NCBI RefSeq assembly: GCF_001593955.1 | Contig: NZ_LTAZ01000005.1 | Coordinates: forward strand, 24,001-88,000 | Source of the DNA: Halalkalicoccus paucihalophilus | Lineage (GTDB): Archaea > Halobacteriota > Halobacteria > Halobacteriales > Halalkalicoccaceae | DNA: 64,000 bases | Direction: 5' to 3' | In this document: positions 1-64,000 of the stretch, in pieces | Numbering within the stretch: position 1 is the first letter of the stretch | Layout of the letters: the number at the start of each line of letters is the position of its first letter | Notes under the pieces: generated by a model | What the model saw: only the letters and a program-made list of their open reading frames with translations | What the model was told of the DNA's origin: nothing | Database searches by the model: none | Translations under genes and position numbers: made by a program

Positions 1-1
1 C

Positions 2-475
2 GAGGGCGAGATCGTACTGGTCGGCCGATCCGAGGGACCGCTGGGCGGCTCGGAACTGCTCGCACAGTCCGGTGGCACCGACCGGTTCCCGACGGTCCCC
101 GATCGCTCGGGAGAACTGATCGAGACGCTCGCGGCGGTCGCCGACCGAGAGGAAACCCTCGCGGTCCACGACGCGAGCCACGGCGGGCTGGCCGTGACGC
201 TCGCGGAGATGGTCTCTCGAGGGGCGGGCGCGAGCGTCACCCTCGATGGCGACCCGATCGGGACCCTGTTCAACGAGCGCGCTGGCCGGGCGCTGGTCGA
301 GACGACCGATCCCGACGGGGTAGCCGCGGCCTTCGAGGGTATCGCTCCGACGACGCGACTGGGAAGGGCGACCGACGACGGCACGCTCACGGTCGAGACG
401 GGCGCGGGCACCATCGACTACGAGTTCGAGGCGATTCGGGACCTCCGGGCGGTCCTCGAGCACGAACTCGACTAG
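2..475 (+). CDS. purL: Phosphoribosylformylglycinamidine synthase subunit PurL, C-terminal part
   Basis: The open frame runs in from the left edge and ends with TAG at 473-475, so only about the last 157 residues are visible. The segment reads as the C-terminal AIR-synthase-fold domain of PurL, which makes formylglycinamidine ribonucleotide amidine in de novo purine synthesis. Visible features are the SEGPLGGSELL stretch at the left edge and the HDASHGGLAVTLAEM stretch, both typical of this domain. The start and the catalytic N-terminal half lie outside the window. The gene faces the dhaM stop with only 4 bases between them. Confidence 0.85.
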   Translation, partial: EGEIVLVGRSEGPLGGSELLAQSGGTDRFPTVPDRSGELIETLAAVADREETLAVHDASHGGLAVTLAEMVSRGAGASVTLDGDPIGTLFNERAGRALVETTDPDGVAAAFEGIAPTTRLGRATDDGTLTVETGAGTIDYEFEAIRDLRAVLEHELD

Positions 476-479
476 CCCC

Positions 480-866
480 TTAGGTCTTCGAGACGCCGGC
501 GGCGTTCTCGGCGGCCTCCCGGACCGACTCCAGCGTCGCCTTCGAGCCCGCCGCGGTGGCGGCCGCGTTGAGCGCCCCCTCCAGAACGGGCGCGTCGGCG
601 ATGACCGCCTCGACGTCGCCCATCTCGATGGCGAGTTCGGCGTTCATCACCGCGCTTCCCAGATCGACGAGGACGACGACCGGGCCGGACTGGCCGGCCT
701 CCTCGATGGCCGCCCGAATCAGGTCGGCGCTCGTGCCGACGCGGCCGTCCTCGGTGCCCCCGGCGGGGACGATGGACGCGTCCTCGCCGCCCATCTCGGC
801 GGCGATCTCACAGATCCCCTCGGCCGCTTTCGAACTGTGGGAGACGACGACCAGTCCGACCATCAC
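480..866 (-). CDS. dhaM: DhaM, phosphotransfer subunit of PTS-dependent dihydroxyacetone kinase
   Basis: 128 residues, the size of a single EIIA-Man-like domain. The phosphorylatable histidine is His10 in VVVSHSSKAAEG, and the second conserved block is VVVLVDLGSAVMNAEL. The protein relays phosphate from HPr to the ADP bound on DhaL. It contains only the EIIA domain, with no fused HPr or EI, so separate PTS proteins must be supplied from elsewhere in the genome. Its ATG overlaps the dhaL stop by 4 bases (863-866), so the two are translationally coupled, last in the order dhaK-dhaL-dhaM. Confidence 0.93.
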   Translation of the reverse strand: MMVGLVVVSHSSKAAEGICEIAAEMGGEDASIVPAGGTEDGRVGTSADLIRAAIEEAGQSGPVVVLVDLGSAVMNAELAIEMGDVEAVIADAPVLEGALNAAATAAGSKATLESVREAAENAAGVSKT

Positions 867-1573
867 TCCGCCCCCTCGCCGGGCGTCTCCTCGGGCGACT
901 GGTCGGCTTCGGCGTCGGTCTCGACGTCGCCCTCACAGTACTCGCTCGCGACGGCGAGCAGTTCCTCCATGATATAGAGGGTGCTCGTCGCGCCGGGATC
1001 GGGGTGGCCGACCGAGCGCCAGCCGAGATAGGAGGCCCGACCCTTGTTAGCGCGGATCGGCGTCGTAAAGCGGACCCCGCGCTCGGCGGCGTCGACCGCC
1101 TTCGAAAGCGCCGTTACTGGGGAGAGCTCGTCCTCCTCGATCGACTTCTTGTAGGTGTGGACCGCGGGAGTGAGCGCGTCGACCATGGTCTTGTCGCCGA
1201 TGCGCGCCCCGCCCCTGTCTTTGACCTTCTTGAGGTACGCCTCGGCGAACGCCACCGACGAGTCGGCGGTGATACCCCCTTCCAGCTCCTGGCTCGCGGT
1301 CATAATCGACCCGCCGTAGAGCGGGCCCGACGCCCCGCCGACGGCCGAGACCAGCGTCACCCCGACGGTCTTTACGATCTCGGCCGGGTCGTCCTCGCTG
1401 TCCTCGACGGCCGCGAGCGCCTTCCCGAAGCCCCGGTCGAGGTTCGCCCCGTGGTCGGCGTCGCCGATCGCCGAGTCCAAGTCGGTGAGATGCCCTTTCT
1501 CCTCGGCGATCCGGTCCGTGACCCGTTCGACTGCCGTGAGCACCGCCTCGCGCTGTGTGTCTGTCTCCGCCAT
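863..1573 (-). CDS. dhaL: DhaL, ADP-binding subunit of dihydroxyacetone kinase
   Basis: 236 residues from the ATG at 1571-1573 (MAETDTQREAV). An upstream in-frame start at 1645 would add an arginine-rich leader that does not look like the family. The Mg-ADP site is seen in SAIGDADHGANLDRG, with the three aspartates that bind the two metal ions. GGASGPLYGG and the GRASYLG stretch are also conserved. The protein carries ADP as a cofactor and passes phosphate from DhaM to dihydroxyacetone held by DhaK. The acidic C-terminal tail of about 25 residues is longer than in bacterial DhaL and fits haloadaptation. Confidence 0.93.
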   Translation of the reverse strand: MAETDTQREAVLTAVERVTDRIAEEKGHLTDLDSAIGDADHGANLDRGFGKALAAVEDSEDDPAEIVKTVGVTLVSAVGGASGPLYGGSIMTASQELEGGITADSSVAFAEAYLKKVKDRGGARIGDKTMVDALTPAVHTYKKSIEEDELSPVTALSKAVDAAERGVRFTTPIRANKGRASYLGWRSVGHPDPGATSTLYIMEELLAVASEYCEGDVETDAEADQSPEETPGEGAE

Positions 1574-1672
1574 TGGCTGTGGAAGGGCGCGCCGGCGAGA
1601 AAGCGTTTGTGTCCCGCTCTCGCTCGAGACGAGGTGGACGAACACGGTGTGGACGAACGCCCGTTAGGGCCG

Positions 1673-2695
1673 TCAGTCGTCCCGGACGGTCAGCGCGGGC
1701 GTCTCGACCGGATGGGAGAGCAACTCCTCGAGTTCGTCGTCGAGTTCGAGGAGGGTGATCGAACAGCCGGCCATGTCTAGCGAGGTCATGTAGTCGCCGA
1801 CCCACGCGTCCCACGTCTCGATGTCGCGCTCGCCAAGGATCTCTTGCAGCCGGCGATTGACGACGAACAGCTCCATCTGCGGGGTCCCGCCCATGCCGTT
1901 GACGATGGTGGCGACCCGCGCACCTGCGTCGAGTTCGAGGTCCTCGAGCACCCGCTCGGTCAGGTGCTCCGTCACCGAATCGGCGTCCATGACCTCCGTG
2001 CGCTCGATGCCGGGTTCGCCGTGGATGCCGATTCCGAGTTCGATCTCGTCCTCCGGGAGGTCGAACGTGGGTTCTCCCTTCTCGGGGGTCGTACACGAGG
2101 TCAGCGCCATCCCCATCGTTCCCACCCGGTCGACGACCTTCTGGGCGACGCGCTCGACCTCCGCGAGGTCCCCGCCCTGGGCGGCCTTCGCGCCCGCGGC
2201 CTTGTGGACGAAGATCGTCCCGCAGACGCCTCGGCGCCCCGAGGTATAGAGCGAGTCCTCGACGGCCACGTCGTCGTCGACGACGACGTATGTGACTTCC
2301 ACGTCCGACTCCATCTCCGCGAGTTCGATCCCGGTCTCGAAGTTCATCACGTCGCCCTCGTAGTTCTTCACGACACAGAGGACGCCCTCGCCGGCGTCAC
2401 AGGCCTGAATCATCTCACCCAGTTGGTCGGCCGTCGGGGAGGTGAACACCTCGCCCGCGGCCGCGCCGTCGAGCATCCCGTCGCCGATGTAGCCCGCGTG
2501 GGTCGGTTCGTGCCCGCTGCCGCCCCCCGAGACGATCCCCACCTTCCCCTCGACGGGTGCGTCCGCGCGGACCAGTACGTTCGTCCCGTCGAGTCGGGCG
2601 AGCGCCTCGGGGTACGCCGCGACCATTCCGTCGAGCATCTCGTCGACGACCGCACCCGGTTCGTTGATCAGTTTCTTCATGTCCACACGTACCAT
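1673..2695 (-). CDS. dhaK: DhaK, dihydroxyacetone-binding subunit
   Basis: 340 residues from the ATG at 2693-2695; a second ATG 15 bases inside (MKKLINEPG) is an equally good start. VSGGGSGHEPTHAGYIG is the family signature near residues 55-71. GIGIHGEPGIER carries the histidine (about residue 225) that forms a covalent hemiaminal with dihydroxyacetone. Together with DhaL and DhaM it makes dihydroxyacetone phosphate, feeding overflow dihydroxyacetone into triose metabolism. dhaL starts 99 bases downstream. The preceding ornithine cyclodeaminase-family gene ends 21 bases upstream on the same strand, so a shared transcript is possible. Confidence 0.95.
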   Translation of the reverse strand: MVRVDMKKLINEPGAVVDEMLDGMVAAYPEALARLDGTNVLVRADAPVEGKVGIVSGGGSGHEPTHAGYIGDGMLDGAAAGEVFTSPTADQLGEMIQACDAGEGVLCVVKNYEGDVMNFETGIELAEMESDVEVTYVVVDDDVAVEDSLYTSGRRGVCGTIFVHKAAGAKAAQGGDLAEVERVAQKVVDRVGTMGMALTSCTTPEKGEPTFDLPEDEIELGIGIHGEPGIERTEVMDADSVTEHLTERVLEDLELDAGARVATIVNGMGGTPQMELFVVNRRLQEILGERDIETWDAWVGDYMTSLDMAGCSITLLELDDELEELLSHPVETPALTVRDD

Positions 2696-2716
2696 ACACC
2701 GATTCGCGCATAAACG

Positions 2717-3685
2717 TTAGCGGAGCGAGGCGGTCGTTCCACGGCCGGTTTCTTCCGCCCGTTCGACCAGATGGCCGGCGGTCGCGGCGTCCAAGACGGC
2801 GGAACCGACGCTACAGAGGACCACGATCCCCGCCGGGCGCGAAAAGTCGCCCTCGAACACGTCCGAAAGGGGGACGAGGTCCTCGAGGTCGAGCCCACTG
2901 TCGCACAGATCGCCCGTGTGGATCGCCTCCTCGGGGACGTCCGCCAGCACCGCCTCGGCCCGCTCGATCGTTTCGGCGTCCAGTTCGCGCATCCCCTCGT
3001 CGTAGGCCCCGACCGCGACGACCAGCGCGTCCGATTCTAGTACATTGCCCGGAAACACTGGCTGTTCGCTCGGAGTCGCCGTCAGGACCACGTCGGAACC
3101 GGAGACGGCTCCCTCGGGGGTGGCGACGGCCTCGGCGGGGATCCCCCGGTCCGCGAGATCCGCCGCACACCGCTCTTTCGAATCGCTCGGCGAGTAGATC
3201 TTGACCAGATCGACCGCACTTCCGGCGGCGATCGCACGACTCCCCCAGCGTGCCTGCGTGCCCGCGCCGATGACGCCCACTGTGAGCGGGTCATCCACCA
3301 GATAGCGGGCGGCCAACCCGCCGATACAGCCCGTTCGGGCGCCCGTAACCCGCGTCCCGTCCATGTACGCCTGTGGTGCTCCCGTCCGGGCGTCGGTGAC
3401 GGCGATCTGGGCGTTCACCGTCGCCACTCCTCGCTTCGGGTTGCCCGGATGGACGCTCGCGAGTTTCGTCGCGTAGCACTCCTCGCCGTGGACGTAGGCG
3501 GGCATCGTCAGCCCAGTGCCGAGCGGTTCGTCCGACTCCAGTCCGATACCGAGGGGGAAATGCGGGCGCTCGGGCCGTTCGACCTCGCCACGACCCTGTG
3601 CGAGAAACGCCTTCTCGATGACGGGGAGGAGTTCCTCGAGATCGAGCAGCGCGGCGACATCCGTATCCGAGAGGAGCCGAATCAT
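2717..3685 (-). CDS. Ornithine cyclodeaminase / alanine dehydrogenase family protein (mu-crystallin type)
   Basis: 322 residues, full length for the family. The Rossmann NAD(P) site is GVIGAGTQARWG near residues 138-149. An N-terminal substrate region includes YATKLASVHPGNP and the TGARTGCIGG stretch. Family members deaminate ornithine to proline, act as alanine dehydrogenases (archaeal Ala), or reduce cyclic imines such as delta-1-pyrroline-2-carboxylate. The sequence alone does not choose between these. It sits 21 bases upstream of dhaK on the same strand, which is not an obvious metabolic link; it may simply share the promoter. Confidence 0.85.
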   Translation of the reverse strand: MIRLLSDTDVAALLDLEELLPVIEKAFLAQGRGEVERPERPHFPLGIGLESDEPLGTGLTMPAYVHGEECYATKLASVHPGNPKRGVATVNAQIAVTDARTGAPQAYMDGTRVTGARTGCIGGLAARYLVDDPLTVGVIGAGTQARWGSRAIAAGSAVDLVKIYSPSDSKERCAADLADRGIPAEAVATPEGAVSGSDVVLTATPSEQPVFPGNVLESDALVVAVGAYDEGMRELDAETIERAEAVLADVPEEAIHTGDLCDSGLDLEDLVPLSDVFEGDFSRPAGIVVLCSVGSAVLDAATAGHLVERAEETGRGTTASLR

Positions 3686-3750
3686 GCTCGGTTCACGGAC
3701 GGGGATGGAAAATACGCTATCGGTGTCGTCTTAATCCCCCTTGGTATCCC

Positions 3751-4002
3751 ATAGACACCCTTCAGGCGGGTCGATCCCGAAGGGACCGTATCACCCTCCA
3801 CTGCACCGACTGTGACTGGACCGCGAGCACGGACGACGGATGCGGTCGCGCGGAGGTCTCGCGACTGGCCATCGAACACTACTGTCGTTCCGGTCATACG
3901 ATCGTCGCGGACGACCACGCCGACTCCCCACAGGGATCGGGCTACTCGCCGTGTCATGGATCGGACCGGTTCGAGCGTCTGATCGTCGAAACGTCGCCGT
4001 GA
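3751..4002 (+). pseudogene. Small CxxC zinc-finger ORF lacking a canonical start codon
   Basis: A frame open to TGA at 4000-4002 encodes a small zinc-finger-like protein, with CTDCDW and later IEHYCRSGHT, resembling the many haloarchaeal CxxC/H-type mini proteins. No ATG, GTG or TTG occurs in this frame upstream of the cysteines. The best positions would be ATA at 3751 or ATC at 3790, each one base from ATG; a GGGA sits 7 bases before the latter. An AT-rich AAAATACG at 3708-3715 could be its TATA box. It may be a start-codon mutant, a gene using a rare start, or a sequencing error. Confidence 0.5.
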
Positions 4003-4071
4003 GGCGCACTCGACGCCGGATATCGGCCGGCAACAGCGTGGTCCTCCGGTACGAAACGGACCAACCGTCGG

Positions 4072-5217
4072 TCAGGCGAGGAACGCTTCCATCCGGTTCA
4101 TCGCCTCCTTCAACTGGGGAAGGCCGCTAGCGTAGGAGATCCTGAGATGGCCCTCGCCGGCCCCGCCGAAGACCGAACCGGGAACGACCGCCACGCCCTG
4201 CTCTTCGAGGAGGCCCTCCGCGAACGTCCCGTCGTTGCCGGGCACCTCGGGGAAGACGTAGAAGGCGCCCTTGGCCTCGAAACAATCCAGTCCCATCTCC
4301 GAAAACCGAGACAGAACGAATCGGCGGCGACGGTTGAACGCCCTCACCATCTCCTCGACGTCCTCCTCACAACTCTCGAGGGCTTCGAGGGCGGCGTGCT
4401 GGGCGGTCGTCGGCGCCGACAACATAGAGTACTGGTGGATGCGGTTCATCGCCGAGATCCCCTCTGCGGGTCCGAGCGCGTAGCCCAGTCGAAGCCCGGT
4501 CATAGCGTAGGCCTTCGAAAAACCGTTGAACACGATCGTACGCTCGCGCATCCCGTCGAGGGTCGCGATCGAGGTGTGCTCGCCCTCGTAGGTCAGATCG
4601 GCGTAGATCTCGTCCGAGAGCACCCGGAGGTCGTGTTCCCGGCAGAACTCGGCGACGGGTTCGAGATGTTCCTCGCGCATCACCGCGCCCGTGGGGTTGT
4701 TCGGATAACACAGTATCAGCAGGTCGGCCTCGCTCGCGCCCGCGCGCTGGAGGGCGTCGTACGTCAGGCGGAAGTGCTCTTCCTCGCGGGTGCGCACGGG
4801 CAGGGGTTCGCCGTCCGCCAGTAGTACGCCCGGCCGGTAGGAGACATAGGAGGGATCGACCATCGCGACCCGGTCGCCGGGGTCGACCAGTGCCCGCAGC
4901 GCCACGTCGACGCCCTCGCTGACGCCCGTGGTCACCAGCACCTCCTCGCCGGGGTCGTAGTCGAGGTCGTAGCGGTCCGCACAGTGGTCCGCGATCGCCT
5001 CACGGAGTTCGCGCATGCCCCGATTCGCCGTATACGAGGTCTGTCCGCGCTCCAACGAGGCGATGGCGGCGTCGCGGGCGGCCCACGGCGCGGAGAAGTC
5101 GGGTTCGCCCACGCCCAACGAGATGACGTCCTCGCGCTCCTCCGCGAGTTCGAAGAACTTCCGGATCCCCGAGGGCGGGACCCGCCCGACGCGCTCGGAG
5201 GTCTTCACGAGGACCAC
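4072..5217 (-). CDS. Class I/II pyridoxal-phosphate aminotransferase (AspC/AraT type)
   Basis: 381 residues from a GTG at 5215-5217. The PLP lysine is Lys235 in FNGFSKAYAMTG; the other fold-type I landmarks are LCYPNNPTG and LSDEIYADL. The N-terminus (VPPSGIRKFFELAEE) is typical of archaeal aspartate/aromatic aminotransferases. It likely transfers amino groups between 2-oxoglutarate and an aspartate- or aromatic-type amino acid; the exact substrate cannot be read from sequence. An Lrp/AsnC regulator precedes it by about 80 bases on the same strand, a common pairing that suggests amino-acid-responsive control. Confidence 0.9.
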   Translation of the reverse strand: MVLVKTSERVGRVPPSGIRKFFELAEEREDVISLGVGEPDFSAPWAARDAAIASLERGQTSYTANRGMRELREAIADHCADRYDLDYDPGEEVLVTTGVSEGVDVALRALVDPGDRVAMVDPSYVSYRPGVLLADGEPLPVRTREEEHFRLTYDALQRAGASEADLLILCYPNNPTGAVMREEHLEPVAEFCREHDLRVLSDEIYADLTYEGEHTSIATLDGMRERTIVFNGFSKAYAMTGLRLGYALGPAEGISAMNRIHQYSMLSAPTTAQHAALEALESCEEDVEEMVRAFNRRRRFVLSRFSEMGLDCFEAKGAFYVFPEVPGNDGTFAEGLLEEQGVAVVPGSVFGGAGEGHLRISYASGLPQLKEAMNRMEAFLA

Positions 5218-5298
5218 CTCGTGAGGTCCTCGTTAGCAGGGAGCAGCGCCACTGCGCCCGTGTTCACGGGAACCACCTCCTCTTTCTCGACGATCGTC

Positions 5299-5787
5299 TC
5301 ATGGCGAGACCGACAGACGGTCGTCGTCGTCGTCGCCGTTCATCTCGATGCCGCCCTCCTTGTAGGTCTCCATCACGAAGTGGGTCACCGTCTGGGTCAC
5401 CTCGGGGACGGGCGCGACCTTCTCGCTGACGAACCGCGAGATCCTCCGCACCGAGCTCGCCTCGACGATCATCAAAAAGTCGTAGTTCCCGCTGACGAGG
5501 TGCAGCGAGGAGACCTCGGGGAACTTCGCGAGGCGCTCGGAGACCTCCGCGTAGCCCGTCTCGCGGTCGAGGGTCACGTTGAGTTCGACGGCGGCGCGGG
5601 CGTGGTCCTCGTCGACTTCCTCCCAGTCGACGATCGCCTGATAGCCCCGGATCGTCCCCTCTCCTTCGAGGTCGGCGATGGCCGCCTCGACCTCGCTCTC
5701 CGAGAGGCCGGTCTGGCGCGCGAGGTCCGCCGTGTCGGTGCGGGCGTTCGCACAGAGGGCCTCGAGCAGTTCGCGTTTCGGCTCCAT
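5299..5787 (-). CDS. Lrp/AsnC family transcriptional regulator
   Basis: 162 residues from the ATG at 5785-5787 (MEPKRELLEALC). An earlier in-frame start at 5862 would prepend a basic, proline-rich stretch absent from the family. An N-terminal winged helix (TADLARQTGLSESEVEAAI) binds DNA, and a C-terminal RAM/ASNC domain (residues about 65-150) would bind an amino acid. The last dozen residues are an aspartate-rich tail. It lies upstream of, and in line with, an aminotransferase it probably regulates, and is divergent from the EamA gene, with about 100 bases of shared promoter region. Confidence 0.9.
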   Translation of the reverse strand: MEPKRELLEALCANARTDTADLARQTGLSESEVEAAIADLEGEGTIRGYQAIVDWEEVDEDHARAAVELNVTLDRETGYAEVSERLAKFPEVSSLHLVSGNYDFLMIVEASSVRRISRFVSEKVAPVPEVTQTVTHFVMETYKEGGIEMNGDDDDDRLSVSP

Positions 5788-5888
5788 ACAGGGAGAGCCG
5801 ACCGCGGGGGAATAAGGCTTCCCTCTAGCCGGATATTCGCCCCTGCCAGGATCGCAACGCATACCGAACCGGCACGGATAGCTCCCGT

Positions 5889-6305
5889 ATGAACTACCTG
5901 CTGTGGGCGCTCGTAGCCCTGCTCGCCTACACGTTCGTCGCCCCGTTAATGAGCATCGCGACGACGGAGGTGCCGAGTGACGTCGCGGTCATCGTCTCGA
6001 ATTCCATGCTCGTGGTCGCCGCCGGTGCGGTGGTCGCCTTCTCGAACGAACCCGTCAGGGAGTACCTCACACATCCGGACGCTCCTTACATGTACGCCGC
6101 GGGGATCTGTCTGGCCGTGGGAATCCTCGCCTATTATCGGGCGCTCTCGATGGGGCCGGTCAGCGTCGTCGTCCCGGTCTTCGGGATGTTCATCGTCACG
6201 AGTTCGCTCGTCGGGTTCGTCACGCTCGACGAACCGATCACCGCGCGGAAAGTCGCCGGGATCGGCTTCGCCGTTCTGGCGGTCTATTTCACCGCCGTCG
6301 AGTGA
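5889..6305 (+). CDS. Half-size EamA/DMT-family membrane protein
   Basis: 138 residues with four predicted transmembrane helices and one EamA repeat. The usual EamA transporter has two repeats and ten helices, so this must act as a dimer like small multidrug resistance proteins, or be the relic of a longer one. The block YRALSMGPVSVVVPVFGM and the following LDEPITARKVAGIG are classic for EamA. The start ATG follows a CCCGT context and no upstream in-frame extension looks coding. Substrate unknown. Confidence 0.85.
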   Translation: MNYLLWALVALLAYTFVAPLMSIATTEVPSDVAVIVSNSMLVVAAGAVVAFSNEPVREYLTHPDAPYMYAAGICLAVGILAYYRALSMGPVSVVVPVFGMFIVTSSLVGFVTLDEPITARKVAGIGFAVLAVYFTAVE

Positions 6306-6345
6306 GCGAGTGAACGCTTTTGTCCCCGTCGGCCCCAGAGACGGT

Positions 6346-6912
6346 ATGGCACTTCAAGCGTCCGACAGCGACCTCGAACGCGGCGACCCGGCCCCCGCGT
6401 TCGAGCTTCCCGGAACCGACGGCGAGACGTACTCGGTAGACGACTTCGCGGACCGCGACGCCCTCCTCGTGGTCTTCACCTGCAACCACTGTCCGTACGC
6501 GAAGGCGAAGATAGAGCCGCTGAACGACATCGCGGCCGAGTACGACGACGTGGCGGTCGTCGGCATCAACCCCAACGACGCCGAGACGTATCCCGAGGAC
6601 TCCTTCGAGCGAATGACGGAACTCGTCGAGGCGGGCACCGTCGCCTACGACGCCTACCTGCGCGACGAATCCCAGGAGGTCGCGCGCTCCTACGGCGCGG
6701 TCTGCACGCCGGATCCGTTCCTGTTTCGAGCGGAGGAAGGGGAGTTCCGACTGGCCTACCACGGCCGGGTGGACGACGCCCACGACCCCGACGCGGAGCC
6801 GACCGAACACGACCTTCGGGAGGCCATCGAATCAGTGCTGGGAGGCGAGGCGGTCACCGTCGAGGAGCGCCCATCGAGGGGCTGTTCGATCAAGTGGCGA
6901 GAAGCGGCCTGA
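6346..6912 (+). CDS. Thioredoxin-fold peroxiredoxin-like protein (AhpC/TSA-redoxin type)
   Basis: 188 residues from the ATG at 6346. The N-terminal PAPAFELPGTDGETY segment and the active-site CNHCPYAKAKIEPL (CxxC, cysteines near residues 44 and 47) place it in the thioredoxin/redoxin superfamily. A second cysteine motif, GAVCTPDPFLF, is characteristic of a subgroup of bacterial and archaeal redoxins. The C-terminus ends RGCSIKW, another conserved cysteine. It probably acts as a cytosolic disulfide reductase or peroxide scavenger; it has no signal peptide. It starts about 40 bases after the EamA gene and may share its transcript. Confidence 0.85.
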   Translation: MALQASDSDLERGDPAPAFELPGTDGETYSVDDFADRDALLVVFTCNHCPYAKAKIEPLNDIAAEYDDVAVVGINPNDAETYPEDSFERMTELVEAGTVAYDAYLRDESQEVARSYGAVCTPDPFLFRAEEGEFRLAYHGRVDDAHDPDAEPTEHDLREAIESVLGGEAVTVEERPSRGCSIKWREAA

Positions 6913-7041
6913 AGCGCAACGGGGGTCTGGATCCGGTCGCCCGGGACAGCAGCGTTTATGCTCTCAGCGCGCCATATAGTTCGTCGGATCACCGGATTCG
7001 AACGCGACGAGCGTGGGATCGGTCATCCACGGAGAACAGTA

Positions 7042-7497
7042 ATGGTCAGAATCGAGAGAGACGTCTGGATCGACGCAGAGCACAAAGCGGTCTTCGAGTA
7101 CATGGCATCACCGGAGAACCACCTGAACGTGATGCCGAGCCTCCACAGGATCGAGAACGTCGAGGAGCTACCGAGCGGCGGCCACCGAGGGGAGTTCCGG
7201 TTCAAAATGGTCGGCATCCCGATCGAGGGACGCTTCGAGGACATCGAGTTCGTCCCGAACGAACGGCGCGTCTACGAGATGAGCGGCGACGTCGAGGGGA
7301 GCATGCACTACACCTTCGAGCCGGCGGACGGCGGAACGCACTTTACCTGCGTGATGGACGTGGCGTTTCCGTCGAGAGTGCTCGATAGGGTTCTCAGACC
7401 CGTCGTGAGGAAGTACAACGAACGCGAGGTCGAAACGATGCTCGCGAACCTCAAGACGCTCATGGAAACGGAACGGAAGACGCCCCAACCGGCGTGA
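7042..7497 (+). CDS. SRPBCC (START-like) family protein
   Basis: 151 residues from ATG 7042; an upstream start at 6958 would add a basic arginine-rich leader. The helix-grip fold is suggested by the opening VRIERDVWIDAEHKAVFEYM (start-of-domain strand and the F-x-Y/F helix), the alternating strand pattern, and the long C-terminal helix with NEREVETMLANLKTLME. Such proteins bind hydrophobic ligands; no catalytic residues are evident. Converges with the NCS2 permease gene. Confidence 0.75.
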   Translation: MVRIERDVWIDAEHKAVFEYMASPENHLNVMPSLHRIENVEELPSGGHRGEFRFKMVGIPIEGRFEDIEFVPNERRVYEMSGDVEGSMHYTFEPADGGTHFTCVMDVAFPSRVLDRVLRPVVRKYNEREVETMLANLKTLMETERKTPQPA

Positions 7498-7505
7498 GGG
7501 CGTCG

Positions 7506-7510
7506 TTTTT
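7506..7510 (+). terminator. T-tract downstream of the SRPBCC gene
   Basis: Five consecutive T residues lie 9 bases after the SRPBCC stop, in the gap between converging genes. Oligo-T after a GC-rich stretch is the usual archaeal transcription termination signal; this is weak evidence on its own. Confidence 0.3.
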
Positions 7511-7547
7511 CACCGAGTAACGCCGACGGCACGCGGATCGCGTCGGT

Positions 7548-9041
7548 TCAATCCGCCGTCTGTCGGAAGCGCTCCCACGCGCTCCGGAACTCGCTTTCGT
7601 CCTCGGTGCGCTCGTCCCACTCTTCGAGCCCGCGCTCCCGCCGGGTGCCGGGGATCGTGTTGTCCAACACGAGCGCCACCAGCCCGCCGACGGCCATCCC
7701 GGTGCCGCCGATGACGAAGACGGTGTCGGCCACGAGCGGCGACCCGAGAACGGGAGCGACCCCGGCGGCGAGTTCGCGGAAGGCCGCCGCGCTCTCGAAG
7801 TTCGCCATGTACTGGGGGATCGCGAGGCCGACGAACAGCGAGAAGCCGACGATGAAGACGTTTCGTTGAGAATCGAGGTCGACGTGTTTCAACGTCGAGA
7901 TCCCCACCGCGACGATCTGACCGAACATCGCGAGGAAGAGGCCGCCGACGATCGGGTCGGGGATGGTCGCGACGAGTTGGCCGAAATACCCCACGAACCC
8001 GACCACGAGCATGATCGCCGCCCCGACCTGCACGACGTAGCGGGAAGCCACTCCGGTCAGACCGATCGCGCCGATGTTCTCCGAATAGGAGGTCGAGCCG
8101 CCGGTGCCCATGATCCCCGAAAAGACGTTCATGAGCCCCTCCATACCGATCCCGTGGTTGATGCGCTTCTCGCTGGGTGCGCCCGCACCGGTGAGTCGGG
8201 CAACGGCCTGATAGTCCCCGAAGCTCTCGATTACCGAGGCGAGCACCCCGGCGATCATGCCGACCACGAGGGCGAACTCGAAGCGGGGCACGCCCCACTG
8301 GAAGGGGTAGATCGGCATCAGGGCAGGGGCCGAAGCGACCTGTCCGAGTGCGACGTAGCCCGGCGAGTCGGGCGTGTAAAACCCCGCCATCGAGAGGACG
8401 GCGGCGAACACCCACGCGATGGCGATTCCGAGGATAACCGGAAAGAGTTGAAACGCGCGGGCCCGGGTCTTGAGGTACTGTGAAAAGAGGACGATCAGCC
8501 CCACTGTGAGCCCCAACAGGAGCCAGTCCTGATTCGCGGCGGTGATCTGTGGGGCGTCGAACAGCGCCAGCCCGATCAGCGCAATGGTGGGGGCGATCAC
8601 CACGGGGGAAAGGAACCTGCGAAGGCGGCCGATGAGTCCGAGATAGCCGATGGCGATCTGGACGAACGCCGCGACGATGATCGCCCCCTGCAGGTAGCGC
8701 AGGTCGGTCTGCCAGCTCGGTTCGCCCGGGATGGTTCCGACGACGGCGATGATCGCCAGCGCGGGTGCGAGCATGGAGAAGGGTGCGCCCTGGACGATGG
8801 GATAACGGTTTCCCAGCGTGGTCTGGGCGAGCGTCGCGACCCCGCTGACGACGAAAAAGGTGCCGACGAACCGGGCGGTGACCCCGGCGGGCATCCCCAT
8901 CGCTCCCGCGAGGATGAGCGGCACAGCGATGTTCGCCCCGACCATCGTGAGGTAGTGCTGAAACCCCAAAAGGATCGATTCGAAAAGCGGTGGTCTGTCC
9001 TCGATACCGTACTCGACGAAGCTGGCCCGGTCCTCTCCCAT
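7548..9041 (-). CDS. NCS2 family nucleobase (uracil/xanthine-type) permease
   Basis: 497 residues with about 13-14 predicted membrane helices, full length for nucleobase:cation symporters. The conserved TM8-TM10 signatures are visible in ESFGDYQAVARLTG and in TSYSENIGAIGLT, whose glutamate corresponds to the substrate-binding glutamate of UraA. The N-terminus GFQHYLTMVGANIAVPLIL is typical. It imports uracil, xanthine or a related base across the cytoplasmic membrane; specificity is unresolved. It is transcribed alone, facing the SRPBCC gene. Confidence 0.92.
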   Translation of the reverse strand: MGEDRASFVEYGIEDRPPLFESILLGFQHYLTMVGANIAVPLILAGAMGMPAGVTARFVGTFFVVSGVATLAQTTLGNRYPIVQGAPFSMLAPALAIIAVVGTIPGEPSWQTDLRYLQGAIIVAAFVQIAIGYLGLIGRLRRFLSPVVIAPTIALIGLALFDAPQITAANQDWLLLGLTVGLIVLFSQYLKTRARAFQLFPVILGIAIAWVFAAVLSMAGFYTPDSPGYVALGQVASAPALMPIYPFQWGVPRFEFALVVGMIAGVLASVIESFGDYQAVARLTGAGAPSEKRINHGIGMEGLMNVFSGIMGTGGSTSYSENIGAIGLTGVASRYVVQVGAAIMLVVGFVGYFGQLVATIPDPIVGGLFLAMFGQIVAVGISTLKHVDLDSQRNVFIVGFSLFVGLAIPQYMANFESAAAFRELAAGVAPVLGSPLVADTVFVIGGTGMAVGGLVALVLDNTIPGTRRERGLEEWDERTEDESEFRSAWERFRQTAD

Positions 9042-9144
9042 TGTCCAAACTGCCTGTTTTTCGCGGTCGGGGGGTCAAATGCCTGCTGGTTCGGTCCGGG
9101 GCGCGTCGCCAACACTTACAACGACGGACGGCGAAGACGCGAGT

Positions 9145-9294
9145 ATGCCACAGATCGACCTCGAGGACGAAACCGTAGACCGACTCGACATGCTCCGCGA
9201 GGAGGACGAATCCTACGACGAACTCGTCAACGAGCTCATCAACATCTACGAGGCGGGCGAGATGAGCCTGCACCACGCCGGCGACGAGTTCTAG
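9145..9294 (+). CDS. 49-residue haloarchaeal small protein, antitoxin-like
   Basis: Starts at ATG 9145 (MPQIDLEDETVDRLDML). The pattern of an N-terminal strand followed by two acidic helices (DELVNELINIYEAGE) resembles ribbon-helix-helix antitoxin N-termini that are common as orphan mini proteins in haloarchaea. No toxin gene is adjacent. The upstream extension to 9079 is rejected because it is non-conserved in character. The stop shares the CTAG at 9291-9294 with the stop of the converging gene. Confidence 0.7.
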   Translation: MPQIDLEDETVDRLDMLREEDESYDELVNELINIYEAGEMSLHHAGDEF

Positions 9295-9737
9295 CTGGCC
9301 GCCTCACAGGTCGACGCCCACTTGCCCTGTTCTTCGAGGCGCTGTTGTAACCGGTCGGCATACTCGGCGACGAGCGCTTCGGCCGCCTGCCGGTCCTCGT
9401 CGTTCGCGCCGCCACCGCCGAGGCCGAGCGCACCCTTGATGGAATCGAGAACGCCTCCCGAGGAGCCGCCGCCAGACGCTCCGCCCGCGCCGCCCGCGGC
9501 CTGCACCTGTGCGTCGATCCGCTCGAGTTCGGGCATGATCTGGGGGAGTTTCTCGGTGTTGGCGACCAGTTGTGCGCGCTCGGGATCGGCCGGATCACGG
9601 ATCTCGAACTCGGTCGCGGTCATGATCAGGCCCCACTGCTGGCTCGAAAAACGGGATCGGTTGACCCGCTCGGTGAACTCCCGGTCGACGGCCATCCGGT
9701 CGCCGACGATCCGGTCGATCCACGGTTGTTCGCTCAT
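9291..9737 (-). CDS. Haloarchaeal protein of unknown function (DUF5799-like)
   Basis: 148 residues. The N-terminal 70 residues (WIDRIVGDRMAVDREF, QQWGLIMTATEFEI) look like a conserved helical domain; then comes a Gly/Ser/Ala-rich linker around residues 80-110, and a C-terminal helix ending in KWAS. I recall this arrangement as DUF5799, found only in haloarchaea, but could not check. No catalytic residues or membrane segments are seen, and function is unknown. Converges with the small antitoxin-like gene, overlapping by four bases. Confidence 0.75.
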   Translation of the reverse strand: MSEQPWIDRIVGDRMAVDREFTERVNRSRFSSQQWGLIMTATEFEIRDPADPERAQLVANTEKLPQIMPELERIDAQVQAAGGAGGASGGGSSGGVLDSIKGALGLGGGGANDEDRQAAEALVAEYADRLQQRLEEQGKWASTCEAAS

Positions 9738-9842
9738 GGCAGTCGATTCGGAGAGCGGGAGTATCAGGGTTTCCCACCCGCGGGCCGCGACAGCGTTATC
9801 GCCTCGAAAGTGCTAGATAACAACACCCAAGGAGTGGTCACG

Positions 9843-10283
9843 ATGGTACAGCAACTCAACGTGGAAGAACAGAACAAAGGACTCGTTCGGCGCTTCGTTC
9901 GGGAGGTCGTCAACGGGGGCGACTACGACGTGGTCGACGAACTCTTCGCGACGGAGTACGTGCGACACGATCCCAGCCTCCCCGAGGAGAAACGCGGCCC
10001 CGAGGGGTTCAAAGAGACCGTCGAGATGTGGCGGACGGCCTTCCCCGACGTCGAGATGACGATCGACGCGATAGTCGCGGAGGGGGATCTGGTCGCCTTC
10101 CGCGCGACCGAAACCGGTACCCACGAGGGGACGTTCATGGGGATCGAACCCACCGGAAAGCGCGTCGAACTGACCGGAAACGTCATGCACCGACTCGAGG
10201 ACGGGAAACTCGTCGAGACGTGGGCGTCGTTCGACATGCTCGGGCTGATGGAGCAGCTCGGCGCGATCGAAATGGCCCGCTGA
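9843..10283 (+). CDS. SnoaL-like ester cyclase / NTF2-fold protein
   Basis: 146 residues from ATG 9843. The cystatin-like (NTF2) fold of the SnoaL polyketide cyclase family is indicated by NKGLVRRFVREVVNGGDYD, VRHDPSLPEE, MWRTAFPDVEMTI and GTHEGTFMGIEPTGKRVE. Members include cyclases and many small-molecule-binding proteins of unknown role. No polyketide genes are nearby, so a general hydrolase-like or stress role is as likely. Transcribed alone. Confidence 0.85.
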   Translation: MVQQLNVEEQNKGLVRRFVREVVNGGDYDVVDELFATEYVRHDPSLPEEKRGPEGFKETVEMWRTAFPDVEMTIDAIVAEGDLVAFRATETGTHEGTFMGIEPTGKRVELTGNVMHRLEDGKLVETWASFDMLGLMEQLGAIEMAR

Positions 10284-10294
10284 TCGACAACCCG

Positions 10295-10299
10295 TTTTT
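10295..10299 (+). terminator. T-tract downstream of the SnoaL-like gene
   Basis: CCCG followed by five T residues, 12 bases after the stop and before the converging OsmC gene; consistent with an archaeal oligo-T terminator. Confidence 0.3.
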
Positions 10300-10316
10300 C
10301 AAGAGACGACGACCCG

Positions 10317-10712
10317 CTAGAACGCGCCGCCCTCGATGCTGGTGTCGGCGTGAAGCTCCTCTTTGAGCGCGTCGTGGACCTTACAGAGTTCGTTCGCCCG
10401 GTCGACGACCTGCTGGCCCGTCTCGTCGTCGAGGTCGGCCTCCACCGCGATCTCGAAGCTAACCGCGGTGAGCTTCCCGTCATCGTTCACCTCGCCGGTG
10501 ACGGTGTTCTCGATCCTCCCGAGGTCGTCGGCCCCCCGTTGTTGGCCGCCGACGCGCAGCGCCGGGACGTAACACGCGGCGTAGTCCGCGAGCAGCGTCT
10601 CGACCGTATCCGGCGTCTCCTCGCCCTCGGCGTCGATCGTGAGTTCGAAATCGCGGACCGAGTTGACCGAGCTAAACCCCTCCTCGCTGGTACTGATTAC
10701 CTCTTTTGCCAT
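10317..10712 (-). CDS. OsmC/Ohr family protein, copy 1
   Basis: 131 residues from the ATG at 10710-10712 (MAKEVISTSEEG). Two cysteines at the conserved OsmC positions, in DYAACYVPALRVGG and in NELCKVHDALKEE, would form the reactive pair that reduces organic hydroperoxides. The closely related gene immediately upstream on the same strand (10796-11194) is about half identical, indicating a tandem duplication. The frame stays open upstream to 11054, but that part is an arginine-rich shadow of the neighbour. Confidence 0.88.
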   Translation of the reverse strand: MAKEVISTSEEGFSSVNSVRDFELTIDAEGEETPDTVETLLADYAACYVPALRVGGQQRGADDLGRIENTVTGEVNDDGKLTAVSFEIAVEADLDDETGQQVVDRANELCKVHDALKEELHADTSIEGGAF

Positions 10713-10795
10713 TGCGTTCCGGTAGACGCCCGGCTGTGGCGTAAGTGTTCCTCCCGAAAAACCGACCTCGCCTGCCTGACCCCCGGAGCTCCAAC

Positions 10796-11194
10796 TCAGA
10801 ACGCGTCGGTTTCGACGCTGATATCGGCTTCGAGTTCCTCGCGCAGCGCCGCGTGGACGTGGCAGATCCCCTCCGCGCGCTCCGTGATCTCCTCGGCCTC
10901 GTCGTCCGACAGGTCCTTCTCGACGTAGATGTCGAAGCGGATCGCGCTGACGTCGTCCTCGTCGTTCAGATCGGCTTCGGCGTCGATCTGGAGCTTTCCG
11001 AGGTCGTCGTGATCGCGCTGCTGGCCGCCGACGCGGAACGCCGGCAGGAAACACGACGCGTAATCGGCGACGAGGACGTCGTTGGGGTTAGGCCCCTCCT
11101 CGTCGGTGGCGTCGATGGTGAGCGAGAAGTCGCCGACCTGGTTGTTGGTCACGAAGCCCTGTTCGCTGACGCTGGTGGTCTCGATGTCCGACAT
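10796..11194 (-). CDS. OsmC/Ohr family protein, copy 2
   Basis: 132 residues from the ATG at 11192-11194 (MSDIETTSVSEQG). The cysteine motifs DYASCFLPAFRVGG and EGICHVHAALREE match those of the downstream paralogue. It probably detoxifies organic hydroperoxides. The two genes are 83 bases apart and co-directional; both are strongly acidic. An earlier ATG 18 bases upstream is possible but less likely. Confidence 0.88.
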   Translation of the reverse strand: MSDIETTSVSEQGFVTNNQVGDFSLTIDATDEEGPNPNDVLVADYASCFLPAFRVGGQQRDHDDLGKLQIDAEADLNDEDDVSAIRFDIYVEKDLSDDEAEEITERAEGICHVHAALREELEADISVETDAF

Positions 11195-11257
11195 GGCACT
11201 CGGATTTCTCACGGACGCTCCTAAAGAATGACGAAACTGCGGTCGAAGCGAGCGGTC

Positions 11258-11986
11258 CTACTCGTTCAGGTCGAACGTCTCGTCGCCCTCCAGAACGTGG
11301 GCCTCGGCGTCGCTACCAGTCGCTTTGATCTCGTTTACGAACTCGTCGGTGTCGATCTCGATGGGCGGAAACGTGTCGTAGTGCATCGGGAAGGCGTGAT
11401 CGACGTTGAGCCAGTCGGCGGCGATTGCGGCCTGCCACGGCCCCATCGTGAAGTGATCGCCGGTGGGGAGCGCGGCGGCGTCGGGTTCGAGATACGGGCC
11501 GATGACCTCGCGCATCTCGGTCATCAGACCGGTGTCGCCGGCGTGATAGAAACTCGTGCTCTCCTCGTCTTCGACCTGCGTAGGCTTGGTGTCGCTGATC
11601 ACGTAGCCTGCGGGCATCCCTACCGAGTACTCGTAGTCGGTGTCGACGCCGTTGGTGTGGTCCGCGCGGTGCATCGTCACGTAGGCGTCGCCACACTCGA
11701 CGGTGCCCCCGATGTTCATTCCCATCCCGCCGACGGCGTCCTCGAAACCGAGTTCGTCCTTCGCGTACGCGACGAGTTCGGGGTTCGCCACGAGCGTCGT
11801 CTCCGAGAACTCGCCGGCGTCGCCGATGTGGTCGGCGTGGCCGTGGGTCAACAGGACGTAGTCAGGCGTTTCGATATCGGTGGGTTCCAGATCGGTCTTC
11901 GGATTGTCGAAGAAGGGATCGATTAGCAGGTCGGTATCCCCTACAGAAACGTACCACGTCGAGTGTCCGTGCCAGGTGAGTTCCAT
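11258..11986 (-). CDS. Metal-dependent hydrolase, metallo-beta-lactamase fold (UPF0173/UlaG-like)
   Basis: 242 residues from the ATG at 11984-11986 ([13 protein letters not shown]). Metal ligands are visible in [12 protein letters not shown] (HxHxDH), a downstream histidine in MHRADH, and an aspartate in FYHAGDTGL. The opening WHGHST and the final [10 protein letters not shown] are typical of the UPF0173 branch. It probably hydrolyses a phosphoester or lactone; the substrate is unknown. Upstream in-frame extension to 12154 reads as the antisense of the divergent FAH gene and was dropped. Confidence 0.88.
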
Positions 11987-12083
11987 ACGGGAGACACAAC
12001 GGCCGACTGGTTCATAAAAGGTGTCGACGCGGCAGTCCTGCCGCCGAACGAACGCTTTTGGGCGCGCGCTCTGAGGCCCACGT

Positions 12084-12812
12084 ATGCACCGCGTTCGATT
12101 CCGCGACCCCGCCGGCTCGGTCCGACAGGGCAACTGGGACGACGAGGAGATCACCTTCGCAAACGACAGCTACGACCCCGAGGAAGTCGATATCCTCCCG
12201 CCGTGTGAGCCCACGAAGATCGTCTGTATCGGCCGAAACTACGCCGCCCACGCCGAGGAGCGAAACGAGGATCTGCCAGATCGACCCCTCCTCTTTTTGA
12301 AACCACCGAACGCCGTCGCGGGTCACGGCGACACTGTGACCCTGCCCGCCGAGCGGTATATCGAACACGAGTCCGAACTCGCGGTCGTCATCGGCGAGCA
12401 GTGTCGCCACGTCGAGGAGAGCGAGGCCGAGGACGTCGTCGCGGGCTACACCTGCTTCGACGACCTGTCGAACCGGGACGACCAGGACGAAGAGCAGAAC
12501 TGGGTCCGCGGGAAGGCCTTCGATAACGCCGCACCGATGGGGCCCGTGCTGGCGACCCCCGATGAGGTGCCCGACGACGCCCGGATCCAGTTGCGTGTCG
12601 ACGGCGAGACCCGACAGGACTCGACCCTCGAACACCTCATCTTCTCGATCCCCGAGCTGATCGCCGAGATCACCCAGTACATGACTCTCGAACCGGGGGA
12701 CGTGATCGCGACGGGCACTCCCGAGGGCGTCGGCCCGCTCGAGGACGGTAACACGGTAGAAATCGAGATCGAGGGGATCGGGACGCTCGAACACGACGTG
12801 CGCCAGCCGTAG
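12084..12812 (+). CDS. Fumarylacetoacetate hydrolase (FAH) family protein
   Basis: 242 residues. The FAH C-terminal catalytic fold is seen in [13 protein letters not shown], the metal-binding glutamates of [12 protein letters not shown], the aspartate in [10 protein letters not shown], the conserved [11 protein letters not shown] and the final [14 protein letters not shown]. The family includes homoprotocatechuate isomerase/decarboxylases, acylpyruvases and oxaloacetate tautomerases. No aromatic degradation cluster is adjacent, so an acylpyruvase or oxaloacetate-related housekeeping role is more likely. Confidence 0.9.
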
Positions 12813-12899
12813 CGTTCCGAACGCCCGCTCCGTCGCCCTCGCTTCGACGGACGAACGCGTGTAACCACGCTTAATATCGACGCCCGATTTTGAGCGACC

Positions 12900-13979
12900 A
12901 TGCACCCACGGGATCTCTCCTCGAACACCGCCTACGAGGCCGGGCGGGGGACGGAGGAGGTCGCCCGCGAGTTGGGGCTCGATCCCGACTCGCTCGTGAA
13001 ACTCGCCTCCAACGAGAACCCCCTCGGACCGTCTCCGGCCGCAGTCGAGGCCATCCGCGCACACGCCGACCGGGTCCACACCTACCCGAAGGCCTCTCAC
13101 GCCGACCTCATCGCCGAACTCGCCGCCCTCTGGGAGCTCTCTCCGAACCAAGTCTGGCTCGCAAACGGCGGCGACGGCGCGCTCGATTACCTCGCGCGGG
13201 CGACCATCGATCCGGGCGACCGCGTTCTGGTTCCCGAGCCGGGGTTCGCCTACTACGGGATGAGCGCCCGGTTCCACCACGGCGAAGTGACGACGTATCC
13301 CGTCTCGAAGGCCGAGGACTTCGAGCAGCGCGCCGAAAAGATCCTCGCCGACTACGACGGCGAGCGGATCGTCTACCTCACCAGCCCGCACAACCCCACC
13401 GGCTCCGAGATCGCCCTCTCGGAGGTCGAAGAACTGGCTGACCGAACCGAGGAGGGCACCCTGATCGTGGTCGACGAGGCCTACGGGGAGTTCTCCGATC
13501 GGCCGAGCGCCGTCTCGCTGGTCGAAGCCCGCGACGACGTGGCCGTCCTGCGGACCTTCTCGAAGGTCTACGGGCTGGCGGGCCTCCGACTGGGCTACGC
13601 GCTGGTGCCCGAGTCGTGGGCCGAGGCCTACACGCGGGTCAACACCCCCTTCGCCGCCAGCGAGATCGCCTGCCGGGCCGGACTGGCCGCCCTCGACGAT
13701 ACCGAGCACGTCGAACGCTCGATCGAGGTCGCCCGCGACGCCCGCGAGCGGATATACGAACGCCTCGATGCCCCGACGTGGGAGAGCGCGGGCAACTTCG
13801 TGCTCGCCGAAGTCGGCGACGCGAGCGCGGTCGCGAACCGCCTCCAAGAGCGGGGAGTCATAGTCCGGGACTGTACGAGTTTCGGCCTTCCCGAGTGTAT
13901 CCGAATTTCCTGCGGGACCGAAGCGGAGACCCGACGGGCGATCACCGAGTGCAACGAGGTCCTCCGGGGGGCGACATGA
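12900..13979 (+). CDS. hisC: Histidinol-phosphate aminotransferase
   Basis: 359 residues, typical length. The PLP lysine is Lys222 in LRTFSKVYGLAGLRLGY; LTSPHNPTGSE, VVDEAYGEF and the N-terminal LASNENPLGPSP are HisC hallmarks. It converts imidazole acetol-phosphate and glutamate to histidinol phosphate in histidine biosynthesis. It starts a plus-strand run: the stop overlaps the ATG of the next gene (ATGA at 13976-13979), and that gene overlaps the following one in turn. Confidence 0.93.
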   Translation: MHPRDLSSNTAYEAGRGTEEVARELGLDPDSLVKLASNENPLGPSPAAVEAIRAHADRVHTYPKASHADLIAELAALWELSPNQVWLANGGDGALDYLARATIDPGDRVLVPEPGFAYYGMSARFHHGEVTTYPVSKAEDFEQRAEKILADYDGERIVYLTSPHNPTGSEIALSEVEELADRTEEGTLIVVDEAYGEFSDRPSAVSLVEARDDVAVLRTFSKVYGLAGLRLGYALVPESWAEAYTRVNTPFAASEIACRAGLAALDDTEHVERSIEVARDARERIYERLDAPTWESAGNFVLAEVGDASAVANRLQERGVIVRDCTSFGLPECIRISCGTEAETRRAITECNEVLRGAT

Positions 13980-14515
13980 GAGTCGCCGTCACCGGCACCC
14001 CCGGAACCGGAAAGACGAGCGCGACCGATCGCCTCGACGAGTCGGTGCTCCACCTCAACGACGCCGTCGAACGCGAGGGGCTGTATACCGAACGTGACGA
14101 GGCCCGCGACAGCCTCGTGGTCGATATGGATGCCCTCCGCGAGTTCGTCGGCGACCGGGAGGGAGTCGTCGAATCGCACCTCGCCCACCACCTGCCCGCC
14201 GACCGGGTCGTCGTCTTGCGATGTGGGCCCGAGGAACTCGAACGCCGCCTCCGCGAGCGCGAGGAGGGCGAGGCGAAAGCCGAGGAGAACACTGGATCGA
14301 CGAAGTCGCCCCAAGCCCTCGCTCGCTACGCCCGCGAGAACGCCGAAAGCGAGGCACTCGACCTGATCCTCTCGGAGGCAGTCGCCGAACACGGAGTGGA
14401 GAACGTCTACGAGATCGACACCACCGAGCGTTCGCTCGCCGAGGTCGCCCGCGAGATCGAACGCGTGATCGCAGGTGAACGTGGGCCGAGCGCCGGGGAG
14501 GTGACGTTCTCGTGA
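13976..14515 (+). CDS. Adenylate kinase-like NTPase (Fap7/AK6 family)
   Basis: 179 residues. The P-loop TGTPGTGKTSATD lies at the N-terminus, and VVLRCGPEELERRLRER is the lid/NMP-binding region of the Fap7/hCINAP group. The family functions in late small-subunit ribosome maturation in eukaryotes and archaea and also has adenylate kinase activity. It overlaps hisC by four bases and the following phosphatidyltransferase by four bases, so the three genes are translationally coupled. Confidence 0.85.
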   Translation: MRVAVTGTPGTGKTSATDRLDESVLHLNDAVEREGLYTERDEARDSLVVDMDALREFVGDREGVVESHLAHHLPADRVVVLRCGPEELERRLREREEGEAKAEENTGSTKSPQALARYARENAESEALDLILSEAVAEHGVENVYEIDTTERSLAEVAREIERVIAGERGPSAGEVTFS

Positions 14516-15120
14516 CTCTCGATAAGTATCGCCCGCTCGCGGATCGCGCCCTCGAACCGTTCGTCGAGGGTGCCGATAGGGTGGGGCTATCGCCCAACGG
14601 CGTGAGCGTCCTCGCGTTCGCGCTCGCGGGCGTCGCGGCCGGGGCCTTCTACCTCGGCGGGACAAGTCCAGGGTGGTATCTCGTCGGCGCGCTGCTCGTC
14701 CTGCTGAACGGTGCGCTCGACTTACTGGATGGGGCGCTCGCGCGCCGCCAGAACGTCGCCTCGACGGCGGGCGACCTGCTCGATCACGTCCTCGACAGGT
14801 ACGCCGACATCCTGATCATCGCCGGACTCGCGGCCGGGATCGGCGAGTACGCGCTAGGTTTCGTCGCCGTTACTGGGGTTCTCATGACCTCGTATCTCGG
14901 AACGCAGGCACAGGCCGTCGGCCTCGACCGGGTCTACGGGGGGATGTTGGGCCGTGCGGACCGCCTCGTTCTCGTGGGCGTCGTCGCGATCCTGACCGGG
15001 ATAGTTCCGGTGACGATCGGCTGGTTCACGCTCGTGGGCTGGCTCCTCGTGCTGTTCGCGGTCGTGGGTCACATCACCGCCCTCCAACGCTTTTACTACT
15101 CGATGGGTGCCCTTGGGTGA
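14512..15120 (+). CDS. CDP-alcohol phosphatidyltransferase family membrane enzyme
   Basis: 202 residues from a GTG at 14512. The full CDP-alcohol phosphotransferase signature D-x2-D-G-x2-A-R-x8-G-x3-D-x3-D is present (from LLDGALARR through GDLLDHVLDRYAD), with the four metal-binding aspartates. About six membrane helices follow. It joins an alcohol such as myo-inositol phosphate, glycerol phosphate or serine to CDP-archaeol in polar lipid synthesis; the alcohol cannot be deduced. Coupled to the Fap7-like gene. Confidence 0.9.
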   Translation: MTLDKYRPLADRALEPFVEGADRVGLSPNGVSVLAFALAGVAAGAFYLGGTSPGWYLVGALLVLLNGALDLLDGALARRQNVASTAGDLLDHVLDRYADILIIAGLAAGIGEYALGFVAVTGVLMTSYLGTQAQAVGLDRVYGGMLGRADRLVLVGVVAILTGIVPVTIGWFTLVGWLLVLFAVVGHITALQRFYYSMGALG

Positions 15121-15162
15121 GCGTGGCGCACCATTTATACACTCCCGCACGCAAGGGCGGGT

Positions 15163-15699
15163 ATGGTTCAGTGTGAGATGTGTGGCACCGAGACGTCCAC
15201 ACCCAAGACGGTCAAGATCGAGGGCGCTGAACTCGATGTCTGTGATTCCTGTGCGGAGTTCGGGACCGAGGTCCGAACCGAGGAGTCCTCCCAGACCTCG
15301 ACGAAGTACTCGACCTCCTCGTCGTCGGATACCTCGGAGTCGGACAGCAGCGGCTCGGGCTCCGCGGGCGGGTCGGGCGGCGGAAGCCGACGCCGCCGCG
15401 ACATGTTCGACGAGATGGACGAGGTCGCCGCCGACTACGACCAGCGGATCCGCGAGGCTCGCGAATCGGCCGGTCTGAGCCAGGAGGACCTCGCGGGCGA
15501 GCTCAACGAGAAGGCGAGTCTGATCCGCAAACTCGAACGCGGCGACATGCTCCCGAGCGACTCGGTCCAGAAGAAGCTCGAACGCAAACTCGAGATCTCG
15601 CTGTCGGAGGGTATCAGCGACGACGACACCGAGTGGGAGGGTGGCTCCTCGACGGGAAGTTACACGCTTGGGGACGTCGTCACCCGCAAGGACTCCTGA
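15163..15699 (+). CDS. Multiprotein bridging factor aMBF1
   Basis: 178 residues. An N-terminal zinc ribbon (CEMCGTE, then CDSCAEFG) is followed by a Ser-rich and Gly-rich linker (residues about 45-75), and a cro/C1-type helix-turn-helix (QRIREARESAGLSQEDLA and KASLIRKLERGDMLPS). This is the archaeal MBF1 layout (family TIGR00270), a transcriptional coactivator-like protein linked to ribosomes. Transcribed on its own promoter after the phosphatidyltransferase and before tpiA. Confidence 0.93.
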   Translation: MVQCEMCGTETSTPKTVKIEGAELDVCDSCAEFGTEVRTEESSQTSTKYSTSSSSDTSESDSSGSGSAGGSGGGSRRRRDMFDEMDEVAADYDQRIREARESAGLSQEDLAGELNEKASLIRKLERGDMLPSDSVQKKLERKLEISLSEGISDDDTEWEGGSSTGSYTLGDVVTRKDS

Positions 15700-15738
15700 T
15701 CGGGAAGACTCTTTAGCCGCCCCGCCCGAGGGCGAGCC

Positions 15739-16383
15739 ATGTTCGTTCTGGTCAACTGTAAGGCCTACCCGAGTGACCCCGTCGAGATCGCCGAGGCTGC
15801 CCACGAAGTCAGCGAGGACTCGGGGACGCGGATCGCCGTCGCGCCCCAGACCGCCCGACTGGAATCGGTCGCCGAAACCGGCGTCGAGACGTGGGCCCAG
15901 CACACCGACGGCAACGAGACGGGCAGTCACACCGGCAGCGCGCTCGCCGAAGCGCTCGCGGCGGCGGGCGCGACCGGCACCATGATCAACCACTCGGAGA
16001 AGCGCCTGAAGCTCGCCGATATCGACGCCGGCCTCGAAGCCGCCGAGCGCGCCGACCTCGAAACGGTTGTCTGTGCCAACAACCCCGAACAGGTGAAAGC
16101 CGTCGCGGCGCTCGGACCGGATAGCGTGGCCGTCGAGCCGCCGGAGCTGATCGGCTCCGGTACTCCTGTGAGTCAGGCCGACCCCGACATCGTCACCGAT
16201 GCGGTCGCGGCCGCCGAGGCCGTTGACGATTCGGTGGACGTGCTCTGTGGGGCGGGTATCAGCACGGGCGAGGACCTGACTGCTGCCGAGGAGCTGGGTG
16301 CCGAAGGCGTGTTGCTCGCAAGCGGCGTCGCGAAGGCCGACGACCCGCGTGCGGCACTGGAGGACTTGGTCGAACCGCTGTAG
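15739..16383 (+). CDS. tpiA: Triosephosphate isomerase
   Basis: 214 residues, the short archaeal type that lacks the C-terminal helices of bacterial TIM. Catalytic residues are visible: Lys8 in NCKAYPS, His85 in MINHSEKRL and Glu133 in [11 protein letters not shown]. It interconverts dihydroxyacetone phosphate and glyceraldehyde 3-phosphate, the product pool also fed by the DhaKLM system in this window. The gene is followed at once by intergenic element A. Confidence 0.95.
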
Positions 16384-16410
16384 AACGAAAATTCTCGAAT
16401 CTATTGCTGG

Positions 16411-16580
16411 GCGGTGGCCGGCGCGGAGGCGAGCGCCCGACGTGCCGCTCGCCTCCGCGGGACGGGGAAGGGCAGGCGTTCCCGGAAGCGGCACGCGGTC
16501 GCATGCCGCGACTCGGCGGAGCCTGGTCGGACATGAAAAGGGCGAGACGGACCTTGGCAGGTCCGTCGAGGGCTTTCGTT
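16411..16580 (+). ncRNA. Intergenic structured element, copy A
   Basis: 170-bp element between the converging tpiA and Rdx-type genes. It shares with copy B (22309-22628) the start GCGGTGGCC (16411-16419), the identical 17-nt core ACGGGGAAGGGCAGGCG (16462-16478), GCGACTCG (16508-16515) and the end GCTTTCGTT (16572-16580). Between these are a 12-bp perfect stem (16423-16434 with 16447-16458), a 6-bp stem GCGGCA/TGCCGC (about 16488-16507), and an 8-bp stem GACGGACC/GGTCCGTC near 16546-16567. The stem sequences differ from those of copy B but the pairing is kept. It could be a structured small RNA, a 3' UTR element, or a hairpin-bearing repeat; strand is inferred. Confidence 0.5.
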
Positions 16581-16810
16581 TAGAGCCGTGCGCGCACGTC
16601 CCGCGTGATCTGGTCCACGTCATACTCGTCCTCGCTCTTCTCGAAGATCACGTCGCCGTCGATCCGGACCTCGAAGATGCCGTGATCACCGGTAATAAGT
16701 GAGAGTTCGTCGATCTCTTCGCCGAAATTGGTGAGCAGGGCGTGCTGGACGGCCTCGGCGCGCTCTAAGAACCCGCACGGAACGCAGTATTCGATCTCGA
16801 CAGTGGTCAT
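16580..16810 (-). CDS. SelT/SelW/SelH-type Rdx family protein
   Basis: 76 residues. The thioredoxin-like Rdx motif is EYCVPCGFLERAE (CxxC near residues 9-12), where selenoproteins W carry Cys-x-x-Sec. The remainder (FEVRIDGDVIFEKSEDE, then a helix) matches the short family fold. The role is probably redox; no electron partner is adjacent. The stop codon sits directly on the GCTTTCGTT tail of element A. Confidence 0.88.
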   Translation of the reverse strand: MTTVEIEYCVPCGFLERAEAVQHALLTNFGEEIDELSLITGDHGIFEVRIDGDVIFEKSEDEYDVDQITRDVRARL

Positions 16811-16843
16811 AAACGCTAGAAGGAACGCCCGATGGATAAACCC

Positions 16844-18088
16844 TCACTCGAACTCCGAAAGCGAGGCCTGCCCCGAGGGTTCGGCAGACTCCGTGGTGTC
16901 CCCGGCGGGCGATAAAACCGTCGAATCGCCCGTCTCTCCGTTCGCCCCCGCCCACCCGTCGAGACTCGACTGGGGCGCCGAACCGAACTCCAAGTTCGAG
17001 ACGCGCACGCCGACCTTCCTAACTCGCTCTCCCTCGAACTCCTCTAAGAGGTCCCGGACGACCCGATCGACGAGTGCGGGGTCGTCGACGGGGCCGGGAA
17101 GCGAGCGGGCGCGGGTGTTCACGTCGAAGGGGGGCGTGACGAGCTTGATCCCGATGGTGCGATAGAGGGCGTCCTTCCGGGTTGCGCGTTCGGCGACCGC
17201 CTCCGCGAGCGTCAACACGCGCTCTTGAACCTCCTCGTAGTCGGCCGTGACCTCGGTGAACGCCGATTCGCGCGAGAGGCTTTTCGGGCGTCCCTTCGGC
17301 CTCACCTCCCGGTCGTCCTCGCCGCGGGCCCGATCGTAGAGGTCCGCGCCGCGCTCGCCGAACTCCGAGATCAGTGTGTAGCGCTCGGCACTCGCGAGGT
17401 CGCCCGCCGTCTCGATCCCACGTTCGCGGAGGGTGCGAGCCGTGACGGGACCAACTCCGTGCAGGTCCTCGACGGGGACGGGCGCGAGGAAGTCTCGGAC
17501 CTCGTCGGGGCGAACCACGACCAGTCCGTCGGGTTTCTCGGCGTCGCTCGCGATCTTCGCGGTGCTCATGTTCGGCGCGACCCCGACGCTTGCGACCACG
17601 CCTACCGCTTCGAGGATCCGCTCTTTGATCCCGCGGGCGAAGGCCTCGACCTCGTCCCACGTCGTGCGCTCCGTGAGGTCGAGGTACGCCTCGTCGATGC
17701 TCACCTCGCGGACGACTGCCGCGTTAGTGTGCAGGATCTCCCTGACGTCCTCGCTTACGGACTCGTAAAACGGGATATCGACCGGTCGGTAGAACCCCGA
17801 ACGCTCGATGTCGAGGTCTGGGTCGATCGCGGCCTCCCGTTTTCGAGGCAATCGCTCGAGTGCCTCGGAGATCGCCTGTGCGCTCTCGACGCCGAAAGCG
17901 CGGGCCTCGTAGCTCGCGGTCGCGACCGCGCCGTTCGTGGTACCCGGCTCGTATCCCATGCCGACGACGAGCGGTTCGTCTTCGAGGGCGGGCTCACGAA
18001 GGCGCTCACAGGACGCGTAGAAGCAGTCCATATCGGCGTGGGCGACGATCCGCTCTCTGGTTCCGATCCCCGGAAGCCGCGCTCCCAT
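16844..18088 (-). CDS. dinB: DNA polymerase IV (DinB, Y-family)
   Basis: 414 residues from the ATG at 18086-18088 (MGARLPGIG). The catalytic carboxylates appear in AHADMDCFYASCER and VSIDEAYLDLT; the fingers/palm has TASYEARAFGV and the thumb helix-hairpin-helix LHGVGPVTARTLRERGIET. The C-terminus GQASLSEFE is a good PCNA-interacting peptide (Q-x-x-L-x-x-F). It performs error-prone translesion synthesis. The frame is open far upstream to 19117, but the upstream part is shadow of another gene. Confidence 0.95.
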   Translation of the reverse strand: MGARLPGIGTRERIVAHADMDCFYASCERLREPALEDEPLVVGMGYEPGTTNGAVATASYEARAFGVESAQAISEALERLPRKREAAIDPDLDIERSGFYRPVDIPFYESVSEDVREILHTNAAVVREVSIDEAYLDLTERTTWDEVEAFARGIKERILEAVGVVASVGVAPNMSTAKIASDAEKPDGLVVVRPDEVRDFLAPVPVEDLHGVGPVTARTLRERGIETAGDLASAERYTLISEFGERGADLYDRARGEDDREVRPKGRPKSLSRESAFTEVTADYEEVQERVLTLAEAVAERATRKDALYRTIGIKLVTPPFDVNTRARSLPGPVDDPALVDRVVRDLLEEFEGERVRKVGVRVSNLEFGSAPQSSLDGWAGANGETGDSTVLSPAGDTTESAEPSGQASLSEFE

Positions 18089-18159
18089 TGGCCGATATGG
18101 GTGGTGATCAGTGTTAAGCGCCGCGGCTCGGGTCACTGTCGAGGCGGAGCACGGGACCG

Positions 18160-19032
18160 CTATTCGGGGAGATCGTGCTCCGAAACCAGTTCGAGATACG
18201 GGACGAGCGCCTCGATCGCGGACCGTCCCGAGACCCGCGTCTCGACGAGGGAGACCAGTCCCGCGTCCTCTAGCTTCGGGAGGTGAGAATGATGCAGCGA
18301 GACTTCGACCCGCTCTGCGTCCGCATCCGGTTCGTGGCGGGCAACCCACTCCGAAAGTTCCGTGATCGTCACCCAACCCGTATGTTCGTGGAGGTAGTGG
18401 AGGGCGTACCGTCGACGCGGCGCGCGAAGGACGTCGAAGGCCGTGTCGGGAGTGATCGACGGGGATTCCTCGTTGTGTTCCTCGGTAACAGTGTCGAAGA
18501 TCGGCTCGAGCGTCCGGACAGTCGCCTCGTCGACCGCTGCCGGATCGAGCGAGAACTGACTGACGGCGTCGGCTCCCGAGAGTCGCCGGGTGAGGACATG
18601 CAGGAACTGAAACGCCGTTTCGGTCCCGACACTGGCCAACAGGTCCTCGAGGGAGTGAAAACAGACGAGGGTGCTGCCCGCCGTCCAGTCGTCGAGATAG
18701 AGGCTGATCGTCGTGCCCAACTCGGCCAGATCGGCCGGGCTTCGGACGGTAGCGGTGACGTCGTATCCCGTTCGTGAGACCGGATCGACGGAACGATGAT
18801 CGCCGACGGTACTTCCGACGACGATCGTCCCGAAACCGGCGGGGGATTCCTCGATGCGCTCGCGCCACGCCGTACGGAGTGCCCGATGGCTGTCGCCGTA
18901 GGCGACGATCAGGACGTTCCACTCCCGAAGCGAGGCGGCCGGATCGAACGCTCGCTCGACGGTTTCGATCGGAGTTCTCGTCGGGGTGATCGACAGGGCG
19001 TTTCGCGCTTCGGTTGTGAGTGTCTGTATCAT
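18160..19032 (-). CDS. Haloarchaeal regulator-like protein, DUF7504-type N-domain plus C-terminal winged helix
   Basis: 290 residues. The N-terminal half (WNVLIVAYGDSHRALRTA, TIVVGST, LVCFHSLEDLL) has the alternating strand-helix pattern of the RecA-like DUF7504 domain of haloarchaea. The C-terminal third (DTAFDVLRAPRRRYALHYL, VEVSLHHSHLPKLEDAG) is a DUF7344-type winged helix. Domain names are from memory. It is probably a signal-coupled DNA-binding protein; target unknown. The upstream region 19033-19229 is AT-rich and shared with the divergent mscS gene. Confidence 0.8.
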   Translation of the reverse strand: MIQTLTTEARNALSITPTRTPIETVERAFDPAASLREWNVLIVAYGDSHRALRTAWRERIEESPAGFGTIVVGSTVGDHRSVDPVSRTGYDVTATVRSPADLAELGTTISLYLDDWTAGSTLVCFHSLEDLLASVGTETAFQFLHVLTRRLSGADAVSQFSLDPAAVDEATVRTLEPIFDTVTEEHNEESPSITPDTAFDVLRAPRRRYALHYLHEHTGWVTITELSEWVARHEPDADAERVEVSLHHSHLPKLEDAGLVSLVETRVSGRSAIEALVPYLELVSEHDLPE

Positions 19033-19229
19033 GGAAAGGGCGGTTGTGAACTGAAATCCGTATTACATCTATATTTGACTCTATGTATAATAAAGTTACT
19101 GACATGAACGTCCACATACATGTCTATCGGGGAACCGACCCGCCTATCGCGTTGGGTCGCGATCCGTCGCAACTGCTGGGTGAAGGTTAAAACGTATCAA
19201 TACCGTGAATCAATGTACCGTTACAATAG
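19033..19229. promoter_or_regulatory. AT-rich divergent promoter region
   Basis: The gap between the divergent regulator and mscS is markedly AT-rich compared with its surroundings (for example TACATCTATATTTGACT and TATGTATAATAAAG at 19063-19096). It contains several TATA-like motifs in both directions. No operator could be assigned. Confidence 0.4.
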
Positions 19230-20390
19230 ATGTATGCAGACCTCGTCGCTGTCTGGAGCGTCCTGTGGACACTTCGGCCCGATCCGATTCCTGAAATTCA
19301 GCAGACGTATTTCTCGACTATCGGGATACAACTGCTCACAACGGCGGTACTGGTCGTACTGGTCGTCCTCTCGCTCACGTTCGGCCGGCGGTTGGAATCG
19401 ATCGTCGAAGACCGCTACGACCGCCACATCGGTGAAGCCAGCCGCATCGTCTGGCTGCTGTTCGTCATCGCCGCCGGTATTTACGTGCTCAGCGTCGTCT
19501 GGCACGTCACCTACTTCGTTCGGCTGGTCCTCGAAACACTGGTGATCGGTCGCTGGACGGCCATTCAGCAGCTCATTACGGCTTCGATCGTCCTGGTCGC
19601 ATACCTGTTGATACGCTTCGTCAACCGGTCAATCGACGAGCTACAGGGAACGTCGTCGCTGACGAAACACCAAAGCGAGGTCGCCTACCACGTCGCGGAC
19701 ATCGGGATCGCGCTGGGGGCGATGACGCTCATCCTCACACTCTGGGGGGTCGATCTCACCAACATCTTCATCGGTGCGGGTGCGATCACCGCGATCGTCG
19801 GACTGGCCGCCCGCGAAACGCTCGCGGCGGTACTCGCTGGGTTCATCCTGCTGTTTTCTCGCCCCTTTCGGGTCGGCGACTGGATCGAGGTCCAGAACCA
19901 CTCGGGGATCGTCAAGGACGTGACGATCTTCAACACGAAGATCCAGACTTTCAGCGACGAACACGTGCTGGTGCCAAACGACATCATCACCGAAAGCGAC
20001 CTCACGAACCTCTCGCGAAACGATCAGCTCCGGGTCGAGGTCGAGGTCGGTATCGACTACGAGACCGACGTTCACCACGCCCGCGAGGTCGTCGTCGAGG
20101 CCGTCGAGGACTTGGACTCGATCCGCTCCTCGCCCGACCCGCACGTGATCGCAAAGCGTTTTGCCGACTCCTCGATCCTGCTCGAGGTGCGCGTCTGGAT
20201 CGGCGAGCCCACGATGCGACGGCGCTGGAACGCGCGGACAGACGCGATCGAGGCGATCAAGGTCGCATTCGACCGCGAAGGGATCACCATCCCGTACCCC
20301 CAGCGCGTGCAGTCCGCACGCGGCGAGCGGTTCCCGGTCGAGGACGTGCAGTCGGATCGGCCGACGACTCCGCAGGTCGAAAGCGAGTGA
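19230..20390 (+). CDS. MscS-family small-conductance mechanosensitive channel
   Basis: 386 residues. There are four N-terminal hydrophobic helices (about 28-48, 72-98, 108-128, 150-170), then the pore-lining helix with GAGAITAIVGLAARETLAAVLAGFILL, and the beta domain beginning with PFRVGDWIEVQNHSGIV. The C-terminal alpha/beta domain contains the LVPNDIITESDLTNLSR motif. It opens when membrane tension rises, protecting against hypo-osmotic shock. Start at ATG 19230 after an AT-rich upstream region. Confidence 0.93.
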   Translation: MYADLVAVWSVLWTLRPDPIPEIQQTYFSTIGIQLLTTAVLVVLVVLSLTFGRRLESIVEDRYDRHIGEASRIVWLLFVIAAGIYVLSVVWHVTYFVRLVLETLVIGRWTAIQQLITASIVLVAYLLIRFVNRSIDELQGTSSLTKHQSEVAYHVADIGIALGAMTLILTLWGVDLTNIFIGAGAITAIVGLAARETLAAVLAGFILLFSRPFRVGDWIEVQNHSGIVKDVTIFNTKIQTFSDEHVLVPNDIITESDLTNLSRNDQLRVEVEVGIDYETDVHHAREVVVEAVEDLDSIRSSPDPHVIAKRFADSSILLEVRVWIGEPTMRRRWNARTDAIEAIKVAFDREGITIPYPQRVQSARGERFPVEDVQSDRPTTPQVESE

Positions 20391-20429
20391 TACCACGCGG
20401 TTATATACCCGCGGCGAGAAGCGGAGACG

Positions 20430-21758
20430 ATGATCGAGACGGCACGCGAGTACGGGAACCGGCTGGGCCCGACGTGGCTCGCGGGGGCGATCGCGGCGGG
20501 CCCGGCGACGATGGCGAGCCTTTTGAGTGCGGGTGCGGGCTACGGGTATACGCTCCTGTGGGTCGTGATCCTCTCGGCGCTCCTGGGGGCGATCGGCCAG
20601 TTGCTGGCCGCGCGCCTCGGCCTCTTCACCGAGCAGGGGATCGTCTCGACGGTCGAGACGCACCTCGGTGAGGGCTGGGCGTGGGTGCTCGTGGTCGACG
20701 TGGTGCTCGCGGCCGGTCTCGCCCAACTGGTGATCATGAAGACGGTCGCCGACGTGAGTGCGGCCCTCACCGGGATCGATGCTCGCCTCTGGGGCGTCCT
20801 CTGGGCGCTCGTGCTCGCGGTCGGGCTGGCCGGCGGCGGCTACCGCATCGCCGAGGTCGGCGCGAAAGCGCTGGTCTCGTTCGTGGTGGTGCTGTTCGTC
20901 GCGACCGCCATCGTCGTGCCGATCGACCCCGGAGCCGCCGCGAGCGGGCTGGTTCCGCGGATCCCCGCGGGCCTCGACGGCGCGCTCGTCGCCGCGGGCG
21001 TGCTGGGCGGCGCGGTACATATCACCCTGCTCGTGATGCAGAGCTACACCATGCGGGCACGCGACTGGACCCGCGCCGACCAGGATCTCGCCCGGTTCGA
21101 TGTCGGTTCCTCGATGCTGCTCGCCTTCGGCGGGTACAGCCTCGCCATCTTCCTCGTCGCCGCGAGCGTCCTCCATACCCCCGCGGTCGACGCCGCCGCG
21201 ATCACCGCGATCGGGGCGGGGCAGGCGCTCGAACCCGCCGTGGGCACGGCCGCGACGTGGCTGTTCTTGCTGGGACTTCTGGGCGCTGCTGTCTCGACGC
21301 TTGGGGGCAACACAGTCGTCCCGCCGTACGCGCTGGCCGACAAGCTGGGCTGGGGACAGTCGGTCGCGGACCCGCGATACCGCGCGCTGGTCGTCTGTGT
21401 CGCGCTGGCCTCCTCACTCGGGGCGTTTCTCGGTGGCTCCTTTTTCGCGCTTCTGGTGCTCGTCCTCGCGTTCGGGCTGGTCGGTACGCCCTTCGCGATC
21501 GTCCTGATCCTCCTGTTGCTCAACGACCCCGCCGTGGTCGAGGAGCCCCTCTCGCTGCCCGCGAACCTCGCCGGGCTGGCGTTGCTCGGCGTGGCGCTCG
21601 TCACCACCGGAACGTTCGTCCGCGAGCAGGCCGCGGCGATCGCCGACCCGCTCTCGGCGTTCGTCGTCGCCTTCGCCGCCGGGATCGGCCTCGCGACCGC
21701 ACTCCTGCTCGTCCGGTTCGTCCGCACCGCACGGCGACCCGCGACCGTCGAGGTATGA
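20430..21758 (+). CDS. NRAMP-fold transporter lacking the canonical metal-binding residues
   Basis: 442 residues with about 11 membrane helices, of NRAMP (SLC11) fold as judged from GPTWLAGAIAAGPATMAS and GAGYGYTLLWVV. In canonical NRAMP proteins TM1 carries D-P-G-N; here the aligned positions read G-P-A-T. In TM6 the M-P-H motif reads A-V-H, so the methionine ligand is also absent. It therefore may not carry Mn2+/Fe2+; it could move another cation or be a relative of the NRAMP magnesium transporters. The stop overlaps the ATG of the downstream P-loop gene. Confidence 0.85.
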   Translation: MIETAREYGNRLGPTWLAGAIAAGPATMASLLSAGAGYGYTLLWVVILSALLGAIGQLLAARLGLFTEQGIVSTVETHLGEGWAWVLVVDVVLAAGLAQLVIMKTVADVSAALTGIDARLWGVLWALVLAVGLAGGGYRIAEVGAKALVSFVVVLFVATAIVVPIDPGAAASGLVPRIPAGLDGALVAAGVLGGAVHITLLVMQSYTMRARDWTRADQDLARFDVGSSMLLAFGGYSLAIFLVAASVLHTPAVDAAAITAIGAGQALEPAVGTAATWLFLLGLLGAAVSTLGGNTVVPPYALADKLGWGQSVADPRYRALVVCVALASSLGAFLGGSFFALLVLVLAFGLVGTPFAIVLILLLLNDPAVVEEPLSLPANLAGLALLGVALVTTGTFVREQAAAIADPLSAFVVAFAAGIGLATALLLVRFVRTARRPATVEV

Positions 21759-22306
21759 CCCTCCCCACGAGCGGCCGACTCCTCGTTACCGGCCCCTCGA
21801 ACGCCGGCAAGACCCGCCTCACCGCGCGGGCGCTCGCAGCCTGGGTCGAGGAACACGGCCCCGAGGGCGTTGCGATCCTCGAGTTCGCCCCCGAGATCGA
21901 GCGCGACGGGGTCCTGCTGGGTGGGCGCCTCGACCGATTCACCGACCTTCCCGACCGGGCGTGGACCGGCGTTCTCGATGCCCACGCGCCCAGAGCCAGA
22001 GGCACCACCTCCGTGGAGACGCGCGAACTCGCCCGCGAGAACGCCCGCAACGGGATGGAAATCGTCGAAGCGATGCCGCCCTCCCGCGCGGTGTTCGTCA
22101 ACGACGCGACGATCCCCTTCCAGCACGAGGTGGGCGACCTGACGGCGTTGCTCGCCGCCTGCGAGGACAGCGAGTTCGTCGCCATGAACGCCTTTTCGGG
22201 GAGCGAACTGGGAACCGAGGATCCGATCTCGCGTCGCGAGCGGGCGGCAAGGCGGCGGTTGGTAGAGTGGGTCGACACCCACGAGTGCCTCGAAACGCGG
22301 GAGTGA
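21755..22306 (+). CDS. P-loop NTPase, coupled to the NRAMP-fold gene
   Basis: 183 residues from ATG 21755, overlapping the transporter stop by 4 bases. The Walker A is VTGPSNAGKTRLTA near residues 10-23; a candidate Walker B is AVFVNDATIPFQ, and the segment ILEFAPEIERDGVLLGGRLD is distinctive. Its length and motifs do not match a family I recognise with confidence. Because it is translationally coupled it probably regulates or assists the transporter. Confidence 0.75.
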   Translation: MTLPTSGRLLVTGPSNAGKTRLTARALAAWVEEHGPEGVAILEFAPEIERDGVLLGGRLDRFTDLPDRAWTGVLDAHAPRARGTTSVETRELARENARNGMEIVEAMPPSRAVFVNDATIPFQHEVGDLTALLAACEDSEFVAMNAFSGSELGTEDPISRRERAARRRLVEWVDTHECLETRE

Positions 22307-22308
22307 GC

Positions 22309-22628
22309 GCGGTGGCCTCGCTTCGCTGCCGCCGGCCGCGAAGCGAACGGGGAAGGGCAGGCGTCCCGAGAGCGCCGTCCAACCGAACGGCGCGACTCGA
22401 CGGTACTTGGCGGTCATAGAAAATCATAGATTTTCTGAATCTCGAAGTGCTGTAAGCACTTCGATGACTCGTCGGAAGACCGCGGTCTTCCGAGACCTCG
22501 CAGGAACGCAGTTCCCACGGACCTCACGATGGCGGAGCCATCGCTCAGCCCACAAAGGCCGCAAGCGGCCTTTTGTAGGGAAACGAAACGGGCGAACGAG
22601 GGTCGCCAGTCCCGAGTGAGCTTTCGTT
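22309..22628 (+). ncRNA. Intergenic structured element, copy B, with embedded hairpin array
   Basis: Lies between the converging P-loop and thioredoxin reductase genes and fills the non-coding gap. It shares with copy A: GCGGTGGCC (22309-22317), ACGGGGAAGGGCAGGCG (22347-22363), GCGACTCG (22392-22399) and GCTTTCGTT (22620-22628). The first stem TCGCTTCGC/GCGAAGCGA (22318-22326 with 22338-22346) directly abuts the core; the second is GCGCCGT/ACGGCGC (about 22372-22393). Copy B is longer because about 150 bp of hairpins (22418-22574) lies in its second half. Confidence 0.5.
22418..22574. repeat. Array of six unrelated tight-loop perfect hairpins
   Basis: Six inverted repeats in series: AGAAAATC/GATTTTCT (22418-22436), TCGAAGTGCT/AGCACTTCGA (22442-22464), TCGGAAGACC/GGTCTTCCGA (22472-22493), GGAAC/GTTCC (22503-22515), CGATGGC/GCCATCG (22527-22543) and AAAGGCCGC/GCGGCCTTT (22554-22573). 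Loops are only 2-3 bases. Each stem sequence is different, but linkers resemble each other (GACTCG, GACCTCGC, GGACCTCAC). Not a CRISPR: no repeated unit. Confidence 0.75.
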
Positions 22629-23940
22629 AGTCGGATTCGGCGGCCGCCGGCTCGGCGGCGGTACTTGCGCTTCGCTCCTCGTCCTCGAGGAACTCGTCGG
22701 CGTCGATGGCCGCCTTACAGCCCATCCCGGCGGCCGTGACCGCCTGCTGGTAGTGGTAATCGACCACGTCCCCCGCGCCGAAAATGCCCGGGACGGCGGT
22801 TTTCGTCTGGCCGCCGCCCTTCCCGCCACGGGTCTGCAGGTAGCCCTCGGCGTCCATCTCCACGCCTGTGCCCTCGAGGTACTCCGTGTTCGGCGTGTGG
22901 CCGATGGCGATGAAGAAGGCCCCCACGTCTAGATCGTACTTCTCCGTTTCGGGGTCGTCGAGTTTCGCCGTCGGATGGCCCTCAGGGTGGCTCACGAGCG
23001 AGACTGTCTCGACGCCGGCCTCGGGCGTGCCGTGGATCTCGGTGACTTCGGTGTTCCGGAGGATCTCGACGGTACCCTCCTCGACCTGCTCTTCGATCCG
23101 GTCGATCCAGTAGTCCTCGGCGCGGAACTCCTCGCGTCGGTGGACGAGATAGACCTTTTCGGCGAACTTCGTGAGGAAGTTCGCCTCCTCCATGGCGGCA
23201 TCACCACCGCCGACGACGACCATCTCCTCGCCGCGGAAGAAGGCGCCATCGCAGGTCGCACACGTCGAGACGCCGTAGCCCATCATCTCGTCCTCGCCCG
23301 GCACTCCAAGGGTTCGGGCGCTCGCGCCGCTCGCGGCGATGACGGCGTCGGCGGTGTAGACGCTGCCGTCTTTCATGCGCACCTCGTAGGGCCGTCCCGA
23401 GTCGTCGACCGACTCGATGACGCCGTTTACCACGTCGGCGCCGAACTGGGTGGCCTGCTCTTTCATGTTGTTGATCAGCTCCGGTCCCGAGATGCCTTCG
23501 GGGAAACCGGGGTAGTTGGCCACGTCAGTCGTGAGGGTGAGTTGGCCGCCGGGCTCGGTGCCCTCGATAACGAGCGGTTCGTTGTTCGAGCGGGCGGCAT
23601 AAATCGCTGCCGTGAGTCCCGCGATCCCGCTGCCGGCGATCACGAGCCGACGGTGTTCGACCTCGTCCTCGCGTTCGATCCCCAGTTTCTCGTCGAGTTC
23701 GCCCGTCTCGTCGAGCGCGCTGGTTTCGTCCCAGCCGCCGATCAGTTCGTCGTCGACGAACACCTCGGGGGCGGTCTGGCGACCCTCGGCGCGCTCGACC
23801 ATCTCCTCGAACAGCGCCTCGTCCTCCGAGACGTTGTACTCCTCGTAGTCGACGCCCTTGGCGTCGAAGAGGTCCTTCGCCATCTCGCAGTACGGACAGT
23901 CGGTCTTGGTGTAGATCTCTACCCGTGGCTGGTCGCTCAT
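22627..23940 (-). CDS. Glutaredoxin-thioredoxin reductase fusion protein
   Basis: 437 residues. N-terminal glutaredoxin domain (residues 5-85) with CPYC (Cys15, Cys18) and TAPEVFVDDELIGGWDE; then a full thioredoxin reductase with FAD motif AGSGIAGLTAAIYAARS, GGQLTLTTDVANYPGFPEG, the redox CATC (Cys227, Cys230), NAD(P) site VGGGDAAMEEANFL, and FGAGDVVDYHYQQAVTAAG. The reductase likely passes electrons straight to the fused glutaredoxin domain. The acidic Ala/Glu-rich C-terminus is a haloadaptive tail. Confidence 0.95.
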   Translation of the reverse strand: MSDQPRVEIYTKTDCPYCEMAKDLFDAKGVDYEEYNVSEDEALFEEMVERAEGRQTAPEVFVDDELIGGWDETSALDETGELDEKLGIEREDEVEHRRLVIAGSGIAGLTAAIYAARSNNEPLVIEGTEPGGQLTLTTDVANYPGFPEGISGPELINNMKEQATQFGADVVNGVIESVDDSGRPYEVRMKDGSVYTADAVIAASGASARTLGVPGEDEMMGYGVSTCATCDGAFFRGEEMVVVGGGDAAMEEANFLTKFAEKVYLVHRREEFRAEDYWIDRIEEQVEEGTVEILRNTEVTEIHGTPEAGVETVSLVSHPEGHPTAKLDDPETEKYDLDVGAFFIAIGHTPNTEYLEGTGVEMDAEGYLQTRGGKGGGQTKTAVPGIFGAGDVVDYHYQQAVTAAGMGCKAAIDADEFLEDEERSASTAAEPAAAESD

Positions 23941-24053
23941 ATCGGGCCGGTACGGGCGCGCGGTACTTATTCTGCGCCATTCCTACAGGTGTGGCCGCTA
24001 CGTCGGTCGCCCGTAGCCGAAGCCCTTAGGCCCCATCTCGGCCGACAACGGAT

Positions 24054-24338
24054 ATGCCCGCGGACTTAGCCGAAAAAACTGACCGATACGAGAAACTGCT
24101 TGCGGAGGCACTCGACGCTGCCGAAACCGCCGGCGACGAAGGAACCCCGCTGGCCGAGGCCGCGAGCGAGTGTTTCGAAATGGCTGAGTCGTACCTCGAG
24201 GACGGTCGGCACTTCCGAGAGGAGGACGACCTCGTAAACGCGCTCGCGTCCTTTTCGTACGGCCACGGCTGGCTCGATGCCGGGGCGCGAATCGGCGTGC
24301 TGTCGGTCCCTCGGGAGGGGCACCTGTTTACCGTCTGA
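24054..24338 (+). CDS. DUF357 family protein
   Basis: 94 residues, all-helical. The C-terminal block EEDDLVNALASFSYGHGWLDAGARIG is the hallmark of DUF357, an archaeal family of unknown function. It is divergent from the thioredoxin reductase gene, with about 110 bases between. Found next to other small genes only; no function inferred. Confidence 0.88.
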   Translation: MPADLAEKTDRYEKLLAEALDAAETAGDEGTPLAEAASECFEMAESYLEDGRHFREEDDLVNALASFSYGHGWLDAGARIGVLSVPREGHLFTV

Positions 24339-24691
24339 TGACAACCATAGACGGGTTTCGGACCGAGTCCGGAAAACGCCGTTTCGCCGTCAATAGAGCT
24401 GCGAGCCAGCGCTCGGCTTGGGTGCACGGACCGCCGTGTCGGGAATCGCGCCGAAACGGACCGACACTGACAGTACGGCTCAACGACCGGGTCCGAGCCA
24501 CTCCCGCTAACGAGAACGCACCCGACAACGCGGTCGAGAACGCCTCGTTCGCGCTCGGAATCACCGGAGACGCGATTCCGGGCGAACGGTGAGCCGATCC
24601 TTCGCTCGCGGACACCGACCGAACGACGGGTCCTGTAAACGATCGGGATGAACCGCTATTCTTACATCGGTAACGGGAGATAGTGCCGACA
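24339..24691. other. Gap with no convincing gene
   Basis: 353 bases between DUF357 and the ArsR-like gene. Open frames on both strands (an 84-codon one on plus from 24338 and a 130-codon one on minus) have arginine/serine-heavy products that resemble no family and look like shadows in GC-rich sequence. The last 40 bases (CTATTCTTACATC near 24656) probably hold the ArsR-like promoter. Confidence 0.4.
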
Positions 24692-24967
24692 ATGGAGGCC
24701 GTTCTCTGGTACGTGCTCACCGGAACCCGCGGGGGGCCGAACCGCGTTCGGCTCCTGCGGGCGGTCGACGAACGGCCACGGAACGCGAACCAGCTCGCGG
24801 AGGACCTCGACCTCGATTATACGACGATCCGTCACCACCTCGACGTGCTGATGGACAACGGTATGGTCCAGAAAAGCGGCGGCGACTACGGTGCGGTGTA
24901 CCTGACGACCGATCAGGTCGACCACCACTGGGAGACTGTCGAGACGATCATCGAACAGGTGGAGTAA
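24692..24967 (+). CDS. ArsR-type winged-helix transcriptional regulator
   Basis: 91 residues from ATG 24692 (a GTG 9 bases upstream is in frame). The winged helix is clear: NRVRLLRAVDERPRNANQLAEDLDLDYTTIRHHLDVLMDNGMV. The wing and C-terminal helix follow; no metal-binding cysteines are seen. It precedes a small membrane protein by 56 bases on the same strand and may control it. Confidence 0.88.
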   Translation: MEAVLWYVLTGTRGGPNRVRLLRAVDERPRNANQLAEDLDLDYTTIRHHLDVLMDNGMVQKSGGDYGAVYLTTDQVDHHWETVETIIEQVE

Positions 24968-25023
24968 CTATGGACGAATTTGGGAAAGTGTATATCCGAA
25001 CGCGGCAGAAAGGGGGATCGTAG

Positions 25024-25425
25024 ATGGGTCCCTGGACAGCAGCCATCGCCACGATCATCGGCGCCCACCCGATCCCGCCCTCCCTCGGAGCCACGACGTG
25101 GGCACCGCTACAGACCGATCCGGGGATCTGGCCGACGATCGCCCAGGTCTCGGTCGGTGCGAACGTCCTGTTGTTGGCCGTTCTGGGCGGTATCTGGGCG
25201 CGCAACTACTGGCAATTCCGCTCGAAACACACCCTCGGTCTGTTGGTCTTCTCGGTGCTTCTGCTCGCGGAGAACGCCCTCGCGCTCTATTATTATATGG
25301 TTGATCCGACGCTCGCCACGTGGTTCGCGACGGCCGTCCCCGCCATTGCCTGGCGTGCGATGATGCTGCTTCACGTCCTCGAGACGGTCGCCCTGCTCTT
25401 TCTCGTATGGATCACGTGGGATTGA
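25024..25425 (+). CDS. Small haloarchaeal membrane protein paired with the ArsR-type regulator
   Basis: 133 residues with three predicted membrane helices (about 38-58, 70-92, 100-130) after an extracellular-like N-terminal stretch. No family recognised beyond an orphan haloarchaeal protein. Position right after the ArsR-like gene and in the same direction suggests an operon of regulator and membrane protein, a common haloarchaeal pair. Confidence 0.75.
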   Translation: MGPWTAAIATIIGAHPIPPSLGATTWAPLQTDPGIWPTIAQVSVGANVLLLAVLGGIWARNYWQFRSKHTLGLLVFSVLLLAENALALYYYMVDPTLATWFATAVPAIAWRAMMLLHVLETVALLFLVWITWD

Positions 25426-25647
25426 CTTCGCTCGTTTTCGTTCCTCCATAGTAGTTCTCTGTCCAATGAGACGAAGGACGAACTATCCGTTCACTAGAAC
25501 GGTTTGTGCGTGTCCTCCCGTCGAACGATCGACTCCTCCCGGAACTGGGTGGCTTTTCGTAGAGGGTTCGGACGAATTATGGAAAGAGTTCGGGAAATCC
25601 TCTTTTAGTGATTTGTCATCGATGCGACCGCGCAAACGCGCACAACC

Positions 25648-26382
25648 ATGCGACAGAACGAACCCACACACGATGGGACGAGCGCGAACGGGACGAACAG
25701 CACCTCACGACGGCGCTTCATGGCGGCCTCGGCACTGGTCGGGGCCGGAGCGTTCGGCCTCGGTGGACCGGTCGGATCGGTCGCGGCCGACGAACACGGC
25801 GGTGGGATGGGCAACGAAGAGGGGATGAACGGAAACGGCGGGATGAACGGCGAGTTCGAAGACGACGTCGATATCCTGAACTACGCACGCACCCTCGAGT
25901 TCCTCGAAGCCGAGTTCTACCGGCAGGGTCTCGACAACCTCGGCTGCTCGGGCCTGCTGGATGCGGAACTGCTCGCGGACTTCGGCCACCCTATCCGTAC
26001 GCGCGTCTTCGACGACCTCGAAACCATCCGCGATCACGAGGTCACCCACGCGGAGGTGCTCGGGGGGACCATCGAGGACCTCGGCGGCGACCCGATCGAG
26101 AAACCCGAGTTCGACTTCGGCACGGCCGTCGAGGACCCCGACGAGTTCCTCGCCACCGCCGCCGTGCTCGAGGACACCGGCGTCGGCGCTTACGCAGGCG
26201 CGGCTCCCTCGATCCAGAACGCGAAGTTGATCCCGCCGGCGCTGAGCATTCACTCGGTCGAGGCGCGCCACGCCTCGTTCCTGCGCGTCCTTGGTGGTGA
26301 CATCGGCTTCTCCGCGGCGTTCGACGAACCCTTGACCCGCGAGGAGGTCCTCAAGCGTGCGAGTCCCTTCATCGTCGAATAG
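25648..26382 (+). CDS. Tat-exported ferritin-like domain protein
   Basis: 244 residues. N-terminal Tat signal peptide with SRRRFMAASALVGAGAFGL, then a Gly/Asn/Met-rich low-complexity segment (about 50-70). The rest reads as a ferritin-like four-helix bundle: ILNYARTLEFLEAEFYRQGL carries a Glu pair, and IRDHEVTHAEVL carries the E-x-x-H. It is probably a secreted di-iron-type or structural protein; iron binding is not proven. Preceded by 222 bases without a gene. Confidence 0.85.
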   Translation: MRQNEPTHDGTSANGTNSTSRRRFMAASALVGAGAFGLGGPVGSVAADEHGGGMGNEEGMNGNGGMNGEFEDDVDILNYARTLEFLEAEFYRQGLDNLGCSGLLDAELLADFGHPIRTRVFDDLETIRDHEVTHAEVLGGTIEDLGGDPIEKPEFDFGTAVEDPDEFLATAAVLEDTGVGAYAGAAPSIQNAKLIPPALSIHSVEARHASFLRVLGGDIGFSAAFDEPLTREEVLKRASPFIVE

Positions 26383-26429
26383 CCCCGTCTGACGCCCGTT
26401 CCCCTCCGTTCTTCACGATCGATCACCAA

Positions 26430-26452
26430 AAGTATATACGAAACATTTAAGT
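26430..26452 (+). promoter_or_regulatory. Promoter region of the TFB gene
   Basis: AAAGTATATACGAAACATTTAA contains two TATA-like elements about 100 bases upstream of the start at 26550, leaving a leader of roughly 70 bases. Confidence 0.45.
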
Positions 26453-26549
26453 AGCTTTCGGTGTTACGTAGTGTTAGGAAGCAGCGAGGCCTCCGGGATT
26501 TCTTTCAAGGGATACTCCCGCCGGAGCGCACTCTCGCGGTCATACGATC

Positions 26550-27554
26550 ATGCCCATGAAAGAACGAACATTCACTGACGAGTCAGTCACCGAAACCGAA
26601 CGAGAGGAAACCGAAGAGAGCGAGTCGACGCTCACCTGTCCCGAGTGTGGCGGCCGCCTCGAGACGGACACCGAACACGGCGAGACGGTCTGTGCGGACT
26701 GTGGTCTCGTCGTCGAGGAGGACGAGATCGATCGCGGGCCAGAGTGGCGCGCCTTTGACTCCTCCGAGCGCGACCAGAAGAGCCGGGTCGGAGCGCCCAC
26801 GACGACGATGATGCACGACAAGGGCCTCTCGACGAACATCGGCTGGCAGAACAAGGACGCCTACGGAAACACGCTCTCGAATCGCCAGCGCCAGAAGATG
26901 CAGCGGCTTCGCACCTGGAACGAGCGCTTCCGCACGCGCAACTCCAAGGAGCGAAACCTCAAGCAGGCGCTCGGCGAGATCGACCGCATGGCCAGCGCGC
27001 TCGGCCTCCCGAAGAACGTCCGGGAGACCGCAAGCGTGATCTACCGCCGCGCGCTCGAGGAGGACCTACTGCCCGGACGAAGCATTGAGGGCGTCGCCAC
27101 CGCGAGCCTGTATGCCGCGGCCCGCCAGGCCGGCACGCCCCGGAGCCTCGACGAGATCGTACAGGTCTCGCGGATCGACCGGATGGAACTCACCCGCACG
27201 TATCGCTACGTGGTCCGCGAGCTGGGACTGGAGGTCCAGCCCGCAGATCCCGAGAGCTACGTCCCCCGGTTCGCGTCGGATCTCGACCTCTCGGACGAGG
27301 CCGAACACCGCGCACGCGAGCTGCTCTCGAACGCGAAGCAGGCCGGCATCCACAGCGGGAAGTCCCCCGTTGGGCTCGCCGCCGCGGCGGTCTACGCCGC
27401 CGCCCTGCTGACCAACGAGAAGGTCACGCAGGCGGAGGTCAGTGAGGTCGCAAACATCAGTGAAGTGACCATCCGCAACCGCTACAAGGAACTACTTCAG
27501 GCGGATGACACGAATCCGACGGGCGGCATGGCGAGCGCCGAACCTGCCGACTGA
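26550..27554 (+). CDS. tfb: Transcription initiation factor IIB (TFB)
   Basis: 334 residues. N-terminal zinc ribbon (CPECGGRLET and CADCGLVVEEDEID), the B-finger/linker with EWRAFDSSERDQKSRVGAPTT, and two cyclin repeats (ALGLPKNVRETASVIYRRAL near 145-210; RARELLSNAKQAGIHSGKSP near 240-310). It bridges TBP and RNA polymerase at promoters. Haloarchaea encode many TFB paralogues with different promoter preferences; which one this is cannot be told from sequence alone. ATG 26550 is used, with a second ATG 6 bases inside. Confidence 0.95.
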   Translation: MPMKERTFTDESVTETEREETEESESTLTCPECGGRLETDTEHGETVCADCGLVVEEDEIDRGPEWRAFDSSERDQKSRVGAPTTTMMHDKGLSTNIGWQNKDAYGNTLSNRQRQKMQRLRTWNERFRTRNSKERNLKQALGEIDRMASALGLPKNVRETASVIYRRALEEDLLPGRSIEGVATASLYAAARQAGTPRSLDEIVQVSRIDRMELTRTYRYVVRELGLEVQPADPESYVPRFASDLDLSDEAEHRARELLSNAKQAGIHSGKSPVGLAAAAVYAAALLTNEKVTQAEVSEVANISEVTIRNRYKELLQADDTNPTGGMASAEPAD

Positions 27555-27650
27555 TCGGGCCCGCTACCTCGCAGATACGGGATAATTCGAGGGTGTCCCT
27601 CTCGCCGTTCGATAGTGTTAGCCGATCTACGTGTGACAACGAAACTCAGG

Positions 27651-27662
27651 ATACTAATATAA
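27651..27662 (+). promoter_or_regulatory. TATA box of the UPF0058 gene
   Basis: ATACTAATATAA lies about 30 bases before the ATG at 27690, the spacing expected for a leaderless or nearly leaderless haloarchaeal transcript. Confidence 0.45.
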
Positions 27663-27689
27663 CCCTGCAACCGTAACCCATGAGTGCTC

Positions 27690-27923
27690 ATGAAAAAGCA
27701 GGAGCTCATCCACCTTCACGGCCTGCTGGCAGAGGTTTCGAACCACTACGAGCAAAACGCGGGTACTCCGGATTTCGAGGCGTACGAATCGCTCGGCGTA
27801 CGGCCCACCTCGATTCACAAATCGAAGACCGACCACAAGGCCGCCGTGTTCGCTATCGCAACCGGAATCACGTCCGACATCACCGAAGAAACGCAGGAAA
27901 CGGTCGCCGCACAGGCTGACTGA
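27690..27923 (+). CDS. UPF0058 family protein
   Basis: 77 residues from ATG 27690 (MKKQELIHLHGLL); GTG 27684 is an in-frame alternative. The HLHGLLAEVSNHYEQNAG and YESLGVRPTSIHKSKTDHKAAVFAIATGI blocks identify UPF0058, an archaeal family of unknown function. Confidence 0.88.
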   Translation: MKKQELIHLHGLLAEVSNHYEQNAGTPDFEAYESLGVRPTSIHKSKTDHKAAVFAIATGITSDITEETQETVAAQAD

Positions 27924-28028
27924 GGTCAGGCGTTCTCCCGACTCACTTCCGATCTACCAGCGCTGTTGCTGTCGTTTCGCAGGTAGATCCTGTACGAATA
28001 CCAGTTGGGGATCGCCGTCTCAGCGGTA

Positions 28029-28472
28029 TTATTCGAGCAGGTCGTCGAACTCGGGCAGTATCTCTTCGCCGCCGTCGCCCCGCTCGTCCGTCGAGTCATC
28101 CTCGCCGTCCGCACTGTCGGTGTCGTCCTCCTCGTCGGTCTCGATGACTTCGACTTCCAGCACGTCGAGCGGGATGTTACGAAGGCGCTGGCCGATCTCC
28201 TTGCGGGCGATCCGCGAAGCGTGTTCCTCGCGCTCGACGTTGAACACCGTCATCTCGAGCTCGAGGGCGACGAGGGCCTCGTCGGCGACGATGAACACCG
28301 GTTCGAGTTCCTCGCCGCCCGGCGACGTCCGAGACCCCATCGAGATCTCGACGTAGTTCAGATCGGGATTGAGCATCTCGCCGGTCTTCGAGATGGCGAT
28401 CCGCACGGCTTCGTCGGGCGTGGAGACGTCGTACACCGGGACGGCAGCCTCGACGACAACTCGACAGTCCAT
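28029..28472 (-). CDS. DUF555/UPF0212 family protein
   Basis: 147 residues from the ATG at 28470-28472 (MDCRVVVEAAVPVYDV). The conserved N-terminal 110 residues (PDEAVRIAISKTGEMLNPDLNYVEI, then strands and helices) match archaeal DUF555/UPF0212. A highly acidic tail (DDSTDERGDGGEEI) ends the protein. Function unknown. It is divergent from the glycosylase gene. Confidence 0.82.
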   Translation of the reverse strand: MDCRVVVEAAVPVYDVSTPDEAVRIAISKTGEMLNPDLNYVEISMGSRTSPGGEELEPVFIVADEALVALELEMTVFNVEREEHASRIARKEIGQRLRNIPLDVLEVEVIETDEEDDTDSADGEDDSTDERGDGGEEILPEFDDLLE

Positions 28473-28557
28473 GGTCACTGTGAACATCACGAGCCAGCGG
28501 TATGAATGTTGCCCGCGAGTCGAAACCCACAAACGCGCGCGCTGCCGAGAACGGCCG

Positions 28558-29451
28558 ATGGAACGTGGTGCGATCGCGCTCGATTCCTGTCCGGGCGGCC
28601 TCGATCTCCGGCTGACCCTCGAAAGCGGCCAATCGTATCTGTGGCGACGCGAGGACGATCGGATGTACGAGGGTGACCCGGGAGGACGGTACTACACGAT
28701 CGTCGACGACGAATTCGTCCGCGTTCGCCAGACCGACACCACACTCGAGTGGGAATCGACGACCGACGCCGAACCCGTTCTTCGAGAATTGCTGCGCCTC
28801 GACGACGACCTCGATGCGATCATGGCGGCCGGTCCGGACGATCCACTGCTGCGAGAGGCCTACGCCGCCCACCGCGGGATGCGTATCGTGAACGATCCCT
28901 CCTTCCCCTGTCTGATATCGTTCATCTGTTCGGCCCAGATGCGTGTCTCGCGGATCCACGGGATGCAGACGACGCTCGCCGAACGGTTCGGGGACGGGAT
29001 GGAGATCGATGGCGAGACCTACCACACGTTTCCGACGCCCGAGCAACTGGCGAGCGCGAGCGTCGAGGCGCTTCGGGAGTGTTCGCTCGGCTATCGTGCA
29101 CCCTACGTCAGGGAGACGGCGGGGATGATCGCGAGCGGCGACGCCCGTCCCGAGGACGCTCTCGGACTGGCCTACGAGGACGCCCGAGAATCGCTGACGC
29201 GCTTCGTCGGTGTCGGCCCGAAGGTCGCCGACTGCGTCCTCCTGTTCTCGCTCGGCTATCTGGAGGCCGTGCCCCTCGACACGTGGCTCCGCTCGGCCAT
29301 CGAGGAGTATTTCCCGGAGTGTGATCGGGATTCCTATCGGGAGACCTCGCGGGCGATCCGCGAGCGCCTCGGGGACGAGTACGCGGGCTACGCCCAGACG
29401 TACGTATTCCATCACCTCCGGACGGCGGGGACAGTGGAAGCCGGAGAGTGA
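28558..29451 (+). CDS. OGG1/AlkA-type DNA glycosylase
   Basis: 297 residues from ATG 28558. The HhH-GPD module is clear: helix-hairpin-helix RFVGVGPKVADCVLL with catalytic Lys222, and VPLDTWLRSA with catalytic Asp241. The N-terminal TLESGQSYLWR and the ISFICSAQMRVSRIHGM block fit the 8-oxoguanine glycosylase (OGG1) subgroup. The enzyme likely excises oxidised or alkylated bases with lyase activity. Confidence 0.9.
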   Translation: MERGAIALDSCPGGLDLRLTLESGQSYLWRREDDRMYEGDPGGRYYTIVDDEFVRVRQTDTTLEWESTTDAEPVLRELLRLDDDLDAIMAAGPDDPLLREAYAAHRGMRIVNDPSFPCLISFICSAQMRVSRIHGMQTTLAERFGDGMEIDGETYHTFPTPEQLASASVEALRECSLGYRAPYVRETAGMIASGDARPEDALGLAYEDARESLTRFVGVGPKVADCVLLFSLGYLEAVPLDTWLRSAIEEYFPECDRDSYRETSRAIRERLGDEYAGYAQTYVFHHLRTAGTVEAGE

Positions 29452-29485
29452 AAGGCTATAGGCCCCGACCGACCTAGCAACGCTA

Positions 29486-30088
29486 ATGGGCCCGGCACCG
29501 AACCTATTGAACGCGACCCGCCGAGCGGTCAAACCGCCGCTCCATCGACTGTTCGACTGGTCGTTCGGCGGCTACGCGATGACGAGCAACACCGAAGAGG
29601 AGTACGTCGGAACGGTCGACCTTCCCCAGTCGGAACTCGAGGAACTGCTCGCAAACGCGGGCTTTCGTCGAAACGTCGTCTCCTCGCTGAAGGTTCGGAT
29701 CGACGGCAACGTCTCCGATGGCTCGTGGGCGTGGCGCGAGTCGCCGCTTGCCGACTGGCAACTCCACCTCATCCTGCACGACGTCGGCGACAGCGTCGAG
29801 GCGTACGCCCACTGGGAGTACTCGTGGTACACCCACCCGATCAAACACTACGCCGCGACCGATTGCAGCCCCGAAACGGGCGTCCGGATGACACGGGAGT
29901 TCCTGCGGAACTACGAGAGCGAACGGTATCCCGACGGGGTCCCCTTCGAGGTCGAATCCTTCTACTGGCGAAAACCGTGGTATCTTACTCGTCTCCACAA
30001 CGTGAGCGAGCGGGTAAACGGCGGGGCAGAACAGATAGAGAAGTGGGCGAGTGGGATCAAGCGCCGAATCAGCGCCCGGCGGTCGTGA
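29486..30088 (+). CDS. Haloarchaeal protein of unknown function
   Basis: 200 residues from ATG 29486. A later ATG at residue 31 (MTSNTEEEY) is an alternative if the N-terminal basic stretch (TRRAVKPPLHRLFDWSF) is not coding. The body is rich in Trp and Tyr (YAHWEYSWYTHPIKHYA, FYWRKPWYLTRLHN), with no membrane segment or catalytic motif recognised. It starts 34 bases after the glycosylase gene and precedes acylphosphatase on the same strand. No function inferred. Confidence 0.65.
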   Translation: MGPAPNLLNATRRAVKPPLHRLFDWSFGGYAMTSNTEEEYVGTVDLPQSELEELLANAGFRRNVVSSLKVRIDGNVSDGSWAWRESPLADWQLHLILHDVGDSVEAYAHWEYSWYTHPIKHYAATDCSPETGVRMTREFLRNYESERYPDGVPFEVESFYWRKPWYLTRLHNVSERVNGGAEQIEKWASGIKRRISARRS

Positions 30089-30129
30089 ACGACGGCAGGA
30101 ATTTTATCGCTGGACGGACATTCGCAACT

Positions 30130-30405
30130 ATGGATCGTACACGCGCACGCGTCTTCGTCTCGGGCACCGTTCAGGGCGTCTACTACCGTGCGAGTACGCG
30201 CGATACCGCCCGCGAACACGGCGTTTCGGGCTGGGTGAGGAACAGGGAGGACGGCCGGGTCGAGGCGATGTTCGAGGGGAGCGAGGAGGACGTCGATGCG
30301 ATGGTCGGCTGGTGTCACGAGGGATCGCCGGCCGCGCAGGTCGAGGACGTGGAGGTCGAGTACGGCGAGCCCGAAGGGATCGAGGGCTTCGAGATCCGTC
30401 GGTAG
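30130..30405 (+). CDS. acyP: Acylphosphatase
   Basis: 91 residues from ATG 30130. The two catalytic residues are visible: Arg in VQGVYYRAST (VxGVxxR) and Asn in GWVRNREDGRV. It hydrolyses acyl phosphates such as acetyl phosphate or 1,3-bisphosphoglycerate. Its TAG abuts the converging gene stop at 30406. Confidence 0.93.
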   Translation: MDRTRARVFVSGTVQGVYYRASTRDTAREHGVSGWVRNREDGRVEAMFEGSEEDVDAMVGWCHEGSPAAQVEDVEVEYGEPEGIEGFEIRR

Positions 30406-30912
30406 CTACCGCTTGCTCCGCTGGTCGTCGACCGCGTACGCCGCGAGCCACGGCGGTTCGTCGGTGTAGTTCCACTCGTCCCACCCCGCCTTCTCGCCGG
30501 CGTAGTACGCCCGGTAGGCCTCGACCGGGTCCTCGCGCCTGTACCGTTCGGGCATCGCCTGCGGGCGGGGTGTCGGCTCCGTCGCGGGAAACGTGATCCC
30601 ATCGGGGTCGATCCGTTCGATGACGTCCCAGCTCGCGTGGGCCTCGTCGTGTCCGTAGCGCTCGGTGAACTCGGCATTGAGCGCGCCGGCGTGCTCGCGA
30701 AGCCGGAGCCAGTTTTCCCGCGACTCGCCGGCCCACTTCGTGACGGGATGGTCGGAGTGGGTCGAACGATAGAGGAAGTCCGCCTCGTAGCCGTTCTCCC
30801 TCACCGCCGTACAGAGGACCTGTGCCGCCTCCAAAAGCATCTTGTTGACGTGCTGGTCGCAGTGATAGCGCGCGGCGAGCCGGGGATCCTCGTCGAGCCA
30901 GAAGACGTTCAC
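30406..30912 (-). CDS. Phage-type protein of unknown function (pyrimidine dimer glycosylase-like label in databases)
   Basis: 168 residues. The opening MNVFWLDEDPRLAARYHCDQ, then HVNKMLLEAAQVLC, matches a family common in phages that databases often label pyrimidine dimer DNA glycosylase; recalled, not verified. A C-terminal MPERYRREDPVEAYRAYY and WNYTDEPPWLAAY block follows. Its role in this genome is unknown; the gene may have been acquired from a virus, but I see no flanking mobile sequence. Confidence 0.7.
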   Translation of the reverse strand: MNVFWLDEDPRLAARYHCDQHVNKMLLEAAQVLCTAVRENGYEADFLYRSTHSDHPVTKWAGESRENWLRLREHAGALNAEFTERYGHDEAHASWDVIERIDPDGITFPATEPTPRPQAMPERYRREDPVEAYRAYYAGEKAGWDEWNYTDEPPWLAAYAVDDQRSKR

Positions 30913-30986
30913 GCGTGGCGTTCGACCCGTGGCGAAATCAGGATGTCGTCCGCAATCTTCAACGGCCGCCCGGCCGAAGCCCGGGT

Positions 30987-32405
30987 ATGATCACGGCAGC
31001 ACGGATGGGCGCGGTCGACCGCAACGCCGAGGCGCTCGGAGTGCCCCGAAAACAGCTCATGGAGTCGAGCGGCAACTCCGTCGCCCGCACCGTGCGAGAG
31101 GAAGCAAGCGAGGGCGATTCGGTAGTGATTATCGCCGGCCGGGGGAACAACGGCGGGGACGCACTGGTCGCCGCGCGCTTTCTCGACGAGTACGACCCCT
31201 CGATCTACCTGCTAGGGAGGCCAGAGACGATTTCGACCGACATCGCCCGCGAGAACTGGGAGGCGCTCGAAGCGGCAGGATACGACGCCGAGGCCGTCAC
31301 CGACTCGACGGACCTCGATTTCGGCGACTCCGCGGTAATCGTCGACGGGATGCTCGGGACCGGGATCAGCGGCGAGCTCCGAGAGCCCGAGGCCACCGCG
31401 GCCCACGAGATCAACGCCGCCGAGGCCACCGTCGTCTCGGTCGACGTTCCTTCAGGTGTGGACGCTGACTCGGGGGACGTACCGGAAAGTGCCGTCGAGG
31501 CCGATCGCGTCGTCACCTTCCACGACGGGAAACCAGGGCTGGCCGACCTCGATTGTGAGGTGAGCGTCGCCGACATCGGCATCCCCGCGGCCGCCGAGCG
31601 CTACGTCGGGCCGGGCGACCTCGAACTCGGTACGCCGGCCCCCGACGCGGGGACCCGGGTGTTCGTCATCGGCGGCGGCCCTTACACCGGTGCGCCCGCC
31701 CTCTCGGCGCAGGCGGCGCTTCGCTCGGGCGCGGAGCTGTCCTTCTTGGCCTGTCCGGAATCGATCAAGGACGTCCTCGCGGGCTACGCCGAGGACCTGA
31801 TCGTTCAGGAGTACGAGAGCGACCGTCTCTCGCCCGCAGAGGTAGAGGGCCTGATCGAGACCGCCACGAAACACGACGACGTGGTCGTGCTCGGGCCGGG
31901 ACTGGGAACCGCAGACGAGACCCTCGAGGCGGCCCGAACGTTCCTCGAGGAGTTCGAGGGACCGATGGTCGTCGACGCCGACGCCCTTTCCATTGTACCA
32001 GAAGTCGAAACCGATGCGACCCTGATCTGTACGCCCAACCGCAAGGAGTTAGCGAAAATGGGCGGGCCCGAATTGGATGACTTGGAAGCAGGAGCCGACG
32101 AGATCGAAGCGTTCGCCGCCGAGTTGGGGCATGTCGTGATGGCGAAAGCCGAGGCCGACGTGGTTACGGACGGCGAGCACACCCGGATCTCGACCCGTGG
32201 AACACCGGGCATGACCGTCGGCGGGACCGGCGATACTCTTGCAGGAATCATCGCCGCGTTCATCAAGGGGGCCGACCCCTTGGACGCCGCCGCCGCGGCC
32301 GCCTACGCCAACGGCCGGGCCGCAGAACGCCTCGATAGAGGCGGCGGCCTGCTGGCCTCGGACCTGCTCGACGAGCTTCCCGAAGTCATCTGGGGGGAGC
32401 GATGA
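30987..32405 (+). CDS. nnr: Bifunctional NAD(P)H-hydrate epimerase / dehydratase
   Basis: 472 residues. N-terminal epimerase (NnrE, YjeF_N) with GRGNNGGDALVAAR and VDVPSGVDADSG; C-terminal ADP-dependent dehydratase (NnrD, carbohydrate kinase-like) with GGGPYTGAPALSAQAALR, PNRKELAKMG and GGTGDTLAGIIAAF. It repairs hydrated NADH/NADPH. Its stop overlaps the moaC ATG by 4 bases. Confidence 0.93.
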   Translation: MITAARMGAVDRNAEALGVPRKQLMESSGNSVARTVREEASEGDSVVIIAGRGNNGGDALVAARFLDEYDPSIYLLGRPETISTDIARENWEALEAAGYDAEAVTDSTDLDFGDSAVIVDGMLGTGISGELREPEATAAHEINAAEATVVSVDVPSGVDADSGDVPESAVEADRVVTFHDGKPGLADLDCEVSVADIGIPAAAERYVGPGDLELGTPAPDAGTRVFVIGGGPYTGAPALSAQAALRSGAELSFLACPESIKDVLAGYAEDLIVQEYESDRLSPAEVEGLIETATKHDDVVVLGPGLGTADETLEAARTFLEEFEGPMVVDADALSIVPEVETDATLICTPNRKELAKMGGPELDDLEAGADEIEAFAAELGHVVMAKAEADVVTDGEHTRISTRGTPGMTVGGTGDTLAGIIAAFIKGADPLDAAAAAAYANGRAAERLDRGGGLLASDLLDELPEVIWGER

Positions 32406-32908
32406 GCGATCCGGAGAACGACCCGAACAACGAACGCGACCTGACCCACGTCGACGAGTCGGGCGAGGCTCGCATGGTCGACGTGGGTGCGAAACCCGCC
32501 ACCGCCCGGCGGGCGGTCGCCGCCGGGGAGATCAATCTAAACGAATCGACCGTTAAGGCGATCCGCGAAAACAGCACGAAAAAGGGTGACGTGCTCGCGA
32601 CCGCACGAGTAGGCGCGATCCAGGCGGTCAAACACACGTGGGAGACGATCCCGATGTGCCACCAGATCCCGATCACGAACGTGGACACCGGGTTCGAGGT
32701 GCGCGACGACCGCGTCGAACTGGAGGTCGGCGTCGAGACCACCGGCAAAACGGGCTGCGAGATGGAGGCCTTAGAGGGGGTGACGACGGGGCTGAACGTC
32801 GTCTGGGACATGGTGAAGGCCGCCGAGAAGGATTCGGAGGGGCAGTACCCGGGGACGCGGATCGCGGACGTGCGGGTCGTGAGTAAGGAGAAACGGGAAC
32901 TCGACTAG
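32402..32908 (+). CDS. moaC: Cyclic pyranopterin monophosphate synthase MoaC
   Basis: 168 residues. Family motifs include MVDVGAKPATARRAVA, TIPMCHQIPITNV and TGCEMEALEGVTTGLNVVWDM. It converts the MoaA product to cyclic pyranopterin monophosphate in molybdenum cofactor synthesis. Translationally coupled to nnr. Its stop TAG and that of the converging hflX share CTAG at 32905-32908. Confidence 0.93.
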   Translation: MSDPENDPNNERDLTHVDESGEARMVDVGAKPATARRAVAAGEINLNESTVKAIRENSTKKGDVLATARVGAIQAVKHTWETIPMCHQIPITNVDTGFEVRDDRVELEVGVETTGKTGCEMEALEGVTTGLNVVWDMVKAAEKDSEGQYPGTRIADVRVVSKEKRELD

Positions 32909-34197
32909 GCCGATTCGGGGACGGACAGTTCGCCCGCTTTCGCGTGCGACCGCTCGACGATCGCGGGTCGGGCGGCGAACTCCACGAGAACCTGGTCGGC
33001 ATCGTATGTCACCTCGTCGACGCGGGCGTTGTCGTGGAGCCACGAGACGAGGCTCATGGTGTCGTCCACCATCGGCAACACCAGCCGCTCCTCCTGTAGC
33101 GGCGGCAGTTCCTCGCCGATCCGTTCGGCCAGCGCCTCGACGTTCAGCCCCTCCTTACCGCTGACGGCGACGGGGTCCGGCGCGAGCGCCGACAGCGCCG
33201 CGCGTTTCTCCTCGAGTTCCGCCTCGTCTACCGCGTCGATCTTGTTCAACACGGTGACGATCGGGGCCTCGTTTCGCTCGTAGAGCGTGTCGTGACAGGT
33301 CACGAGCTTCTCGCGGATCTCCTCGATCGGCTCGCTGACGTCGACGACGAGGAGGACGAGATCCGCCCGGTAGACCTCGTCCAGCGTCGAGCGAAAGGAC
33401 TCGACCAGCCAGTGGGGCAGGTCGCTGATGAACCCCACAGTATCGGTCAGCAGGACGTCCCGCTCCATCTCCGCCCGGCGCGTGGTCGTCCCGAGCGTGG
33501 TAAAGAGCTGGTCCTCCGATTCGGCCGTCGTATCGAGGTCCGGGTGGAGCTCCTCGTTCTCGTCGACCGTGAGATCGACGGCGAGCCGTCGCAACAGCGT
33601 CGATTTCCCGGCGTTCGTATAGCCCGCGAGTGCCACGAGGTCGAAGCCCGACTCGCGACGCTCCTCTCGCCTGTGTTCCTCGGTCTTCGCGATCGAGGCC
33701 AACTCCTCTTTGATCCGGCTGATCTGGGACTTGATGTCGCGTTCGCGCGACTCGTCGTACTCGCCAAGCCCCATGAACCCGGGGTGTTCCTCTCGCTTGG
33801 CGAGGCTGACCTTCGCGTCGACCCGGGGCAGTTCGTAGCGCAATTCAGCGAGTTCGACCTGCAGTTGGGCCTTTCGCGTCTGGGCGCGCTGGCCGAAGAT
33901 GTCGAGAATGAGGGTGAATCGGTCGATCACCTCGACGTCTTCGGGTAGTTCCGTCCCGATGTTGTAGATCTGGTAGGGGCCGAGCCGGTTGTCGAAAATC
34001 ACGGTGTCGGCATCCGTCCGGGCGACGAGGCGGGCCAGTTCCTCGACCTTCCCCTCCCCGATGTGGGTGGCGGCGTCCTCCGTGCGTGTCTGTGTCAGTT
34101 CCTCGCGGACGGTGTAGCCGGCCGCACGCGCAAGTTCCCGGATCTCGCTCGTATCGGCGGTACCCTCGTCTACTCGTTTGACGATGACCGTGTTCAT
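32905..34197 (-). CDS. hflX: GTPase HflX
   Basis: 430 residues. N-terminal HflX domain with VIFDNRLGPYQIYNIG and ERVID-type DRFTLILDIFGQRAQT, then the G domain with ALAGYTNAGKSTLLRRL (G1), DTVGFISDLPHWLVES (G3) and TVLNKIDAVDE (G4). It binds the ribosome and helps rescue or recycle it, notably under stress. Ends with a shared stop codon with moaC; the start overlaps the end of the DUF2209 gene by 4 bases (34194-34197). Confidence 0.93.
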   Translation of the reverse strand: MNTVIVKRVDEGTADTSEIRELARAAGYTVREELTQTRTEDAATHIGEGKVEELARLVARTDADTVIFDNRLGPYQIYNIGTELPEDVEVIDRFTLILDIFGQRAQTRKAQLQVELAELRYELPRVDAKVSLAKREEHPGFMGLGEYDESRERDIKSQISRIKEELASIAKTEEHRREERRESGFDLVALAGYTNAGKSTLLRRLAVDLTVDENEELHPDLDTTAESEDQLFTTLGTTTRRAEMERDVLLTDTVGFISDLPHWLVESFRSTLDEVYRADLVLLVVDVSEPIEEIREKLVTCHDTLYERNEAPIVTVLNKIDAVDEAELEEKRAALSALAPDPVAVSGKEGLNVEALAERIGEELPPLQEERLVLPMVDDTMSLVSWLHDNARVDEVTYDADQVLVEFAARPAIVERSHAKAGELSVPESA

Positions 34198-34559
34198 AGT
34201 ATGAGTGTTCGTGCGGCGTATGCGGCGTGGTGGGCGATCTCGACCGTGCGGCGTTCGGCGACCGATTCGACGTATTTGAACTTGGGGCCGAACGACGCGC
34301 CGATCACCGTGGCGGGCTCCTCGTAGAACTCGCCGCGCTCGGCGACGACCGGCCCCTCGGGTGGATCGGAAAGCGCACCGAGCGCCTCTTCGACGACCGA
34401 CAAGAGGTGTTCGAGCGCTGGCTCCGCGCGGCTGGTCGCAAAGCCGATACCGGTGACCTCATGGATCCGGTTCGAGCCGACGCCCGCGGCGACGGCCGCC
34501 GCGACCATCAGGTACTCGCCGCGCTCCTCGTGGCGGCCGCTGATATCGATACCGACCAC
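34194..34559 (-). CDS. DUF2209-like archaeal protein
   Basis: 121 residues from a GTG at 34557-34559 (MVGIDISGRHEERGEY). RNase H-like/actin-like features are hinted at by GIDISGRH, but no function is known. I recall the family as DUF2209. The gene is packed between a 32-codon ORF and hflX in a run with SBDS and psmA, suggesting a ribosome- or proteostasis-related operon. Confidence 0.75.
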   Translation of the reverse strand: MVGIDISGRHEERGEYLMVAAAVAAGVGSNRIHEVTGIGFATSRAEPALEHLLSVVEEALGALSDPPEGPVVAERGEFYEEPATVIGASFGPKFKYVESVAERRTVEIAHHAAYAARTLIL

Positions 34560-34560
34560 C

Positions 34561-34659
34561 TCAACCGTGCCGGGCCTTCACCTCGGTCCCGCCCCGTTGC
34601 CACACGACCATATCGGCGGCTACGCTCCCGGTGGACTTCAATCCCGCGCCGGTCGACAT
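34561..34659 (-). CDS. 32-codon ORF between SBDS and DUF2209
   Basis: ATG at 34657-34659 to TGA at 34561-34563. The product begins MSTGAGLKSTGS and ends GTEVKARHG; it contains Trp and a basic C-terminus. It lies 32 bases after the SBDS stop and one base before the DUF2209 GTG, the spacing of a real operon gene. I do not recognise the protein. It could also be a leader or a shadow. Confidence 0.5.
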   Translation of the reverse strand: MSTGAGLKSTGSVAADMVVWQRGGTEVKARHG

Positions 34660-34691
34660 TGCGGTGTTCGACCCGATCGGCCCGCGCCGAA

Positions 34692-35417
34692 CTACCGCGT
34701 GCTGATCTCGTCTTCGTCCTTGATGATCCGCGTCTCGGCGGTGCCGCTGGTGTGTTCGTTCACCAGATCGTAGAAGTCGTTTTGCATCCCCGCCGGGAAC
34801 TCGATGACGCCGACCCATGAGCCGTCGTTCTGCCACTCCTCGCGCTTGAGGTCGCCGAACTGTCTCACGTGGGCCTGCGCGCTGCCGGCGTAGTCGGCGG
34901 GGATCTGCACCGCGACGATCACCTCGTCGAACCGAATGGGAATCACCGGCCTGAGGGCGTCGAGCGCGTCGTCGACCTGCGTTTCGACCGGTTCCATCGG
35001 GTCGACCTTGAACCCTGCCTCCTTGAGGGCGCTCTCGATGCGGTCGGGCGGATGCGGGGCGTTGTCCATCTGCGGATTGACCGCGTTGCGCGCGATGCGG
35101 TTGATGAGCTGGCGGCGCTTCTGTTCTTGCATCTCGCGGCGCTGCTCGGCGGTGATCTGGATCTCCCCCCGACGAATGACCTCGGGGATGATCTCCATCG
35201 GGTCGGTGGTGTCGAAGACGTCCTCCAGATCCGTCTCGGCGGGGCGATCCCCCCGAGAAGCGTTCTCGAAGACCTCCTCGGCGGCGATCACCTCCTCTAA
35301 CTCGCCGTCGAACTCCTCGCGTTTGATCGCCAGCGCCGCGTCCGGATCGACGAGCACCTCGAACCGTGCGCCGTGGGATTCGAGGCGTGCGGTCACCGCC
35401 TCGTCAAGCGATATCAT
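34692..35417 (-). CDS. SBDS family ribosome maturation factor
   Basis: 241 residues. FYSH domain at residues 1-90 ([40 protein letters not shown]), then a middle helical domain ([26 protein letters not shown]) and a C-terminal ferredoxin-like domain ([19 protein letters not shown]). It promotes release of aIF6 and 60S-type subunit activation. It follows psmA on the same strand by about 50 bases, an arrangement conserved in archaea. Confidence 0.95.
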
Positions 35418-35468
35418 ACCCGACCGTTCGGGCCGGCGGTAAAAGAGTGTTCGCGCTTTCGGGCCGGC

Positions 35469-36236
35469 TTACTCGGCCGATTCGTCGGACTCCTTGTCCT
35501 CCTCGGCGGCCAGCAGGTCGAACTCCGCGAGATACGAGTCGATCTCGTCGTCCTCGACCTCGGTGAACGTCTCGGTTTCGGTGGGGATCGTCGCCATCCC
35601 GATGCTCTCAGGGCGGAGTTCGCCGTCGTTGACCTCCGCGAGCGCCCGGAGCGCGAGTTCGATGCCGCCCTCCAAGTCGGCCGCCTCCTCGTAATTGGCT
35701 TCGAGGTAGTCCTCGATGTCGCCCCGGTCCGCACCGACCGCGAGCGCTTTCCACTCGTAGGGGGTACCGGAGGGGTCGGTCTCGTAGAGGCGGGGCTCGC
35801 CGTTCTCGATGCCGCCGATGATCAGCGCCACCCCAAAGGGGCGTGCGCCGCCGACCTGCGTGTACTGCTGGATGTGGTCGGTGACGTCCTTCGTCAGCGT
35901 CTCGACGCCGATGGGCTCGCCGTAGCGAAGCCGGTTGACCTGTGCGTTCCGGCGGGCGAAGTCGATCAGCTGGCGGGCGTCGGCGACGTGGCCCGCGCTG
36001 GCGATGCCGATGTGGTCGTCGGCCTTGTGGATCTTCTCGACGCTGGTGCGCTCCATCAGCGGCGAGCGGATGCGCTTGTCGACGGCGAGAACGACGCCGC
36101 CGTCGGTTCGGATGCCGATGCTTGCCGTGCCGCGCTTTACGGCCTCTCGGGCGTACTCGACCTGATAGAGCCGTCCGTCAGGCGAGAAGATCGTGATTCC
36201 CCGGTCGTAGGCCTGCTGTTGGTTTTGTCCCTGCAT
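35469..36236 (-). CDS. psmA: 20S proteasome alpha subunit
   Basis: 255 residues. N-terminal YDRGITIFSPDGRLYQVEYA is the classic alpha-subunit signature (H0 helix and gating region); SIGIRTDGGVVLAVDKRI and GGARPFGVALIIGG are also typical. It forms the outer heptameric rings of the proteasome. The tail is acidic. Upstream lies rnp2 and downstream SBDS on the same strand. Confidence 0.96.
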   Translation of the reverse strand: MQGQNQQQAYDRGITIFSPDGRLYQVEYAREAVKRGTASIGIRTDGGVVLAVDKRIRSPLMERTSVEKIHKADDHIGIASAGHVADARQLIDFARRNAQVNRLRYGEPIGVETLTKDVTDHIQQYTQVGGARPFGVALIIGGIENGEPRLYETDPSGTPYEWKALAVGADRGDIEDYLEANYEEAADLEGGIELALRALAEVNDGELRPESIGMATIPTETETFTEVEDDEIDSYLAEFDLLAAEEDKESDESAE

Positions 36237-36240
36237 AGTA

Positions 36241-36726
36241 TCACACTGGAGTTACGTCGAAGTCCGTCGCGCCGGTGTACGCATCCCCGACCCGTACGTC
36301 GACGAGGCCGTCGCGCGTGACGGCGGCCCGGTCTGCGTTCTCGAACACGACTCGATTCTCGCCCGAAACTTCCGGTCGGCGTCCTAAATACTTTTCTTCA
36401 CAGCCTTTCACCGTCCCGCTCACGCCGCGGACGTGGACGCCGACCTCCCGGCCGCCGACCGTCTTGAGACAGGCGAGCGCCGCACGCGCCTCGCTCACCG
36501 TCTCCCGACGGGTACGGACGACCGCCTCGCCGACGCCCCTCTCGTGGTGAAAACCGAACACGCTGAGGTCGGCGTCGGCACTGCCCGGATCGCCGAGCAG
36601 GTTCTGTCCGGCGTACCAGAGGCCGCGCTGGAACGTCCGCCGCGAGAGGCGAGCGTCGGGCCAGGTCTCGATCCCGACACCGAGATAGCGCCATTTCGGC
36701 CGGACGTGTTTCGGGAGGTGCTTCAC
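36241..36726 (-). CDS. rnp2: RNase P protein component 2 (Pop5/Rnp2)
   Basis: 161 residues from the GTG at 36724-36726 (reading MKHLPKHVRPKWRYL). ETWPDARLSRRTFQRGLWYAG and RGVSGTVKGCEEKYL match archaeal Pop5. It is a protein subunit of RNase P, which removes tRNA 5' leaders. It ends 4 bases before psmA. In many haloarchaea rnp3 (Rpp30) lies directly upstream; here a 30-codon ORF lies there instead. Confidence 0.9.
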   Translation of the reverse strand: MKHLPKHVRPKWRYLGVGIETWPDARLSRRTFQRGLWYAGQNLLGDPGSADADLSVFGFHHERGVGEAVVRTRRETVSEARAALACLKTVGGREVGVHVRGVSGTVKGCEEKYLGRRPEVSGENRVVFENADRAAVTRDGLVDVRVGDAYTGATDFDVTPV

Positions 36727-36815
36727 AGCCCGATAAAAGGACCCTGCACGGATAGGTCCCGCGTTGGCGGCGAAGGGTGGGTGCTTTCGAAACCGGCGGG
36801 TGCCTCCTGAGACAT
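36723..36815 (-). CDS. 30-codon ORF coupled to rnp2
   Basis: ATG at 36813-36815 (product begins MSQEAPAGFES) to TGA at 36723-36725, whose TGA overlaps the GTG of rnp2 (CTGTGAAG). The product shows no family resemblance. It could be a leader ORF that couples translation, a residue of the rnp3 gene expected here, or chance. Confidence 0.3.
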   Translation of the reverse strand: MSQEAPAGFESTHPSPPTRDLSVQGPFIGL

Positions 36816-36889
36816 CGGCGGTCGAACGACCGCTCGCCGAGTTCGATCGGGCGCTTCTCTTTTTTACGGGGATGTAATAGACTCCCCGA

Positions 36890-38133
36890 GTGAGCGATAT
36901 CAACGTCGCGTTAGCCCTCATCGGGGGGCTGATTCTGTCGTTAGGAGTCGTCTCGGATTACATCAAGCAGTACGTCTCGTTCGGTACGGAGCCGCTGATC
37001 GCCGTCGCGTACGGCATCGTGATCGGACCGGCCGGACTGGGACTGCTCCACGTCGCTTCCTTCGGCGAGCCGATGGTCGTCTTAGAACAGGCCTCCCGAT
37101 TGACGCTCGGGCTCGCGGTGCTGGGCGTGGCGGTCCGCCTTCCGAACCGGTACGTCTTCGAACGAAGGAAAGCGATGGCGACCGTTCTGCTCGTGATCAT
37201 GCCGGGGACGTGGCTCATCAGCGGGCTGATCGTCAACTGGTTCTTCGGGGTGCCGTGGTGGATCGGGATGGTCGTCGGTGCCGTTCTGACGCCGACCGAC
37301 CCCGTCATCGCGGGGACGATCGTCACGGGCACCGCCGCGGAGGAACACATCCCGTCCCGACTCAGACAGTACATCTCCGCCGAGTCGGCGATCAACGACG
37401 GGGTCGCGTATCTCCTCCTGTTTCTCCCGCTCCTGTTGCTTGACCGACCGACCGTTCCCGCGCTTCGCGAGTGGTTCCTCGTCGTCCTCCTGAAAGAGGT
37501 CGTCCTCGCGGTCGTGGCCGGGTTCGTGATCGGGTACCTCGTCGGGCGACTCCAGCGGTGGGCGCGAACCCACGACTACGTCGTCGAACCGTCCCTCCTC
37601 ACCGTGACGATCGCCCTCACGTTCGCCGTCCTCGGGTTCATCAAACTGTTCGGGGCGGACGGGATCTGGCGGCGTTCGTTGCGGGCGGCGCGTTCAAACT
37701 CCCCACGGCGGACGAGGCGGACGACCGGGAGGTCCGGACCCAAGAGACCGTCGAACGGCTGTTCGAGATACCGGTTTTCGTCCTCTTGGGCATGATGCTT
37801 CCCTGGCAGGGATGGCTCGCCCTCGGATGGCGCGGCGTCGCCTTTGCGGGAGTCGTCCTCCTGTTTCGTCGGCTTCCGGTCGTCCTCCCCGCCGCAGGGC
37901 TGTTGTCGCCGCTCCGACGACGGGCCGACACGCTCTTGGTGGGCTGGTTCGGGCCGATCGGCATCGCGGCGGTGTTCTACGCGACGCTCGTCGTTCACGA
38001 GACGGGCTCGCGGCTGGCCTGGCAGATCTCGTCGCTCGTCATCGTCGTCTCGATCCTCGCATACGGGGTGACGGCGACGCCGTTTACGAGGCTCTACGGA
38101 GCGCGAACGGACGGGAAGAGCGCTTCCGACTGA
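36890..38133 (+). pseudogene. Cation:proton antiporter (NhaP/CPA1 type), frameshifted
   Basis: Two overlapping frames join to one antiporter of about 414 residues. The 5' frame (GTG 36890) encodes helices with LGVAVRLPNRYVFERRK, MVVGAVLTPTDPVIAGTIVTG (the conserved ion-binding TPTDP region) and ISAESAINDGVAYLLLF, up to KLFGADGI. The protein continues from LAAFVAGGAFKLPTADEAD in another frame to the TGA at 38131-38133. The frames switch at about 37666 (GGGATCTGGCGG), as if one C had been lost from ATCCTGG. Either a recent pseudogene or a base-call error. Confidence 0.85.
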
Positions 38134-38215
38134 CGATATAGCGCTGCCGGCTCCTTCGTCCTCGTTCGTGTACTCGAACCACGAAATCGACGCCTCAGGC
38201 CGTCCCATATCGAAC

Positions 38216-39001
38216 TCACAACAGTCCAGTGATGAACCCGATTCCCATGATGATGAGAACGGCGGCGGAGAACGCTGGGAGATACGGCGTGTACTTCTCG
38301 ACTCGCTCCTCGGAGTGCTGATAGCCCGCAATCAACAGCATCGTCAGTCCGACGATACCGACGATGACGGTAATGGCGTACGCGCCCATCAGTTCCAGAC
38401 AGTAGTTCGATCCGGCACAGAGCGCGATGATCTCGAACTCCTCCTCGTGGGCGAACCCGAGGACGAACGCGAACCACGCGATACCGAGGAGCCCCCGGTC
38501 GGCGGCCTCGTCGAGGTCATTGTGTGAGTGTGAGTGGCCACCGATGAATGGGACGAACCCTCTCAGACGGGATATCAGTCCATCGTCGTGGTCGTGCGAA
38601 TGGCTGTGATGCTCGTCCGAATCGTGGTCGTGGTTATCACTGAGGTTTCCGTGGGAGTGGCCGTGGACGTACTCGCGGATGCCAAGGCCGATAAGCAGTA
38701 CACCGGCAACGAGGCTGACTGGCCCACCGATTTGGACGCCACCGACTATCGTAACCGGCTCGTTGACCTGTGTGAGGTTGAAGTACTCCTTCGCGTAGAA
38801 GAACACCCCGACCATCGCAATACTACTGATGAGGTGGCCGACGCCGAGGATGAAACTCGCCGCGAACCCGTATACCCACTTGTTCGTTTGGTCGAGAGCG
38901 TACGATGCGGCAACGGGCCATCCGTGACCCGGCTCGATACCGTGAACTGCACCGAGCGCGACCGCCCCGAGGAGAAGACCGAGAGATTCGCCGTGTAACA
39001 T
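38216..39001 (-). CDS. NicO/RcnA-like nickel/cobalt transporter with His-rich loop
   Basis: 261 residues, about six membrane helices. The NicO motif HGIEPGHGWPVAASY is near the N-terminus. A cytoplasmic or extracellular loop near residues 110-145 is extraordinarily rich in His and Asp (VHGHSHGNLSDNHDHDSDEH and further HSHSHDHDD), a probable metal store. Divergent from nikR, 105 bases away. Likely moves Ni2+/Co2+; direction is not resolved by sequence. Confidence 0.9.
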   Translation of the reverse strand: MLHGESLGLLLGAVALGAVHGIEPGHGWPVAASYALDQTNKWVYGFAASFILGVGHLISSIAMVGVFFYAKEYFNLTQVNEPVTIVGGVQIGGPVSLVAGVLLIGLGIREYVHGHSHGNLSDNHDHDSDEHHSHSHDHDDGLISRLRGFVPFIGGHSHSHNDLDEAADRGLLGIAWFAFVLGFAHEEEFEIIALCAGSNYCLELMGAYAITVIVGIVGLTMLLIAGYQHSEERVEKYTPYLPAFSAAVLIIMGIGFITGLL

Positions 39002-39060
39002 CTACGCAAGAGACTCCACCAACGACGTGGATAACGGTTGTTAATACCGAAATGGACGAA

Positions 39061-39096
39061 TCGTCATACGGGGAAACTCTTGTAAAGGCATGACGA
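39061..39096. promoter_or_regulatory. Inverted repeat in the nicO-nikR intergenic region, candidate NikR operator
   Basis: TCGTCAT (39061-39067) and ATGACGA (39090-39096) are a perfect 7-bp inverted repeat separated by 22 bases, just upstream of the nikR start at 39107. Its left part contains TCATAC, half of the E. coli NikR site GTATGA-N16-TCATAC, but the spacing is longer. Confidence 0.5.
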
Positions 39097-39106
39097 GCCA
39101 GTAGCT

Positions 39107-39502
39107 GTGAGAACGAGTTTCAATATTCCCGACGAAGTAATCGAAGAGTTCGACCGGGTGTGGCACGAACAGGAGATCGAAAACAGGTCGCGGGCGGTCA
39201 GAGAAGCGATGCTGGAGTACATCGAGTCCCACTCCCGCCTCGAAGAGACGAGCGGTGAAGTCGTTGCGCTTGTCGCCTTTGATTATCGCCACCACGACGT
39301 GATACGGGAACTCCACGCCGTCCAACACGACTATCAGGACGTCATCCTCAATACGAGTCATACCCACCAAGGGGAGTGGTGTCTCGAATCGCTGTTCTGC
39401 CGGGGGGACGCCAAGCGAGTACGTGAACTGACCTACCGACTCCGCGACTTCGACGCCGTGCGGCGCGTGAAAGCGATGGTAATTCGAGACAACGCCGAAT
39501 GA
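39107..39502 (+). CDS. nikR: Nickel-responsive transcriptional regulator NikR
   Basis: 131 residues from a GTG at 39107. N-terminal ribbon-helix-helix (MRTSFNIPDEVIEEF and NRSRAVREAMLEYIE). C-terminal ACT-like domain with the high-affinity nickel ligands: His74 in AVQHDY, His85 and His87 in NTSHTHQGE and Cys92 in WCLE, with spacing like E. coli NikR apart from one residue. It represses nickel uptake when nickel is plentiful, here probably the divergent nicO. Confidence 0.95.
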   Translation: MRTSFNIPDEVIEEFDRVWHEQEIENRSRAVREAMLEYIESHSRLEETSGEVVALVAFDYRHHDVIRELHAVQHDYQDVILNTSHTHQGEWCLESLFCRGDAKRVRELTYRLRDFDAVRRVKAMVIRDNAE

Positions 39503-39617
39503 CGTCCGTCCCGCTGCCCGATTTTTCCGTTTCCCATCCACCCACCGCAGCACAACCGAACAGCGATCGTTGGCACACTCCGTTCCGTTGATGCGAAGCG
39601 ATAGCGAGCGGTCCCGA

Positions 39618-39923
39618 CTACCTGTTCTCGCGTTGCTCGACCTTGTTCAGTTCGATCAACAACCGGAAGATCGCCTTCACGAGGTTCGAGTCCACCTCGA
39701 ACTGCTCGGCGTTCCGTCCCGCACGATCCATTACGCGCTGTTCTTGGCTCTCGTCCGTCGTCGGGAGGTCGCGTTCGGCTTTCACTCCCGCGATCGTGTC
39801 GGCGACGTAGGTACGCCGGGCGATCAGTTCCACGAGGTCGCTGTCGATCTCCTCGATTTCCTCGCGTAGTTCGTCCAAGCTCACTCCGTCCGCGCGCCCT
39901 CGGTCCGCGTCGTCGTTAGCCAT
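39618..39923 (-). CDS. Chorismate mutase, AroQ type
   Basis: 101 residues from ATG at 39921-39923 (MANDDADRG). Helical AroQ fold with SLDELREEIEEIDSDLVELI, ARRTYVADTIAGVKAERD and TDESQEQRVMDRA, including the conserved arginines and lysine. It makes prephenate for phenylalanine and tyrosine. It overlaps the end of shikimate kinase by 43 bases. Confidence 0.93.
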   Translation of the reverse strand: MANDDADRGRADGVSLDELREEIEEIDSDLVELIARRTYVADTIAGVKAERDLPTTDESQEQRVMDRAGRNAEQFEVDSNLVKAIFRLLIELNKVEQRENR

Positions 39924-40741
39924 GTGGTTCCATCCCGTATCTCCCACTCTTCTCGAAGGTCGGCTAAAACGTGTCGGTCCCCGACCGCGACGTAGCTCGG
40001 GCCGGTCCCCGACAGCGACACCCCCTCGACGTCCGGGAGCGCCTCCAGCATCGGCCCGGTCGGAAAGTCGAGCGCCCCACAGAACGCAAAGCCGTTTACC
40101 GACATCGCCTGCCCGTAGCGTCCCTGAAGGGCGAGTTCCGCTACGACGTCGGCGATCGGGGAGACCTTCCGGCAGGACTCGACGTCGGCGTCAGCGCTGA
40201 AGGCCCGTTCGGGTGGCGTCCAGACCAGCACGTCCCACTCGACGGCCTCGTTGGCGAGCAGTTCGTCCGCCGAGTTGTCCGTGACTGTCACGCCCCCGAG
40301 CATGGAGGCAGAAGCGTCGTCGAACGCCCCTGTTACTGTAACCCCAACCTCGCGGGCTGCCCGCACGCCCAGTCGACAGGCTTCGAGGGGATCGGCCTCG
40401 ACGCCGAGCGCCGCACAGGTCGCGAGTACCGTCGCGTTCGCGGCGGCGCTCGAACTCTTCAGTCCCGCCGCGAGCGGGACCTCGCTTTCGGTTCGCACGA
40501 ACCCGCCCGATACCTGGCCGTTGACCCCATCACCGTACTCCTCGATCGCGAGTTCGACACAGCGCTCGATCAGCGCGGTATCGGCCTCGGGCGCACCGTC
40601 GATCTCGCCGCGTATGTCCTCTGAACCGTCGAGCGAGACGATGGCGGTGGTTTCGAGGTCGATCGCGAACGCTGCGCCCCGCTCGTTCGCCAGCGCGTTG
40701 AGGATCGTCCCCGCAGCGGGCGCGTGTGCTCGGCCGTCCAT
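39881..40741 (-). CDS. aroK: Shikimate kinase, archaeal GHMP type
   Basis: 286 residues. The GHMP ATP-binding motif is PLAAGLKSSSAAANATVLA, and the C-terminal LSGTGPSYVAVG closes the site. Phosphorylates shikimate in the aromatic pathway, using an unrelated fold to bacterial AroK. Upstream of and overlapping chorismate mutase on the same strand, so the two pathway steps are translationally coupled. Confidence 0.93.
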   Translation of the reverse strand: MDGRAHAPAAGTILNALANERGAAFAIDLETTAIVSLDGSEDIRGEIDGAPEADTALIERCVELAIEEYGDGVNGQVSGGFVRTESEVPLAAGLKSSSAAANATVLATCAALGVEADPLEACRLGVRAAREVGVTVTGAFDDASASMLGGVTVTDNSADELLANEAVEWDVLVWTPPERAFSADADVESCRKVSPIADVVAELALQGRYGQAMSVNGFAFCGALDFPTGPMLEALPDVEGVSLSGTGPSYVAVGDRHVLADLREEWEIRDGTTWLTTTRTEGARTE

Positions 40742-40820
40742 ACCGGACCCACTCGAACGCCGTATTTATACTATCGGCTTCGAGCGCGGCGTTTTTCCGC
40801 CGGGGCGCGTAGTGAAAGTG

Positions 40821-41249
40821 ATGAGCCAGCGCAGCAACGTCTCGCCCTCGACGCTGGGGATCGAGTTACAGGAAAGCGGCATCGCGGTCACGTACACCGA
40901 CGGTCGGGAGGTGTTCTACCACGGCATCCCCGAGACGGTTTCGGAGACCCTCAGAACCCCGCCCGGAAAGGAGGTCCATATCCTCGTGACCGACCCCACC
41001 GAAACCGAGGGCGTGATGATGTACGTCAACGACCTGAAGACCCACGACGAAGTGCTCGAATCAACCGGCGTCGGGCGTGTCCTCGTCGGTCCTGACGAAC
41101 GCGAGGAGGTATTCCCAGGGGTCGAGGTCAGGACGGAGAGTCACCGGGTCTTCGTCGATGCCGACCCCGAGATCGCTCGCGGGCGGGTGTTCGTCTTCGC
41201 CGAGGACGACATGAGCGAACACTCCTACGAGATGGTCACCGAGGAGTGA
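40821..41249 (+). CDS. DUF5796-like haloarchaeal protein
   Basis: 142 residues from ATG 40821 (MSQRSNVSPSTLGIELQ). All-beta pattern with TYTDGREVFYHGIPE, REEVFPGVEVRTESHRVFV and an acidic C-terminus. I recall this as DUF5796; the function is unknown. Divergent from shikimate kinase and converging with the small zinc finger gene. Confidence 0.75.
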   Translation: MSQRSNVSPSTLGIELQESGIAVTYTDGREVFYHGIPETVSETLRTPPGKEVHILVTDPTETEGVMMYVNDLKTHDEVLESTGVGRVLVGPDEREEVFPGVEVRTESHRVFVDADPEIARGRVFVFAEDDMSEHSYEMVTEE

Positions 41250-41265
41250 GGAGCGAGTCGGCGCG

Positions 41266-41400
41266 CTACTGGATGTACGAGGGGTCCTCGGAGTCGCAGT
41301 TTTGCTCGTGCTGGCGGGCGTCCTTCCGCTCGTCGAACATGAGACCACAGCCCTCACATTCGTACCACGTCCCGTCGTCACGCTCGGTCTGTACCACCAT
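41266..41400 (-). CDS. Small zinc-finger protein (44 residues)
   Basis: Start ATG at 41398-41400 (MVVQTERDDG). A single treble-clef or C2H2-like finger with WYECEGCGLMFDERKDARQH and ending EQNCDSED. Haloarchaea encode many such mini zinc fingers, some of which affect motility or lipids, but this one is unassigned. Divergent from cdc48. Confidence 0.8.
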   Translation of the reverse strand: MVVQTERDDGTWYECEGCGLMFDERKDARQHEQNCDSEDPSYIQ

Positions 41401-41492
41401 AGCACACAGTGCGACGGGACGGACCAAATGCGTTACGTCGGTTCGTCGCGCGAGTCCGAACGGTAAAGGCGGGTCGGCTCCCACGAACTGAC

Positions 41493-43598
41493 ATGAACGA
41501 ATCGGACGTGACCCTCACGGTCCGCGGCGCCGAAAAGCGCGATGCGGGCCGCGGGGTCGCCCGCCTGCCCGAGGCCGCCCGTCGGGCCCTCTCCGTTCTC
41601 AGCGGCGACACCGTCCTCATCGAGGGCGACCGGACCACCGTCGCCAAAGTATGGCCCGCCGGTCCGAGCGCCGAGAGCGGTACGGTACAGATCGACGCCG
41701 ACACCCGCGCGAACGCCGGCGTGAGTATCGGCGACGCCGTCAGCGTACGAAAACAGACCGTCGAGGACGCGGAATCGGTCACGATCACACCTCCGGTATC
41801 GATCTCCGCGGAGGACGCAGAAAGCGTCGAACGGGCGATCAAACGCGACCTCCGGGACCGTCCCGTCCGCACCGGCGAACGGGTGCGCATCGAGCGATTG
41901 GGCGTGGGTCCGTTCTCAATCACCGACACCGATCCCGAAGGAACCGTCAGGATCACCGACTCCACCCGAGTAACGGTGCCGGCGGACGTCGAGTCGACGG
42001 AGAGCGCCGAGAGCACGGGCGACGGCCGGATCAGCTACGAGGACATCGGTGGCCTCGACGAGGAACTCGACCTCGTCCGGGAGATGATCGAACTGCCGCT
42101 CTCGGAACCCGAACTCTTCCGACAGGTGGGAATCGACGCCCCGAAAGGCGTCCTTCTCTACGGGCCGCCCGGAACGGGGAAAACGCTGATCGCCCGTGCG
42201 GTGGCAAACGAGGTCGACGCCAGCTTCCACACCGTTTCGGGCCCGGAGATCATGTCCAAATACAAGGGCGAGAGCGAAGAACAGCTCCGGGAGGTCTTCG
42301 AGAAGGCCAGGGAGAGTTCGCCGGCGATCGTCTTCTTCGACGAGATCGATTCGGTGGCAGGGAAGCGCGACGACTCGGGCGACGTCGAGAACCGCGTGGT
42401 CGCCCAACTCCTGTCCCTGATGGACGGCCTCGACGCCCGCGGTGACGTGGTCGTCATCGGCGCGACTAATAGAGTGGACTCGCTCGATCCGGCGCTACGC
42501 CGGGGCGGACGCTTCGACAGGGAGATCGAGATCGGGGTCCCGGACGCCGTGGGGCGGCGGGAGATCTTCGAGGTCCACACCAGAGGTATGCCGCTTGCCG
42601 AGGACGTCTCGCTGGACCGCCTCGCCGAACACACCTACGGTTTCGTCGGCGCGGACATTCACGCACTCGCGACCGAAGCGGGTATGAACGCCCTGCGGCG
42701 CTTTCGGACTGACGGCGGGACGCTTGCCGACCTGACGGTCACCCGTACGGACTTCGATAGTGCCCGCGCCGCGGTCGACCCCTCGGCGATGCGCGAGTTC
42801 GTTGCCGAAGCCCCACAGACCGACTTCTCGGACGTCGGCGGGTTAGACGACGCGAAACGGACTTTACAGGAGGCTATCGAGTGGCCGCTGTCGTATACCG
42901 AGCTGTTCGAGAAAACCGCCACCGAACCGCCGTCCGGCGTACTTCTCTATGGCCCGCCGGGCACCGGAAAGACGCTCTTGGCCCGCGCGATCGCGAGCGA
43001 GAGCGGGGTCAATTTTATACATGTTGCCGGTCCCGAACTGCTGGATCGCTACGTCGGCGAGAGCGAGAAGGCCGTGAGAAAAGTGTTCGAGCGCGCGAGA
43101 CAGGCCGCCCCGTCGATCGTGTTCTTCGACGAGATCGATGCGCTGGCCGCCGAACGCGGACAGGGCCACGAGGTGACCGAGCGAGTGGTTTCCCAGCTCC
43201 TGACCGAACTCGACGGGCTCGCGGATAACCCGAACCTGGTGGTGCTCGCCGCGACCAACCGGAAGGAAGCGCTCGACCGGGCGCTGATCCGTCCCGGCCG
43301 CCTCGAAGCGCATATCGAGGTGCCGGCACCCGACGAGACCGGTCGCCGGGCGATTCTGGAGATCCATACCCGCGAGAAGCCGCTTTCCGAGGACGTGGAT
43401 CTCGACGCACTGGCGAGCGAACTCGACGACTACACCGGCGCGGATCTCGCGGCACTGTGTCGGGCCGCCTCGATGCGTGCCATCCGTGAGGTCGCAAGCG
43501 AGTACGGCCCCGAGGAGGCGATCGATCGGGCCGACGAGATACGGATCCGGAAGGAACACTTCGAGGCCGCACGCGCGGGGATCGAGCCCTCGCATTAG
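41493..43598 (+). CDS. cdc48: AAA+ ATPase CDC48/VCP family
   Basis: 701 residues. N-terminal double-psi barrel domain 1-175, then D1 (Walker [14 protein letters not shown] at 224-231 and [16 protein letters not shown]) and D2 (Walker [14 protein letters not shown] near 487 and [17 protein letters not shown]). It unfolds substrates for the proteasome whose alpha subunit is also in this window. The D2 region lacks the long C-terminal tail of some homologues. The stop overlaps the converging psd stop by 4 bases. Confidence 0.94.
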
Positions 43599-44260
43599 TC
43601 GGCGGCTTCGGCGTTGCCCGCGTTTTCGGCTTCGTCGGCGCTCTCGGGCCACTCCCACTCGTCGTTGGCCCCCGGTGGACTCGCGATCTTGGTCTCACCG
43701 GCCGTGACCTTCTCGCCGCGCTCGATTCGCAGATCAGCGTAATGGATCTCGGGCGGCAACAGGACGTCCACCCGGCTCCCGAAGGCGATGTGACCGAGTC
43801 GCTCGGCGCGCTCTACCTCGTCGCCTTCCTCGACATAGGGAGTAATCCGGCGGGCGAAGGCACCCGCAATGAGGGTTACCTCGCTGTCCTCGAACCCGAC
43901 GTGGACCTTCTCGTTTCTGTCCGACTCCTTCGAGAACGCGGGGCGATAGCCGCCCGACTCGTGTTCGACGCGCTTGACAGTGCCGTCGTCGGGCGCGCGC
44001 ACCACGTGGACGTCGTGGACGTTCATGAAGATGCAGACTCTCAGTTGATCCCCCTCGGTTCGGATCTCCGAGACTGTGCCGTCGGCGGGCGAGACGATCC
44101 CCGTAAAGGGCGGGGTGCGTTCGGGATCCCGGAAGAAAAACAGGGTGAACGCGGCACCGATCACGAACAGCCCTCCAAGGGTCGGACTGACGATGAAGGC
44201 CGGAAACGCGAGCAACAACAGGGGAACGGCGTACCACCACACACCCGAGGCAAACTTCAT
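43595..44260 (-). CDS. Phosphatidylserine (archaetidylserine) decarboxylase-related protein
   Basis: 221 residues with two N-terminal membrane helices, then the decarboxylase domain: [35 protein letters not shown] and the self-cleavage site [14 protein letters not shown], where the Gly161-Ser162 bond would give the pyruvoyl group. It makes phosphatidylethanolamine-type or archaetidylethanolamine lipid. The C-terminus is an acidic tail. Confidence 0.9.
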
Positions 44261-44901
44261 GGCCCGCGATTCAACCCCCTGTCATACGGGTCTTTCGCTT
44301 GCCCGACCCGATGGGGGCTGTACGACTCGCCAGTGCATCGATACGTCCGGCCGACGGAGAACGGGGTCATCTTTTTACTGTGCGGTCGCTATCGTACAGT
44401 GGGTCGTCTCGGCGCGAAAACCGGACACGGGGACCGTCGAATCGGATCGGAATTCTGTCAGAGGCACCGATGTCTCCCGTCCGCGGCGACCCAACCGGAC
44501 CGGACTGGTGATATCTTCCACCCCGGTTCGAAGGTCCGCGGTCGCCACCGTCCCTTGATCGTTGAACCCCAAGTCAGTTCATCATAAACTGTGAGATTAT
44601 AGCGACGAATCCGCTCAATAGTTAGCCCCGAACGCCCTTCGACAGGCTGCCACGCACGTTATCGTCCTCGACGTGGTCGAACAGCGCCCGTAGATCATCC
44701 GTTCAGTGCTCTGAGGAGGGTGATAATGGTGGGCTGGAGTACGCACGAACTCCTCGGCCACGTCCGGAGTCGCCAGCGGCGTTCCGGGCGGTGCAAGACC
44801 CACAGAACGTCTCGACGACGTCCGATAACGACGGTGGGACGACTCACCCAGTTCCGTCATCACGAACGGGCGAATGTTTCCGTCAACAGAAATCCTGCTA
44901 C
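44261..44901. other. 640-base gap, partly AT-rich
   Basis: No convincing intact gene. A 65-codon minus frame (44375-44572) has no family likeness. The AT-rich segment 44580-44630 may hold promoter sequences. A fragmentary coding signal on the minus strand at 44620-44860 is described separately. Confidence 0.5.
44623..44863 (-). pseudogene. Possible decayed winged-helix gene
   Basis: Minus-strand pieces in successive frames read like one protein: GTPLATPDVAEEF (winged-helix-like), then QPTIITLLRALNG in a second frame, then DDLRALFDHVEDDNVRGSLS to a TAA at 44623. At least two frameshifts would be needed. The haloarchaeal GC-rich background produces such fragments by chance, so this is tentative. 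Confidence 0.3.
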
Positions 44902-47745
44902 TCAGTCCCAGAACGCCTGCGTTCGGGCGTACTCGCGCTCCTTTTCGAGGATGTCCCTGTAGAAATCGTCCTCGCTCTCGCGGTGGTTGTTAATGATGTA
45001 GGCGGCGTTGCGGGGCCCGACCCCGCGGGCGGCGAGTGCGATCACCGCCTGCTTGCCGTGGCCCTGGACGAGGCTCGCGGCCGTGTACGCCCGCCGCGTC
45101 GCCTTCTCCTCCTCTGCGTCCTTGTTCCCTTTCCGCACGGCCTCGACGACCTCCTCGGCCCACGGGTTGAGTGCGGCGACCATCGTCGAACCACAGTTGG
45201 GACACTCGGGCTTCTCACTCACTCGCTCGACCTTCTGCGTACGGTCCCACTCCTTACAGTGCAGACAGGCCAACAGCACGCGGTCCTCCTTGATGCGCTC
45301 GCGCACCGTCTCGATCACGCTCGCGTCGGCGTTCTCGGGCGAGAGGAGTTCGGTGCTCGACGAGCGCCCCCCGATTCCTAACGGAGTTCGCTCGCCGACG
45401 CGCTCGATAGAGAGGTCGCCCGAACGGATCCGCTCGAGAACCCGGGCCGCACCGGATACGTCCAGATCCTCGTGGAACACCTCTCTGATCGCTTCCTCGT
45501 ACATCGGGGTGTCCTCGAGTGCGCCGAGCAGGCGGTCCATCGAGATCGAGCCCCGCGAACCCTGCCAGGATTTGAGCGCGCCGAACTTCGCGGCGACCTG
45601 CGCGAGGCGGAACTTCAGGGCGTCCGAGTTCTTCAGGCTGAGCTCGATCAGCGCCTCGACGTGCTCGGGGTCGGTTTCCTCGAGCACCTCGACCACGTCG
45701 CGGGCGGCGATCCCCGAGGGAACGGTGAGTTCGATCCGGTACGGGTCGGTTTCGAGCCCGACCGACGACCCCGTTTTCTGGCCCAGAAGCGCCGAGAGAA
45801 GCCTTCCTAGAGTCTCGTTTACCTTGTGGCCGAAGCAGGCATTGACCACGATCGTCCCCCCCGAAAACTCGATCAACAGCCGGTTCTCCGCCGGGATCGG
45901 GTGGCCGGCCTCGACGTGGCGCTCGACTGGTTCGAGCGCCTCGCTCGCGGTGTGGAGGTCGGTCGGGTAGCGTGAGACGAACTCGCGGGCGACCGACTCG
46001 CGGGAGGCACCGCCCGAAAACTGCGGGGCCGCGACCCGACGGAGTTCGCCGACGTTCTCGGCGACTGCTTGGGGAACCGGGATCTCCTGGCCGACCCACG
46101 AGGGGATCTCGCCGGTCGGGTTCTCGACGGGGCTCACCCGCACTTTCTCCTCTTCCTCGTCGATCTCGACGATCCGCCACATCTCTCCCCGTTGAATGAA
46201 CGTCGCGCCCGGCTCGGCGAACGTGGTGACGAAGCGCTCGTCGAGGGTGCCGACCCCGCGGCCGCTCGCGACGTCGCGGACCTCGAAGGTCGCCTCGTCG
46301 GGGATCATCGAGAGGTTCGCATACACGTACTGCCACGTCCCGCCCGACTTCTCCAGGCTGTCGGCGCCCTCGTCGAGCCAGAGGATCCTGTTGCTGCTCA
46401 GCTCCCGAACCACCTCCCGGAACGTCTCCTCGGGTAGGTCGGCGAAGGGTGCCGCGTGGGTTGCGATCCCATAGGCCTCTCTAGCACTGATATCGCCGTG
46501 GCCCATCACCAGTCCCGTGATCTGATTCGCGAGGGTATCGAGGCTCCCGGTGTGGATCTCGGCGGGTTCGACGTCGCCCCGCCGGGCGCGGTCGACGATC
46601 GCGAGCGCCTCCAGGGCGTCGTCGGGGCTCGTCGCGATCACGGTGCCCCGCGAGACCTGATCGCTTCGGTGGCCCGCCCGGCCGACGCGCTGGAGCAGGC
46701 GCGAGACCTCGCGGGGACTCGCGTACTGGACGACGTGGTCGACCTGCCCCACGTCGATCCCGAGTTCCATCGAGGAGGTACACAACAACCCGTCGAGCTC
46801 GCCGGCCTTGAACGCGTCCTCGACCTCGATTCGGGCCTCCTTCGAGAGCGAGCCGTGATGGACCCCGATGTTCGCCTCCAGCACGTTGAACCGCGAGCCC
46901 AGCGCCTCCGCGGTTTGGCGCGTATTGACGAAGATCAGTGTGGACTCGTTCTCCTCGACGACTTCTCGAATCGCTCGCACGTGGCTCGCCATCTCGGGTT
47001 CGGTGACGAGTTCGCTTGCGAGCCCCTCGTCGCCGGGTTCGATCTCGGGAGTGAGCACGCGCAGATCGAGCCGGCTCCCCGCCTCCACCTCGCAGATCTC
47101 GCAGGGCCGGTTCCCCGTCAGGAAGGCGCCCACCGACTCGGGATCCCCGACGGTCGCCGAGAGGCCGATTCGCTGGAAGTCGCCCGCGAGTTCGACCAGC
47201 CGTTCGAGGGCGATCGCCATCTGCGCGCCGCGTTTCGAGGCAGCGAGTTCGTGGACCTCGTCGACGACGACGAATTCGATGTCCGAGAGGGCCTCCCGGA
47301 GCTTCGAGCCGGTCAGCATCGCCTGCACCGTTTCGGGAGTCGTCACGAGCACGTCCGGCGGGTCGTTGGCCTGTTTCTGGCGCTGGTAGTCCGAGGTATC
47401 GCCGTGGCGCACCGCGATTTCGATTTCCAATCGCTCGCCCCACCAATCGAGGCGTTCGCGCATGTCGCGGTTCAGCGCCCGCAGCGGCGTGATGTACAGT
47501 GCCGAGAGCCCGAAGGGAGTCTCCGAGCGGGCGATCGAATCGAACACCGGCAACATGGCGGTCTCGGTCTTGCCGGTCCCAGTGGGCGCGATCACGAGCG
47601 CGTTCTCCCCGGCGGCAAGCGGCGCGATCGCTGCGCGTTGGGGCGCTGTCGGCGTCTGAAACCCTCGCTCGGAGAGCGCTGCCCGGACCTCGCTGCCGAG
47701 GTGTGTGAAGGCCGCAGAACCCGACGCGGCCCGCTGTTCGCTCAT
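44902..47745 (-). CDS. Lhr-type large ATP-dependent helicase
   Basis: 947 residues. DEAD/DEAH motif I APTGTGKTETAM, motif II VVDEVHELA, motif III SATVGDPESV, then the C-terminal helicase domain (IFVNTRQTAEALGSRF, VQYASPREVSRLLQRVGRAGH), and the Lhr winged-helix/beta-barrel region. A possible zinc site (CLHCKEWDRT, CPNCGSTM) lies near the C-terminus. It unwinds DNA or RNA-DNA hybrids in repair. It follows the phosphoesterase gene on the same strand, as in other archaea. Confidence 0.92.
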   Translation of the reverse strand: MSEQRAASGSAAFTHLGSEVRAALSERGFQTPTAPQRAAIAPLAAGENALVIAPTGTGKTETAMLPVFDSIARSETPFGLSALYITPLRALNRDMRERLDWWGERLEIEIAVRHGDTSDYQRQKQANDPPDVLVTTPETVQAMLTGSKLREALSDIEFVVVDEVHELAASKRGAQMAIALERLVELAGDFQRIGLSATVGDPESVGAFLTGNRPCEICEVEAGSRLDLRVLTPEIEPGDEGLASELVTEPEMASHVRAIREVVEENESTLIFVNTRQTAEALGSRFNVLEANIGVHHGSLSKEARIEVEDAFKAGELDGLLCTSSMELGIDVGQVDHVVQYASPREVSRLLQRVGRAGHRSDQVSRGTVIATSPDDALEALAIVDRARRGDVEPAEIHTGSLDTLANQITGLVMGHGDISAREAYGIATHAAPFADLPEETFREVVRELSSNRILWLDEGADSLEKSGGTWQYVYANLSMIPDEATFEVRDVASGRGVGTLDERFVTTFAEPGATFIQRGEMWRIVEIDEEEEKVRVSPVENPTGEIPSWVGQEIPVPQAVAENVGELRRVAAPQFSGGASRESVAREFVSRYPTDLHTASEALEPVERHVEAGHPIPAENRLLIEFSGGTIVVNACFGHKVNETLGRLLSALLGQKTGSSVGLETDPYRIELTVPSGIAARDVVEVLEETDPEHVEALIELSLKNSDALKFRLAQVAAKFGALKSWQGSRGSISMDRLLGALEDTPMYEEAIREVFHEDLDVSGAARVLERIRSGDLSIERVGERTPLGIGGRSSSTELLSPENADASVIETVRERIKEDRVLLACLHCKEWDRTQKVERVSEKPECPNCGSTMVAALNPWAEEVVEAVRKGNKDAEEEKATRRAYTAASLVQGHGKQAVIALAARGVGPRNAAYIINNHRESEDDFYRDILEKEREYARTQAFWD

Positions 47746-47793
47746 CGGATCTCGTACGTGTCGGAGGAAAGTAAGCGCGTTGCCTGCCCGCTC

Positions 47794-48564
47794 TCAAACC
47801 GCCTCGTAGGGTCCCAGCCGCGTTCCGTCGAGCAGGTACGCCTCGCCCCCGTCCAACCCATCGGGCAAAAACGGACAAAGAAAGTCCTGACCGACATTGA
47901 CCCACGTCCCGCCCATCAGTTCGTTGAAGGCCGGGAACACGACCAGATCGGTGTCCGTCCACGCGCCCACGCGATCCGCGAACGGCTCCCGGGAAAGCGC
48001 TCCCCGGAGCCACACCCGTTCGGTGCGAGTGCCGCCGACCTCGTCGGTCAGCCTGACCTGCGGGTGTTCGTGACCCACACAGACCACCCGGGCACCGAGC
48101 ACCTCCGGTACGGGCCAGCTGTGGCCGTGGCAAAAGCCCACGTCGCCGAGCCGACAGCCCCCACCCGAGGTAACGGTCACCTCCGGGATCTCGCCCGGCG
48201 TCCGAGGCGAGCGCGCGTTCTCGACGATTGACTCGATGTCGCCGTCGTGGTTACCCTTGACGATCGTCACGGGAACAGTGAGGGATTCGAGGAAGACCTC
48301 GATCTCGCCGCGCTCCGCGCCGCCCGGCCCGCCGATCGAGTGCATGAAGTCACCGAGGATCACGAGCCGGTCGGCGTCCGTCTCGCCCAACAATTGTTGG
48401 ACGTGCTCGCGGCGTTGTTCGGCGCGGCTCGCGACCTCAACGCCGTTCTCGTAGCGAAGCGCCCCCTCGATCCCGGCGTGGAAGTCCGCGAGGACGACCG
48501 CGCGCTCCCCGGCGAGGTCCGCCGTCGCGGCAGGCTCTTCGGTAACTGGCTCGACGAGCGCCAT
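47794..48564 (-). CDS. Calcineurin-like metallophosphoesterase, RPA/Lhr-associated
   Basis: 256 residues from ATG 48562-48564 (MALVEPVTEE). Metal motifs are visible: LADFHAG, LGDFMHSIGG, KGNHDG, FCHGHSWP and GHEHPQV. Matches the phosphoesterase that forms an operon with RPA1 in Haloferax volcanii (rpe). It overlaps the RPA-associated gene by one base. Confidence 0.9.
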   Translation of the reverse strand: MALVEPVTEEPAATADLAGERAVVLADFHAGIEGALRYENGVEVASRAEQRREHVQQLLGETDADRLVILGDFMHSIGGPGGAERGEIEVFLESLTVPVTIVKGNHDGDIESIVENARSPRTPGEIPEVTVTSGGGCRLGDVGFCHGHSWPVPEVLGARVVCVGHEHPQVRLTDEVGGTRTERVWLRGALSREPFADRVGAWTDTDLVVFPAFNELMGGTWVNVGQDFLCPFLPDGLDGGEAYLLDGTRLGPYEAV

Positions 48565-50090
48565 CAGATCGGCTTCAACACGTCGTCCTGGGGCTCGTAA
48601 CACCGTCCGCTCAACAGCGCGCTCTCGATGGCCTCGTCGACTTCCTCGGGAGCGACGCCGGCCTCGCTCGCGACCCGTTCGATTACTTCCTCGCGATCCG
48701 CGCCGTCGCCCTCGGCGAGTTCTTTCATCACGGTCATCGCCCGATCCTCGATGTCGGCCTCGCCGTCGTCCGACGCTGGCGTCCCGTCCGCATCGTCCGG
48801 TTCGGCGTCAGTCGGTTCGGCCGCGGCGGCCGTCGCCTCCGGTTCCTCGGCTTCCGCCCCCGAATCGAGTTCGGAATCGGCGCCCGGTTCGGCGACTTCT
48901 TCCGGTGCCGGTTCGGGCGTGTCGATGTCTGCCTCGCCGGGTTCTTCGACCTCGTTGCCCGAGGCGAAGTCCATGTCGAACTCGGATTCGATCTCGGCGC
49001 GTTCTTCGGGATCGAACTCGTAGAGGTCGTCCTCGTCGGCCACGGCCACGTCGGGTTCCGAGTCAGCTTCGGGAACCGACTCGGCATCGGTCTCCGAATC
49101 GGAATCCGTCTCCGCGACACTGAAATCCCCGAGGTCGTCCGTTTTCGCTTCGTCTTCCGGTTCGGACTCGTCACTCGTCGTCTCAGTACTGCCCGTCTCG
49201 CCCGTCTCCACCTCGGGGTCGAGTTCGGTAGATCCCGTGTCAGCTGGCTCCGACCCGTCGATATCCGAATCGAACTGGGATTCTGTCGCCGTGTCCCCGC
49301 TGTGTTCGGTGGTCGGGTCGGGTCCGGACGGTCCGTTCGTGGCGGTCGAGGGTTCGTCGGCGCTTGGTTCACTGGCCGCGGCCTTCCTGTCCTGCAGATC
49401 AGCGAGGTCCACGGCTCGACCGTCGTCCCCGTCCGGGTCGATGGCGGGCGCAGCGACCTCCTCGACCTCGCCGGCGACGAGCCGCGCGGCGTCGAGCGCC
49501 GTGTCGCGGAGTGACGCGAGATACGCGGGCGTCGTTCCGTACTCCTCGCGGGCGAGGCCGATCCCGCCCGTCGGATCGCTCTCTCCACCCCCGAGAGCGC
49601 CCGCGAACTCGCCGATCCGCCCGAGGGTGTGTGCTGCGGCCTGTACCGTCCAGCGGTCCCGCGTCTCGGCGTCGACCTCGGCGATGCTCTCGGGTCGAAC
49701 CGAGGTGTAGACTCGCTCCGAGTCCTCCGGTTGGAAGGTGTTCGCCTTCCCCGTGACCGCGACGAACGTCGGTGGTTCGGCCCGTTCGAGGAACGCCAGC
49801 GCGTCGGGCTGGTACTGACCGGCATACACGACGAACGCGCCCGTCGGGTCGACCACGCGGGCACGCACCACGTCGTCGTTGACCCGCTCGACCTCGGTGA
49901 GTACGCCCACGACGAACAGGCGGTTGACCCGCGCGCCCGTCGGCGTGATCACGTATTTGGGCGCGCGCTCCTCGTCGCTGTCGGCGTATTCGAGCGAGGC
50001 GGCGTCGAACTCCGTCGCGAACAGGCGGTGGGCGATTTCTCGAGTACCGGGACCGGAGTCGCCGCCGGAGGCGCCCTCGCTGTCGCTCAT
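48564..50090 (-). CDS. RPA-associated protein (RPAP, COG3390-type)
   Basis: 508 residues. N-terminal region (1-200) holds an OB-fold-like domain (KYVITPTGARVNRLFVVGVL and VVDPTGAFVVYAGQYQP), then a very long Glu/Asp-rich linker (about 210-430), and a C-terminal winged helix (ADREEVIERVASEAGVAPEE). The linker is much longer than in ordinary RPAP proteins. Its ATG overlaps the rpa stop by 4 bases. Confidence 0.9.
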   Translation of the reverse strand: MSDSEGASGGDSGPGTREIAHRLFATEFDAASLEYADSDEERAPKYVITPTGARVNRLFVVGVLTEVERVNDDVVRARVVDPTGAFVVYAGQYQPDALAFLERAEPPTFVAVTGKANTFQPEDSERVYTSVRPESIAEVDAETRDRWTVQAAAHTLGRIGEFAGALGGGESDPTGGIGLAREEYGTTPAYLASLRDTALDAARLVAGEVEEVAAPAIDPDGDDGRAVDLADLQDRKAAASEPSADEPSTATNGPSGPDPTTEHSGDTATESQFDSDIDGSEPADTGSTELDPEVETGETGSTETTSDESEPEDEAKTDDLGDFSVAETDSDSETDAESVPEADSEPDVAVADEDDLYEFDPEERAEIESEFDMDFASGNEVEEPGEADIDTPEPAPEEVAEPGADSELDSGAEAEEPEATAAAAEPTDAEPDDADGTPASDDGEADIEDRAMTVMKELAEGDGADREEVIERVASEAGVAPEEVDEAIESALLSGRCYEPQDDVLKPI

Positions 50091-51355
50091 TCGGCCACCT
50101 CCGCGAGCAGCGTCCGTGCACGCTCGGCCGGCGATTCAGCCACCTCGCCGAACTCGCTTGCGTTCAGGTTCGCGCCGTACTCGTCGACGCTGAGCGACCC
50201 CCGAATGGAGTACTCCCGTCCGACGAGCCGCTCGCGGATCGAGTCGGCGACGACCTCTTGGTCCATCGCATCACGGGCCTGCTCGCGGGCGTCGTCGATA
50301 TCGCCGCCGTAAATCTCGCGGGTGAGGTCGGTTCCCAAAATCGCGGTGACAGTGCCGGTTCCGTCGTCGAGGATCGCCTTCACCCGGAGGTCGTCCTCGC
50401 CCTCGACCTGGCCGTGACTTCGACACTGGCCCTTCTGGACTACGCGCCCGCACTCGGGACAGCGCTGGATCAGCCCCGACCCGTCCCGAACCGCGACGAT
50501 CGTTCCCACTACCTCGACGTCGAACGCCCCACAGCTCTCGACTGCCTCGCCGATCGCCTTTCGGGGTGCCGAGTCGCTGACCTCGATCGCCCGGTCGAGT
50601 TCCGTGACCGTGGTGAACTCCGAACAGTTGACCGAGGGGACGCCCCGGAACTCACGGATGTAGACGTTCTCGAAACGCAGGTCCACACCCGCCTCGATCT
50701 CGTCCCGTGGCTCCCAGTCGGTAAACGGCAGCCGGGCGCTCTCGTCGGCGAGCACGCCCGAGAGGATCTCGGCTTCGCCGTCCCGACCGTCGATCGTTCG
50801 GGTCTCGACTTCGAGGACACGGGCCTCGACGGCCAGTCCCCGGTCGCCCGGTTCGACGCTCGCGAGGTCGGCTTCGCCGCCGATCTCGTGGGGGACGTCG
50901 AGGGACTCGTCCTCGAAGACGAGCGTGGTCGATTCCCCGAGATTGAGTTCGGGGTGGCCGTCCCACTCCCGTACCCCCGCGTTACCGGCGGTGATCGTAT
51001 CACCGGGCGAGAGGCCGAAGTCCTCCCAGGCGGTGTAGTCGATCGTTCCACTCGAATCGGCGAGCACCCCTTCGGTAATGACTTGTTCGTTGCCCTGATA
51101 CCTGATCGAGCGCTTGCCCGCCGTCAGCACCCGGCCGGTGACGGTAACGGTACTGTCGGCGGTGGTGATCTCGCCGATCGATTTGGATTCGGGCTCTCCG
51201 CCCGCCGAGCCGTCGCCGTACTTCCGGCGGAGGCTATCGACGGCCTCGTCCATCGGCACGCTGTAGGAAACGAGGTTTTCGAGATCCTGTTTGACCTCCT
51301 CTTTGTCGATACCGAGGTCGGAGGCGAGCGCCTCGGCACGTTCTTCTACGCTCAT
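50087..51355 (-). CDS. rpa: Replication protein A, OB folds with zinc finger
   Basis: 422 residues from ATG 51353-51355 (MSVEERAEALASDL). Several OB folds (SIGEITTADSTVTVTGRVL, ADESARLPFTDWEP, FDVEVVGTIVAVRDGSG) and a zinc finger CPECGRVVQKGQCRSHG. Single-stranded DNA-binding protein. First gene of the four-gene operon rpa, RPAP, phosphoesterase, Lhr. It resembles RPA1 of Haloferax by its gene neighbours. Confidence 0.94.
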   Translation of the reverse strand: MSVEERAEALASDLGIDKEEVKQDLENLVSYSVPMDEAVDSLRRKYGDGSAGGEPESKSIGEITTADSTVTVTGRVLTAGKRSIRYQGNEQVITEGVLADSSGTIDYTAWEDFGLSPGDTITAGNAGVREWDGHPELNLGESTTLVFEDESLDVPHEIGGEADLASVEPGDRGLAVEARVLEVETRTIDGRDGEAEILSGVLADESARLPFTDWEPRDEIEAGVDLRFENVYIREFRGVPSVNCSEFTTVTELDRAIEVSDSAPRKAIGEAVESCGAFDVEVVGTIVAVRDGSGLIQRCPECGRVVQKGQCRSHGQVEGEDDLRVKAILDDGTGTVTAILGTDLTREIYGGDIDDAREQARDAMDQEVVADSIRERLVGREYSIRGSLSVDEYGANLNASEFGEVAESPAERARTLLAEVAE

Positions 51356-51437
51356 CACCCTCTGTTTGAGCGCGGTCGAGTATAAACGATTGCCCGCCGG
51401 GCCGAAAGTGGTTTTCGCTACCCCGCGTAGAGCCGGT

Positions 51438-52100
51438 ATGCACGTCCTCGTCAACGCCGCGACCAGCGCCGACGGGAAGCTCTCGAGTCGCCGACGCGAA
51501 CAGATCGCGATCAGTGGTCCCGCCGACTTCGATCGGGTCGATTCCCTCAGAGCCGACAGCGACGCCGTCATGGTCGGGATCGGAACCGTACTGGCCGACG
51601 ACCCACATCTCACGGTCAACGAGTCCACCAGTGTAGCCCGAGAGGAACGCGGCGACCCATCACACCCCGCGCGGGTCGTCGCGGACTCGCGGGCACGCAC
51701 GCCCTCGGATGCACGGATCGTCGACGACGCCGCAACCACCTATCTACTCGTCAGCGAGGCGGCACCCACTGACCGGATCAAGGCGCTCCGAGAGACGGGC
51801 GCGGAGGTCATCGTCGCCGGCGAGGAGCGCGTCGCCCTCCCCGAAGCACTCTCGGAACTCGAATCACGTGAAATCGAGCGGTTGATGGTCGAGGGCGGGG
51901 GCGAACTGATCTTCTCGCTGTTCGAGGCCGGACTGGTCGACAAACTCTCGGTCTTCGTCGGCCCCCTGGTCATCGGGGGCCGGGAGGCCCCGACGCTGGC
52001 CGACGGCGAGGGGTTCGTCGATGGGTTCCCCGACCTCTCGCTCGAATCGGTCGAGCGGATCGACGCGGGGGTCCTTCTCCGCTGGCGGGTTCGCCCGTAG
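51438..52100 (+). CDS. arfC: 2,5-diamino-6-(ribosylamino)-4(3H)-pyrimidinone 5'-phosphate reductase
   Basis: 220 residues from ATG 51438. RibD C-terminal reductase fold with VNAATSADGKLSSR, AVMVGIGTVLADDPHLTV and MVEGGGELIFSLFEAG. This is the archaeal ArfC/Rib7-type enzyme that reduces the ribosyl side chain to ribityl in riboflavin and coenzyme F420 synthesis. The start ATG is the first in frame. Confidence 0.93.
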   Translation: MHVLVNAATSADGKLSSRRREQIAISGPADFDRVDSLRADSDAVMVGIGTVLADDPHLTVNESTSVAREERGDPSHPARVVADSRARTPSDARIVDDAATTYLLVSEAAPTDRIKALRETGAEVIVAGEERVALPEALSELESREIERLMVEGGGELIFSLFEAGLVDKLSVFVGPLVIGGREAPTLADGEGFVDGFPDLSLESVERIDAGVLLRWRVRP

Positions 52101-52130
52101 GTTTTTCACGCCGTAGCGAGCGAATGGGGT

Positions 52131-52733
52131 ATGTCGTCGCTGTTCCCCGACCGCATCGAAACCGAGCACCTCGCCCTCGAACCCCTCCATGAGTCGGTCG
52201 ATCCGCTCGATTTCTACCGGATCTGCTCGTCCGATCCCGGCATCGAGGAGGTGACCGAACACCTCCCGTGGGAGCCGCATTCGACGCCGAAGGAAACGAT
52301 CGACTTCCTCGAGGACGTCGAGTCGCAGTACACCTCCTCTCGGGGGGTCCAGTACGTCGTTCGACCCCGAGGAGGCGAATCCGAGGGCGAGATCGCTGGC
52401 GCAACCGGGTTGACCGTCGACTGGGAGCGTCGGACGGGCACGCTGGGCCTGTGGCTCCGAAAGCGGTTCTGGGGCCGAGGGAACTCCAGCGAACGGGCGA
52501 GCGCCCTGATCGAATTGGCGTTCGATCGGTTGGATCTGGAACTCGTCGCGGTAACGCACGCTGATGGCAACGGGCGATCGAAACGCGCGATCGAGAAGTA
52601 CGTCGAGGCTCACGACGGCGAGTACGACGGTATCCTCCGAAACTGGGACACTACCGGCGATTCGCCGCGTGATATGCACCGCTATACGATACCGTGGAAG
52701 AAGACGGATCGGCCCGGCACCTCTGGGGGCTGA
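52131..52733 (+). CDS. GNAT-family N-acetyltransferase (RimJ/RimL type)
   Basis: 200 residues. N-terminal IETEHLALEPLHESVDPL and acetyl-CoA site LGLWLRKRFWGRGNSSERAS place it among RimJ/RimL-like acetyltransferases. It may acetylate protein N-termini or a small metabolite; substrate not assignable. 30 bases after arfC on the same strand. Confidence 0.88.
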   Translation: MSSLFPDRIETEHLALEPLHESVDPLDFYRICSSDPGIEEVTEHLPWEPHSTPKETIDFLEDVESQYTSSRGVQYVVRPRGGESEGEIAGATGLTVDWERRTGTLGLWLRKRFWGRGNSSERASALIELAFDRLDLELVAVTHADGNGRSKRAIEKYVEAHDGEYDGILRNWDTTGDSPRDMHRYTIPWKKTDRPGTSGG

Positions 52734-53020
52734 CGGCCGCACGTACGATCACCGGAGGTGTCTCGGTGACGAACGCTCCGTTTCGGCTGTCTCGATCGAA
52801 GCCGGGAATAGAAGAAGGGACGAGCGGGTTCGTCCCCATCCACCTTCGTTAGTCCACGCTGGCTCACACCAGCGCATTCTCCTATCGTTATCCTAATATG
52901 ATAAATAATTCGATATCGGTCTTCCGCCCATCACCGTGGCCGTTCGTCGACCGCACCGGCTACCGCGTTTCCCGACGGAGGATCGACGGGATATTTGGCG
53001 GGGTGGGCCCCATCGGGCCC

Positions 53021-54619
53021 ATGACCGACGACCGACTGATCGTCCGGGCGATCGACGAGGCGCCGATCGGGATCACGATCGCCGACGCCTCCCGGGCTGA
53101 CACGCCGCTGATCTACGTCAACGACGCCTTCGAGCGGCTGACGGGCTATCCGAAGGAGGAGGCGCTTGGCACCAACTGCCGATTCCTCCAAGGGGAAAAC
53201 ACGGCCGAGGAACCGGTCGCGGCGATGCGTGAAGCTATCGCAAACGAGGAACCCGTCTCGGTCGAACTGCGGAACTACCGCAAGGACGGCACGGAGTTCT
53301 GGAACCAGGTCGACATCGCCCCGATCCACGACACCGCCGAGGACGTCACGCACTTCGTCGGCTTCCAGACCGATATCACGGCGAGAAAGCGCGCCGAACA
53401 CGAGGTCAAGCGCCGCATCGAGGAGGTCGAACGCCAGCGCGGAAAACTCGAACAGGTACTCGAACGGATCGAAGGTCTCTTGGAGGACATCACCCGGACC
53501 CTCGTTCGGGCGACCACCCGTGAGGAGGTCGAACGGGCGGTCTGTGACCGACTGGCGACAGAAGAGGCCTACGCCGCCGCGTGGATCGGCGAACGCGTGC
53601 CGACGAGGAACGAGGTCGTTCCCGAGACGTGGGCGGGCCCGCTCGACCTCGGGGAGACCACCCTTCCGGTCGATGGCGGGGCGGACCCGGTCGGGCGTGC
53701 GCTCACGACCGGACGCGCGCAGTTCGTCCCCGAGATCGAGGGGGGGTCGTGGCACGGAACGGTTGGAAACCGAGACACCCGGGCGATGGCCGCGATTCCG
53801 CTGATCTCGGGGGAAACGATCTACGGGGTGTTGGTGGTCTACGCCACGCAGGCCGACGCGTTCGACGACCGCGAACGCGTGGTATTGGCGTCGATCGGGC
53901 GGGCCATCGCCAACGCCTGCAACACGCTCGAGAGCCGGCGGATCCTCGCGGCCGACGGAGTCACCGAACTGGAGTTCGACCTCGGGACCGAGGACCTGTT
54001 CGTCGTCTCGCTGTCGGCACGCGCGGACTGTCGGCTCCTCTACGAGGGGGTGGCCCACGACATCGATCCGCTCCTCTTTTTCACCGGCGAGGGCATCGAA
54101 CCGGAAACGCTGCCCGAACTGGCGGCGGACTACGAGGCGATCACGGACACGACCGTCCTGACCTCGAACGGGACGTCCGGGCTCCTTGAGTTCCGCCTGA
54201 CGGGCCTCTCGTTGGTCACGAAACTGGCAAATAGGGGCGTCCGGATCCGATCGATACGGGCCGAAAACGGTCAGGGGCGCCTCGGGGTCGTCGTGCCCGG
54301 AGGCGTGAGTCCGCGCTCGGTCGTCGACCTGATCACGGACTCCTGTCCCACCGCGACGCTCGTCGTCTCACGGAAGTACGACCGACCGCCCCAGACCGAC
54401 GACGAGTACCGCCTGTCGGTCGAGGAGGAACTCACCGACAAGCAGTTGCTCTCGCTCAGGAAGGCCTACGTGAGCGGCTACTTCGACCCCGATCGTCGGA
54501 TCTCGGGGGCCGAGATCGCCGCCTCGATGGGGATCACCCGCTCGACGTTCCACCAACACCTCCGTGCGGCCCACCGAAAACTGCTCGGAGAGTTCTTCGA
54601 GCGAGGATTACCTGACTAG
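53021..54619 (+). CDS. LOV-GAF bacterio-opsin activator-like transcription regulator (HTH_10)
   Basis: 532 residues from ATG 53021. An N-terminal PAS domain (residues about 5-130) carries GTNCRFLQG, with Cys53 in the position that forms a flavin adduct in LOV photosensors. A coiled-coil linker with VKRRIEEVERQRGKLEQV follows, then a GAF domain (about 165-310), a bat-type linker, and a C-terminal HTH_10 (GYFDPDRRISGAEIAASMGI). Probably a blue-light or redox regulator. The upstream region 52734-53020 is AT-rich near 52900. Confidence 0.92.
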   Translation: MTDDRLIVRAIDEAPIGITIADASRADTPLIYVNDAFERLTGYPKEEALGTNCRFLQGENTAEEPVAAMREAIANEEPVSVELRNYRKDGTEFWNQVDIAPIHDTAEDVTHFVGFQTDITARKRAEHEVKRRIEEVERQRGKLEQVLERIEGLLEDITRTLVRATTREEVERAVCDRLATEEAYAAAWIGERVPTRNEVVPETWAGPLDLGETTLPVDGGADPVGRALTTGRAQFVPEIEGGSWHGTVGNRDTRAMAAIPLISGETIYGVLVVYATQADAFDDRERVVLASIGRAIANACNTLESRRILAADGVTELEFDLGTEDLFVVSLSARADCRLLYEGVAHDIDPLLFFTGEGIEPETLPELAADYEAITDTTVLTSNGTSGLLEFRLTGLSLVTKLANRGVRIRSIRAENGQGRLGVVVPGGVSPRSVVDLITDSCPTATLVVSRKYDRPPQTDDEYRLSVEEELTDKQLLSLRKAYVSGYFDPDRRISGAEIAASMGITRSTFHQHLRAAHRKLLGEFFERGLPD

Positions 54620-54672
54620 TCGGGTATCATGTTCATCCTACTTCCTGCCCTACCAGTAGTCGGAGTTATACA

Positions 54673-55443
54673 ATGGCACAACGATCCGGTATTTCACGAC
54701 GACGATTCGTACAACTCGGGGGCGGCGTAGCCGTCGTCGGCCTCGCGGGCGGCTTCGCGAGCGCGGACAACCACGGCAACGGCAGCGACGACGGAATGGA
54801 GAGCAGCGATTCGATGGGCGACGACGGGGAGACCGCCAACGTTCGGGTGGCTCACCTCTCGCCCGACGCCCCGAACGTCGACGTCTTCGTCGACGACGAG
54901 GCAGTGCTCGAGGACGTGCCGTTCAAGGCCGTCAGCGACTACCTCGAACTGCCGGCGGGCACCTACAACGTGAAGGTGGCACCCGCAGGCGAGGGCACGG
55001 ACGCCGCGGTCCTCGAGGCGGACCTCGACGTGCCCGCCGCCGACCTGACGGTCGCGGCCATCGGCGAGGTCGCAGACGAGAACCAACCCCTCGAACTCGC
55101 GGTCTTCGAGGACGACAACAGCGATCCGGGCGACGACACGGCCCGCGTGCGCGCGGTCCACACCTCGCCCGACGCGCCCGCCGTCGACGTCGTGGTCGCT
55201 GAGACCGGCGACGCCATCTTCGAGGGCGTCGAGTTCGGCGACGCGGCCTACGCCGAGGTGCCCGCCGGGGAGTACCGGCTGTGCATCTACCCGGCCGGCG
55301 AGCGCGAGGAGGCCGTGCTGGGCGCCGACGTCGAGGCGATGGGCGGCACCGTCGCCTCCGCCTTCGCGACGGGCTACGTCATGCCCGACGACGCCCCCGC
55401 GGACGAGGAGTTCGATATCGTCCTCACCGTCGATTCGGAGTAG
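54673..55443 (+). CDS. Tat-exported DUF4397 domain protein
   Basis: 256 residues. Twin-arginine signal ISRRRFVQLGGGVAVVGLAG at the N-terminus; then two DUF4397 repeats (VRVAHLSPDAPNVDVFVDDE and VRAVHTSPDAPAVDVVV), each a beta-sandwich. Probably a secreted cell-surface protein. It follows the LOV regulator by about 50 bases. Confidence 0.93.
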   Translation: MAQRSGISRRRFVQLGGGVAVVGLAGGFASADNHGNGSDDGMESSDSMGDDGETANVRVAHLSPDAPNVDVFVDDEAVLEDVPFKAVSDYLELPAGTYNVKVAPAGEGTDAAVLEADLDVPAADLTVAAIGEVADENQPLELAVFEDDNSDPGDDTARVRAVHTSPDAPAVDVVVAETGDAIFEGVEFGDAAYAEVPAGEYRLCIYPAGEREEAVLGADVEAMGGTVASAFATGYVMPDDAPADEEFDIVLTVDSE

Positions 55444-55581
55444 CGACGACGCAGTATTCCGCCGCGTCCGGGCGACTCCGAGCGGTCGATTCCGAGGACC
55501 CGTTTTATTCGACCCATCCCGACGAGCGACGCGTTCACAGCGCTCCCACCACGTTAACTGTCGGACCGCCATAGGGTGTGT

Positions 55582-56748
55582 ATGAAGGAACTCGAATACG
55601 CGCTCGAAGTGGCCGATGGGGCGACGTTCGTGAACTTGGCAGCGGCCTTTTTGCGCTCGCGGGGCTATCGAACCAAGGAGTTTCGCGCCCACACCGGGGA
55701 GTGGAGCGCCCGGATCTGGATGCGCTCTCGACCCGGGATCGCCTGTGCGAGCGTCGCGCCCGACTGGCGGGAGGCGCTCCGTTCCTCGGCGAGGAAGGTC
55801 AAGCGGCTCGAACGGGAGCGCGACACCGAGTACGGCCTGTTCGTCTTCCTCACCAATCAGGACGTGACCGGCCTCCAGGAGTTCGATATGGAAGACGAGA
55901 TCAGAAAGGAGTACGGCTGGCGGCTCCGGCTCTATCACCGCCAAGACCTCATCGGCGAGCTCTACAACACCGCGCCGGGGCTGGCGAAACACCACCTCGA
56001 CATCAACCTCGGGTTCGACACGGACCATCTGACCACCCTCGAGGAACTGCGCGACGAACGGCTCGATGTGATCCAAGCGCGCAGCGGAGAGGCGACCGAA
56101 CTCGATTCGGGCCCGACGGTGGCGCTTCACGTCGTCCCCAACGGGATCTTCTCGACGGAACGCCGATGGGCCTCCTCGGAGGTCCCCGACCCGAGCGTTC
56201 TCGCGGCCACTGACGCGCCCGCGGTCGACGCCCGCGAGACCCTGAAGATCGCGTACGATCGGAGCGCCGAGGTCGACTACGGAGGATACGGACTGATCCG
56301 AAGCGACGGCCTCTACGAGTCGGCGACGACGCGGCTGTTCGAGGCGGACGGTGACGAACTGCTGTTGCGCTCGTCAGTGGGTCCCGACTCCCCGGGGCTC
56401 GACGCCTCGGTTGCAATCGCCGTCCGCGAAACGCTGGCCCATCTCTCGACGATGGGTTTCTCGGCGACGGCTTCGGTCTGGATCTCGGTCCTAGACGCTG
56501 CCGACGCACGGCTCGATTATGACGAGGACTCGCTCTCGCCCGCGCCCCCGCTCGGGTTCGAGCGCTACGCCACCCGGGTGACGACGACGTCGATCGACGA
56601 GCGAGACCACGTCGACGTCCTCGCGGACCTCGAACCGGCGCTCTCGGAACTGTGGCGCGCCTTCGGCTACCCCGACGGGACGCACAACCTCGAGGACGGC
56701 GAGTGGCGCGGTGGGACCGTCTCGACCGATGGCGTCACCTTCCCTTGA
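55582..56748 (+). CDS. Nuclease-fold-like haloarchaeal protein of unknown function
   Basis: 388 residues from ATG 55582 (MKELEYALEVADG). The N-terminal 115 residues resemble restriction-endonuclease-like (PD-(D/E)xK) N-domains: FVNLAAAFLRSRGYRTKEFR, APDWREALRSSARKVKR, GLFVFLTNQDVTGLQEFD and MEDEIRKEYGW. The expected acidic pair and E-x-K are not visible, so it may be inactive. The C-terminal half (VALHVVPNGIFS, GGYGLIRSDGLYES) is a separate domain recurring in haloarchaea. Function unknown; resembles sensor parts of anti-phage proteins. Confidence 0.7.
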   Translation: MKELEYALEVADGATFVNLAAAFLRSRGYRTKEFRAHTGEWSARIWMRSRPGIACASVAPDWREALRSSARKVKRLERERDTEYGLFVFLTNQDVTGLQEFDMEDEIRKEYGWRLRLYHRQDLIGELYNTAPGLAKHHLDINLGFDTDHLTTLEELRDERLDVIQARSGEATELDSGPTVALHVVPNGIFSTERRWASSEVPDPSVLAATDAPAVDARETLKIAYDRSAEVDYGGYGLIRSDGLYESATTRLFEADGDELLLRSSVGPDSPGLDASVAIAVRETLAHLSTMGFSATASVWISVLDAADARLDYDEDSLSPAPPLGFERYATRVTTTSIDERDHVDVLADLEPALSELWRAFGYPDGTHNLEDGEWRGGTVSTDGVTFP

Positions 56749-56770
56749 TGAATTGCCATTATACTAATAA

Positions 56771-56800
56771 CATATAAATCTATATACTTTTTACATTGTA
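56771..56800 (+). promoter_or_regulatory. AT-rich promoter upstream of the unknown helical protein
   Basis: CATATAAATCTATATACTTT and the following TTACATTGTA are strikingly AT-rich. They lie 30-60 bases before the ATG at 56829, so a strong TATA element is likely. Confidence 0.5.
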
Positions 56801-56828
56801 TAATAAAGCATATGCGAACAGTTTGGTC

Positions 56829-57542
56829 ATGGGAACTACTCGGAGGGCGGATGGATCGGCGAACGCGCGTCTGACCGCCGCGACGCTGCTCGAAGCCTAC
56901 TACTTTCAGGACGAACGCGAACGCCACCTCCTCTCTGCAAACGTGGGCGGGGCTACTGCCGCCAGACAGAAGGCACTCGACTGCATGGCAACCACCTACG
57001 AGATGGAGTTTCCACACCTCGATCGGTTCCGGGTCCGGGAAGCGGGAGAGGCGTTCATGCACGCGCTTTTCGTTCAGGACGAGATCGAGAACTGGGCGAA
57101 GCTACGCGAGAGGCCCGAGGGACCCGAGGACGACCTCCGAGACGCGCTGGTGAGCGATCCGGAGGTATGTTACGGGAGGAATCCCATCGAGGACGTTCGG
57201 TGGGAGCACGTCGAAACGTCCCTCCGGGAGACCTGTCGGAAGGCGGGTATCGACGACCGATACGCTTCTCGACAGACGCGATTCTGGGTGTTACACGGCC
57301 AGTGCGATCCGGAATGGGAACGGGTCGCACACGACGCCCACGAACTCAAGCTCCGGGCACTGGTCGATGACCCCCCGGAACGCGCCGTCGATCGGCTGGG
57401 TCAGCAGTTCGTCGACGGGGTTCGGATCCACGACGAGTGGACACACAGCGATGCGGCGGCCGACATCGAGGCGGCGATCGACCTAGTTACCGAGTACTAC
57501 GACGAGTTGTTCGACCTCCGCTCGGGGGGTGATAGATCGTGA
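56829..57542 (+). CDS. Unknown helical protein coupled to a histidine kinase
   Basis: 237 residues from ATG 56829 (MGTTRRADGS); a TTG at 56796 is a poorer choice. All-alpha pattern rich in charge, with LTAATLLEAYYFQDERERHL, AHDAHELKLRALVDDPP and DAAADIEAAIDLVTEYYDEL. No family recognised. Its TGA overlaps the GTG of the histidine kinase, so the pair is co-expressed and possibly a sensor or partner. Confidence 0.65.
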   Translation: MGTTRRADGSANARLTAATLLEAYYFQDERERHLLSANVGGATAARQKALDCMATTYEMEFPHLDRFRVREAGEAFMHALFVQDEIENWAKLRERPEGPEDDLRDALVSDPEVCYGRNPIEDVRWEHVETSLRETCRKAGIDDRYASRQTRFWVLHGQCDPEWERVAHDAHELKLRALVDDPPERAVDRLGQQFVDGVRIHDEWTHSDAAADIEAAIDLVTEYYDELFDLRSGGDRS

Positions 57543-58561
57543 GCGACCTCGACCTCGGCGTGTACGAGGAGGCGTTTCGGAGCATCGACGCTCCGGCGTT
57601 GATCACCGATACCGACCTCCTGATCAGGGACGTCAACGAGGCGGGACTGTCGTTTACGGGCTACGAGTCCGACGAACTCCTCGGCAGTTCGGCGACGCTC
57701 ATCGCGGGCGATGAGGAGATCTACGCCGAGATCGTCGAGACGGTCCTCGAGGGTACGGTCTGGAGCGGGGATTTCGAACTCCGGACGAAAGACGGCAACG
57801 GGGTGTTCGGCCGCGGATCGGTCGCCCCGCTGGTACTCGACGGGGAGACGCGTGGCTACGTGGCGATCTTCATCGACACAACCAAACAACGTCGCTACGA
57901 GAACACCGCCGAGGTGCTCAACCGACTGCTGCGCCACGACCTGCGAAACGAGTTGAACGTCGCCTACGGCAACCTCCAGAACGCCCAGTCACGGATCGAC
58001 GACGACGAGACGGCCGCCTATCTCGACCAGGTCAACGGGGCACTGACCCGGCTCATCGGAAAGAGCGAGCGTGCACACAACCTCGGGGAACTCCTCGAAG
58101 GGAGTTATGAGGCCGAAAATCACCTCGTCCGCCTTGATTACGTGCTCCACGAGGCGGTCGTCGAAGCGATCGAGACGTTCGACGGGGCGGAGTTCAGATT
58201 CGAGGCGTTTCCCGCGGTTCGAGTCGTCGCGGACGACCTGCTCGCGACCGTGTTCACCGTCGTACTCGAGAATAGCGTGGTTCACAACGACGCATCGGCA
58301 CCGGTCGTCGATATCGAGGTCGAAGAACGCGAGGAGGACGTGATCGTGCGTGTTCGCGACAACGGCCCGGGGATTCGTGAGGGCGAAGAGGACCTGATCT
58401 TCGGACGGGAGGAACGGGACCAACTCCATCACGGAAGCGGGATCAGCCTCTTTTTCGCCGATAACGTCATCAAGAGCTACGACGGCGATATCCGGGTCGA
58501 CACGGATGAAACTGAGGGAGCGACCGTCGAGATCCGCCTCGACAAAGCGCGTTCCGACTAA
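57539..58561 (+). CDS. PAS domain histidine kinase
   Basis: 340 residues from a GTG at 57539. N-terminal PAS (residues about 10-120), H-box LNRLLRHDLRNELNV with His133, then the ATPase with VLENSVVHN, RVRDNGPGIREGE and HHGSGISLFFADN. No membrane helix: a soluble sensor kinase. No response regulator is nearby, as is common in haloarchaea. Translationally coupled to the unknown helical protein upstream. Confidence 0.93.
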   Translation: MSDLDLGVYEEAFRSIDAPALITDTDLLIRDVNEAGLSFTGYESDELLGSSATLIAGDEEIYAEIVETVLEGTVWSGDFELRTKDGNGVFGRGSVAPLVLDGETRGYVAIFIDTTKQRRYENTAEVLNRLLRHDLRNELNVAYGNLQNAQSRIDDDETAAYLDQVNGALTRLIGKSERAHNLGELLEGSYEAENHLVRLDYVLHEAVVEAIETFDGAEFRFEAFPAVRVVADDLLATVFTVVLENSVVHNDASAPVVDIEVEEREEDVIVRVRDNGPGIREGEEDLIFGREERDQLHHGSGISLFFADNVIKSYDGDIRVDTDETEGATVEIRLDKARSD

Positions 58562-58700
58562 GGACGACACGATCTATCGATGCGGTCGGTCACCGACCCG
58601 TTTTCATCGTCCCGTGTCCGACCTGATTACTGCCCCTCTCACCGTTCGGATCCGCTACGACGAACACTCCCCTCTCGTGGAAGCACTCGAAACGAAAGTA

Positions 58701-58902
58701 TGGGGTCGGAGGGATTTGAACCCCCGATCGACTGATATCTCCGGTCGCGTCTCGGTACTCCAGAGGGTCGTCAACGCGGCGCGATGATCAGTCGGCCGCT
58801 CTGTATATCAGTCTGGAGTGTCGTCACCGAACGCGTACACCGCGGCGTACCACGGTGTATACCTCTGGAGTCAGTCGCCATTCCGGGCTTGGCCACGACC
58901 CC
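58701..58902 (-). tRNA. tRNA-Trp (CCA) with a long intron
   Basis: The 3' exon reads ATCAGTCGATCGGGGG then TTCAAATCCCTCCGACCCCA, and the 5' exon GGGGTCGTGGCCAAGCCC to CTCCAG with anticodon CCA. The acceptor stem GGGGTCG/CGACCCC, anticodon stem ACTGA/TCAGT and T stem pair as expected, so the mature tRNA is about 74 bases and the intron about 128. The intron begins after G37, the usual archaeal place. It contains box C/D-like motifs and CTCTGGAGT (58757-58765 on plus as its complement), complementary to the anticodon-loop region. Confidence 0.93.
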
Positions 58903-58943
58903 GCACTCATCGATAGGACGAGAATCACCTAAAGGGGTTTCGA

Positions 58944-59171
58944 TTACTCCCGATCCGTCTCGCTCCACTCGCAGTCTTGGCATTTGAAACCGGTGACGAA
59001 CTCGCTGACGCTCGGCATGTAGCCCACCTGCAGGACGTCGCCGCCACACTCCGGGCAGTCACGCTCTGCGTCCTCGATCTCTGTGGCCTCCATCGGGCGC
59101 TCTCCCTCGATGAGTTCGGCGAGTCGCACGGCGTTGACCATCCGGCCTTCGACCACGCGGTTCTGGCTCAT
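58944..59171 (-). CDS. DUF5795-like zinc ribbon protein
   Basis: 75 residues from ATG 59169-59171 (MSQNRVVEGRMVNAVRL). Two CxxC motifs, DCPECGGDVLQVG and FKCQDCEWSETD, suggest one zinc ribbon. I recall this as DUF5795, haloarchaea only. Function unknown. Directly upstream of the tRNA-Trp gene on the same strand. Confidence 0.82.
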   Translation of the reverse strand: MSQNRVVEGRMVNAVRLAELIEGERPMEATEIEDAERDCPECGGDVLQVGYMPSVSEFVTGFKCQDCEWSETDRE

Positions 59172-59207
59172 AGCTCGAAGAGTGCCGCGTAGCACAAAAA
59201 CACCGCG

Positions 59208-60059
59208 CTACAGCCAGGGTTCGCGCTCGCGGTCGGTCCCGTAGCGCCGCTCGGGTCTGTCCCGCTCGTCGTTCTTCCCGCCGTCCGCAGTGGCACTCCC
59301 GGCTGGACCGCCGATCCCGTCGTCGGGGTCGAACGCGAGCACGCCCGCGACGATCAGCACCACTAGCGGTGCCTGCTCGAAGACGACCCCCAACAGCGCC
59401 AGCGGGAGGACGCCCAGCGCGACCGCGCTCCCGAACCGGAACGAGTCGATGTCGAGGTTACGGCGCAGCCACGGACTCCCCAACGCCACGGAGAGCGCGA
59501 ACGTGACGCCGACGCCCGCGGCGGCGACCGACCGGAGCACCAGTTCGGGATCGGGCAGGAGGACGACCTCGAACCCGGTCGGATCGACGCTCGCGACGAA
59601 CCCCAAACCGACGATCACGGCCGGCGACGGGAGGTACTCGCCGATCCGGGCGCTCGCGGTCTTGGCGGCGATGGCGGCGATCACGAGCGCGGCGAAGCGC
59701 TCGAAGATCGCCAGATCGATCACGCTCGCGATCGTCGGCGCGAGGGCGGCTTCGAGCGCCGCAAGTGGAACCAGCCCCGCCGCGACGAGCAAAACGACCT
59801 TCGCCTGTTCTCCCGGGGAGCCGTCCATCTCCGCGAGGATGACCGCGAGAACGGCGCTCCCGCCGAAGACCAGCAGGCCGACCTGCAGAATTCCGGCGAC
59901 GGTGTCGATCCCACCCGCCAGGATCAGCGCCGGAAAGATCCCGTCGATCAACGGGAGGAACATCACGATCGCGAGCAGCTTCGCCGGACCCGAGACGGCC
60001 TTCTGTAGGCCGAGGGCCCGTTCCAGCCTGAGTGCAACCGGGTGCTGGGAGCTACTCAT
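59208..60059 (-). CDS. DUF5794-like membrane protein
   Basis: 283 residues with about seven or eight predicted membrane helices and an acidic, charged C-terminal tail (GKNDERDRPERRYGTD). I recall this as DUF5794, a haloarchaeal family of unknown function that occurs next to DUF5795. The two genes are about 36 bases apart on the same strand. Confidence 0.78.
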   Translation of the reverse strand: MSSSQHPVALRLERALGLQKAVSGPAKLLAIVMFLPLIDGIFPALILAGGIDTVAGILQVGLLVFGGSAVLAVILAEMDGSPGEQAKVVLLVAAGLVPLAALEAALAPTIASVIDLAIFERFAALVIAAIAAKTASARIGEYLPSPAVIVGLGFVASVDPTGFEVVLLPDPELVLRSVAAAGVGVTFALSVALGSPWLRRNLDIDSFRFGSAVALGVLPLALLGVVFEQAPLVVLIVAGVLAFDPDDGIGGPAGSATADGGKNDERDRPERRYGTDREREPWL

Positions 60060-60432
60060 GACGATAGCGTAACGACTCGCCTGATCCCCGGCTCACGGCG
60101 CCCGATCGCGAGAAGGACCGTTTGAACCCTATCATCGTCGCGAACCCGATGAATGTGCTGTCGAAGTCGGTTCGCTGTCGACTCACATCCCATCCGGTCG
60201 CGTTGATAGCGTCCATACGTCCTATAACAATGATGAACATTCATAAGCGTTGTGTGGGGGATGTCGCCACTCTGCAGTACACACGTCCGACCATCAGCGT
60301 ACGTTCTCGATCAAACGTCCACTATATCGGCTGTGTGGCGCCCCGTCACACACCGATGGGGTAGTCACGACAGCGTTCCGCACACGGTCCCCCTCTCGCA
60401 ACCCTTTTGGGGTGGCGTTGCAGACGGTTTAT
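60060..60432. other. Gap holding the guaB promoter region
   Basis: 373 bases with no gene seen. It contains a short inverted repeat ATGAA-CA-TTCAT (60233-60244) and a TTTT-containing motif at 60401-60410 about 27 bases before the guaB ATG. The TTTATAT immediately before the ATG is too close to be a TATA box. Confidence 0.5.
60401..60410 (+). promoter_or_regulatory. Candidate guaB TATA element
   Basis: ACCCTTTTGG is centred about 27 bases before the ATG at 60433, the distance for a leaderless haloarchaeal transcript. Confidence 0.4.
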
Positions 60433-61914
60433 ATGGCGAGTACCGCTTTCCTCGACAAACTCGACGTACCGGAAGCGCTGACGTTCGACGACGTACTGCT
60501 CAGGCCCAAGGAGAGCCGCGTCGAACCCGACGACGCCGACCTCTCTACCAGAGTGTCGACCAACGTCACGCTCAACGTGCCCGTCCTCTCGGCGGCGATG
60601 GACACCGTCACCGAGAGCGATCTGGCGATCGAGATGGCCCGTCAGGGCGGGCTTGGCGTGCTACACCGAAACATGAACGTAGAGGAGATGGTCGCGGCGA
60701 TCGAGCGCGTCAAACGCGCCGATGAACTCATCATCCGCGACGTCGTCACCGCGAGTCCCGAGCAAACAGTGAGGGACGTCGACGCGATGATGGAGCGAGA
60801 GGGCGTCTCGGGCGCACCCGTCATCGACGAGGACGAGCGGGTCTTGGGGATCATCTCGGGGACCGACATCCGACCGTATCTCGAGGTCGGCGAGCGCGAC
60901 GCGGTCCGGGAGGCGATGACCGACGAGGTCATCACCGCCCCTGAGGATGTCTCCGCGCGCGCGGCGCTCGAACTCATGTACGAGCACAAGATCGAGCGCG
61001 TCCCCGTCGTCGACGGGAACGACCGCCTGCTGGGGCTGGTCACCATGCAGGGGATCCTCCAGCGCCGGGAGTACGGCGACGCAATCCACGACGCCGAAGA
61101 CCGCCTCCGTGTCGGCGTCGCCGTCGGCCCGTTCGACGACGAGCGGGCGGTCGCCGCAGACGAGGCCGGTGCGGACGTCCTCTTCATCGACTGTGCACAC
61201 GCCCACAACCTGAACGTCATCGACAGCGCGCGGGCGATCACCGAGAACGTCGAGGCCGACGTCGTCGTCGGCAACGTCGGCACGCGCGAGGCCGCAGAAG
61301 CGATCGTCGACTTCGCCGACGGGCTCAAAGTCGGGATCGGCCCCGGTTCGATCTGTACCACGCGGGTGGTTTCGGGCTCGGGCATGCCCCAGATCACCGC
61401 CGTAGCGCAGGTCGCCGACGTCGCCACACAGCACGACGTCCCTGTGATCGCCGACGGCGGCATTCGCTACTCGGGCGACGCGATCAAGGCCATCGCCGCC
61501 GGCGCGGACGCCGTGATGCTCGGCTCGTATTTCGCCGGGACCGATGAAGCGCCCGGACGCGTGGTCACGATGAACGGCAAGCGCTACAAGCAGTATAGAG
61601 GAATGGGCTCCGTGGGAGCGATGCGCTCGGGCGGTGGCGACCGCTATCTCAAGGACGACCCCGACGACGGCGACGAGTACGTTCCCGAAGGGGTCGAGGC
61701 CGCGACACCCTACAAGGGGAGTCTCGAAAGCGAGCTCCACCAGCTTACCGGTGGAATGAAAAGCGGGATGGGCTATGTCGGCGCGGGGACCGTCCCCGAG
61801 TTCAAGGAGCGCTCGGAGTTCGTACGTGTCTCCTCGGCGGGCCAAGCCGAGGGGCACGCCCATGACGTCGTCATCACCGACGAAGCGCCGAACTACAGCC
61901 CGACTCAGGAGTAG
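60433..61914 (+). CDS. guaB: IMP dehydrogenase
   Basis: 493 residues from ATG 60433 ([16 protein letters not shown]). Catalytic loop [15 protein letters not shown] contains the active-site cysteine; two CBS domains ([19 protein letters not shown] and [19 protein letters not shown]) sit between the barrel halves. The flap motif is [13 protein letters not shown]. It oxidises IMP to XMP in GMP synthesis. Confidence 0.96.
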
Positions 61915-61972
61915 ACTCGCCGCTCGCCGGTTCGGCCGCAGTATTTATTTCTCTTTTATTACTGTGTGATCT

Positions 61973-62179
61973 GTGGATCAGGACCGCTGGACTCGGTTTC
62001 TCGTGATGAACGTTCTACTAGTCGGCGTCGGGTTTTCGGTCGGTACGATGCTGCTTCCCCCAGACCCGTTAACTCAACTCCTGGTCACCATCGCGGTGGT
62101 GATTCTCGCGATCCCGATCTCGTACTGGCTCGTCTACGGGGGTGGGCTGGCGCGTCTCCGGGGTCGAGTCGGGAACTGA
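61973..62179 (+). CDS. 68-residue two-helix membrane protein
   Basis: Start ATG 61973 (product MDQDRWTRFLVMN). Two membrane helices at about 8-28 and 36-56 with basic C-terminus. No family recognised. Preceded by an AT-rich stretch (TATTTATTTCTCTTTTATTAC) 25-45 bases upstream, probably its promoter. Confidence 0.65.
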   Translation: MDQDRWTRFLVMNVLLVGVGFSVGTMLLPPDPLTQLLVTIAVVILAIPISYWLVYGGGLARLRGRVGN

Positions 62180-62217
62180 TCTTGAACATCGTCTATCGTC
62201 GCCAACCTCGTGCGGAC

Positions 62218-62349
62218 CGTGAGCGCCGTTGGCGCTCGCGGTTTTTTGGAAGAGATTTTTCGAGTAGCGCGGGAGCGAAGCTCCCGCGGACCATGCGAAC
62301 GGCGGCTTCGCCGCCGTGAGCAGAGAGTGGTTCGCACTTCGCGCGAACC
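62218..62349. repeat. Cluster of four tight-loop hairpins between converging genes
   Basis: Inverted repeats GAGCGCC/GGCGCTC (62221-62237, extended by CCG/CGG), GCGGGAGC/GCTCCCGC (62269-62287), ACGGCGGC/GCCGCCGT (62299-62317) and GGTTCGC/GCGAACC (62329-62349). Loops of the first three are 3 bases (GTT, GAA, TTC). A run GTTTTTTGG and TTTTTCG also lies here. It resembles the hairpin array inside element B: same size of stems, different sequence, and shared GCGGACC or CGGACC linkers. Confidence 0.65.
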
Positions 62350-62368
62350 CGACGATGAAAAAGGTCCG

Positions 62369-63523
62369 TTAGAAGGTATAGCCGTACTCCTCTTCGAAGA
62401 CGTAGGCGGCGGTCCCCCAGATGTAGTCCTCGCCGGGCCACCATGTCCGGGCGTTGTTCAGCCCGCAGACGAGCACCTGTTCTGGGTTCTCGGGATCAGG
62501 AGCGTACGAGACCGAGCCGCTGTCCCCATCGGTGAAGTCCGACTGGGTGCCCCATTTGAGCTGGCCGCGTTTGCAGGGGTCGCCGTAGATGCAGGTAATT
62601 CCGTCGATGGCCTGAATCGTTCCCGTGGTATGGCCGCTCATGGCGCTGATCTTGTGGATCTCTGCGCTGCGGGCTTTGAGGTCGGCGAGCCCCATACGGG
62701 TGAACTGACCGGCAACCAGCCGGGATTCGTCCCCGTCGAGCGCGTGGGCCGGCCTGAACTCGTCGGTCGGTTCGATCAACGCGAGGTCCTCTCGGGGGTA
62801 GTGGCGGGCGACCTGACCGATCGGGACGCGCCCGTCGGCGGACACGAGCGCGAGTTCGGTGCTCTCGCTGCCGGCGTAGAGGTGATCGGCGGTCGCGAAG
62901 TATCGCGTCCTCGTCTCGGGGTCGTAGACGGCGGGCGCGAGCGTCGCGAGCCCCTCCGAATCCCCACAGGCGACCCCACCGGGCACTTCAAGGCCACTAT
63001 CGATGTCGAACTGCCGCGCCGGTTCGAGGTCCTCATGCTCGGCCTCCGCGGTCGCCTCGATGACCGACCCCTCGACCGGTGTATCCTCGAGCAGGTCGTC
63101 GACCGTCGAGACGACGCCCTCGTGGGCGACGTCGACCGAGATTTTTGTCCGGTCGTTACCGTCGCCGGGGACGACCGAGACGTCGATCAGCCCGTCGATG
63201 GCGCCCGGATCGAGCGTCTCGTAGCTCGACAGCGCCGCCTGCAGGTCGTTGTACCACTCGGCGGCGACGCTCCTGACCCGCGGCGCGATCGAGGCCGGAT
63301 CGTCGGGATCCTCGCGCGCGTAGGCGTAGACGATCGGGACTTCGTCCTCGCCCACCGCCTCGAAGTGGCTCGCCGAGAGGTGACTCGCGCTCGCGACGCT
63401 GAACCCCGCGGCCACGAGCGTTTTGACGAACCGTCGTCGCCCCATCCGCGAGAGCGGCCGCTCGTGAACCCGTTCTACCCCGGACCTGATTCCCTTCATC
63501 CCACCACTCCCCTCCGAGACCAC
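62369..63523 (-). CDS. Tat-exported trypsin-like serine protease
   Basis: 384 residues from ATG 63521-63523; later ATGs at residue 9 and residue 27 are possible starts. A Tat motif GRRRFVKTLVAAGF and hydrophobic core lead the protein. Chymotrypsin-fold residues fit a catalytic triad: His214 in YFATADHLYAG, Asp246 in PREDLALIE and Ser335 in TDGDSGSVSY. A pro-domain-like segment lies between residues 60 and 170. Probably a secreted protease; the final YEEEYGYTF is aromatic. Confidence 0.85.
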   Translation of the reverse strand: MVSEGSGGMKGIRSGVERVHERPLSRMGRRRFVKTLVAAGFSVASASHLSASHFEAVGEDEVPIVYAYAREDPDDPASIAPRVRSVAAEWYNDLQAALSSYETLDPGAIDGLIDVSVVPGDGNDRTKISVDVAHEGVVSTVDDLLEDTPVEGSVIEATAEAEHEDLEPARQFDIDSGLEVPGGVACGDSEGLATLAPAVYDPETRTRYFATADHLYAGSESTELALVSADGRVPIGQVARHYPREDLALIEPTDEFRPAHALDGDESRLVAGQFTRMGLADLKARSAEIHKISAMSGHTTGTIQAIDGITCIYGDPCKRGQLKWGTQSDFTDGDSGSVSYAPDPENPEQVLVCGLNNARTWWPGEDYIWGTAAYVFEEEYGYTF

Positions 63524-63604
63524 CTACGACCTCCTCGTACTTCAGTCAATCTACGTGCATGACGGTCGCACACTGGTTATCTCGTCTGCACTCCTCCGAG
63601 GGGT

Positions 63605-63988
63605 ATGGATCCCGAGATCGAATCGCTGATCGCCGACGCGTCCCTGTCCGCACACCTCGCGACCGCCGTGGACGGGCGCCCGCACGTCACACCGGTCTGG
63701 TACGACTACCACGACGGGCACCTCCACGTACTGACCGGCGGGAAGAAACTCGGAAACGTCAGGCGGAACTCCCGGGTTGCTGTCTCGATCGAGCAGGCCG
63801 ATGGACCGGACGTGGAGTGGTCGGTCTCGCTGCTCGGCACCGCCGAGGTCGTTGAGAACCCCGAACGGGTACGCGAGGTCTCCCGTCGGATCAACGCGAA
63901 ATACCGTGGCGAGGACGAGGCCGGCGACACGTCGGGCGGCGCGGTGGTCGATATCGCGATCGGATCGGCAACCGCACAGCGATACTGA
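63605..63988 (+). CDS. Pyridoxamine 5'-phosphate oxidase-family protein
   Basis: 127 residues. Split-barrel flavin-binding fold indicated by IADASLSAHLATAVDGRPHV, TPVWYDYHDGHLHVL, GGKKLGNVRRNSRVAVSIEQ and the C-terminal YRGEDEAGD. It probably binds FMN or F420. Transcribed divergent from the serine protease gene. Confidence 0.87.
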   Translation: MDPEIESLIADASLSAHLATAVDGRPHVTPVWYDYHDGHLHVLTGGKKLGNVRRNSRVAVSIEQADGPDVEWSVSLLGTAEVVENPERVREVSRRINAKYRGEDEAGDTSGGAVVDIAIGSATAQRY

Positions 63989-64000
63989 GGCTACTGCTCG

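Follow-up and report, generated by a model that had tools for sequence, protein, structure and literature searches.

In bacteria, interspersed palindromes are commonly attributed to transposases and spread. According to extracts of two papers (PMC3733652, PMC6006769), REP and BIME elements with their RAYT (TnpA-REP) transposases are short, multi-copy intergenic palindromes at gene borders that combine into multi-hairpin mosaics, a description that also fits the elements reported here. The PATEs of Haloquadratum share further traits with our elements, being haloarchaeal, non-coding and palindromic without terminal inverted repeats; in extracts of PMC3119063 they are IS605-related, with strain-specific insertions. 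A third point of comparison is the haloarchaeal terminator. Intergenic 3′ ends of Haloferax show a T stretch followed by C, with T5C reaching 95% efficiency, and 503 mapped sites are preceded by hairpins (PMC7237163, in extract). In the extracts of PMC8716108, aCPSF1 acts with terminator U-tracts.

The archaeal family described here looks like the opposite of the bacterial case: its positions are shared, it has no link to a transposase, and its stems turn over freely while one strand retains its fold, tandem GA pairs included. It offers a clean natural experiment for structure-only selection, and its sites at stop codons and behind fttA make a role at transcript ends directly testable in haloarchaea. 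Its last hairpin, S3, resembles a haloarchaeal terminator (as outlined in extracts of PMC7237163) in carrying TTTC on the + strand beside a stop codon. Unlike such terminators, the family has two more conserved stems, a purine core, a strand-specific fold and sites between divergent genes, and termination by it is a prediction.

Elements A and B

The window, that is, the whole 64,000-nt (64-kb) stretch of Halalkalicoccus paucihalophilus DNA that was analysed, contains two of these elements:

16411–16580, + strand: element A, base form (160-nt class), model match G000:C5:40411
16411–16419, + strand: conserved 5′ block GCGGTGGCC of A, from the sequence
16422–16459, + strand: stem S1 of A, 14 bp, arms 16422–16435 and 16446–16459, loop of 10 nt, from folding and family covariation
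16462–16478, + strand: core ACGGGGAAGGGCAGGCG of A, purine-rich, unpaired in the family model, from the sequence
16488–16509, + strand: stem S2 of A, arms of 9 nt, loop GGTC, one C·A mismatch, from sequence and covariation
16521–16531, + strand: linker GCCTGGTCGGA of A (family form CCTGGYGG), from the sequence
16537–16576, + strand: terminal unit S3 of A, consisting of AAAGGGCGA, 9 bp, loop TGGC and GAGGGCTTT, from the family units
22309–22628, + strand: element B, long form with additional hairpins, model match G000:C5:46309
22318–22346, + strand: stem S1 of B, arms of 13 nt, one T·C mismatch, loop of 3 nt, from the sequence
22347–22363, + strand: core ACGGGGAAGGGCAGGCG of B, from the sequence
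22372–22393, + strand: stem S2 of B, from the sequence
22416–22583, + strand: six optional hairpins of B, from the sequence
22590–22626, + strand: S3 unit of B, consisting of GGGCGA, arm, GCCA loop, arm and GA GCTTTC, adjoining the stop of the − strand gene

The first-pass annotation had described four blocks shared by A and B, with perfectly self-complementary stems between them. The blocks lie where it placed them (GCGGTGGCC at 16411 and 22309, the 17-mer at 16462 and 22347, GCGACTCG at 16508 and 22392, and GCTTTCGTT at 16572 and 22620), and the 17-mer is identical in both elements and occurs nowhere else in the window (two + strand matches, none on the − strand). GCGACTCG, on the other hand, is uninformative as a marker, matching five times on the + and six times on the − strand of the window. 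The 3′ end of B is GAGCTTTC, not GAGGGCTTTC. Nor are all stems perfect: in addition to the C·A in S2 of A and the T·C in S1 of B, S3 of B contains a tandem GA/GA and a T·T. Both elements do lie between converging genes, as annotated. A is flanked by tpiA (+, ending at 16383) and by an Rdx-family gene on the − strand, at whose stop (16580–16582) it ends; B is preceded by a + strand gene that ends at 22306 and followed by a trxB-like gene on the − strand (22627–23940). The optional hairpins of B are, in order, AAAATC..GATTTT, GAAGTGC..GCACTTC, GGAAGACC..GGTCTTCC, GGAAC..GTTCC, CGATGG..CCATCG and AAAGGCC..GGCCTTT.

Compared with shuffled sequences, the folding energy of A gave a z of −1.93 on the + strand and −4.41 on the − strand; the + strand value is modest, so folding energy alone would have missed the structure. 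The S3 hairpin of A (16546–16567) is inverted, with a TGGC instead of a GCCA loop as if flipped between its arms, the sole such case in 95 units.

A family of folded intergenic elements

A pattern search allowing mismatches first yielded further copies of the same layout, and a covariance model (R1) was built from 11 copies of the genome under study (G000), with the first ∼120 nt aligned. In this genome, R1 finds 20 copies at E ≤ 1e-5 and 22 at E ≤ 1. Among 40 genomes including our own, 14 match at E ≤ 0.01 (some weak matches from this search were left out of the retrieved loci), and the same-genus genomes G001–G006 hold 21, 26, 8, 12, 12 and 17 copies at that threshold. Under stricter filters, 21 of 292 genomes of the class, again including our own, match at E ≤ 1e-4. 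An element recognised by eye at L266 (genome G058) is absent among the R1 matches listed, so R1 seems to undercount.

The first-pass annotation had suggested, as a possibility, an unnamed structured RNA or hairpin-bearing repeat family of haloarchaea whose structure is under selection. The dispersed copies and strong pairing covariation (below) support this, with RNA as a candidate form. The core is not confined to two places, nor do the other copies lack conserved pairing. The exact 17-mer occurs three times in the genome, and allowing up to three mismatches gives 37 matches versus 23 for the reversed pattern. It varies across the family, in which CGGGGAAAGGCTGG and CGGGGAAGGGCTGG are the commonest cores. 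Rfam models gave no match within the window at curated score; at E ≤ 5 the region 16350–22680 gave one weak match (sR20, 18777–18818), outside A and B. In the open-access literature searched, the titles and abstract openings listed describe no family of this kind. A and B belong to an apparently undescribed family of folded intergenic elements of 160–280 nt.

The family has a common layout. The 5′ half consists of GGTGGCC, S1, the core CGGGGAAGGGCWGG, S2 and a CCTGGYGG linker; the 3′ half comprises zero or more optional hairpins, AAAGGGCGA, S3 with its GCCA loop, and GAGGGCTTTC. S1 arms score 5–17 bp (mean 12 bp). The S2 loop has four bases, most commonly GATC (17 of 55 distinct stems). S3 has a GC-rich stem of 9 bp, is bordered by AAAG and CTTT, and carries the GCCA loop in 82 of 95 units. 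Measured to the GGGCTTT end, lengths cluster at 150–169 (n = 40), 220–229 (n = 16) and 270–279 nt (n = 13), together 69 of 90 copies, and the additional hairpins therefore seem to be modular. In some copies the S3 unit is doubled in tandem (L133, L147, L152, L124), and in three others (L149, L165, L167) a branched domain that starts with TTCTCGCGG and returns with GCTCGAA replaces the S2 loop.

Covariation and the folding strand

For S3 we collected 95 units (74 distinct arm pairs), picked by their flanking blocks alone, not by arm pairing, and restricted to those with exactly 22 nt between the blocks. Of their cells, 92.3% are paired; shuffling gives 67.9 ± 0.8, and sliding the partners gives no more than 45.9. 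In 361 cells both sides are changed from the commonest pair (122.6 ± 15.3 shuffled). Even the outermost pair covaries (64 GC, 8 AU, 2 UA, 3 GU and 18 unpaired). For S1 and S2, 90.2% of cells are paired across 103 copies (65.3 ± 0.7 shuffled), with 544 both-side changes (169.9 ± 12.4 shuffled); here the model itself guided the alignment, and the shuffles take no account of relatedness. Measured against such shuffles, the covariation supports a fold, as would be expected of a conserved structured RNA. What selection preserves is the fold of the + strand and not the letters of its stems.

The choice of strand comes from the mismatches. In stems found without any mismatch preference, there are 27 tandem GA/GA, 26 of them in S1 and one in S2, and no TC/TC. 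Inside the S3 arms, 19 of the 74 distinct arm pairs have GA/GA, either at arm position 3 (n = 14) or at position 6 (n = 5), next to eight other mismatch runs and again no TC/TC. Altogether, 46 GA/GA tandems (26 + 1 + 19) and no TC/TC lie at positions that played no part in selection. These counts replace a first tally (GA/GA 100, GG/GG 56, TC/TC 0), in which the basal GA/GA and GG/GG of S3 sat in the selection blocks. Tandem G·A pairs can form on the + strand and not on its complement. Judging from these mismatches the + strand is therefore the folding strand, be it as RNA or as single-stranded DNA, which the GA/GA test fits alike. Among single mismatches, G·T outnumbers A·C by 43 to 17 (30 versus 11 in an earlier set, binomial p 0.004); in the S3 arms outside the selection blocks the counts are 12 and 9, so the excess comes chiefly from S1. 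The 43 G·T (G·U) occur in ∼3000 stem positions, a low share that is unusual for RNA.

Three additional contacts were considered and dropped. For a pseudoknot between the S1 loop and the core, inspection by eye revealed no consistent pattern of covariation, and a kink-turn at the base of S3 lacks the 3-nt bulge. Pairing of the GCCA loop with TGGY of the linker is compatible with most copies and too invariant for covariation; A opposes it, as its loop has become TGGC with no matching change in the linker.

Tandem GA pairs form in DNA as well. The elements could accordingly act at the DNA level, their + strand folding as single-stranded or cruciform DNA at gene borders in the manner of REP/BIME, and either function in replication or supercoiling or be left over from transposition. 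We consider this unlikely. The DNA-compatible GA tandems and the few G·U pairs agree with it, as do the occupation of all four gene orientations (by rough gene calls) and the flipped S3 loop (TGGC) of A, which inverted-repeat recombination in DNA would yield. Against it, we saw no mobility, all 20 copies of our genome being at shared loci.

Shared positions, stem turnover and loss

Each of the 20 copies of our genome has a counterpart in another genome with homologous DNA on both sides. Some of these loci extend to other families; the valS locus, for instance, is shared by seven genomes on both flanks and by G015 on one. Judging from the shared loci, the family was already present in an ancestor of three haloarchaeal families and has been inherited at fixed gene borders, although descent from a common ancestor, as opposed to transfer, is our inference.

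The family also differs from REP/BIME. The invariant GT[AG]G foot of REP/BIME hairpins is not a family trait: 72 of 106 copies in the genus have GTGG and none GTAG, with GCGG in 11, ATGG in 8 and others in the rest. No match to the cognate Y1 transposase (PF01797) was found in G001, G002 or G003, genomes with 21, 26 and 8 copies, which also counts against an element acting as DNA. Our own genome has seven Y1 matches, on C12, C13 and C17, and its 20 strong elements are on C1, C3, C4 and C5. Copy number is about 20, in contrast to the more than 100 usual for REPs (PMC2817692, in extract), and unlike in REP/BIME, loci are shared and stem sequence is not conserved. With no invariant foot, Y1 unlinked and positions shared, we reject membership in REP/BIME. 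Derivation from PATEs or IS605 was likewise rejected: unlike those of PATEs, the positions are common to species and families, with shared flanks for 20 of 20 copies, and the absences compared at locus A leave remnants (G002, G003) or fall in changed surroundings.

At shared loci the flanks are ∼85% identical (best HSP, 153 pairs). Mean stem identity is 0.55–0.65 between orthologous loci versus 0.50–0.53 between unrelated ones; with identity this close to the unrelated level and pairing still intact, stems are nearly saturated. Gene conversion between copies was rejected as an explanation: different loci are as similar within a genome as between genomes, which leaves concerted evolution unsupported. 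An earlier bias of S2 towards paralogues (45 paralogue-better, 20 orthologue-better, 10 ties) was unfair, as it compared best-of-many with best-of-few.

At locus A, the element is kept in G001 and G006, and G003 holds a decayed S1. In G002 (L311), a 10-nt stretch (GGCGTTCGTT) between the stop codons of tpiA and Rdx resembles the last bases of a deleted element. In G005 (L310:1006–1330), the 5′ block is followed by about seven short-loop hairpins that replace core, S2 and S3. In G004, G007 and G015, no Rdx gene lies beside tpiA and no element was seen there. At locus B, inspection by eye of 420 nt revealed an element in G002 alone of seven genomes with the gene. Absence and decay of copies are common, and no clear case of fresh insertion was seen at loci A and B among the relatives compared.

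Stems near saturation, together with remnants and decayed copies (G002 and G003 at locus A; L258, L259 and L261), could also mean that the elements are neutral relics, palindromes held perfect by template switching during replication and with no present function. We regard this as improbable: template switching would not be expected to yield GA/GA tandems, conserved GCCA loops or purine linkers, and the copies appear to have persisted while the surrounding DNA was trimmed to a few bases from the stop codons.

Gene borders and the fttA locus

Gaps to neighbouring genes were counted within −30 to 120 nt, and the right edge proved tight. Of 47 − strand neighbours in range on that side, 37 have their stop codon between −1 and +5 nt, and the start codon of a + strand neighbour follows after 39–43 nt in 12 of 17; the latter distance is the length of a leaderless haloarchaeal promoter. 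On the left, the gap is mostly 15–45 nt to a + strand stop (31 copies) and centres on 63 nt to a − strand start (37 copies). Approximate orientations for 126 copies are 44 convergent, 35 and 15 tandem, 27 divergent and 5 undetermined, based on rough gene calls by a codon-position GC rule that replaced longest-ORF calling, which is unreliable in GC-rich DNA. For divergent sites we therefore draw on the Pfam-checked loci of our own genome, which include convergent, tandem (−,−) and four divergent cases (4 of 20 copies: LigT/TPR, UDG/class I tRNA synthetase, Iso_dh/ECH and Usp/DUF5781). The gyrB/gyrA copy lies antisense between two genes of the same direction. Neighbours are varied housekeeping genes (gyrB/gyrA, EF-2, EF-1 beta, class I tRNA synthetase, tpiA, isopropylmalate-type dehydrogenase, fttA), among which no common pathway is apparent.

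In family f8 (G016 and relatives), there are 34 matches in 31 of 125 genomes at E ≤ 0.01, 29 of these genomes having a single match. All 20 newly fetched f8 loci at E ≤ 1e-4 lie behind fttA/aCPSF1, as in G016; in total 29 new loci were fetched, 21 of them at fttA and 8 elsewhere (all at E of at least 5.8e-4 and left out), and a second copy in G327 (E 1.5e-5) was also left out. The gene at this locus encodes a KH-MBL-beta-CASP protein, which from its domains we take to be the transcription-termination factor FttA/aCPSF1. The f8 copies are antisense to fttA and, in most cases, flush with its stop. At L244 a long array of hairpins comes first, and the model match falls beyond the 330 nt inspected. 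The fttA locus also carries an element in six same-genus genomes including our own and in two f7 genomes (L276, L277), making it the most persistent position found. When 30 fttA loci from 30 genomes were inspected by eye, 7 had full or long elements (L257, L260, L266, L271, L276, L277, L282), 3 had remnants (L258, L259, L261), 1 had a contig-end fragment (L285) and 19 had none.

A candidate role at transcript ends

Our best explanation, offered tentatively, is that the family is a gene-border element in which S3 would end transcripts and S1, core and S2 would form a 3′ RNA domain, insulating neighbouring genes. In this scheme, S3 would act as a bidirectional hairpin terminator, sited either directly at the neighbour's stop codon or a short way ahead of its promoter. 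S1, the purine core and S2 would fold into a compact domain at the 3′ end of the + strand transcript ending there, and both parts together would insulate the adjacent genes. We infer three of these steps: the + strand would be transcribed, S3 would stop transcription, and the gain would lie in insulating the genes on either side. C directly follows CTTT in 78 of 95 S3 units, and on the − strand of S3, T3–T4 is followed by C in 57 of 95. Together with the Haloferax terminator pattern and the U-tracts with which aCPSF1 acts, these tracts favour the transcript-end reading. Several observations count against it. The T tracts at S3 are short, and a terminator scan of A gave one match (0.4 ± 0.7 expected), on a stem other than S3. 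Elements are not restricted to sites downstream of genes, 4 of the 20 own loci being divergent; divergent copies need no terminator and would not be expected to be transcribed, which argues against a simple one. The conserved core is unexplained by any terminator feature. The rarity of G·U, the − strand being favoured by the folding energy of A, the lack of a promoter signal upstream (below) and the antisense gyrB/gyrA copy also weigh against it.

Copies in divergent contexts, which read-through should not reach, would fit if the elements were stand-alone structured noncoding RNAs, some 20 trans-acting paralogues each with the S3 hairpin at its end. Such an RNA could explain the strand-specific fold with its conserved single-stranded blocks and GCCA loops, the clustered lengths, and a linker TGGY that could pair with the GCCA loop. 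However, no conserved promoter signal was found in the 120 nt upstream of the elements (AT ∼40% vs 33%), the left gap to a + strand stop, mostly 15–45 nt, is short for a promoter, and close relatives lack copies or have decayed ones. On balance, independent RNAs are possible but doubtful.

In its broadest form, the transcript-end reading would make the family a hitherto undescribed multi-copy archaeal class of structured RNAs, with helices in which tandem G·A takes the place of Watson-Crick pairs. These RNAs would have stayed at the same gene borders for as long as several families have existed, the most persistent copy lying behind fttA, and FttA might respond to them as part of a control of transcript ends by RNA. 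This wider proposal, drawn from sequence comparison, is more speculative, and we would not expect all of it to hold.

A related element type

A relative, type II (GGGCAGG..CCGCGAGCGA..), shares with the elements above (type I) the 5′ module GGTGGCC-S1-GGGGAAGGGCAGG. It differs in its 3′ half, which frequently carries long T tracts and tandem-GA helices of the form CGAGCGA..GAGCGAG. Type II was observed at L048, L131, L150, L151, L202, L203 and L210 and at the Natrinema loci L092, L093 and L099. A contig pattern scan, from which near records were possibly omitted, gave 32 matches, 28 of them scattered, non-haloarchaeal and presumably due to chance; of the 4 Natrinema loci, 3 match the model, all type II by reading. 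The exact type II pattern is frequent in f8 genomes, with 16 occurrences in G163, and it also matches other DNA, with at least one match in 100 of 242 genomes. Type II has several copies in this family, where type I is mostly single copy. At one locus, compared by its upstream flank only, f7 genomes carry type I and this genus type II.
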